Made by a program: the position numbers and the translations under genes. Below the pieces are notes generated by a model. It had not been told where the DNA came from. It made no database searches and saw only the letters and a program-made list of their open reading frames with translations. From Nitrosomonadales bacterium (lineage in GTDB: Bacteria; Pseudomonadota; Gammaproteobacteria; Burkholderiales; Gallionellaceae), in assembly GCA_016197305.1 (NCBI GenBank), contig JACPVZ010000138.1, positions 1 to 33,451 on the forward strand: a stretch of DNA of 33,451 bases, written 5' to 3'. Shown one piece after another: positions 1 through 33,451 of the stretch; within the stretch, counting starts at the first letter, position 1; every line of letters starts with the position of its first letter.

Positions 1-84
1 GTGTTGCCCGGAATGCGTTTCAAACGAACCAACGGGGTATTGCCAACAAAAGACTCTATCGAGGGGTACATCGTCCTGCCTTGA
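1..84 (+). CDS. possible C-terminal tail of a plus-strand gene (partial)
   Basis: Frame 1 is open from the first base of the window to a TGA at 82-84 and would give 27 residues ending in GYIVLP. It is followed by an inverted repeat at 111-134 and then by the 3' end of a convergent gene, which is where the end of a plus-strand gene would be expected. The fragment is too short to recognise a family, and chance openness over 27 codons is quite possible. Confidence 0.22.
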   Translation: MLPGMRFKRTNGVLPTKDSIEGYIVLP

Positions 85-110
85 TTTTTGCAAAGGGTGC
101 AATCATAACT

Positions 111-134
111 GCGCCCGCAGAAAACTGCAGGCGC
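111..134. terminator. inverted repeat between convergent gene ends
   Basis: GCGCCCGCAG, a four-base AAAA loop, then CTGCAGGCGC form a 10-bp stem with one mismatch. It lies 19 bases past the stop of the dienelactone hydrolase gene (minus strand) and 27 bases past the possible plus-strand tail. No clear T-run follows on either strand, so it is only a candidate bidirectional terminator. Confidence 0.4.
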
Positions 135-153
135 GATTGAAACAGGATGCCTG

Positions 154-945
154 TTATGGCTTCGCGAATATCTCTTTCAGGAACACCGTCGCCTGGCGCC
201 ATGAATCCTTGTCTGCCTCGACGTTGTAGGCCAGCGGCAGCTTGAACTTCCTGCCCAGCTCATCTGCTTCCTGGTTGGTGAAGGCGTGTTGCGCGCCGGG
301 ATAGGTCACCACCCGGTAGTCCGCACCGGCCGCATCCATCTCCTTCCTGAACGCGGCGACACTGTCCGCGCCTATCATCGGATCGGCCTCGCCGCTGAAC
401 GACACGATGCGCGCCTTGATCTTGCCTGGCTGCGCGGGGCTGTCGGTACCCAGCGAGCCATGGAAGCTCGCCACGCCTTTCAGCTCCTCGCCCATGCGCG
501 CCATGTTCAGCACGATGCTGCCGCCGAAACAATAACCGATCGCGGCCATCTGGCTGGCATCGACGCTCCTCTCCTTGCGCAACAACTTCATGCCGGCCTC
601 GAAGCGCGCCTTGGCCACAGGCATGTTCTTGCTCACCTCGGTGGCGAATTTTCCGGCCTCATCGGGATGGTGCGCCTGCTTGCCATCGCCGTACATGTCC
701 ACGGCCAGCGCGGTGTAGCCCAGCTCCGCCAGCATGCGTGCGCGCTTGCGCGCATACTCGTTGTGCCCCCACCACTCATGCACTACCAGCACCGCCGGAC
801 GCTTGCCCTTGAACGCATCGTCCCAGGCGATATAGCCTTTCAGCGTCACGCCATCGGCCCGATAGCTCACTTCCTTGCCGTGCACCGCGGCCTGAGCCAC
901 CGCGCTGCCCGCACACAACAACACCGCCAGCAAAAATCTTTTCAT
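154..945 (-). CDS. exported dienelactone hydrolase family protein
   Basis: Alpha/beta-hydrolase of the dienelactone hydrolase family, 263 residues. The N-terminus (MKRFLLAVLLCAGSAVAQAA) is a typical Sec signal peptide, so the mature enzyme is probably periplasmic. Visible family motifs are HEWWG near residue 56, the nucleophile elbow GYCFGG with Cys139, an Asp in GEADPMIG, and the His of GAQHAFTN, giving the Cys-Asp-His triad. The ATG at 945 is chosen over a TTG 15 bases upstream because GGAGG lies six bases before it and because the signal peptide then starts correctly. It is the last gene of a minus-strand series, 45 bases after the phosphodiesterase-like gene. Family members hydrolyse dienelactones or other small esters; the substrate here cannot be told. 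Confidence 0.88.
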   Translation of the reverse strand: MKRFLLAVLLCAGSAVAQAAVHGKEVSYRADGVTLKGYIAWDDAFKGKRPAVLVVHEWWGHNEYARKRARMLAELGYTALAVDMYGDGKQAHHPDEAGKFATEVSKNMPVAKARFEAGMKLLRKERSVDASQMAAIGYCFGGSIVLNMARMGEELKGVASFHGSLGTDSPAQPGKIKARIVSFSGEADPMIGADSVAAFRKEMDAAGADYRVVTYPGAQHAFTNQEADELGRKFKLPLAYNVEADKDSWRQATVFLKEIFAKP

Positions 946-990
946 AATCGCCTCCGTCAAAATTAAACCGCCACCAACGTCACCCGACGT

Positions 991-1749
991 TCAAAACACA
1001 AACTCCCGCCCCTGATGCTGGCGTTCCGGCCGGAACGCACCACAGGCGGCCATGACCTCTGCAAAAATCGCCTCCTCCTTGCCCGGCTCCATGTGCGTGA
1101 TCAGCAGCTGCACCCGGCGCTGCAGGCGCGCCAGGCCGAGCGCCAGCGATTCGGCGGACAGATGCCCGGATGCGGCATGACTGGCCGCATTCAGCAAGGT
1201 GGTCTCTATCATCAGGTAGCGCAGGTTGCCGATGCCGTTCAGCGCATCCCAGAATTCCACGCAATCCCCGGTGTCGCCGCTATATACGAAACTGGCATCG
1301 CCGCTATCCAGGCAATAGCCGACCGCCGGCACCGAATGCCGCACCGGCAGCGGCGTGATGCGCCGCTGGCCGAGCAGCGTCGTCACGCCCGGCGCGACCG
1401 GCACCAAGCGTATGTACGGGTGTTCGGGCGAGGGCAGCGCAGAGTAGTCCGGCCACAGCCTGCCATTCAGCATATCCTGTTGCAGCGCCGCGATGGTTTG
1501 CGGCAAGGCATGCACCAGCAGCGGACTGGAACGCAGGAAGGCCGCAGCATCGGCAAGCAGCGGCACAAAGCCGCTGTGGTCCAGATGCGCGTGGGTCAGG
1601 AACACATGATCCACCTGCGCCATCTGCTCCAGGCTCAGCTCCCCGACGCCGCTGCCCGCATCGATCAGGACATCCTCATCCAGCAGCAGTGTCGTCGTGC
1701 GTCTTGCGCCGCCTATCCCTCCGGAACAGCCGAGCACCGTCAGGCGCAT
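991..1749 (-). CDS. metallo-beta-lactamase-fold hydrolase, class II cyclic-nucleotide phosphodiesterase-like
   Basis: 252 residues with the metallo-beta-lactamase signature HAHLDH at residues 53-58, which binds two metals, followed by SGDTGD and a late ITHMEPG histidine. The stretch YLMIETT, then SGHLS, then LLITHMEPG resembles class II 3',5'-cyclic-nucleotide phosphodiesterases (CpdP/PDE1 type), so cAMP hydrolysis is the best guess. No signal peptide is visible, so it is probably cytoplasmic. The ATG at 1749 lies 10 bases after the hupE stop, suggesting co-transcription. If it does hydrolyse cAMP, it could matter for the cNMP-binding GGDEF protein at 17726-18691, but that is speculation. Confidence 0.75.
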   Translation of the reverse strand: MRLTVLGCSGGIGGARRTTTLLLDEDVLIDAGSGVGELSLEQMAQVDHVFLTHAHLDHSGFVPLLADAAAFLRSSPLLVHALPQTIAALQQDMLNGRLWPDYSALPSPEHPYIRLVPVAPGVTTLLGQRRITPLPVRHSVPAVGYCLDSGDASFVYSGDTGDCVEFWDALNGIGNLRYLMIETTLLNAASHAASGHLSAESLALGLARLQRRVQLLITHMEPGKEEAIFAEVMAACGAFRPERQHQGREFVF

Positions 1750-1759
1750 CGCTCACGCT

Positions 1760-2329
1760 CTATGCCATCGCCAGATAAACCGCGCACAGCGCAATGCCCG
1801 CGCCGGCGAAGCGGATGACGCGCGCCGGCAAGCGCTGTTGCATGGCCAAGCCGAACCCGATGCCGGCAACATGCAGCGACACCGTCGCCAGCATGAAGCC
1901 GAGCGCATAGGCCATGCCGGAAATAGCGGCAGGCATCTCGGCGCCGTGCGCATGGCCATGCCACAACGCGAACAATCCGGCCAGGCTGCCGCTCAACCAC
2001 AACGGCAGGCGCACCGCCGCGGCGACCAGCACACCGAGCAGCAGCACCGACAGCACGACCCCCTGCTCGGCGAACGGCAGGGCGACGCCCAACGCGCCCA
2101 ATGCGCTGCCCAAGGCCATCACGCCGACGAAGGCGAGAGGCACGGCCCACACCGACCGGCCGCCGATCTGCGCGGCCCACAATCCCACCGCCAGCATCGC
2201 ACAGACATGATCCAGGCCGCCGAACGGATGCAGCAGGCCGTGGACAAACCCGCCTGCATCCCCGCCGGGATGCGCAAAGGCAACGGATGGCAACAGCAAC
2301 GACGAAAGACTCCAGGCCGATTTGCTCAT
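1760..2329 (-). CDS. HupE/UreJ family metal permease
   Basis: 189-residue inner-membrane protein with an N-terminal signal-like segment ending in AFAHPGG and about six hydrophobic helices. It carries HupE/UreJ family motifs: HPFGGLDH near the N-terminus, AMLAVG, and ALWHGHAHGAE in the middle. Family members are secondary transporters for nickel or cobalt, usually next to hydrogenase or urease genes. Neither is present here; the neighbours are a fluoride channel and a phosphodiesterase-like gene. The start at 2329 is supported by an AGAGGGGGG purine run just upstream, and the gene begins 12 bases after the DUF190 stop, so it is probably in the same operon. Confidence 0.88.
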   Translation of the reverse strand: MSKSAWSLSSLLLPSVAFAHPGGDAGGFVHGLLHPFGGLDHVCAMLAVGLWAAQIGGRSVWAVPLAFVGVMALGSALGALGVALPFAEQGVVLSVLLLGVLVAAAVRLPLWLSGSLAGLFALWHGHAHGAEMPAAISGMAYALGFMLATVSLHVAGIGFGLAMQQRLPARVIRFAGAGIALCAVYLAMA

Positions 2330-2341
2330 GATCCCCCCTCT

Positions 2342-2647
2342 CTAGATGATCCCGGCCTGCACCGGGTAACGCACATAGAAGACTTCCAGGCCTTGCGCAC
2401 GCACCCTGCTCAGCAACTGCTCGGCAAGCAAGTCATCCAGAATGAACTCCACCTTGACCGCCAGCTCTCCGGCCAGCTCGAAAAAAGTCTCCTCATGCAA
2501 TCTGCCGTGCCGGCCGAAGCCCGCCATCGCATGGAATGCAGAACCGCCGTGCACCCCCAGCTCCCTGGCCTCCTGCAGCAACCATTCGTACAGCAGTTTG
2601 CCGGCATGATGCTGCTTTTCGGTGACATAAAAAATAAGCTGGTTCAT
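2342..2647 (-). CDS. DUF190 family protein (CrcB partner)
   Basis: About 101 residues of the DUF190 family (PII-like fold). Recognisable parts are an N-terminal beta strand (MNQLIFYVTE), the helix HAGKLLYEWLLQEARELG, and AFHAMAGFGRHGRLHEE, which matches the family's GxxGFGxxxxxH pattern. DUF190 genes often sit beside crcB, as here, and are suspected to modulate it, but the role is unproven. The ATG at 2647 is preferred over one at 2653 because AGGAG, which overlaps the crcB stop codon, is seven bases before the former and only two before the latter. The two genes are therefore probably translationally coupled. Confidence 0.85.
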   Translation of the reverse strand: MNQLIFYVTEKQHHAGKLLYEWLLQEARELGVHGGSAFHAMAGFGRHGRLHEETFFELAGELAVKVEFILDDLLAEQLLSRVRAQGLEVFYVRYPVQAGII

Positions 2648-2657
2648 CGTCATTCTC

Positions 2658-3044
2658 CTAGGAAGAGTGCAACCACTTGACCGTCTGGATACCCAATATC
2701 GTCATCACCAGCGAACCGCCGAGGTGCGCCGCAATGATACCCGCGCCCCACGCGTACTGTCCGCGCAGCAACAGCGTGACCGTCTCCGCCGAGAATGTCG
2801 AAAAGGTGGTCAGCCCACCGAGAAAGCCGGTGATGATCAACAACCGCCATTCCGGCGACAAACCGGGGTGCTGCATGAAGAATGCCACCGCCAGGCCGAT
2901 CAGATAGCCGCCCACCAGGTTGGCCGCCAGCGTGCCCAGCGGCAGTTCCGGCAGCGCCGGATTGAGCCACAGCCCCAGCCCCCAGCGCAGCCACGCGCCA
3001 CATGCAGCGCCTATCCCGATTGCGAAAAATGCATAGAACATCAT
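2658..3044 (-). CDS. crcB: fluoride ion channel CrcB (Fluc)
   Basis: 128-residue four-helix membrane protein with all Fluc landmarks: an Arg-Trp pair in [21 protein letters not shown] in helix 2, and [13 protein letters not shown] in helix 3, the Thr/Phe/Ser-rich element that lines the pore and holds the central sodium. Family members work as antiparallel dimers that export fluoride from the cytoplasm. The start is one of two consecutive ATGs (3044 or 3041), 12 bases after the stop of the upstream coiled-coil gene; no strong Shine-Dalgarno is visible. No fluoride riboswitch signature was seen before this gene or before the gene upstream of it. Confidence 0.95.
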
Positions 3045-3056
3045 CTGGCTACCGGG

Positions 3057-3371
3057 TTATTTTTTCCATGCCTTGTCAAAATCGGCCTGGGATTTCGCAT
3101 ATCGCTTCTTGCCTTCAACATAGCGCTTTTCGGAGTGCGCCGACTTTTTACGGGCCGCATCCAGCTTGACCTTCATCTGTTCGATCTCGGCTTCGATCCC
3201 GGCCACCTGCTTCGCATCGGCATCGCGCTCCGCTTCCGCCGCCTCCATCTCGTCGCGCGCGACCTGCATCGCGGTCTGCAGCGTGGACAAGTCCTTGGCC
3301 AGCACCACCTGCGGCAAACCAGACAGCACTACAGCCAGCAACAGCGCGCCTGGCAACTTACATTCGAACAT
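3057..3371 (-). CDS. secreted coiled-coil protein of unknown function
   Basis: 104 residues. Residues 1-25 form a signal peptide ending VVLAKD. The rest is an almost unbroken charged helix (LQTAMQVARDEMEAAEAERD and onward) with heptad character, finishing in a lysine-rich tail (DFDKAWKK). It has no cysteines after the signal region and no catalytic motif. GGAGG five bases before ATG 3371 supports the start. It sits 54 bases after the ATP-grasp gene and 12 before crcB. I do not recognise the family; a small periplasmic helical bundle or scaffold protein would fit. Confidence 0.75.
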   Translation of the reverse strand: MFECKLPGALLLAVVLSGLPQVVLAKDLSTLQTAMQVARDEMEAAEAERDADAKQVAGIEAEIEQMKVKLDAARKKSAHSEKRYVEGKKRYAKSQADFDKAWKK

Positions 3372-3425
3372 AGGCCCCTCCGGATTTGTAGCATGCGGCC
3401 CGCAAGCCGGACCGCGCAGCGCATT

Positions 3426-4640
3426 CTACTCCAGCACCCGCACCACTGCGAAGCCGCCGCCCGGCGTGCGGAAATTGGTGGTCTGCCCCTGGTACAGGCG
3501 TGCCGCAACCAGTTGCACCTGCCCATCGTACACATAGCAGCGCACGTCGTATTTGAGCGCTTGCGACTCGCCTCCTTCCACAGCCACCACGCGCTCGCCC
3601 GGCACCGCCAGCCGCTGCGCGACATAGTCCGCCAGCATGATCTCCTCGAACACGCGCCGGGTCAGCTTGTCGCCGCGGTACGCGCCCTTGCTGCCGTAGC
3701 CGCTCGCCGGCTTGAAGAACCACTGCTTGCGCTCGGCCCACCATAGCTCGGCATCCGCCGCGCTGACGATGCGCGTCTGCGGGACACCCTGCAACAGCGC
3801 GGCTATACTGGCCTGCGACACCCCCGCGTTGCGCAACCACTCGCCATCGCTGAGCAGCGCCAGCTTGCGCTTGTCCGCATAGCGCCGGTAATGCGCGGGG
3901 TTCGGCGTCAGCACCACCTGCCGCTTTTCCCAGGCCGAACGGAGTTGCGGATATTGCCGCAAGTCGAAATCGGTCAGGCGGTTATAGACCAGATCGATGC
4001 GTTGCCCGGCGCAATACAGCCCATCGTCACGCGCCTGCAGCGCGGAGGGATCGACGATGTGCGCGGTGATGCCCGCGCGTTCGAGCATCTGCTGCGCCAG
4101 CAGGAATTCCGGGTAAAGGTATTGCGACACCGGCTGCTCATCGACAATAGCCACGGTATTGAGCGGCGTATCGCCGCGCACCAGACACCACTCGCGGCGG
4201 AACATCGCGATCAATACCTGCTCCAGATTCTCCTCGGCCGCAGCCGTTCCAGGCAGCAGCGCTGCGCGCTGGCTGTCGATCAGCAACGCATTGAGGAACG
4301 CACCGCCCGCATTGCTATTGATCTCGATCAGATGCGCGCCCTGCGCGTTGAGATGGAAGTCGTAGCCGTAGAACACACCCAGTTCGCCGCCATGCTCCCC
4401 GCTACCCACTGACCACTCACCACTCGCCACCACCTCTTCGACCGCGGCAATCACAGCACGCATCTGCTGAACTTGCGCCGCCGTGACGAATAGCGCCACA
4501 TCGGAAAACAAATGCTCATGCCCGGCGCTGACTGCCTGCTGAAATGCCGCCCCTTGAGCGTGGATCGCCGCGCCCAGCGCCGCGCGGTCTATCTTCGCGG
4601 CTTCGCCGTCCGCATTCAGGGCTTGCGCCGCATCAGCCAC
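3426..4640 (-). CDS. ATP-grasp-like protein of unknown substrate
   Basis: 404 residues from a GTG at 4640. AAGGGG lies seven bases upstream, and the start overlaps the last codons of the chalcone-isomerase-like gene, so the two are probably translationally coupled. Visible pieces are GYDFHLNAQGAHLIEINSNA around residues 85-110, which resembles an ATP-grasp metal-binding strand (E-x-N), and later FFKPASGYGSKGAYRGDK, a glycine-rich loop after a lysine. LKYDVRCYVYDGQVQLVAARL follows near the end. The metal-binding piece comes before the nucleotide loop, which suggests a permuted ATP-grasp fold as in glutathionylspermidine synthase-like enzymes. The carboxylate and amine substrates are unknown. 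Residues near 70-83 are encoded by a 7-bp repeat tract (4406-4433). Confidence 0.75.
   Translation of the reverse strand: MADAAQALNADGEAAKIDRAALGAAIHAQGAAFQQAVSAGHEHLFSDVALFVTAAQVQQMRAVIAAVEEVVASGEWSVGSGEHGGELGVFYGYDFHLNAQGAHLIEINSNAGGAFLNALLIDSQRAALLPGTAAAEENLEQVLIAMFRREWCLVRGDTPLNTVAIVDEQPVSQYLYPEFLLAQQMLERAGITAHIVDPSALQARDDGLYCAGQRIDLVYNRLTDFDLRQYPQLRSAWEKRQVVLTPNPAHYRRYADKRKLALLSDGEWLRNAGVSQASIAALLQGVPQTRIVSAADAELWWAERKQWFFKPASGYGSKGAYRGDKLTRRVFEEIMLADYVAQRLAVPGERVVAVEGGESQALKYDVRCYVYDGQVQLVAARLYQGQTTNFRTPGGGFAVVRVLE
4406..4433. repeat. 7-bp imperfect tandem repeat inside the ATP-grasp gene
   Basis: Plus-strand units CCACTGA, CCACTCA, CCACTCG and a degenerate CCACCAC follow one another. 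They encode a Ser/Gly/Glu-rich linker (VVASGEWSVGSGEHGG) on the minus strand. Because seven is not a multiple of three, a gain or loss of one unit would shift the frame. Confidence 0.7.
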
Positions 4641-5199
4641 CCAGCAGCCCCTTCTTCAGCTCGCCGCTGACCGGGTTCTTGCCTATCCAGATCGACAGCA
4701 GTGCGCGGTAGAAATCCTCGCCGGGCACCCGGCCCAGCTCCGCGCCGTTCAGGCTGACGCGCATGCTGCCGCCCGGCAGCCAGTCGATCGCGATCACGTC
4801 GCCCTTCTTGACCTCCTTGATCGCGGCGAACAGCTGGTCGAACGCGTTCATCCGCTCGCGCAGCGCCACCAGCTCCTGCTCGCTGTGGTTGTTCTCGATG
4901 CCCTTGCGAAAACCTTTCAGGAAACGCTCGGTGCCCGCATCGCCCACCACCACATGCAATGCGATGCGCTTCGCCCCCGTGTCGGCCAGTATCGCCTCGG
5001 CGCTGTTCTTTTTCTCGCCCAGATACAGTCCGGCCACGTACATCTTGAAAAACAAAATACTGCGCACACCCGCGCCGTTCAGCACCAGCTGGGCATTCTC
5101 CACCTGCACCCTGTCATCCAGCCTCGCGCCTTCCAGCTCCAGCGCGACAGCGTTCCAGCTCAGCAACAAGCTGACAAGCAGCAAGAATAGTTTGTTCAT
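4633..5199 (-). CDS. chalcone isomerase-like periplasmic protein
   Basis: 188 residues with a clear signal peptide (MNKLFLLLVSLLLSWNAVA). The mature part matches the bacterial chalcone-isomerase-like family (Chalcone_3): LVLNGAGVRSILFFKMYVAG, YLGEKK, then KRIALHVV, and a C-terminal LNGAELGRVPGEDFYRALLSIWIG. These bacterial relatives are not expected to cyclise chalcones; the fold binds fatty acids or other small hydrophobic ligands in related proteins. GGGAG seven bases before ATG 5199 supports the start. It leads a minus-strand series and overlaps the ATP-grasp gene by eight bases. Confidence 0.88.
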   Translation of the reverse strand: MNKLFLLLVSLLLSWNAVALELEGARLDDRVQVENAQLVLNGAGVRSILFFKMYVAGLYLGEKKNSAEAILADTGAKRIALHVVVGDAGTERFLKGFRKGIENNHSEQELVALRERMNAFDQLFAAIKEVKKGDVIAIDWLPGGSMRVSLNGAELGRVPGEDFYRALLSIWIGKNPVSGELKKGLLGG

Positions 5200-5250
5200 T
5201 TATTCACTCCCATCAATCCGCACACGCATTGGCACCCGTATATAGCCCCT

Positions 5251-5318
5251 GTAGGAGCGGCTTTAGCCGCGAATTTCCTGTCATTCAAAATAGCAATCGC
5301 GGCTCAAGCCGCTCCTAC
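5251..5318. repeat. inverted pair of GTAG-headed REP palindromes (REP family i)
   Basis: GTAGGAGCGGCTTTAGCCGC at 5251-5270 and its near-perfect inverted copy at 5297-5318 flank a 24-base spacer. Each copy is itself a palindrome, and the pair forms a BIME-like cruciform. It lies just after the fadA stop (5341) and before the chalcone-isomerase-like gene, where it may stabilise or end the fadA transcript. The GTAG head is typical of REPs moved by RAYT transposases, and a RAYT lies 1.3 kb away, though that one is surrounded by a different REP family. Confidence 0.85.
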
Positions 5319-5340
5319 CAAAACCGCTGCCCGCCAAAGA

Positions 5341-6537
5341 TCAAAGCGCTTCGAAGATCCCCGCCGCGCCCATCCCCGTCCCGATGCACATCGTCACCAT
5401 GCCGTATTTCTGCTTGCGGCGGCGCAGGCCGTGCAGCAAGGTCGCGGTGCGGATCGCGCCGGTCGCGCCCAGCGGATGGCCGAGCGCGATCGCGCCGCCC
5501 AGCGGATTGACGATGGCCGGGTCAAGACCCACATCGCCGATCACCGCCAGCGATTGCGCGGCGAAGGCCTCATTGAGTTCGATCCAGCCCATATCGTTCA
5601 ACGACAATCCCACCTGCTTCAGCACGCGCGGGATCGCTTCCTTCGGCCCGATGCCCATGATCTCCGGCGGCACGCCCGCGACCGAGAAGCCGAGAAATTT
5701 GCCGATCGGCGTCAGGTTATAGCGCTTCAGTGCGACCTCGGAGCACAGCAGCACCGCGCCCGCGCCGTCCGACATCTGCGAACTGTTGCCCGCGGTCACC
5801 GAACCATTCTGCGCGAACACCGTTTTCAATTTACCCAACGCTTCCAGGCTGGTGTCGCCGCGCGGCCCTTCGTCCTGCGCCACCTCGCGCGTTTTCACCT
5901 TCACCTCGCGGCTGTTCATGTCGCCGATATGCTCGCTGATCCGGTACGGCGTGATCTCGTTCTCGAATTCGCCGTTGTTGATGCCGGCCAGCGCGCGCAG
6001 ATGGCTCTGCAGCGCGAACGCATCCTGCGCCTCGCGCGTGACCTTCCAGCGTTCCGCGACCTTCTCCGCCGTCAGCCCCATGCCGTAAGCGATGCCGACA
6101 TGCTCGTTCTCGAAGATGGCGGGATTGAACGCGATCTTGTTGCCCATCATCGGCACCATGCTCATGCTCTCGGTACCCGCCGCGATCATCACCTCGGCTT
6201 CACCAAGACGAATGCGATCCGCCGCCAGTGCTACCGCCTGCAAACCGGAAGAACAGAAGCGGTTGACCGTCAGCCCCGGCACGGTATCCGGCAATCCCGC
6301 CAGCAGCAGCGCGATGCGCGCCACGTTCATGCCCTGCTCCGCTTCCGGCATCGCACAGCCGACGATCACATCGCCGACGCTGGCCGGATCGAGCGACGGT
6401 GCCTGCGCCAGCACGCTCTTCAGCACATGCGCCAGCAGATCGTCGGGCCGCGTGTTGCGGAACATCCCGCGCGGCGCCTTGCCCACCGGCGTGCGCGTCG
6501 CGGCGACGATGTAGGCTTCCTGGACTTGTTTGCTCAT
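5341..6537 (-). CDS. fadA: acetyl-CoA acyltransferase (3-ketoacyl-CoA thiolase)
   Basis: 398-residue thiolase that cleaves 3-ketoacyl-CoA with CoA to acetyl-CoA and a shortened acyl-CoA, the last step of beta-oxidation. The acylated nucleophile is the Cys of NRFCSSGLQ near residue 93; the catalytic His is in GGAIALGHPLGATG and the second Cys in CIGTGMGAAG. GCAMPEAEQGMNVAR and the overall pattern are close to B. subtilis FadA, which pairs with FadN as here. The start at 6537 has GAGAGG five bases upstream. The gene follows fadN in the same direction but is now separated from it by about 1.55 kb of REP/RAYT material. A second, broken copy of its first 17 codons lies at 7981-8031. Confidence 0.95.
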   Translation of the reverse strand: MSKQVQEAYIVAATRTPVGKAPRGMFRNTRPDDLLAHVLKSVLAQAPSLDPASVGDVIVGCAMPEAEQGMNVARIALLLAGLPDTVPGLTVNRFCSSGLQAVALAADRIRLGEAEVMIAAGTESMSMVPMMGNKIAFNPAIFENEHVGIAYGMGLTAEKVAERWKVTREAQDAFALQSHLRALAGINNGEFENEITPYRISEHIGDMNSREVKVKTREVAQDEGPRGDTSLEALGKLKTVFAQNGSVTAGNSSQMSDGAGAVLLCSEVALKRYNLTPIGKFLGFSVAGVPPEIMGIGPKEAIPRVLKQVGLSLNDMGWIELNEAFAAQSLAVIGDVGLDPAIVNPLGGAIALGHPLGATGAIRTATLLHGLRRRKQKYGMVTMCIGTGMGAAGIFEAL

Positions 6538-6565
6538 GATGACCTCTCAATTATTTGCGAAACAC

Positions 6566-6610
6566 GTAGGGGCGTATGGCATACGCCCTTTGGGTATAGC
6601 AATACGCCCT
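6566..6610. repeat. REP family ii copy plus degenerate copy after the RAYT stop
   Basis: A complete palindrome beginning GTAGGGGCGTATGGC lies at 6566-6588, and a decayed half-copy (GGGTATAGCAATACGCCC) at 6592-6609. The latter abuts the RAYT stop codon at 6610-6612. The complete copy is 28 bases upstream of the fadA start, so it lies in the fadA leader. Confidence 0.85.
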
Positions 6611-7173
6611 TATGGATGCAAGGAATCTTCCATCCATCGTTGCGGGTTGTTGGCAATATATTCGGCAATGCAATTGTAATCGTCATCGTTACGGATGACG
6701 TGTTCGTAATAGTTGCGCTGCCATACCGGCTCGCCGGGAGTGCCGCGAATTTCATTGATACGCCTACTCACGGCAGATTTAAAACCACGCACCATCGCCC
6801 CGATATTACGCGATGGCGACGTAGGGGCGTATGGCAATACGCCCTTGTTGTGGGAATACGCCATTTTATGTTCATCACGGGACGAGGGCGTATTGCCATA
6901 CGCGCCTACGATGTGGACGATGCCGTGCAAATGATTGGGCATCACCACAAATTCACCGCATTCGATTTCTGATCGAACATCTGCCGATCTCAACCACTCC
7001 GATGCAACGATCTCGCCATATTTGTTCAATCGCATCATGCCTCCCTCGATTTCACCAAACAAACATTCCCGGTTACAGACGCAAACAGTCACAAAATACG
7101 CCCCGGCTTGCGAATAATCATATCCCTTCAAACGAAGGCTACGACGGTGACGCTCACTTGGTTGATCGGACAT
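6610..7173 (-). CDS. REP-associated tyrosine transposase (RAYT, Y1/HUH family)
   Basis: 187-residue single-strand transposase of the IS200/IS605-related RAYT group. RRSLRLKGYDYSQAGAYFVT opens the Y1 domain, and the HUH metal motif is MPNHLHG with His81 and His83. The candidate catalytic tyrosines are Tyr155/Tyr156 in WQRNYYEHVIRND, and the C-terminus (YIANNPQRW) is typical. ATG 7173 is chosen with GGAAG six bases upstream; the longer open frame upstream only reads through a REP. Residues about 89-118, between the HUH motif and the tyrosine, are encoded by an inverted pair of REPs (6821-6909) kept in frame. REPs of the same family also sit before and after the gene. Both motifs are intact, so it may be active. 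Confidence 0.92.
   Translation of the reverse strand: MSDQPSERHRRSLRLKGYDYSQAGAYFVTVCVCNRECLFGEIEGGMMRLNKYGEIVASEWLRSADVRSEIECGEFVVMPNHLHGIVHIVGAYGNTPSSRDEHKMAYSHNKGVLPYAPTSPSRNIGAMVRGFKSAVSRRINEIRGTPGEPVWQRNYYEHVIRNDDDYNCIAEYIANNPQRWMEDSLHP
6821..6909. repeat. inverted REP family ii pair inside the RAYT coding sequence
   Basis: GTAGGGGCGTATGGCAATAC starts the copy at 6821-6844, and an inverted copy with one mismatch ends in CTAC at 6886-6909. A degenerate fragment (GGGAATACGCC) lies between them. On the minus strand the pair is translated as VGAYGNTP... to ...GVLPYAPTS within the transposase. Confidence 0.88.
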
Positions 7174-7184
7174 GTTCGTCTTCC

Positions 7185-7256
7185 GTAGGGGCGTATGGCC
7201 TACGCCCTGTGTTGCGCGGTTACCGGTTATCAAGGGCGTATGCCATACGCCCCTAC
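7185..7256. repeat. inverted REP family ii pair before the RAYT
   Basis: Copies at 7185-7207 (GTAGGGGCGTATGGCC head on the left) and 7234-7256 (CTAC on the right) form a head-out inverted pair 12 bases before the RAYT start. The flank at 7257-7272 resembles the last codons of fadN (GGAATTAAAT on the minus strand), the same flank as at the REP copy 8064-8087. Confidence 0.88.
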
Positions 7257-7307
7257 GATTTAATTCCTCAATGTTTTGTCATCGGCGGCAAACGCGATGC
7301 ATATCAC

Positions 7308-7889
7308 CTATTTTGAATATGGACAGTCATCCTCTACTAGGTAAAAACACTGCAAGCCTTGCGTAGAAATAGGCGTAATTTTTCCGCTTTGCCGATCTAT
7401 CATCCACGCCAGCTTCACATGTTTGGAATAATGAGCACATATCTCTTTGCCTTTTTCCGGCTTGATTAGACCAACAATAATCCGTTCGTCGTCTTCACCA
7501 AATTCGCATTTTTGGCTAAAGCTAAGGCGGTCCTTTATGAATTTGAAATGATCAGAAACATTTTTAAGTTCTCCACCTACAAAATGCCAATTGATTAAAT
7601 TTTTTGGCAACATCAGCACATCAAGAATTTCACCAGGTCCACCCACAGCGATTCGCTCCACAATAAGCACAGGCCACTTGCCAGCGACCACCCCTTCTTC
7701 AATTCCAAATTCACCCACGCCACTACTACCCATAGAAATAAAATTTGAAGTACTTTCACTTGACTGCAATTTCATACCGATGAGCGCTCGTACCTCGTTC
7801 GGCATGACATCATCCGCACCCAGCGCAATGCTCGATATCATTGAAATACCGCCAGCCAAAACAAAAAACCAAAATAATTTCTTAGCCAT
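7308..7889 (-). CDS. AT-rich secreted protein of unknown function
   Basis: 193 residues from ATG 7889 (a GTG 21 bases upstream is possible). MAKKLFWFFVLAGGISMISSIALG is a signal peptide, so the protein is probably periplasmic or outside the cell. The mature part has four Cys (KCEF, EICAHY, LQCFYL, DDCPYS) that could form two disulfides. I recognise no family or catalytic motif. Base composition and codon use are clearly more AT-rich than in the flanking fad genes, and no good ribosome binding site precedes the start, so it looks like imported DNA. It lies between a fadA 5' remnant and the RAYT/REP cluster, as if cargo of that rearrangement. Confidence 0.65.
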   Translation of the reverse strand: MAKKLFWFFVLAGGISMISSIALGADDVMPNEVRALIGMKLQSSESTSNFISMGSSGVGEFGIEEGVVAGKWPVLIVERIAVGGPGEILDVLMLPKNLINWHFVGGELKNVSDHFKFIKDRLSFSQKCEFGEDDERIIVGLIKPEKGKEICAHYSKHVKLAWMIDRQSGKITPISTQGLQCFYLVEDDCPYSK

Positions 7890-7980
7890 AAAATTTAAGG
7901 AGCTCGACACGAGTTTTCATTACATCTACTTTATAGCGACGCGAGAGCAATGTAGAACAAGCACCTTGCCAACAGGAGTG

Positions 7981-8031
7981 CAGGGTGCGGGGTGCGGTGG
8001 CGATGTAGGTTTCCTGGGTTTGTTTGCTCAT
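7981..8031 (-). pseudogene. remnant of the fadA 5' end (first 17 codons)
   Basis: From ATG 8031 the minus strand reads MSKQTQETYIATAPRT, against MSKQVQEAYIVAATRT at the true fadA start. The similarity also covers the ribosome binding site (GAGAGG) and the leader back to the adjacent REP. After about codon 17 the match stops and the frame runs 30 more codons into the next gene's start before a stop. It is a broken duplicate lying right behind fadN, where fadA would be expected in an undisturbed fadNA operon. Confidence 0.8.
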
Positions 8032-8063
8032 GACGACCTCTCGATTTTTGGCGATTTGGATTC

Positions 8064-8087
8064 GGGCGTATTGCCATACGCCCCTAC
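8064..8087. repeat. REP family ii copy right after fadN
   Basis: An inverted-orientation copy (CTAC at the right end, GGGCGTATTGCC at the left) begins three bases after the original fadN stop codon at 8091-8093. It lies between the fadN tail and the fadA remnant. Confidence 0.85.
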
Positions 8088-8090
8088 AAT

Positions 8091-8246
8091 TTAATTCCGC
8101 AACGGCTTCCCGTTCTTCAGCATATGCTCGATGCGCGCCTGCGTCTTCTCGGTCGCCAGCAATTCCATGAAGTGCTTGCGTTCCAGATCGAGCAACCAGT
8201 CCTCATCCACCACACTGCCCGCCTCCACATCGCCGCCGCACATCGT
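8091..8246 (-). pseudogene. detached C-terminus of fadN beyond an in-frame TAG
   Basis: Reading on in the fadN frame after the TAG at 8247-8249 gives 51 more sense codons ([17 protein letters not shown]... to ...[10 protein letters not shown]) and a TAA at 8091-8093. CGGDVEAG and the final GKPLRN are what the C-terminus of this enzyme family looks like, so the gene formerly ended here. There is no frameshift, only one stop codon; CAG, AAG, GAG, TAC or TAT would each be one base away. Confidence 0.88.
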
Positions 8247-10631
8247 CTAGGCGACGCGGCAGCCGATGTCGTAGTCGTGCTCGGAGATGAAGCCGCCCTG
8301 CAGCATGTTGACCATCGCGGCCTTCAGCGTGGCAATGCCGGTGCGTCCGGCGACGGCGATCTGGCGCTGGTGCAGCGGCGGACGGTAGGCGGTGGCGTTG
8401 AGCGCCTTAGCTTCCTCCTTGGCGATGTGCAGCAGTTCGAATTTATTCAGCACGATGCGATCCGAGGCTCTCAGGTAGCCCATCTCGCGCGCCAGCTCGG
8501 CGCTCTTGGAAACCTCGCCCATCGCGACCTGCTGGAAGTAGCGGCGCACGAACGGGAAGATGTCGACGCGGTTGTCGTTGGCGAAACGCTGCGCTTCCTG
8601 CGCCGCGCGCTGCGCCATCTCCTTGCAGCCGCCGCCCGCGGGCAGCAGGCCGACGCCAACCTCGACCAGGCCGATGTAGCTTTCCAGCGTGGCGACGATG
8701 CGCGTGCAGTGGATGGAGAATTCGCAGCCGCCGCCGAGCGCCAAGCCGTCCACCGCCGCGATGGTGGGCACCTGCGCGTATTTGAGGCGTTGCGAGACCT
8801 GCTGGAATTTGGCGACCACGGCCTCGACATGCGGCACGTTGCCGATCGCGGCATCGAACAGGTCGCCCATGCTGCCCTTGCCCGCGATGGTGTACTTGAC
8901 GCGGTTCGCGGCCTGCTTGAGCTTGCCAAACATGCCGGCATCCGGCGCCGGTTCCTGCACACCCTGCATCAGTTGCAGCAGGTTGGCGCCGGCCGAGAAC
9001 GGCGGCTCCACTTGCCAGAGGATCAACGCGCTGAAATGCGCTTCGGCCTCGTTCACCGCGCGCAGGATGCCGTCCAGCACCTCGTTGCTGACGGTGTGCA
9101 TCTTGGTCTTGAAGCTGAGGATGGCGATGTTGTCGCCCATGTGCCACAGACGCACCTCGTCGGTCTCGAACACGGTCTCGCCGTAGTGGCGTTGTTCGCC
9201 GATGAGTGCGTCGGGGAACAGCTGGCGTTTGTAGACGGGGAGCGTGGAGCGGGGTTGATAAGGAGTGCCGGTGGATGCGCTGTCGCTTATCCACCCTACA
9301 GGAGCGTAGGAACCCTGCGGCGTGTGAACACCGGTGCGGTTCGATTCCACCACCCATGCCGGCAGCGGCGTGTTGGCCATCGCCTTGCCGGCGGCGATGT
9401 CGGCGGCGATCCAGCCTGCGACCTGCTGCCAGCCCGCGGCCTGCCAGATCTCGAACGGGCCGCTGTCCCAGCCGAATCCCCAGCGCACCGCAAAATCCAG
9501 ATCGCGCGCGTTGTTGGCGATCTGATCCAGCTGCAGCGCGCAGTAGTGGAACACGTCGCGGAAGGTCGCCCACAGGAATTGCGCCTGAGGATGCGGGCTG
9601 TTGCGCAGCCCGGCGAGCTTCTTGGCCCAGTCGCGTTCGCGCAAAATCTCCTTCACGCCGTCGTCCACTTGCGCGTCGGACAGCTTGTATTCGCGCGTGT
9701 GCAGGTCCAGCACGTGGATCTCCTTGCCGATCTTCTGGTAGATGCCGCGCTTGGTCTTCTGCCCCAGCGCGCCCTGGTCCACCAGATAGGCAAACCATCC
9801 CGGCAGCTCGAAATGCCGGTGCCAGGGATCGTCGGTCAGGTTCTCGCGCATCGTGTTGACCACATGCGCGAACACGTCGAGGCCGACCACGTCCAGCGTG
9901 CGGAACGTCGCGCTCTTGGGGCGGCCGAGATAACGTCCGGTCAGCGCGTCCACCATGTCGAAGCCGAGCTTGAACGCCTGTGCGTGATGCTTGGTCGCGA
10001 GCATCGAGAACACGCCGATGCGGTTGGCGATGAAGTTGGGCGTGTCCTTGGCGCGCACCACGCCCTTGCCCAATGTCGAGACGAGGAAGGTCTCCAGCTG
10101 GTCGAGCAGCAGCGCCTCGGTGGCGCGGCACGGAATCAGCTCGACCAGATGCATGTAGCGTGGCGGGTTGAAGAAGTGGATGCCGCAGAAGCGATGGCGC
10201 AGCGCTTCCGGAAAGGCCTCGGCGAGCTGGTTGATCGACAGCCCGGAGGTGTTGCTGGCGAAGATCGCATGTTCGTTGACGTACGGCGCGACTTTTTTGT
10301 ACAGGCCGGACTTCCAGTCCATTCTTTCCGCAATCGCCTCGATGATCAGATCGCACTCGCGCAGCTTGTCCAGATGCTGCTCGTAGTTCGCCGGCTGGAT
10401 GTAGCCGATCTTCGCCGGGCTGGCGATGGGGGCGGGGTCGAGCTTCTTCAGGTTATCCAGCGCCTTGTTGACGTTGCCGTTCGGGTCGCCTTCCCCCATG
10501 TCGCTCTTCTGGGCTGGCAACTCGAACAACAGCGTCTCGACGTTGGCGTTGACCAGGTGCGCGGCGATCTGCGCGCCCATCACGCCCGCACCCAGCACCG
10601 CCACCTTACGTATCTGAAAATTACCGCTCAT
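8247..10631 (-). CDS. fadN: 3-hydroxyacyl-CoA dehydrogenase/enoyl-CoA hydratase, truncated by an in-frame stop
   Basis: Beta-oxidation enzyme that hydrates enoyl-CoA and oxidises 3-hydroxyacyl-CoA with NAD. The dehydrogenase half comes first, as in B. subtilis FadN: nucleotide fold VAVLGAGVMGAQIA at residues 9-22, and catalytic His in CGIHFFNPP. The hydratase half follows, with GLALGGGCEFSIH and GLVEVGVGLLPAGGG holding its two glutamates. ATG 10631 has GGAG seven bases upstream. The frame stops after 794 residues; the full length would be 846. Residues about 444-454 (VGWISDSAST) are encoded by a REP palindrome between the two halves. fadA lies downstream beyond the REP/RAYT insert. Whether the shortened enzyme works is unknown, as the lost part is the extreme C-terminus. 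Confidence 0.92.
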   Translation of the reverse strand: MSGNFQIRKVAVLGAGVMGAQIAAHLVNANVETLLFELPAQKSDMGEGDPNGNVNKALDNLKKLDPAPIASPAKIGYIQPANYEQHLDKLRECDLIIEAIAERMDWKSGLYKKVAPYVNEHAIFASNTSGLSINQLAEAFPEALRHRFCGIHFFNPPRYMHLVELIPCRATEALLLDQLETFLVSTLGKGVVRAKDTPNFIANRIGVFSMLATKHHAQAFKLGFDMVDALTGRYLGRPKSATFRTLDVVGLDVFAHVVNTMRENLTDDPWHRHFELPGWFAYLVDQGALGQKTKRGIYQKIGKEIHVLDLHTREYKLSDAQVDDGVKEILRERDWAKKLAGLRNSPHPQAQFLWATFRDVFHYCALQLDQIANNARDLDFAVRWGFGWDSGPFEIWQAAGWQQVAGWIAADIAAGKAMANTPLPAWVVESNRTGVHTPQGSYAPVGWISDSASTGTPYQPRSTLPVYKRQLFPDALIGEQRHYGETVFETDEVRLWHMGDNIAILSFKTKMHTVSNEVLDGILRAVNEAEAHFSALILWQVEPPFSAGANLLQLMQGVQEPAPDAGMFGKLKQAANRVKYTIAGKGSMGDLFDAAIGNVPHVEAVVAKFQQVSQRLKYAQVPTIAAVDGLALGGGCEFSIHCTRIVATLESYIGLVEVGVGLLPAGGGCKEMAQRAAQEAQRFANDNRVDIFPFVRRYFQQVAMGEVSKSAELAREMGYLRASDRIVLNKFELLHIAKEEAKALNATAYRPPLHQRQIAVAGRTGIATLKAAMVNMLQGGFISEHDYDIGCRVA
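9270..9299 (-). repeat. GTAG-headed REP (family iii) inside fadN
   Basis: On the minus strand GTAGGGTGGATAAGCG leads into an imperfect palindrome closing in GCGCATCCACC. The sequence is the kind of REP often seen between genes in beta- and gammaproteobacteria. Here it is within an open reading frame and keeps it open, encoding VGWISDSAST. Confidence 0.75.
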
Positions 10632-10660
10632 AACAAGACTCCAAAACGGGTTTGTGAAGC

Positions 10661-10686
10661 AAAAACGGGAAGGCGCGCCTTCCCGT
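10661..10686 (-). terminator. Rho-independent terminator after fadL
   Basis: On the minus strand a perfect 22-base palindrome (ACGGGAAGGCG and its complement, 10665-10686) is followed at once by TTTTT. It lies 18 bases after the fadL stop and 29 bases before the fadN start, so it should end or attenuate the fadL transcript before fadN. Confidence 0.85.
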
Positions 10687-10704
10687 CGACAACATCATGC
10701 AGGC

Positions 10705-12078
10705 TTAGAAGCTGTGCGCATATTGCACGCTGAAAATGTCCACGCTGTTCTTGTAACTGCCGACCAGCGCCCCGCGCCCCGCCACCAAAGTCGCTCCCAG
10801 CACAGCCGTGTTCATGTTAAGCGCCGCGTCCTTCATGAACAGATGGGCATAACCGAAATCGACCGCGCCGGACTTGTTCGGCTTGTACTGCCCGCCCAAT
10901 GACAGCCAAGTGCGGTCACTATCCGGCAGGCGTGCGATGCGATAGGTATCCGAGGTCGGTGTCTGGTCGTAAGCCGCTCCCAAACGGGCGAGCCATTGCT
11001 CGTTGTAACGGTAGTTCGCACCTACCCCGACACGCCAGGTATCGCGCCAGTTGAACGGCACATTTTCCAGGCTACGCCCGGTGGAAATCCCACTGCTGCG
11101 ATAGATATCCAGCGACTGGATCGAACTCCACTGGGTTCGGGTCGCATCGACCAGCACATCCCACTGCGCATTGGGCTGGTATTTCAATGCCAGCGAAAAG
11201 GTCGCCGGCAATTTAAGATTCGCGGTGATTGCACTATCCCCAACCTGCGCGGCCAGCGGCGCGCTGCCCGCCGCTGCGGCCGTCAACGCTGCCGGACGCC
11301 CGAAATAGGTCGCCGTTCCGGAAAGGGTGTAGCTCATCGCGGAACGATATGTCAGACCCAGCGTGGTTTCCGGATTCACGTTGAACAGTGCGCCGAAGTT
11401 AAAGCCCCACGCGCTGTCGCTTGCCACCAGGCTGTTGCTGCCCTCTGTTGCCAGCGGAACAGTGCCGGGAACGGGTATCCCCGCCGCGACCGCGACAGCC
11501 GTATAGTTGATCGCCTTGGTCAAGGTCGCATCGATGCGTTGCCAGTTGAGGCCTGCGCCGACCGACAACCCGTCATTCACCTTGTAGGCGATGCTGGGGT
11601 TCAGGTTCATCGTCTTGATTTGCGAAGTGATCGCGTGGAAGCGGCCTGTCCAGCCCGGATCGTATTCCGTCTTCAGGCCGAAGGGCGCACCCAAACCCAA
11701 ACCGGCGCTCAACTTCGGGTCGATTTCCCACGAGAAATATGCGCTGGGCACCAGCGCCGTACTGCCTGCATCCTTGCCGGCTGGCCCAACCGTAAAGCCC
11801 CCGGCAGCAGCCGTCGAGGCGGTATTGGTGAACTTGGCGGAAGGCGTGATCGCATGCGCCGCAACGGTGACTTGTTTGCCAGTCAGCTTGCTCATCCCGG
11901 CCGGATTGAAGAAGATCGTGCTGGCGTCTTCCGCGCTCGCCGCAGCACCCGCATAGGCATTGCCCAGGCCGCTGGCATTCTGCTCGATCAACGCAAATCC
12001 CGATGCTGCCGCACTGCCTGCCATCACCAGCATGGCGCTCGCCACCGAACCACCGATTACCGTTTGCTTGAATATCAT
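10705..12078 (-). CDS. fadL: FadL/OmpP1/TodX family outer-membrane fatty-acid transporter
   Basis: 457-residue outer-membrane beta-barrel. The signal peptide ends around GSAAASGFALIEQ, and the mature N-terminus SGFALIEQNASGLGNAYAG is the FadL family signature, with the N-terminal hatch region EDASTIFFNPAGMS. The last residue is Phe (QYAHSF), as expected for BamA-dependent barrels. FadL proteins let long-chain fatty acids or other hydrophobic compounds cross the outer membrane. ATG 12078 has GGAGG eight bases upstream; open sequence farther upstream is not coding. A terminator follows. It sits between the thioesterase and fadN, in keeping with a fatty-acid uptake role. Confidence 0.93.
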   Translation of the reverse strand: MIFKQTVIGGSVASAMLVMAGSAAASGFALIEQNASGLGNAYAGAAASAEDASTIFFNPAGMSKLTGKQVTVAAHAITPSAKFTNTASTAAAGGFTVGPAGKDAGSTALVPSAYFSWEIDPKLSAGLGLGAPFGLKTEYDPGWTGRFHAITSQIKTMNLNPSIAYKVNDGLSVGAGLNWQRIDATLTKAINYTAVAVAAGIPVPGTVPLATEGSNSLVASDSAWGFNFGALFNVNPETTLGLTYRSAMSYTLSGTATYFGRPAALTAAAAGSAPLAAQVGDSAITANLKLPATFSLALKYQPNAQWDVLVDATRTQWSSIQSLDIYRSSGISTGRSLENVPFNWRDTWRVGVGANYRYNEQWLARLGAAYDQTPTSDTYRIARLPDSDRTWLSLGGQYKPNKSGAVDFGYAHLFMKDAALNMNTAVLGATLVAGRGALVGSYKNSVDIFSVQYAHSF

Positions 12079-12152
12079 GATCACTTCCTCCCTGAAGTTG
12101 AACAACACCCGACCGCAAAAACGGTCCCAAAAAATCACGGGCGATGATGCGC

Positions 12153-12560
12153 CTATTCTACCGGCGGGACAACCCGCGGCTTGCGATCCTCTCCGACCGC
12201 CACATAGGTCAGTGTCGCCTCGGTCACTTTGACGCACACCGGTTTGGCCGGATCACGCTGCGAGTACACCTCGACATTGACGGTGATCGAGGTGCGCCCG
12301 ACTTTGACGATGTGCGTGTAGAAACTCACCACATCGCCCATGAACAGCGGCTGCTTGAAGATGAAGGAATTCACCGCAACGGTCGCGACCCGGCCCCGGG
12401 CGCGGTGCAGCGCGGGGATGCTGCCGGCGATATCCACCTGCGCCATCACCCAGCCGCCGAAGACGTCGCCGGTGTAGCTGCAGTCGCTGGGCATCGCCAC
12501 AACCCGCAGCGTCGGTTCGCGCTGCGGCAACGTGGTGGTTCTCGGCTGGTTCTCGTCCAT
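12153..12560 (-). CDS. yciA: acyl-CoA thioesterase, YciA type
   Basis: 135-residue single hotdog-fold thioesterase that hydrolyses acyl-CoA to free acid and CoA. LRVVAMPSDCSYTGDVFGGW resembles YciA, with the Asp of GDVFGGW as the likely catalytic residue, followed by ARGRVATVAVNSFIFKQP and a C-terminal YVAVGEDRKPRVVP. ATG 12560 is preferred because AAGGA lies seven bases upstream. An ATG at 12575 in the same frame would add five residues (MKDTD) and is itself part of a 19-bp tandem duplication. The gene follows the acyl-CoA ligase by about 20 bases, so it is probably co-transcribed and buffers acyl-CoA levels. Confidence 0.9.
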   Translation of the reverse strand: MDENQPRTTTLPQREPTLRVVAMPSDCSYTGDVFGGWVMAQVDIAGSIPALHRARGRVATVAVNSFIFKQPLFMGDVVSFYTHIVKVGRTSITVNVEVYSQRDPAKPVCVKVTEATLTYVAVGEDRKPRVVPPVE

Positions 12561-12598
12561 GTCAGTATCCTTCATACAACTCAGTGTCCTTCATACAA
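12561..12598. repeat. 19-bp tandem duplication at the ligase/thioesterase junction
   Basis: Positions 12561-12579 and 12580-12598 are 17/19 identical. Each unit contains ATGAAGGA(C/T)ACTGA on the minus strand. The upstream unit encodes the end of the ligase and its TGA stop; the downstream unit supplies an alternative start and the AAGGA for the thioesterase. Confidence 0.85.
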
Positions 12599-14386
12599 TG
12601 CCTTGATCTCCCTGGCGTAACGCTGCACCACCTGGTTGCGCTTGAGCTTCAGCGTCGGGGTCAGCAGGCCGTTCTCTATGCCCCAGGGCTCGCTCAGCAG
12701 CAACACGCGGCGCACCTTGGCATAACCGGGGAATTCCCTGATCTGTTCGGCAACGCGCCGCAACAGCTCCCGCTCGACGCGGCTGTCGTGCAGCGATTCC
12801 GGCATATCGGGGCGCACCCCGAGCTGTTGCGCGAACAGCTGCCATTGCTCGGGGTTGACCACCGCCAGCACCAGCAGCGCGGGATGCCCCTCGCCGTACA
12901 CCATCACCTGGTCGAACAGCCGGTCGCGCATGATCGCGGCCTCCATGTCGGCTGGCGGCACTTTTTCGCCGTTGGACATCACGATGATCTCCTTCAGCCT
13001 GCCGGTAATCGTGATGTGGCCGGCGGGACCGATGCTCGCGGTATCGCCGGTGTTCAGCCAGCCATCCCCATCGACCATCGCGGCGGTCGCCGCCGGATTG
13101 TTCCAGTAACCCAGCATGTTGCACGGCCCGCGCACCAGCAGCGCATCCTGCGCGCCGATGCGCACCTGTATGCCCTCCAGCGGAACGCCTACGGTGGAAG
13201 GCAGGTTGTTATCGACATGATTGACGCTGACCACGGGGCTGGTCTCGGTCATGCCGTAGCCCTGCACCAGCGGCAAGCCCAGCGCGATGAACAGCCTCGA
13301 CACCTTGGGCGGCAACGCCGCACCGCCGCTGATCGACAGGCGCAGCCGCCCGCCCAGCCGGTCCATCACCTTGTCCGCGACCAGACGCTTGAGTAGCGGC
13401 CAGAGCAGCAACTTCGGCGTCCATGCGCCACGCCCCTGCTGGTATTCGAAACGGTCCCAGCCGACATCCACCGCGAGCGTGAACAGCTTGTGGCGCAGCG
13501 GCGGCCCTTCTTCCAGCTTGGCATGGATCGCGTTGTAGATGCGCTCGTAGATGCGCGGCACCGCCACCAGGATCGTCGGCCGGATGATCTTCAGATCGTC
13601 GGCCAGCAGCGGGATGGAGCGCGCATAGGCGACCGTCGCACCGGCCATCATGCTCATGTAATAGCCCGCGGTGCGTTCGAAGGCGTGCGACAACGGCAGG
13701 AAGGACAGCATCACGTCCTGCATGCTCACCGGAAAGGTCAGCAGCCCGCTATAGGCGTTATAGACGATGTTGTGGTGCGACAGCATCACCCCCTTGGGCT
13801 TGCCGGTGGTGCCCGAGGTGTACATGATGGTCGCCAGTTCGTCGCGCTTGCGCGGGCGTTCCGGCTGCAGTGTCGCCTGTGCGGGCAGCCATTGCCCGGC
13901 ACTCTGCAAACGCGGTTCGTCGTTGCCGGACGCCTGATCCAGGCTAATGAAACGCTGCACGCAGCCGAGCTGCCCCAGCACGGGGCGCAAGGACTGCCAT
14001 TGCTCGTCGGTCTCGAACAGCATCACCTTCACCTGCGCATCGTTGACGATGAAGGCGATGTTGTCCGGCCTGTCCACGACATACAGCGGCACCACGACCA
14101 GCCCCAGCGACATCGCGGCCTGCTCGAACATCACCCATTGGGGGCAGTTGCGCAACATCACCGCGACGCGATCGCCCGCCGCTAGGTTCTCGCGCAGCAA
14201 CGCCGCCTGCCAGCGGGCGATCTGCTCGCGCATCTGCGCCCAAGTCAGCGCCTGCCAGGCCTCGCCATGCGTATCGAAATAGCGGTAGGCGACGCTGTCC
14301 GGGGTGCTGTTCACACGCTCCAGGAACAGGCCGTGCAGCGTCACCGCCTGATCGGGTTTGATGTAGTGATTGGTGGTATCCAGCAT
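12581..14386 (-). CDS. long-chain fatty-acid-CoA ligase (AMP-binding)
   Basis: 601-residue adenylate-forming enzyme that activates a fatty acid with ATP and CoA. Motifs in order are the P-loop TIMYTSGTTGKPKGVMLSH near residue 190, LPLSHAFERT, QGYGMTETSPVVS, GWLNTGD, ITGRLKEIIVMSNGEKV, and the C-terminal TPTLKLKRNQ lysine. Length and pattern fit bacterial FadD15-like long-chain ligases rather than E. coli FadD. ATG 14386 has AAGGGA about six bases upstream and lies 10 bases after the SDR stop. The 3' end overlaps the 19-bp tandem duplication shared with the thioesterase gene. Chain-length preference cannot be told from the sequence. Confidence 0.92.
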   Translation of the reverse strand: MLDTTNHYIKPDQAVTLHGLFLERVNSTPDSVAYRYFDTHGEAWQALTWAQMREQIARWQAALLRENLAAGDRVAVMLRNCPQWVMFEQAAMSLGLVVVPLYVVDRPDNIAFIVNDAQVKVMLFETDEQWQSLRPVLGQLGCVQRFISLDQASGNDEPRLQSAGQWLPAQATLQPERPRKRDELATIMYTSGTTGKPKGVMLSHHNIVYNAYSGLLTFPVSMQDVMLSFLPLSHAFERTAGYYMSMMAGATVAYARSIPLLADDLKIIRPTILVAVPRIYERIYNAIHAKLEEGPPLRHKLFTLAVDVGWDRFEYQQGRGAWTPKLLLWPLLKRLVADKVMDRLGGRLRLSISGGAALPPKVSRLFIALGLPLVQGYGMTETSPVVSVNHVDNNLPSTVGVPLEGIQVRIGAQDALLVRGPCNMLGYWNNPAATAAMVDGDGWLNTGDTASIGPAGHITITGRLKEIIVMSNGEKVPPADMEAAIMRDRLFDQVMVYGEGHPALLVLAVVNPEQWQLFAQQLGVRPDMPESLHDSRVERELLRRVAEQIREFPGYAKVRRVLLLSEPWGIENGLLTPTLKLKRNQVVQRYAREIKALYEGH

Positions 14387-14396
14387 GTCAGTCCCT

Positions 14397-15218
14397 TCAG
14401 CCAAGAAACAGATCGTCGTACAGCGGCGCACCCGGCATCACCGCATACTGTTCGAAATCGACCACCCCTGCGGCGCGCAACACTTCCTCGTCGATAAAGA
14501 AATTTCCGCTGCACGCGCGGCTGCCTCGGGTCAGGATCACATAGGCCGCATCGGCGACGATGGCGGGCTTGCGCGAGGCGCGCAGCACCGCCTCGGGAAA
14601 ATTGAATTCGATCGCGGAAGTGGCGATCGTCGTGCGCGGCCATAAACAGTTCACCGCAATTCCGTCGGTTTCGAACTCGCGCGCCATCCCCAGCGTGCAG
14701 ATGCTCATCCCGTATTTGGACAGGGTGTAGGCGAGATGCGGCGCGAACCATTTGTCCTGCATGTTCAGCGGCGGTGACAGTGTCAGGATATGCGGATTGC
14801 CCGATTTTTTCAGATGTGGGATGCAGGCCTGCGACATCAGGAACGTGGCGCGCATGTTCACATCCCACATCAGGTCGAGGCGCTTGGCGCTGGTCTGCAA
14901 TGTGCCGGTCAGGCTGATCGCGCTGGCGTTGTTGACCAGCACGTCGACGCTGCCGAAGCGCGCCACCGTTTGCGCCACGGCAGACTGGATCGCCTGCTCG
15001 TCGCGCACGTCCAGCTGGATCGCCAGCGCCTGCCCTCCGGCCTGCACCACCTCTTCCGCGACGCTATGTATCGTGCCGGGCAGCCTGGCATGCGGCTCGG
15101 CGGTCTTGCCGGTGATCACCAGCTTCGCACCGTCCCGTGCGCAGCGCAGGGCGATCTCCCTGCCGATCCCGCGACTGGAACCGGTTATGAAGATCACCTT
15201 GTCGCGCAGCGTGGTCAT
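14397..15218 (-). CDS. short-chain dehydrogenase, HSDL2-like
   Basis: 273-residue classical SDR with cofactor motif TGSSRGIG near residue 12, NNASAIS, and catalytic YTLSK (YxxxK). The pattern GKTAEPHARLPGTIHSVAEE, VDVLVNNASAIS, LSPPLN and AYTLSKYGMS closely follows the N-terminal domain of hydroxysteroid dehydrogenase-like 2 (HSDL2), known from animal peroxisomes and mitochondria and linked to lipid metabolism. The sterol-carrier domain of animal HSDL2 is absent. The ATG at 15218 overlaps the fadE stop in an ATGA, so it is translationally coupled to fadE. A role on a fatty acyl intermediate is likely, but the reaction is unknown. Confidence 0.9.
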   Translation of the reverse strand: MTTLRDKVIFITGSSRGIGREIALRCARDGAKLVITGKTAEPHARLPGTIHSVAEEVVQAGGQALAIQLDVRDEQAIQSAVAQTVARFGSVDVLVNNASAISLTGTLQTSAKRLDLMWDVNMRATFLMSQACIPHLKKSGNPHILTLSPPLNMQDKWFAPHLAYTLSKYGMSICTLGMAREFETDGIAVNCLWPRTTIATSAIEFNFPEAVLRASRKPAIVADAAYVILTRGSRACSGNFFIDEEVLRAAGVVDFEQYAVMPGAPLYDDLFLG

Positions 15219-17653
15219 GCAGGATTGGCGCGCAACTGTTCCGGCGCAAAGTCATCGACCATGATGACCTTGCGCCGCAACGCATAATCCCGTTCCAGCT
15301 GTTGCGCCTGCGCGGCATCGATGATGCCGGCATCGCGCGCCTCGGCGATACGCTGCAATTCCTCCAGCGCCTTCAGCTTGCCTGCCTTGCGGGCCTCTTC
15401 CAGATTGGCCTGCAGCGGCTCGCACTGCAATGTGCTGGCCAGTGCCGCCTCCAGCGCACCTACCGCATCCTGCTCGCTGCCCGGCAGGTAGATGCCCGCG
15501 GTCAGGCGGTCGCGCGCCGCGCCGGGTTGCATCAGCAGCACCGAGACGCGATGGCCGAGCTGGTCAGAAGGCGGCGACAGGCGCAAGCCCAGCGGGAAGA
15601 TCAGCGCGCTCAACATGCCGCGCACCAGCCTGTTCGGGAAGTTCTGTATCACCCCGCTCAAGGCCTGCTGCATCTTGTACAGCGCATCCTGGATCGCCCA
15701 GTCCAGCAATGGCAAATCCTCCTTCGGGCGGCCATCGTCCTCGAAGCGTTTCAGCGCCGCCGAACACAGATACAGCTGGCTCAACACATCGCCCAGCCGC
15801 GCCGAGATCTTCTCGCGCCGCTTCAGCGAACCGCCCAACACCCCCATCGCCACGTCGGCGCTCAACGCGAATGCGGCGGAGAACCGGGTCATCTGCTGGT
15901 AATAGCGGCGCGTCTCCGCCCCGTGCGGCGCCCGTATGCCAAACCCGTTGCTCAGGCCGAACACGAAGCTGCGCGCGGCGTTGCTCAGGCCAAAGGTGAT
16001 ATGCCCGAACAGCGCGTCGTCGAACTGGTGCAGCGCGAGCGAGCGGTCTTTTTCCCGGGTCGCGGCGATCTCTTTCAGCACATAGGGATGGGAACGGATC
16101 GCCCCCTGGCCGAAGATCATCAGCGTGCGCGTCAGGATGTTCGCGCCCTCGACGGTGATGCCTATCGGTATCTGCTGGTAGAACCGCCCCAGGTAATTGT
16201 CCGGGCCGAGAATGATGCCCTTGCCGCCGTGCACGTCCATCGCATCGTTGACCACGATGCGCCCCAGCTCGGTCGCGTGATACTTGATGATCGCCGAGAT
16301 CACCGACGGCTTCTCGCCCATATCCAGGCTGAGCGCGGTCAAGCGGCGCGCGGCATCGACGATGTAGGTGTGCGCGCCGATGCGCGCCATCGCCTCTTCC
16401 ACGCCTTCGAACTTGCCGATCGGCGTCTTGAACTGTTTGCGCACCCGGCCATAGGCGCCGGAAGTGCGCGCCGCCAGTTTCATCCCGCCGATGCTGCTGG
16501 CCGGCAGCGAGATCGAACGTCCCGCGGCGAGGCATTCCATCAGCATGCGCCATCCCTGGCCCACGCGCGAAGTGCCGCCGATGATATAGTCCATCGGGAT
16601 GAACACGTCCTTGCCCTGGGTCGGGCCGTTCAGGAACGCGGAGTTCAGCGGGAAGTGACGCCGGCCGATCTGCACGCCCGGCGTATCGGTCGGGATCAGC
16701 GCAAGCGTGATGCCGCGGCTGGTTTCACCGCCCAGCAAACGCTCCGGGTCATACAGCTTGAATGCCAGTCCGAGCAGCGTCGCGGCAGGCGCCAGCGTGA
16801 TGTAGCGTTTCTCCCAGGTCAGACGGATACCCAGCACATTCTGTTGCCCGGCGAATTCGCCATGGCACACCACACCGTAGTCGGGGATCGCGCCGGCATC
16901 CGATCCGGCAAACGGGCCGGTCAAGGCAAAACATGGCACCTCCAGCCCCTTGGCCAGCCGGTGCAGGTATTTCTGCTTCTGCTCGTCGGTGCCGTAATGC
17001 AACAGCAGCTCGGCGGGGCCGAGGGAATTCGGCACCATCACCGTCACCGCGGCAGTGCCGCTGCGCGACGCCACCTTGCTCACCACCGCGGAATGCGCCT
17101 GCGCGGAAAAGTTCAGCCCACCGTATTCCCGTGGGATGATCATGCCGAAGAAGCCCTTGCTCTTGATGAACTCCCATACCTGCGGCGGCAGGTCGGCGCG
17201 ATTGTGGGTAATGTCCCAGTCGTCCAGCATGCCGCACAGCTGCTCGACCTCGTTGTCCAGGAAGGCCTGTTCTTCGGCGCTCAGCCCGCATTTTGGCATC
17301 GCCAGCAACTTGTTCCAGTCGGGATTGCCGCTGAACAGATCGCCGTCCCACCATACCGTGCCGGCGTCGATCGCCTCCTGTTCGGTCGCGGAAATCTGCG
17401 GCAGCGTCTTGCGGAACAGCATCAGCGCCAGGCCGCTCACCACGACGCGGCGCACCCACGGGATGCCGAACAGCACGATGAACAGGAACAGCGCGATGTA
17501 TACCGCCTGCAGCGCGGCGTCGGAGATGCGCGACTGTATCGCCACCACCGGCACCAGCACCATCGTCGCCAGCACCCAACTGGTGATCGAGGCACGGAAG
17601 AACGCGAGAACCAGGATTACCGCCACTACCGCCAACAACATCAGGATTGCCAT
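15215..17653 (-). CDS. fadE: acyl-CoA dehydrogenase FadE
   Basis: 812 residues, the same length class as E. coli FadE (814) and similar along its whole length: DAGTVWWDGDLFSGNPDWNK, ALTGPFAGSDAGAIPD, GLAFKLYDPERLLGG, PLNSAFLNGPTQGKDVFIP, DAMDVHGGKGIILG and ITVEGANILTRTLMIFGQGA. It catalyses the first, FAD-dependent oxidation of acyl-CoA. Residues 1-85 hold hydrophobic helices that anchor it to the inner membrane. ATG 17653 has AGGGG seven bases upstream. It leads the fadE-SDR-ligase-yciA-fadL series and overlaps the SDR gene by four bases. Confidence 0.96.
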   Translation of the reverse strand: MAILMLLAVVAVILVLAFFRASITSWVLATMVLVPVVAIQSRISDAALQAVYIALFLFIVLFGIPWVRRVVVSGLALMLFRKTLPQISATEQEAIDAGTVWWDGDLFSGNPDWNKLLAMPKCGLSAEEQAFLDNEVEQLCGMLDDWDITHNRADLPPQVWEFIKSKGFFGMIIPREYGGLNFSAQAHSAVVSKVASRSGTAAVTVMVPNSLGPAELLLHYGTDEQKQKYLHRLAKGLEVPCFALTGPFAGSDAGAIPDYGVVCHGEFAGQQNVLGIRLTWEKRYITLAPAATLLGLAFKLYDPERLLGGETSRGITLALIPTDTPGVQIGRRHFPLNSAFLNGPTQGKDVFIPMDYIIGGTSRVGQGWRMLMECLAAGRSISLPASSIGGMKLAARTSGAYGRVRKQFKTPIGKFEGVEEAMARIGAHTYIVDAARRLTALSLDMGEKPSVISAIIKYHATELGRIVVNDAMDVHGGKGIILGPDNYLGRFYQQIPIGITVEGANILTRTLMIFGQGAIRSHPYVLKEIAATREKDRSLALHQFDDALFGHITFGLSNAARSFVFGLSNGFGIRAPHGAETRRYYQQMTRFSAAFALSADVAMGVLGGSLKRREKISARLGDVLSQLYLCSAALKRFEDDGRPKEDLPLLDWAIQDALYKMQQALSGVIQNFPNRLVRGMLSALIFPLGLRLSPPSDQLGHRVSVLLMQPGAARDRLTAGIYLPGSEQDAVGALEAALASTLQCEPLQANLEEARKAGKLKALEELQRIAEARDAGIIDAAQAQQLERDYALRRKVIMVDDFAPEQLRANPA

Positions 17654-17725
17654 CGCACCGCCCCTATTATCATTATCGCCATGTGCATGGCCGCGACACC
17701 GGCCGCGCCACCATCAAACTTGCAA

Positions 17726-18691
17726 CTACGCCGCCATCTTCACCCGGTTGCGCCCTTCCGTCTTGGCCGATTGCAGCGCGGCATCGGCAGCGGCCAGCAC
17801 CACATCGAGCGTACCGCCATGCCGGACGGCGGCGACCCCCAGCGAAACCGTGACGTGTTGCGCTGGAGCCGCCTGCGGGGTTCCGGCAGCGCCGATACGC
17901 AACGCGGGCGCCGCCACCGCCTCGCGCAGGCGCTCGGCCATGTTCATCGCCATCTCTGCCGAGCTTCCCAACAGCAATACGGCAAACCTGTCGCCCCCCA
18001 GGTAAATCAACAGATCATGCGGCCGCAGGTTGATCGCCAGGATGCGCGCCACGCCTTTCAGGATGCTGTCGCCCGCCAGACGCCCGTACTGGGCATTCAA
18101 GTCCCTGAAGCGGTCGATGTCCGCCACCAGCAGGAACAAAGGCTCCCCGCTGTGCTCGCCACGCAACGCCATGCGGCGAAACGCCTCGCCCATCCAGTTC
18201 TTGTTGTGCAGGCCGGTCAGCGTATCGATATTGCTGGACACCTCGAATTCGAGGCTGGGCACGGAGGTCGTCACCTGGAGCAGGTTGTCGTTGCGGATGC
18301 GGCCGGCGAGGATGCCCAGCAGGTTGCGTGCGATGCCATTCGAGTGCTCCACCATCGTCCAGACCAGTTCATGCGGCACCACCAGCAGGCGCGTATCCCG
18401 CGCCGCCATCACCAGCGCGGCGGCACTCTCGCCATCGATCAGCGACAGCTCGCCTACACATTCGCCCGGCCCCAGCACCGCATGCGCGGTCAGTTGACCA
18501 TGCAGATAGACGCGCAGCTCGCCCTCCAGCACGAGATAAAGCGAGGCGTTCTTCTGGCCGACTTCCAGCAGCGTCGCGCCGCTTTTCAGCGTGGTGACCT
18601 GGCAGTCTTTCAGGATGGGCTCAACGCTCTCGAAGCTGATATCGCGGAACAGCTTGTTCCGTTCCAGCAGCGCGCGATCGGGAATGGTCAT
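17726..18691 (-). CDS. cNMP-binding-domain/GGDEF protein with degenerate motifs
   Basis: About 321 residues. Residues 10-120 form a cyclic-nucleotide-binding (CAP_ED) domain, but its phosphate cassette reads GECVGELSLIDGESAAALVM and lacks the usual Arg before the small residues. A GGDEF domain follows (DTLTGLHNKNWM, VADIDRFRDLNAQYG), with active-site loop GGDRF in place of GGDEF. The inhibitory RxxD site (RPHD) is present five residues before it. Diguanylate cyclase activity is therefore uncertain, and the protein may instead sense c-di-GMP. ATG 18691 is used; a GTG at 18706 in frame is an alternative and neither has a strong ribosome binding site. It lies 72 bases upstream of fadE in the same direction. 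Confidence 0.88.
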   Translation of the reverse strand: MTIPDRALLERNKLFRDISFESVEPILKDCQVTTLKSGATLLEVGQKNASLYLVLEGELRVYLHGQLTAHAVLGPGECVGELSLIDGESAAALVMAARDTRLLVVPHELVWTMVEHSNGIARNLLGILAGRIRNDNLLQVTTSVPSLEFEVSSNIDTLTGLHNKNWMGEAFRRMALRGEHSGEPLFLLVADIDRFRDLNAQYGRLAGDSILKGVARILAINLRPHDLLIYLGGDRFAVLLLGSSAEMAMNMAERLREAVAAPALRIGAAGTPQAAPAQHVTVSLGVAAVRHGGTLDVVLAAADAALQSAKTEGRNRVKMAA

Positions 18692-18783
18692 CGTCACAGT
18701 CTTCACTGTTGTCTAATGCGGCCAAGTATACACAAAGGCACCGGCAGGCAGAAGCGCGCCATCCCGCGAAAAACTGCGCCGCT

Positions 18784-18800
18784 CCGGCGAGCATCGCCGG
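18784..18800 (-). terminator. weak hairpin after radA
   Basis: CCGGCGA, a three-base loop and TCGCCGG make a perfect 7-bp stem 25 bases past the radA stop. On the minus strand a TTTTT run comes about ten bases later, not directly after the stem, so terminator function is doubtful. Confidence 0.35.
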
Positions 18801-18825
18801 CATGGCGAAACGGCGGATGCAGGCG

Positions 18826-20187
18826 CTAGCGCACCTTGATCACCGCCTCCTCGACGCGCTCCACCGCGATGATCTCGATGCCGGCGATCTTGTGTTTCGG
18901 CGCGTTCGCCTTCGGAATGATCGCCTGGGTGAAGCCCAGCTTGGCGGCTTCCTTCAGGCGTTCCTGGCCGCGCTGCACCGGGCGCACTTCACCGGCGAGC
19001 CCGACCTCGCCGAACACCACCAGCTTCTCCGGCAGCGGCTTGTTGCGCAGGCTGGACACCATCGCGAGAATCACCGCGAGGTCAGCGCCCGGCTCGGTGA
19101 TCTTCACGCCACCGACCGCGTTGATGAACACGTCCTGGTCGAAGCAGGCGATGCCGGCGTGGCGGTGCAGCACCGCGAGCAGCATCGCCAGCCGGTTCTG
19201 TTCCAGCCCGAGCGAGAGCCTTCTGACATTCGGCGAGTGCGCCTCGTCGAGCAGCGCCTGTATCTCCACCAGCAGCGGGCGAGTCCCTTCCTGCGTCACC
19301 ATCACGCAGGAACCGGCGACCTGCTCGCCGTGCTGCGACAAAAACAGCGCCGACGGATTGCTGACTTCGCGCAGCCCCTTCTCGGTCATCGCGAACACGC
19401 CGAGTTCGTTGACCGCGCCGAAGCGGTTCTTGAACGCGCGTATCAGCCGGAAACTGGAATGGGTGTCGCCCTCGAAATACAGCACCGTGTCAACGATGTG
19501 CTCCAGCACGCGCGGCCCGGCCAACGCGCCCTCCTTGGTGACATGGCCTACCAGGATCATTGTGATGTTGCTGGCCTTGGCGATGCGCGTCAGCTGCGCA
19601 GCGCATTCGCGCACCTGCGCCACCGAGCCCGGCGCGGAGGTCAGCTGCTCGGAATACACGGTCTGGATCGAGTCGATCACGACCACGTCCGGCTTGTCCT
19701 GGGCAATGGCGGCCTGGATCTTTTCCAGCTGGATCTCCGGCAGCAGGCGCAGGCTGCGCGCATCCAGTGATAATCGTTTCGCGCGCAGCGCGATCTGCTG
19801 CGCCGACTCTTCGCCGCTGACGTACAGGGTGTTTTGTTGCGCGGAGAGATGCGCCAGCACCTGCAGCAGCAGCGTGGACTTGCCTATGCCCGGATCGCCG
19901 CCGATCAGCACCACCGCACCGGACACCAGTCCGCCGCCGAGCACGCGGTCGAATTCCTCTATCCCGGTCGGCGTGCGCGGCACCTCGGCGGCTTCCACCT
20001 CGGAGAGCATCTGTACCCGGCCCGATGCCGCCAGCGCGCTGAAGCGGTTTTTGCCGCCGGGAACGGCAGCCTCGGCCACCGATTCGACCAGCGTGTTCCA
20101 CTCCAGGCAATGCGGGCACTGTCCCTGCCATTTCGGCGTCTGTCCGCCGCACTCGGTACATGAATAGATCGTCTTGGGTTTTGCCAT
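18826..20187 (-). CDS. radA: DNA repair protein RadA
   Basis: 453-residue RecA-related helicase that helps process recombination intermediates. It has the zinc finger CTECGGQTPKWQGQCPHC at residues 10-27, Walker A GGDPGIGKST near residue 95, Walker B VVVIDSIQT, the RadA-specific KNRFGAVNELG, and a C-terminal Lon-like domain (FINAVGGVKITEPGADLAV to the end). ATG 20187 starts the conserved MAKPKTIYSCTECGG; upstream open sequence is not coding. It is divergent from the CHASE histidine kinase gene. Confidence 0.97.
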   Translation of the reverse strand: MAKPKTIYSCTECGGQTPKWQGQCPHCLEWNTLVESVAEAAVPGGKNRFSALAASGRVQMLSEVEAAEVPRTPTGIEEFDRVLGGGLVSGAVVLIGGDPGIGKSTLLLQVLAHLSAQQNTLYVSGEESAQQIALRAKRLSLDARSLRLLPEIQLEKIQAAIAQDKPDVVVIDSIQTVYSEQLTSAPGSVAQVRECAAQLTRIAKASNITMILVGHVTKEGALAGPRVLEHIVDTVLYFEGDTHSSFRLIRAFKNRFGAVNELGVFAMTEKGLREVSNPSALFLSQHGEQVAGSCVMVTQEGTRPLLVEIQALLDEAHSPNVRRLSLGLEQNRLAMLLAVLHRHAGIACFDQDVFINAVGGVKITEPGADLAVILAMVSSLRNKPLPEKLVVFGEVGLAGEVRPVQRGQERLKEAAKLGFTQAIIPKANAPKHKIAGIEIIAVERVEEAVIKVR

Positions 20188-20263
20188 GGTGTTACGCGAC
20201 TCCGTTGCCTGGCAGTATCGATAGAGAAAACATATTCCAACTGGCTGCCGAAATGTTTGTGGC

Positions 20264-20269
20264 ATTATA
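20264..20269 (-). promoter_or_regulatory. possible -10 box for radA
   Basis: The 182-base gap between radA and the divergent CHASE kinase holds a perfect TATAAT on the minus strand, 77 bases before the radA start. No good -35 hexamer is found 16-18 bases upstream of it, so this is weak. I see no other clear signal in the gap. Confidence 0.25.
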
Positions 20270-20369
20270 TCCAAGCGGCCCGGATGCACTGTTTTTTCTA
20301 TCGCGCATGCGGTCAGATGGCGCGCGTCGCGCCAGTTAACGGGCCGATCTTGAATATGGAGCCGAGGTA

Positions 20370-22910
20370 ATGGAACGCGAAAAAGTTGCGCCCGGGATGT
20401 TTGATCGCCTGTTCGATCGCCGCAACCTGCCTGCCTGGGGCGTATTGGTCGCCTGCCTGTCCGTGACCATGGCGGCCTGGTATATGACCGAACAGCAGGT
20501 CACCAGCAATGCGCAGCAGCAATTCACCAACCAGGCCGATGACATCATCAATGCGATCGAGGCGCGGATGCACCAGCATGAACAGATCTTGCTGGGAGGG
20601 GCCGGGCTGTTCGAGGCGAGCGAGTCGGTCGAGCGCGCTGAATGGCGCGCCTATGTGGCACGCTTGAATCTGGACCAGAACTATCCCGGCATACAGGGAG
20701 TCGGTTATAGCCAGGTCGTCCAGCCGGCCAATCTGCAATCCCACCTCGCGGCGATACGCGCCGAAGGTTTTCCGCAATATGCGATACGCCCGCCCGGCGA
20801 GCGTGCGCTCTACACGTCCATCGTTTATCTGGAACCCTTCTCCGGGCGCAACCTGGCCGCGTTCGGCTACGACATGATGTCCGAGGCGACGCGCGCCAAG
20901 GCGATGCGGCGGGCCGTGGAAACCGGCAAGACCACGATCACCGGCAAAGTCACGCTGGTGCAGGAAAATCAGGGCGAAGTGCAGGCCGGCTTTCTGATGT
21001 ACCTGCCGGTCTATGCGAAAAACCATCCTCTGACCACGCCGGAACAGCGCTGGCAGGCGATACGCGGGTTTGTCTACAGCCCGTTCCGGGTCGGCGACCT
21101 GATGCATGGGATATTGAAAACCCCCTCGAACCCGATCGACTTCGAGCTGTTCGACGGCGAACAGCCGAACAGGGAAAACCGCTTATATAGCCTGTCTGGC
21201 GTATCCGCCGATCCTTCCCGCCCGCCGCAATTCAGCACCCAGCGCAGCATCGATCTGTATGGACACAACTGGACGATCCGCCTGCACAGCCACCCTGCCT
21301 TTGAAGCGGCTCATCGTTCCCCGATAGGCATCACGATACTCGCGATGGGGAGCAGCATCGGCGTGCTGCTGTTCATCCTGATGTCCCTGCAAATCTTCCG
21401 TCGCGACCGTGCCGAGCAGCTCGCACGGATAATGACCGTCGAAATCCGCCGCAACCAGGAGGAGCTGCGCCAAAGCGAGGCACGCCTGGCCGAAGGGCAG
21501 CGCATCGCCAAACTGGGCAGCTGGGAATTCAACCACGTGACCGGAAAAACCGCCTGGTCGGACGAGTTGTTCCATCTGCTGGAAACAGCTCCGCATCTGC
21601 TCAACCCGAATTTCGCCACCTTCCTCGATTTCGTGCATCCGGAAGATCGCAACAATCTGGAAAGATCCTATACTGAATCACTGGTCGAGAAGACTCCCCG
21701 CGAGGTGAGCTATCGCCTGATGATGCGCGACGGACGAATCAAGTGGGTCAATGGAAATTTCAAGACTGATTTCGATGCATCGGACAAGCCAGTCCGCTCA
21801 AGCGGCACCATACAGGATGTGACCGAAAGCAAGCTGGCCAGGCTCTCACTGCAGGCCAGCGAACAGCGGCTGCATATGGCGCTGGCGGCCTCGCGCAGCG
21901 CACTGTGGGATGCAGACCTGCTCACCGGCAAGATCACACTGGACGAAAGTTGGGCAATCATGCTGGGCGAAGCGCCGCACGAAACCGAGATTTCGTTTCA
22001 GAATCTGGCCAAACTGGTGCCCGCGGAAGAGGCTCCCGGGGTGCAGGCCAAAATGGTCGCGGTGCTCAAGGGATACAGCGACAACTACTGGGCCGAGCAC
22101 CGCGTGCTCAATCGGCACGGCAATTGGCTGTGGATAGAGAGCCGCGGAAACGTCGTGGCACGCGATGCAACAGGCCGGGCGACCCGGATGATAGGTACCA
22201 ACACCGACATCAGCCAGCGCAAGCGCATCGACCTGATGAAGAGCGAGTTTGTGTCCACCGTCAGCCACGAGCTGCGTACCCCGCTGACGTCGATCAGCGG
22301 CGCACTGGGGCTGATCGCGGGCGGCGTGACCGGGGAGCTGCCTGCCCAAGCGAAACAAATGGTGGACATCGCATACAAAAACAGCCTGCACCTGTCGCAC
22401 CTGATCAACGACCTGCTCGACATGGAAAAGCTGGTTGCCGGCAAGATGCAGCTTGATCTGAAGCTGCAACCCTTGATGCCGCTGGTCGAGCTGTCGCTCG
22501 AATCCATTCTTGCCTACGGCGCACAGCATCAGGTCGGCTTCGCACTGGTCGCGCGTGAAGATGTGCAGGTCAATGTCGATGAAATACGTTTGCAACAGGT
22601 GATGAACAACCTGCTGTCGAATGCCGCAAAATTCTCCCCGCATGGCACCCAGGTGGAAATCGCCGTACGGAAAATCGGCGGCCGGGTGCGTGTCGAGGTC
22701 AGCGACCACGGCGAGGGAGTGCCTGCGGAGTTCCAGAACCGTATCTTCGAAAAATTCTCCCAGGCCGATTCTTCGGATACCCGCCAGAAAGGCGGAACCG
22801 GATTGGGACTGGCAATCAGCAAGGAACTGATCGAACGCATGAACGGCACGATCGGATTCAGATCGGTGCCGGGGCAAGGCGCGTGTTTCTACTTCGAATT
22901 GCCGCTGTAA
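20370..22910 (+). CDS. CHASE-PAS-PAS membrane sensor histidine kinase
   Basis: 846 residues. A transmembrane helix lies near residues 22-42, a periplasmic CHASE domain at about 65-305 (YPGIQGVGYSQ, IRPPGERALYTSIVYLEPF), and a second helix at about 320-342. Two PAS domains follow, then HisKA with phospho-acceptor His633 in VSHELRTPL. The ATPase domain has the N-box NNLLSNAAKFS, G1 DHGEGVP, FEKFSQADSS and G2 GGTGLGLAIS. There is no receiver or HPt, so it must phosphorylate a separate partner; the two-receiver and hybrid proteins nearby are candidates. ATG 20370 has GGAG eight bases upstream. It is the only substantial plus-strand gene here. Its CHASE domain is a paralogue of that in the convergent GGDEF-EAL protein. 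Confidence 0.95.
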   Translation: MEREKVAPGMFDRLFDRRNLPAWGVLVACLSVTMAAWYMTEQQVTSNAQQQFTNQADDIINAIEARMHQHEQILLGGAGLFEASESVERAEWRAYVARLNLDQNYPGIQGVGYSQVVQPANLQSHLAAIRAEGFPQYAIRPPGERALYTSIVYLEPFSGRNLAAFGYDMMSEATRAKAMRRAVETGKTTITGKVTLVQENQGEVQAGFLMYLPVYAKNHPLTTPEQRWQAIRGFVYSPFRVGDLMHGILKTPSNPIDFELFDGEQPNRENRLYSLSGVSADPSRPPQFSTQRSIDLYGHNWTIRLHSHPAFEAAHRSPIGITILAMGSSIGVLLFILMSLQIFRRDRAEQLARIMTVEIRRNQEELRQSEARLAEGQRIAKLGSWEFNHVTGKTAWSDELFHLLETAPHLLNPNFATFLDFVHPEDRNNLERSYTESLVEKTPREVSYRLMMRDGRIKWVNGNFKTDFDASDKPVRSSGTIQDVTESKLARLSLQASEQRLHMALAASRSALWDADLLTGKITLDESWAIMLGEAPHETEISFQNLAKLVPAEEAPGVQAKMVAVLKGYSDNYWAEHRVLNRHGNWLWIESRGNVVARDATGRATRMIGTNTDISQRKRIDLMKSEFVSTVSHELRTPLTSISGALGLIAGGVTGELPAQAKQMVDIAYKNSLHLSHLINDLLDMEKLVAGKMQLDLKLQPLMPLVELSLESILAYGAQHQVGFALVAREDVQVNVDEIRLQQVMNNLLSNAAKFSPHGTQVEIAVRKIGGRVRVEVSDHGEGVPAEFQNRIFEKFSQADSSDTRQKGGTGLGLAISKELIERMNGTIGFRSVPGQGACFYFELPL

Positions 22911-22944
22911 AACGACCGCAAGGAACTGGCATGGTCAATCCCTG

Positions 22945-22963
22945 CCGGCTGGACGCGAGCCGG
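22945..22963. terminator. short inverted repeat between convergent signalling genes
   Basis: CCGGCT, seven bases, AGCCGG. It lies in the 57-base gap between the end of the histidine kinase and the end of the GGDEF-EAL gene. There is no T-run on either side; it is only a candidate. Confidence 0.3.
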
Positions 22964-22967
22964 ACAC

Positions 22968-25892
22968 TCAGCGCAAACCGTTCTCGATCAGTCCGGAAAA
23001 TTGTTCCGCCGGGACGGGACGACTGAACAGATAGCCTTGCGCCTCATCGCAGCCGCAGCTGCCCAAGAAGGCCAGCTGCGCATCGTTCTCAACGCCCTCG
23101 GCGATCACCGTCAATTGCAGGATGTGCCCCAGCTGGATAATCGCCTTGACGATCGCGGCACCGTCGGCATTGCTGGTCATGTCCCGCACAAACGACTGAT
23201 CGATCTTGAGCTTGTCCACCGCCAGCTGCTTCAGATAGGACAGGCTGGAATAGCCGGTGCCAAAGTCATCGATCGAGAGTTTCACGCCAAGCGCCTTGAG
23301 ACTGCGCAGCGTGTTCATCGTCGCCTCCATATCCTGCAGCAGGATAGACTCGGTCAACTCCAGCTCCAGATGCTGAGGCGGCAGCCCGGAACGGCTCAGC
23401 GCGCCGGATACCAGCTCCAGTATGTTGACGCGTTTGAATTGCAGCGCGGAAAGATTGACCGCGATCACGAAGGCAGGCAGGCCGCGCTCCAGCCAGGCCT
23501 TGGCCTGGCGGCACGCCTCGTTCAGCACCCATTCGCCGATCTGCACGATGTACCCGCTCTGCTCCGCCAGCGGGATAAATTTTGCCGGCGGAATCAGGCC
23601 ATCGATCGGATGCTGCCAGCGCACCAGCGCTTCGGCGCCGACAATCCGCCCGCTGCCGATATCGAGCTGCGGCTGATAGTAAACCACGAACTCGCGATCC
23701 CTGACGGCATGCAGCATCTGCCCGGTAAGCCGCATCTGCTCCAGCGCGTCGGCGTTCATTTCACGGGTAAAGAAACGATAGGTATTGCGCCCGGCCTCCT
23801 TGGCGCTGGCCACGGCCGTGTCGGCGCGTTTGAGCAGGGTATCGAAGTCGCTGCCGTCGCCCGGGAACATGCTGATGCCGATGCTGAATGAGGTATTCAG
23901 CAAGTTGCCCTCGATGGATATCGGCTCGGCAAAGGCTTCGTGTATCGCGTTGGCCACCGCCGCTATCGCCGCAGCATCGCGCACGCCAGCCAGCAAGATG
24001 ACGAATTCGTCGCCGCTCAGGCGGCTGATCGTATCGGTGGCCGGAACACAGCGCCACAGCCGGTCAACCGCCATGCAGAGCATCTTGTCGCCCACCTGGT
24101 GCCCCAGACTGTCATTGATCTTGTTGAAGTTATCCAGGTCGAGATACAACATCGCCAACGAGGAATGCTCGGTCTCCGCGATGCGCACGGCATGTTCGAA
24201 ACGATCGCGCAGCAACAGGCGATTGGGCAGATGCGTCAGCGGGTCGAAATGCGCCAGGAAGGCGACCCGCTCCTTGGCGGCGGCATGCTCCAAGCGGGTA
24301 CGCAAGGTCTTGATGCCGTAAGCCAGATCGCTGGCCAGCTCTTCCAGCAGCGCTACCTCGTCGGCATTGAATGCCTCCGCCTCGCGCGCATACATCATCA
24401 GCGCCCCCAGCACGACATTCTCGCTGACCAGCGGCAACGCAATGCTGGACTGGTAACCGCGGCTGATCGCCGCCTCGCGCCACGGCGCCATTGCCGGATT
24501 ATCCAGCATATTCTGGTTGACGGACGTCACTCTGGTCCTGATCGCCGTGCCCGTCGGCCCCTGTCCCCGCTCTGTATCGGCCCAGGTGATATTGACCCCG
24601 TCGAGATAGCCGCTCTCATAGCCGAATTGCGCGATCGGCCGAACGGCCTTGGCTTCATCGTGCTCCGCATAACCGACCCATGCCATCAGGTAGCCGCCAC
24701 GCTCGACGCACAGCCGGCAAATTTCCGCCAGCAGCTTGTACTCGTCTTCCGCATGCACCAGCGCCATGTTGCAGTCGCTGAGCAGGTGCAACGCACGGTT
24801 GAGCCTGCGCTGCTCCTGCGCCTTCTGTCTCAACTCGGCAGTCATGTTCTCGGCCAGCGCCAGCGCGCGGGCGCGCGCCGTCACCAGCAACCACAACACC
24901 AGCGCCAGCAACATGCTACCGGCGACGCCGGCAACGGCGACGATATTGGCCTTGTCGCTGCTCAGCCTCGCATCGAATGCCGGAAGAGAGCTGACCAGCA
25001 CCGTCCATTGATGCCCAAACAGCACAACCTTCCTGTGGGTGCGGAAGAAGGAATCCAATTGATCCGAGGGCCCGTTGGAATCGAACATCAGCCGACTTTT
25101 CTCCGCAGTCTCTCCGTCGTAGATTTCGAGATCGAGCGCCGAATGAATTTCACCGAAATGTTGCCCCAATATCCCCGTCATCAGGTCATTCATCCGGAAT
25201 GGCGCATAGACCCAGCCGAGCAGGTTTTCCGCACGTTCACTGGGAGTCTGATGCGGAGCCTGGGGGCGGTAAACCGGCGAGTACATCAGGAAACCCGGCT
25301 GGGCATCCTGCTCGGACTCCTGCAACAGCCTGACCTTGCCGGAGATGATGGTTGTATCTTCATCGCGCGCCCGATCCATCGCGGCACGGCGGACCGGTTC
25401 GGAATACATGTCGAAACCGAAGGCGCGCCGGTTGCGCCAGTCGAACGGCTCCAGGTAGACGATCGCCGTGTAAACCCCGCGCATCCCGGCGGGACGGATG
25501 TCGTAATCCGGAAAACCCTCCGCACGAACCTGCGCGACATGGGCAACCTTTTCCTGAGGGCGCACCAGCCTGGCAAAACCCAGCCCCTGGATACCGGGAT
25601 ATTTGCCCTCCAGCCGCAGCGCCCGGACGTATTCCGCGAACTCGTTGCGCTCCACCACCCCGGAAGCCGCAAACAGCCCGGCGGTGCCGTCCAGCACCTG
25701 TTCGTAGTTATGCATACGCCGGTCGATGTTCTGCAGAATTTCGTTGACGCGGAAATCGAATTCGTCCTGCAGTGCATGCCTGGCCGAAGCACGTACCGAA
25801 TCCTGCAGCGCATAAGTCAAGATCAGCCCAGCCACCAGAACAACCCAGGGGGCAAGCCGGAGCAAGAAGGAATGCCGGTTATCGATCAACAT
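22968..25892 (-). CDS. CHASE-GAF-GGDEF-EAL cyclic-di-GMP turnover protein
   Basis: 974 residues. TM1 is at about 12-30, a periplasmic CHASE domain at 60-300 (YPGIQGLGFARLV, YTAIVYLEPF), and TM2 at about 318-340. A GAF domain at about 365-535 (ERGGYLMAWVGYAE) is followed by GGDEF with loop LSGDEF and then EAL. The EAL domain keeps the catalytic set: EALVRW, NLSALQF, ELELTES, IDDFGTGYSS, KIDQSFV and AEGVE. The inhibitory RxxD is missing before SGDEF. It could both make and degrade c-di-GMP, with the phosphodiesterase side looking the more certain. ATG 25892 has no strong ribosome binding site. It is last in the minus-strand signalling series, 69 bases after the two-receiver gene. Confidence 0.95.
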   Translation of the reverse strand: MLIDNRHSFLLRLAPWVVLVAGLILTYALQDSVRASARHALQDEFDFRVNEILQNIDRRMHNYEQVLDGTAGLFAASGVVERNEFAEYVRALRLEGKYPGIQGLGFARLVRPQEKVAHVAQVRAEGFPDYDIRPAGMRGVYTAIVYLEPFDWRNRRAFGFDMYSEPVRRAAMDRARDEDTTIISGKVRLLQESEQDAQPGFLMYSPVYRPQAPHQTPSERAENLLGWVYAPFRMNDLMTGILGQHFGEIHSALDLEIYDGETAEKSRLMFDSNGPSDQLDSFFRTHRKVVLFGHQWTVLVSSLPAFDARLSSDKANIVAVAGVAGSMLLALVLWLLVTARARALALAENMTAELRQKAQEQRRLNRALHLLSDCNMALVHAEDEYKLLAEICRLCVERGGYLMAWVGYAEHDEAKAVRPIAQFGYESGYLDGVNITWADTERGQGPTGTAIRTRVTSVNQNMLDNPAMAPWREAAISRGYQSSIALPLVSENVVLGALMMYAREAEAFNADEVALLEELASDLAYGIKTLRTRLEHAAAKERVAFLAHFDPLTHLPNRLLLRDRFEHAVRIAETEHSSLAMLYLDLDNFNKINDSLGHQVGDKMLCMAVDRLWRCVPATDTISRLSGDEFVILLAGVRDAAAIAAVANAIHEAFAEPISIEGNLLNTSFSIGISMFPGDGSDFDTLLKRADTAVASAKEAGRNTYRFFTREMNADALEQMRLTGQMLHAVRDREFVVYYQPQLDIGSGRIVGAEALVRWQHPIDGLIPPAKFIPLAEQSGYIVQIGEWVLNEACRQAKAWLERGLPAFVIAVNLSALQFKRVNILELVSGALSRSGLPPQHLELELTESILLQDMEATMNTLRSLKALGVKLSIDDFGTGYSSLSYLKQLAVDKLKIDQSFVRDMTSNADGAAIVKAIIQLGHILQLTVIAEGVENDAQLAFLGSCGCDEAQGYLFSRPVPAEQFSGLIENGLR

Positions 25893-25961
25893 CCGACCAG
25901 TCTAGCAGGGATATGAACTGCCTCGTAGCCTCTCGGCCACCTCATTGCGACACTTCAGAAC

Positions 25962-27122
25962 TCAATGCAACGCCTGACCTATCTTGCCGATCAGCGTATC
26001 GGGGTCGAAAGGCTTCACCACGAAGTCGACCACCCCGGCTTTCCGGCTTTCCATGACGATTTTTTTATCGCTCTTGCCGGTGATCATGATGACCGGGATA
26101 TTAGCCAGCTGCGGGGCGCTCTTCATATACCGGACCACTTCCAGGCCATCCATATCGGGCATCATCACATCCATCAGGATCAGGTCCGGTCGGATCTTGC
26201 GCAGCACCTTCAGCGCCTCGATACCGCCGCGTGCAAACACCAGATGATAGTTTTTTTCTTCCAGAATTTTTCCTGCGATCTTGTGCTGCAGCTCATCGTC
26301 GTCCACCACCAAGATCGCATACCGGACGCGCTCGGCCATCGCGCCAAGGGCACGCACTGATTCCAGCTGTGGCTCATACCCCTGCTTGAAATCCTGCGCC
26401 CATTGCTTGAGGTTATTGACCGACTCGGCAGCGGCATGAAAATGCTGTTGCATGTCCTCCTGCTTGAAGCGTCCGATTTCGCTTATCAGGTCATTGCTCT
26501 CGTCATGTCCCATGGCGACCCCATCTCGGGCGAGCCGCATCGAAAATCCATCCAGTGCCGCACCAATCTTATGCTCGGCCTGCGCCATGGCTGCACGGGT
26601 CACCTCGATATGCTTTCCGCCCCAAGCCATCATCTGCTCCAGCAGCACCTCCAGTTCCGCCAGACGGCGCGCCTGGGCAGCGAACTCCGCCAACGACGGA
26701 CCGCTGGAAGAAGTTGCGGCCAACTCGCGCAACGCATGGTGCACCGCCATCGGCAGACGGGTCGTATCATGGGTCATCGGCCAGTACAGAATGTAGTCGT
26801 CGAACAACTCCTTTTTGCACAGGTCGTAGACATGCTTCACTTCGTCCTTATTGCACAGGATCACGGTGCGGTGCGGATGCGAATGGATCTGGGGGCTGCG
26901 GCGGAAAAGTTCGAGATAATAGCGCTCCGATTTTCCCAGGCTGTTGAACACCAGCATCAGCACATCCGGCCAATGAGATTCGAAGTCCTCCACCGCCTTG
27001 TCCGGCTCGGTGGAAGTAATGACATTGTCGAATTCGGCTTCCAGATATTTCTTGATCAATTCGGCATCGGTAACACTATCCGATGCGATCATCACCTTTG
27101 CGCTGGAAAGACCTTCTGACAT
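25962..27122 (-). CDS. two-receiver response regulator with a degenerate first receiver
   Basis: 386 residues. The N-terminal domain (VMIASDSVTDAELIKKYLEA, PDVLMLVFNSLG) is shaped like a receiver but has Val58 where the phospho-accepting Asp should be. A helical linker at about 130-255 follows. The C-terminal receiver (ILVVDDDELQHKI, PDLILMDVMMPDMDG with Asp318, MITGKSD, VVKPFDP) is complete. It has no output domain, so it probably works by protein contact, like CheY- or DivK-type regulators. ATG 27122 is chosen over 27131 because AAGGAG lies nine bases before it and immediately abuts the other. It lies between the REC-EAL and CHASE-GGDEF-EAL genes in the same direction. Confidence 0.9.
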   Translation of the reverse strand: MSEGLSSAKVMIASDSVTDAELIKKYLEAEFDNVITSTEPDKAVEDFESHWPDVLMLVFNSLGKSERYYLELFRRSPQIHSHPHRTVILCNKDEVKHVYDLCKKELFDDYILYWPMTHDTTRLPMAVHHALRELAATSSSGPSLAEFAAQARRLAELEVLLEQMMAWGGKHIEVTRAAMAQAEHKIGAALDGFSMRLARDGVAMGHDESNDLISEIGRFKQEDMQQHFHAAAESVNNLKQWAQDFKQGYEPQLESVRALGAMAERVRYAILVVDDDELQHKIAGKILEEKNYHLVFARGGIEALKVLRKIRPDLILMDVMMPDMDGLEVVRYMKSAPQLANIPVIMITGKSDKKIVMESRKAGVVDFVVKPFDPDTLIGKIGQALH

Positions 27123-27190
27123 GGCCCACATCTCCTTTTATTCCAAACCCTCACTGCGTGACTGCGATGCAAAACGGATGGGATACGCTG

Positions 27191-28381
27191 CTATTTGCGC
27201 GCCTGCCAGGACTGCATCCAGCCCGGCACACTGGTGGCTGGCATAGGTCTCGCGATGAAATAGCCCTGTGCGAGATCGCATCCAGTACGGCGCAGCAAGT
27301 TCCAGTCGTCGCGCTCTTCCACGCCTTCTGCAACATTTTCCATGTTCAGGCGCCTCGCTATCGACAGGCTGGCGTCATATTTCGAGCGTATTGCCTCGTC
27401 GGACGCAGCGCGATGCACGAAGCTCCGATCGATCTTGAGTTCGTCGAACGGAACATCGCGCAACTGCACCAACGAAGAATGTCCGGTGCCGAAATCGTCG
27501 ATGGACAGCCGGAAGCGCTTCAGGCGCAACCGGGCCAAGGTCTCCAGCTGCTCTCGCATGTTATTCGTCATGATGCGGCCTTCCGCCACTTCCAGCACCA
27601 CCTGCTGTGGCGGCACGCCTGTCGCTGCCGCCTGACCGGTGAGAAAATCGGCGAAATCCAGCGAGGCCAGGTTGTCCATCGACACGTTGATCGCCATTTG
27701 CAACACCATTCCTGCTTCCTGCCAGGCGCTGGCCTGCTGCAGCGCGTCGATCAATACCGCGCGATTCAGCTCGTCGATCAGGCCATGCGCTTCCGCGACG
27801 CCGATGAACTGACCGGGCAATACCATGCCGTCCTGCGGATGCTGCCAGCGCACCAGCGCTTCCACCCCCACCACCCGGCCGCTGGCAACCGCCACCTTGG
27901 GTTGGTAATAATTGACCAGCTCGCCGTTGGCGATCGCCGCGCGCAGCTCGTCCGCACCGTAGATCTTCTGCTCCACTCGCGGCTTGCGTTGCGGCGGCGA
28001 CCATTTGTCTATCATCGCCTTCAGCACTTCCGGTGCGACAGGTTTGTGCAGGTGACCCAGCACTGTGATCTTATGCGCACGCACCAGTTTCTCGACGGCC
28101 TGCTGCATGCGCTCGTCTTCTCCGCTTACCAGGATCAGTGCACCCTCATAGCCGTGCTCGACCAGATGGCGCACAAATTCCACTCCGTCCATTTCCGGCA
28201 TGTTCAAGTCCAGCAGGATCAGATCGGGACTCTCATCGTCCATCCATTGCAGCGCCGCTCGCCCGTTGTCGCAGGTCTTGATCGGGGCAAAACCCAGGTT
28301 CGCCAGCACACGACTCAACAGCTTGAGCATCAACGGTTCGTCGTCCAGTGCCATAATCCTGATCGCGGATTTCTCTGTCAT
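27191..28381 (-). CDS. REC-EAL response regulator (c-di-GMP phosphodiesterase-like)
   Basis: 396 residues. The receiver at 5-125 is complete (ALDDEP, PDLILLDLNMPEMDG with Asp58, LVSGED, HKPV). The EAL domain at about 140-385 has EALVRWQHP, INVSMDNL, IDDFGTGHSS, ELKIDRSFV and AEGVE, but the usual ELTES motif reads LEVAEGR, keeping its glutamates. The architecture matches RocR/PvrR-type regulators, whose phosphorylation sets c-di-GMP hydrolysis. ATG 28381 has GAGG five bases upstream. The gene lies 41 bases after the hybrid kinase, its likely phosphodonor. Confidence 0.93.
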   Translation of the reverse strand: MTEKSAIRIMALDDEPLMLKLLSRVLANLGFAPIKTCDNGRAALQWMDDESPDLILLDLNMPEMDGVEFVRHLVEHGYEGALILVSGEDERMQQAVEKLVRAHKITVLGHLHKPVAPEVLKAMIDKWSPPQRKPRVEQKIYGADELRAAIANGELVNYYQPKVAVASGRVVGVEALVRWQHPQDGMVLPGQFIGVAEAHGLIDELNRAVLIDALQQASAWQEAGMVLQMAINVSMDNLASLDFADFLTGQAAATGVPPQQVVLEVAEGRIMTNNMREQLETLARLRLKRFRLSIDDFGTGHSSLVQLRDVPFDELKIDRSFVHRAASDEAIRSKYDASLSIARRLNMENVAEGVEERDDWNLLRRTGCDLAQGYFIARPMPATSVPGWMQSWQARK

Positions 28382-28422
28382 GTTTCCTCTTTACTGTTCT
28401 GGCATATGCCGCGAAAGCAGCA

Positions 28423-31400
28423 TTACTTTCCTGCCGGTTGTTTCTCCCAGGATGCGCGGATATACGCGTTCACAGCCGCCGCTTCCGCCTCGAAACGCGG
28501 CATTAACTCATGCAATGCTTCGATTCGTCCGGACTTGCCTGCCTGCTCCATTGCCGCACACAGCTCGCCCAACGCCAGCGCACCCATGGCGCGCGCCGAG
28601 GATTTGAGTTTGTGTGCCAGCGTTCCAGCCTGCGTTGCCCGCCCTTCGTTGCAGGCCGCCCTCAGTTCTGTTGCGGTCTTCTCCAGACCGATGCGAAAAT
28701 CGTGCAGGAACTCGCATATCACCGCCAGATCACTGCCCACCAGCGCCTTGAGCACGCTCACGTCGAGCGGCGCCGGCTCTGCGGCAGGCAGCCACTTTTC
28801 CAGCATGGCTTGCAGGTCCGCCAGCGGTGCCGGTTTGCTCAGGTAATCGTCCATGCCGGCGGCGCGGCAGCGCTCGGCCTCGGCCTCGTAGGCATTCGCG
28901 GTCAGCGCCACGATCGGGGTATGCCGCCCGCCCTGCTCCGCCGCGCGAACCGCGGCGGTCAGTTCATAGCCGTCCATTTCCGGCATATGCAGGTCGGTGA
29001 GCAACAACGCATAGTCCCCGCTTTGCCAGCGTTCCAGCGCTATCCGTCCGTTGTCGGCAATATCCGCGGCAATGCCGAACAGCGCGAGCTGGCGCCTGAT
29101 CACCTGCTGATTGGTCTCGTTGTCCTCGGCGACCAGGATCAAGCGGCCATGCCGCAGCGCCTCCTCGCGCGACGGCGGCATGAATTCCGCCGCGCTCCTG
29201 CCGGACAACGGCATTTTTCTGTCCTCCTGCACCCTACCGGCGGCGATGGCCACCGCCTTGAGTATCGTGCGTCGCGTCAGGATATTGCCGTCCACCATCA
29301 CCATGCCTTCGTGATCCATGCGCGGCTCCCGTCGTTGCCCGCGTCCGACAACGACAAAACGCGCATCGCGCCCGGGACGGACGGCGGCGCGCAATTCACC
29401 CGGCAGCGGCGCCGTACCGGCGGCATCGACGACCCAGATACATTGCCCGTCAGCCAGCGCAGGCATAGACGTACTGGCCGCCGTCAGATTTTCCGCCCGT
29501 TCAACCGCCGCTCCATCATGTGCCAGATAGTCGGCGATGTCCTCGGCCAGACCATCGGGACCGCCGATCACCAGACAGGATAATCCTGCAACCGGTGAGG
29601 GTGCCTCGCCAGCGCGGGACTTGGCATGCGCCACCCCGAAGGTCAGGCGCACGGTGAAGAGCGAGCCCTTGCCAGGCTCGCTCTGCACGGATATCTCCCC
29701 GCCCATCAGTGTCACCAGATGCCGCGAGATGGCCAGCCCCAGGCCTGTTCCGCCAAAATTCCGGGTGGTGGAAATGTCGGCCTGGGTAAACGGCGTGAAC
29801 AGCCGCGCCATCGTCTCTTTGCTCATGCCGATGCCGTTATCGGCCACCCTGAATTCCACGGTTACCTCTTCCGGACTGTGTTCGACCAGCACGGCGCGCA
29901 CCGAGATTCTGCCCGGGCGCTGCCGCCCGCTGGAAAACTTGATGGCGTTGCTGGTCAGGTTGAGCAGCACCTGGCGCAGCCGCAATTGGTCACCGATGAC
30001 CATAGCAGGGATCGCGGGATCGGTGTACAGGGTCAGCTCCACTTCTTTTTTCCTGGCCATATGGTCGAGCATGCCACAGACTTTTTCCACCGTATCGTCC
30101 ACCGGCATGGCCGCATTCTCGATGTCTATCCGGCCGGCCTCGGCTTTGGAAAAATCGAGAATATCGTCGATGATGGAGAGGAGGGAGTATGCCGATTCAC
30201 GAATGAGGTCGACCATCTCCACCTGGTAGCCCTTGAGGCTGGACTGGTGCAGCACATCGATCATGCCGATCACGCCGTTCATCGGCGTGCGTATCTCGTG
30301 GCTCATCGCGGCGAGGAAGGCCGATTTTGCCTGGTTGGCCTGGTCGGCCTCTTTCCTTGCCTGCTCGAGCTCGGCGGTGCGCGCTACCACTTTGATTTCC
30401 AGATTTTCGTTGAGCTGACGTATCGCCTCTTCCGCCAGCTTGCGTTCGGTGATGTCCAGTCGCACGCCGATTATGCGGCTCGCCTTGCCGTTCTGGTCGC
30501 GTTCGGCTACGCGCCCTATGGTGTTAATCCAGCGGTAGGATCCGTCGGCATGGAGCATCCGCACTTCATACTGGAAAGGCACTTCGCTTCCGGCCAGCAC
30601 AGCCTGGATACTCTTCTCTGCCCTGCCGCGGTCTTCCGGATGCATGCGTTGCAGCCAGATCGTACGGTCGAGGAACCCCTCCTGGTATTCATATCCCAGC
30701 ATGGTGAAAAACGTGTGGGTGGCATGCCACTGATCGGTCTTCACATCCCACTCCCAGATGCCGATGACGGTAGACTCGGTAGCCAGCATGAGTCGTTGCG
30801 TCAGCACCCTGGCCTCGTTCTCGGCCCGCTCGCGCCGCGCTTCTTGGGCGAAATTGTCCAGTGCATAGCCGATATCAGCGGACATCTCAACCAGAAGCTG
30901 CATCTCCTCCTCGTCGAAAACGCCTGTTTCTGCGGCGTAGAGTACGAACACGCCGATTGGCTTGTCCTCCAGAGTGATGGGGAGCACCACCACTGAACGG
31001 TAACCCCGGCTCAATGCCGCATCGCGCAAGGCTGCCATGCGCCCGTCGCTGGCAATGTCATTGCAGATCACCGGCTGCGCCTCGGTCAGCGCCTGCGCGG
31101 TTAACGCGCAACTTCCCGGCATATCCCCGCGTGAGGTCAAATTGATATTTTCCAGATAACCGTCGTCACGGCCGGCCTGGGCGACCGGCGTCACCTGCTG
31201 GCTATCTGCGTCGAACTTGCCTATCCATGAAAAAACAAATCCGCCATGCTCCACCGTGATGCGGCACGCCTCCGTGAACAGTTCATCCTTATCGTGGACA
31301 CGCACGATCGTGGTATTAATGCCGCTGAGCACACTGTAAATCCGGTTAAGGCGCCCTATCCTTGCTTCGCTTTCCCGGCGCTGGGTAATGTCGCGAAACA

Positions 31401-33210
31401 CACCCACCAGATAAGTCTTGTCGCCTAAAGTCACGGCGGCGGAATTGACGTCGGCGTAAAACACCGAGCCGTCTTTGCGCTTGACCGGCAAATTTTCGGC
31501 GAGCCGAATCTCGCCACGCAGCTGCTTTTCAAACTGTTCGCTGACATACGGCAAATCCTGCTGCGGGTGGATATCCGAGACACCGAGCCCGGTGATTTCC
31601 TCGGTACGGTAACCCAGCATCCGGCAGATCGCCGGATTCCCCACGGCAAACCGCTTGGTCTCGGCATCTGCAAGCAATATCCCGTCGAGCGCATTCTCGA
31701 AGATGGCGCGGAATTTTTCTTCCGAAGCGCGCAGCATGCCTTCCGCCTGTTTGCGCTGTGAGATGTCGATAAAGGTCGCGATCGCGCCTGTCACCACCCC
31801 GTCAGTTACCAGAGGATGCGCCCAGTACTCAACCGGGATCGCAACCCCGTCCTTGCGCCAGAACACCTCATCGGCGACATTGATCGGTTGACCGGTCCGA
31901 TAAGCGCCATACATTCTGCATGCGCTTTCGGGATAGGAGCTGCCGTCGGCATGGGAATGATGGAAGATTTCGTGCGTGTGTTTGCCCAGTATCTCATCGG
32001 CGTCCTGGTAACCCAGTATTTTCAGAAAGGCCGCGTTGACGAAGGTGCAGTTGCCATTGAGGTCCACCCCATAGGCGCCTTCGAACATCGAATCGAGCAG
32101 GTTATACAAGCTCTCGCGGGATTCACGCAATGCGGCCGTCCTTTCCTCGACCAAGCACTCCAGATTTTCGTGCAGCCTGGCGCGCTCCAGCGCCACCGCC
32201 ACCTGGTTGCCGACGACATACAGCATCTTCAGCTCCGCTTCGTCGAACAGCCCCTGCTCCTTCCCGACCAGGTTCATCACGCCTATGCCCTGACTGCCGT
32301 TCCACAGCGGCACACTGGCATGGTAGCGCAAGCCGCGCGTATCGCCCTTGGCCGCCTTCAACCGTTCGCATTCCATGATGTTGGTGACATGATCCAGCTC
32401 GCCAGAGAGGAAGCGCCGTCGGCAGGTGCACGAACCCTCCATGCCCCCTTCTTGCTGCAAGCACGGTGGCATGTTGCGCGCGGCAGCGAGCCGGAAGCCG
32501 GATTCTTTGTCCCACAGGAATATCCAGCCGGCCTGGATGCCGGGCAGCCTCATGGCCCGTTCCAGCGCCACCTCCGCCGCCTCGCGCTCGGTCACCGCAT
32601 GATTCAGGCCCGCGACGATGTGGCCGAACCCGTCCAGCACATGATTGGAATATTCCAGCTCCGTTTCGCGCAGCTTGAGCTCGGTGTTGATATGCACCGC
32701 CTGCTCGTAAGTCGAGATCAGCAAGTCCAGGATTTGTTGGCGCTCCGAATTGACGAAGTATTTCTGCCCGCCGAGGCTGATTTCCACGCCCACCTGCATC
32801 TTGTGTTCTTTGCGGAGATCGAGGTTCATCAGCAGGTAATTGATGCGCGACAACAGGTAGCGCTCGTCATAGGGCTTGCGGATGAAATTGTCCGCACCGC
32901 ACTCCAGCCCGCGAATCACGTCCTGCGGATCGGAAAGCGTGGTGACCAGGATCACCGGGACGTCGCTCAACCTTTCGTCGGACTTGATCGCCTTGCATAA
33001 TTCGTAGCCGCTCATCTCCGGCATCACGATATCGCTGATGATCAGCGTGGGTTTTTGCGCCTGAGCCGCCTGCAGTGCCTGCTTTCCATTGTTCGCAACG
33101 GTCACCCGGTAACCGTGCTGCTCGAGCAGAAAAAGAAGCTGTTCGGCCTGGGTGCGACTGTCTTCGGCGATCAGAATCTCGAGGCTGCTGTTCTTGGTTT
33201 TGGATTGCAT
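28423..33210 (-). CDS. multi-domain hybrid histidine kinase (REC-GAF-PAS-PAS-GAF-PAS-HK-REC-HPt)
   Basis: 1595 residues with no transmembrane segment, so cytoplasmic. An N-terminal receiver (Asp60 in IISDIVMPEMSG) is followed by a GAF domain with clustered cysteines (PPCLQQ, GSCTCRRR, MECERL), two PAS domains, a second GAF (EHGGFVFSWIGKF), and a third PAS. HisKA has His971 in SHEIRTPMNG, and the ATPase domain has LTSNAIKFS, DNGIGMS and GGTGLGLAIS. A decayed receiver-like stretch follows (about 1215-1330), then a good receiver (Asp1406 in LLTDLHMPEMDG) and an HPt domain (His1533 in LAHKLKSSAR). This gives a complete internal phosphorelay that can also be gated through the first receiver. ATG 33210 has AGAGG seven bases upstream and overlaps the cheB stop by one base. 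Confidence 0.94.
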   Translation of the reverse strand: MQSKTKNSSLEILIAEDSRTQAEQLLFLLEQHGYRVTVANNGKQALQAAQAQKPTLIISDIVMPEMSGYELCKAIKSDERLSDVPVILVTTLSDPQDVIRGLECGADNFIRKPYDERYLLSRINYLLMNLDLRKEHKMQVGVEISLGGQKYFVNSERQQILDLLISTYEQAVHINTELKLRETELEYSNHVLDGFGHIVAGLNHAVTEREAAEVALERAMRLPGIQAGWIFLWDKESGFRLAAARNMPPCLQQEGGMEGSCTCRRRFLSGELDHVTNIMECERLKAAKGDTRGLRYHASVPLWNGSQGIGVMNLVGKEQGLFDEAELKMLYVVGNQVAVALERARLHENLECLVEERTAALRESRESLYNLLDSMFEGAYGVDLNGNCTFVNAAFLKILGYQDADEILGKHTHEIFHHSHADGSSYPESACRMYGAYRTGQPINVADEVFWRKDGVAIPVEYWAHPLVTDGVVTGAIATFIDISQRKQAEGMLRASEEKFRAIFENALDGILLADAETKRFAVGNPAICRMLGYRTEEITGLGVSDIHPQQDLPYVSEQFEKQLRGEIRLAENLPVKRKDGSVFYADVNSAAVTLGDKTYLVGVFRDITQRRESEARIGRLNRIYSVLSGINTTIVRVHDKDELFTEACRITVEHGGFVFSWIGKFDADSQQVTPVAQAGRDDGYLENINLTSRGDMPGSCALTAQALTEAQPVICNDIASDGRMAALRDAALSRGYRSVVVLPITLEDKPIGVFVLYAAETGVFDEEEMQLLVEMSADIGYALDNFAQEARRERAENEARVLTQRLMLATESTVIGIWEWDVKTDQWHATHTFFTMLGYEYQEGFLDRTIWLQRMHPEDRGRAEKSIQAVLAGSEVPFQYEVRMLHADGSYRWINTIGRVAERDQNGKASRIIGVRLDITERKLAEEAIRQLNENLEIKVVARTAELEQARKEADQANQAKSAFLAAMSHEIRTPMNGVIGMIDVLHQSSLKGYQVEMVDLIRESAYSLLSIIDDILDFSKAEAGRIDIENAAMPVDDTVEKVCGMLDHMARKKEVELTLYTDPAIPAMVIGDQLRLRQVLLNLTSNAIKFSSGRQRPGRISVRAVLVEHSPEEVTVEFRVADNGIGMSKETMARLFTPFTQADISTTRNFGGTGLGLAISRHLVTLMGGEISVQSEPGKGSLFTVRLTFGVAHAKSRAGEAPSPVAGLSCLVIGGPDGLAEDIADYLAHDGAAVERAENLTAASTSMPALADGQCIWVVDAAGTAPLPGELRAAVRPGRDARFVVVGRGQRREPRMDHEGMVMVDGNILTRRTILKAVAIAAGRVQEDRKMPLSGRSAAEFMPPSREEALRHGRLILVAEDNETNQQVIRRQLALFGIAADIADNGRIALERWQSGDYALLLTDLHMPEMDGYELTAAVRAAEQGGRHTPIVALTANAYEAEAERCRAAGMDDYLSKPAPLADLQAMLEKWLPAAEPAPLDVSVLKALVGSDLAVICEFLHDFRIGLEKTATELRAACNEGRATQAGTLAHKLKSSARAMGALALGELCAAMEQAGKSGRIEALHELMPRFEAEAAAVNAYIRASWEKQPAGK

Positions 33211-33451
33211 CACTGCACCTCTTTCTTGCTGTTTGCGTAACCCGCCGGATTGCGCGCCAGATCCGTCAGCACCGAGGCGATCTTGTCCGGCGCCAGGATA
33301 TAGGTCGCGGCCCCCAACCTAATCGCCTCGCCCGGCATGCCGTGCACCACGGAGCTCTCCTTGTCCTGTGCAAAGGTGACCGCTCCTTTTTCCCTCAGCT
33401 GTCGCAGCTCTTCCGCACCATCCCGCCCCATTCCGGTGAGCAACCCGGCGA
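33210..33451 (-). CDS. CheB-type protein-glutamate methylesterase, C-terminal part
   Basis: The last 80 residues of a gene cut by the window edge. [16 protein letters not shown] contains the catalytic Asp motif of the CheB methylesterase domain (GMGxDGA), followed by [21 protein letters not shown] and a final helix [10 protein letters not shown]. CheB enzymes remove methyl groups from chemoreceptor glutamates. Whether a receiver precedes the domain is not visible. The TGA overlaps the ATG of the hybrid kinase (TGATG), so the two are translationally coupled. Confidence 0.92.

Follow-up and report, generated by a model that had tools for sequence, protein, structure and literature searches.

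A REP palindrome within the coding sequence of a group-4-like RAYT transposase and its recurrence in related genes

Why should a transposase gene carry, within its own reading frame, the element on which its product presumably acts, and is it the DNA or the encoded peptide that recurs? These questions are raised by a contig of 33,451 nt from a Nitrosomonadales bacterium (GCA_016197305.1, JACPVZ010000138.1; the whole stretch is referred to as the window), in which a RAYT (TnpA-REP) coding sequence on the minus strand (6610-7173, 187 amino acids from its ATG) is bounded by REP elements and contains a further pair of them. An alternative ORF of 207 amino acids with a TTG start at 7233 runs through an upstream REP. 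The identification of the gene as a RAYT in the first-pass annotation is borne out by its motifs, which align in 48 rows, and by its predicted structure. In this alignment N80, H81 and H83 of the HUH motif NHLH (residues 80-83; 6925-6936, minus strand) are invariant, and Y172 in YIANNP (6658-6660, minus strand), the presumed catalytic tyrosine judging from the family, is nearly so. Foldseek ranks 4er8_A, a structure of the E. coli RAYT together with a REP hairpin, first among solved structures (E 2.9e-7), ahead of the IS608 and ISDra2 transposases. The profile matches are significant but stay under both cut-offs, with 22.6 bits against 23 for Pfam Y1_Tnp (PF01797) and 67.6 bits (E 1e-18) against 80 for NCBIfam NF047646; these cut-offs are thresholds for annotation and do not describe a biological trait, and the match is divided in two by the insert. 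A thiolase gene lies on one side of the RAYT; on the other are an unclassified ORF and then a gene for a 3-hydroxyacyl-CoA dehydrogenase/enoyl-CoA hydratase-like protein. The ORF of 200 amino acids directly upstream (7308-7910, minus strand) had no match in a Pfam and NCBIfam search.

The REP family at this locus follows the pattern GTAG GGGCGTAT GGCA ATACGCCC, and all five copies that had been named, at 6566, 6821, 6886, 7185 and 7234, are present, with the internal elements belonging to the same family as the flanking ones. The downstream copy (6566-6588, plus strand) is located between the RAYT stop and the thiolase start. Inside the gene, a unit oriented with the gene (GTAGGCGCGTATGGCAATACGCCC; 6886-6909, minus strand) comes first and is followed by an inverted second unit (GTAGGGGCGTATGGCAATACGCCC on the plus strand; 6821-6844). 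Upstream, one copy (7185-7207, plus strand) is accompanied by a second that is inverted relative to it (7234-7256, minus strand), forming a REPIN-like pair. The flanking REPs are likewise inverted with respect to each other, with 26 nt fully complementary between 6565-6590 and 7232-7257. Calling all of these copies complete was slightly too strong, because the copy at 6886-6909 has one stem mismatch (GTAGGCGC where GTAGGGGC is expected) and the innermost pair of the stem is missing from the copy at 7185. In addition, partial units lie across the RAYT stop codon (6594-6611, plus strand) and between the two internal units (6848-6865), and another full copy of the family is found at 8064-8087 (minus strand). 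As the nearer upstream REP abuts a ribosome-binding-like GGAAGA stretch and ends 11 nt before the ATG (region 7174-7207), it could affect the start of translation. The REP might have been absent from the rest of the genome, an outcome held to speak against the annotation, and it was found there: the pattern has 12 exact sites in 1.99 Mb, four of them within the window, against none for a reversed control pattern. The internal pair of 89 nt, used as a BLAST query, gave 28 matches in the same genome with both strands counted, and both figures may be underestimates given an assembly completeness of 79.7%. A chance origin of the pattern is rejected on the basis of the empty control and of the controls in the survey described below (N- and C-terminal parts and other RAYT-like genes).

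REPINs consist of an inverted REP pair with a spacer, an anatomy shared by the internal pair and by the upstream pair (7185-7256), but the internal spacer is 41 nt long and coding whereas that of the upstream pair has 26 nt. The whole in-frame insert (6820-6910, minus strand) encodes residues 89-118 (VGAYGNTP...GVLPYAPT) and thus lies, as had been described, between the HUH motif and the catalytic tyrosine with a length of about 30 residues. It forms a 29-nt inverted repeat that is 93% complementary, and the sense-strand RNA of 6815-6915 folds with -50.8 kcal/mol (z -7.4), a stability equalled by none of 200 shuffles. The short internal hairpin of the gene (stem 8) is borderline when synonymous codons are shuffled (p 0.055), and in the test for a footed hairpin the antisense copy passes while the sense copy fails due to its mismatch. 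In the AlphaFold2 model, with a pLDDT of 84 overall and mostly above 90 in the core, the means of ten-residue blocks across 91-120 are 45-54. Destruction of the Y1 fold by the insert had also been considered as a possible objection. The model instead keeps the Y1 core and places the insert in a low-confidence loop from beta3 to alphaC, so that the fold appears to be intact, based on the confidence of the predicted core and the match to 4er8_A.

The locus is best read as a group-4 (subclass 2.4-like) RAYT. As far as the available parts of Quentin et al. 2018 (PMC6006769) go, subclass 2.4, which is listed there as group 4 of Bertels, shares with the RAYT of the window an NHxH motif, WQ, YIxNNP and a long and variable insert joining beta3 to alphaC, as well as GTAG REPs at the flanks and in frame between HuH and Y. 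The signature in Table 1 of that paper reads NH[IFV]H, from which NHLH departs at one residue, whereas WQ and YIANNP agree. In-frame REP insertions at the HuH-Y site are reported there to predominate in this subclass, and the recurrent design suspected in the first-pass annotation was therefore already in print. The E. coli RAYT (PDB 4ER8, subclass 2.2), for which a GTAG REP is given as the substrate in the parts available of PMC8266576, has the same Y1 HUH fold but differs in its signature (DHLH, WE, YIHYNP; PMC6006769, same parts), and subclass 2.2-like genes of the order to which the window belongs have short stretches from HUH to W without such an insert. In-frame REP dimers of 20-30 residues within unrelated genes are described in Di Nocera et al. 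2013 (PMC3733652, in part). Those REPs and RPEs sit in any gene, while here the host is the presumed transposase of the family and the site recurs. The available parts of PMC8049555, PMC8266576 and PMC12306157 contain no mention of REPs inside RAYT genes. According to Nunvar et al. 2010 (PMC2817692, in part), two inverted REPs bracket the RAYT ORF in every case, which does not hold for many of the genes surveyed here.

The survey of group-4-like RAYTs combined a contig scan with a profile of six RAYTs, paralogues in 50 of the scanned genomes and relatives of the window. Its 169 loci were reduced to 120 distinct genes by removing 41 duplicates and 8 loci without the motif, and the sample leans towards window-like proteins since the 80 loci taken from the scan are the best-scoring of 565 relatives. 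Close orthologues are few, as a phylum-wide search gave hits in 8 of 398 genomes (own genome included) and a search of one family in 6 of 74; viral contigs contained one distant relative and plasmids two matches. In this set, a stem of at least 8 was found at the insert site in 111 of 120 genes, compared to 6 and 8 of 120 in the longer N- and C-terminal parts of the same genes and 1 of 28 other RAYT-like genes from relatives of the window (30 offered, 28 parsed). Of the nine remaining inserts, five form stems of length 12 to 21 around loops of 30-40 nt, and four (L083, L092, L094, L190) have no stem of at least 8 even if long loops are allowed. A GTRG-footed hairpin is present in 99 of the 120 inserts and in none of the 120 N or the 120 C parts; in the footed-hairpin test, 20 of the 120 inserts lacked one. 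Taken alone, GTAG[GA] or its complement discriminates poorly, as it occurs in 110 inserts yet also in 19 N and 20 C parts. When synonymous codons were shuffled, the stem was exceptional (p<=0.05) in 101 of 120 inserts versus 3 of 120 C parts. The element sits at a single site across the surveyed genes, and the palindrome is kept at the DNA level beyond the needs of the peptide. In three genes (L081, L077, L088) the inserts have grown into tandem peptide repeats, such as ELHSPENAN several times over, as if REP-derived coding DNA grew by slippage.

The internal element matches the REPs flanking its own gene and rarely those of paralogues. With a score of at least 16, the insert matched the gene's own flanks in 61 of 120 genes, against 3 and 1 of 120 in the two controls and 4.0% for the flanks of other loci; in L032, L099 and L189 the N part likewise matches its own flanks. 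Within the 22 genomes that have at least two group-4-like RAYTs (56 genes), own flanks were matched by 22 genes and paralogue flanks in 2 of 98 comparisons, both of which trace to one gene (L030). The own flank outscored the best paralogue flank in all 22 matching genes, and an insert match was common to 3 of 49 paralogue pairs. Because 59 of the 120 genes and 34 of the 56 in multi-RAYT genomes have no flank match, this test of family identity covers from under half to half of the sets. Among the 88 loci with full flanks of 600 nt, a footed REP was found internally in 72 and in the flanks in 45, with 37 internal-only, 10 flank-only and 6 with neither (p 1e-4). A search with the double-foot pattern, which overlooks single-foot REPs, found exactly one site in 7 of 25 genomes (G065, G066, G067, G068, G071, G475, G501), and in 7 of 7 this site was inside the RAYT match. 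With a looser pattern applied to six genomes, G065 and G071 still had only the site inside the RAYT, G066 had this site and one stemless sequence, and G067, G068 and G070 had more copies. In the genome G072, which contains L093, 12 of 19 double-foot REPs among the matches listed belong to one stem family (GACCGG); the only group-4 RAYT found there at E<=1e-25 carries ACGG, unlike this majority.

The 49 double-foot palindromes represent 35 distinct sequences and had to have at least 10 of 12 pairs fitting to be included. Their twelve outer pairs are in Watson-Crick form in 47-49 of the 49 cases, while each of the four inner pairs occurs in three or four pair types. Thirty of the palindromes are read in one frame and 19 in another, and the third would contain TAG, and three of the eight shared sequences occur as the same palindrome in both frames. 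On a weakly supported tree of the protein core (141 columns, with good support for 15 of the 117 inner branches and labels on 49 rows), the stem family as defined by the four inner bases required 28 changes compared to a shuffled mean of 38.3, and none of 200 shuffles was as low. The frame required 13 changes compared to 15.1, with 31 of 200 shuffles as low, and thus gave no lineage signal on this tree. The stem sequence follows the protein lineage and the frame does not detectably do so, which would suggest that the DNA rather than the peptide is what recurs. Conservation at the peptide level is disfavoured, as one palindrome gives different peptides depending on a frame that has no tree signal. 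A single ancestral insert inherited vertically without renewal is also disfavoured: frames are mixed, and L051 differs in stem family from L045 and L063 although core identity is about 77%. Inheritance in part is nonetheless indicated, since one stem family is common to both members in three of the four double-foot pairs with core identities of 70-79%.

Taken together, we consider it probable, with some reserve, that a permissive, floppy loop of each RAYT gene holds a copy of the enzyme's own substrate, renewed by the RAYT. Either the RAYT, acting on single-stranded DNA at replication forks, or a process of copying between neighbouring inverted repeats would (re)install the REP of the gene repeatedly, and the target loop would tolerate a REP in two of the three frames. 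The internal copy would then travel with the gene as a linked substrate and would most likely be the private seed of the REP family, possibly with an extra effect on the expression of the gene; it may be selected or merely tolerated. Alternatively, REPs could land frequently near a RAYT and persist, without function, where the beta3-alphaC loop offers a survivable in-frame site. That the loop is predicted to be disordered, that PMC6006769 (in the parts available) puts it away from the DNA and the active site, that many unrelated genes contain in-frame REPs (PMC3733652, in part) and that both open frames are in use are consistent with such neutral tolerance. Nevertheless, internal copies outnumber those in the combined 1,200 nt of flanks, which should be at least as tolerant, and the internal palindrome is intact in G065 and G071, where no other copy was found, so that we regard this possibility as serious but doubtful. 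Template switching, in which the arms of an inverted repeat correct each other and perfect palindromes persist without selection or renewal, is a published mutation mechanism (PMC8794818 and PMC7202029, in part). It would account for changes in both arms that keep the symmetry (L058 GTAGATGC...GCATCTAC versus L051 GTAGGGGC...GCCCCTAC) and for the outer pairs, which are Watson-Crick nearly throughout in palindromes that had been selected for at least 10 fitting pairs of 12. It leaves unexplained, however, both the match to own rather than paralogue flanks and the mixed reading frames, and we hold it to be rather unlikely.

Two other explanations would give the internal copy a function in expression or in the protein. 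The enzyme could limit its own expression by binding the hairpin, either in the mRNA from which it is translated or in the single-stranded DNA of its gene. The sense RNA hairpin is very stable, and in 49 double-foot inserts and 19 with a head-out pair, out of 120, the GTAG...CTAC symmetry makes a footed hairpin available whichever strand is considered. Together with the REP that ends just ahead of the ATG and the published regulation of ISPpu9, another REP-associated transposase, by 5'-UTR structure and small RNAs (PMC8450116, in part), this is compatible with autoregulation. On the other hand, the available parts of PMC8266576 do not report RNA binding by RAYTs, and autoregulation seems improbable. 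It is far less credible still that the encoded peptide is itself a functional part, for instance a loop recognizing the REP. Its similar position beside the HUH strand and the peptides of VGA...AP type common to many inserts would fit, but one palindrome yields different peptides by frame, the frame signal is missing from the tree and the loop is predicted to be disordered. A bolder reading, which we put forward tentatively and think rather unlikely, takes the internal palindrome of group-4 RAYTs to be the primary site, required for function, with flanking and genomic REPs as secondary copies that grew from it and the internal-only genomes as the ground state instead of remnants. If true, an enzyme and its private DNA address would be written in the same nucleotides.

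The feature in the window is real and ordinary for its subclass, and adds a member to the published subclass 2.4 phenomenon; the pairing rule and the signal at the DNA level raise it above a single curiosity. The main-text parts available of PMC6006769, in which the upkeep of RAYT-REP pairing and the reason why hosts keep RAYTs are raised as questions, do not contain the comparison of own with paralogue flanks, the tests of frame and synonymous shuffling or the internal-only genomes. Neither the contrast in prevalence, the private match, the internal excess and the differing tree signals of stem and frame, nor a claim that every RAYT has an internal copy private to itself, was found in the open-access literature searched, which covered main-text parts of PMC6006769. 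Provided that group-4 RAYTs do carry a palindrome of their own, single genes, even from metagenomes, would be enough to propose pairs of enzyme and substrate, and specificity could be tested by swapping pairs. The survey in addition provides a natural set of more than 100 genes whose coding sequence retains a DNA palindrome in more than one frame.

Congeners offer a view of the same chromosomal place. In L252, an open orthologue with 76% core identity carries the same REP family; compared to the gene in the window, its REP arms differ at 2 of 48 bases and its remaining sequence at 89 of 475 (p 0.008), but at third codon positions alone the arms showed no extra conservation (2 of 16 versus 48 of 159, p 0.16). 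The orthologue L251 (G512:C34) is frameshifted by a deletion of 19 nt inside the insert, apparently between short direct repeats, which would suggest, an assembly error being possible, that carrying the insert may have a cost. Two more diverged RAYTs at the same place, L253 (63%) and L254 (54%), are possible orthologues with other REP families (ACGG and GGTTT types) inside. A search for a footed REP found none in the flanks of L253, while in L254 the internal REP family is present upstream too. The gap between the thiolase and dehydrogenase-like genes (window 5341-8247) thus hosts RAYTs of different lineage in L252-L254, with core identities of 54-76%, and other RAYT-like genes lie close by the same gap in G009:C15 and G011:C76. 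In L253, the usual site is not the only one with REP-like peptides, as they also follow FGEI within the N-terminal half and appear in the C-terminal tail.
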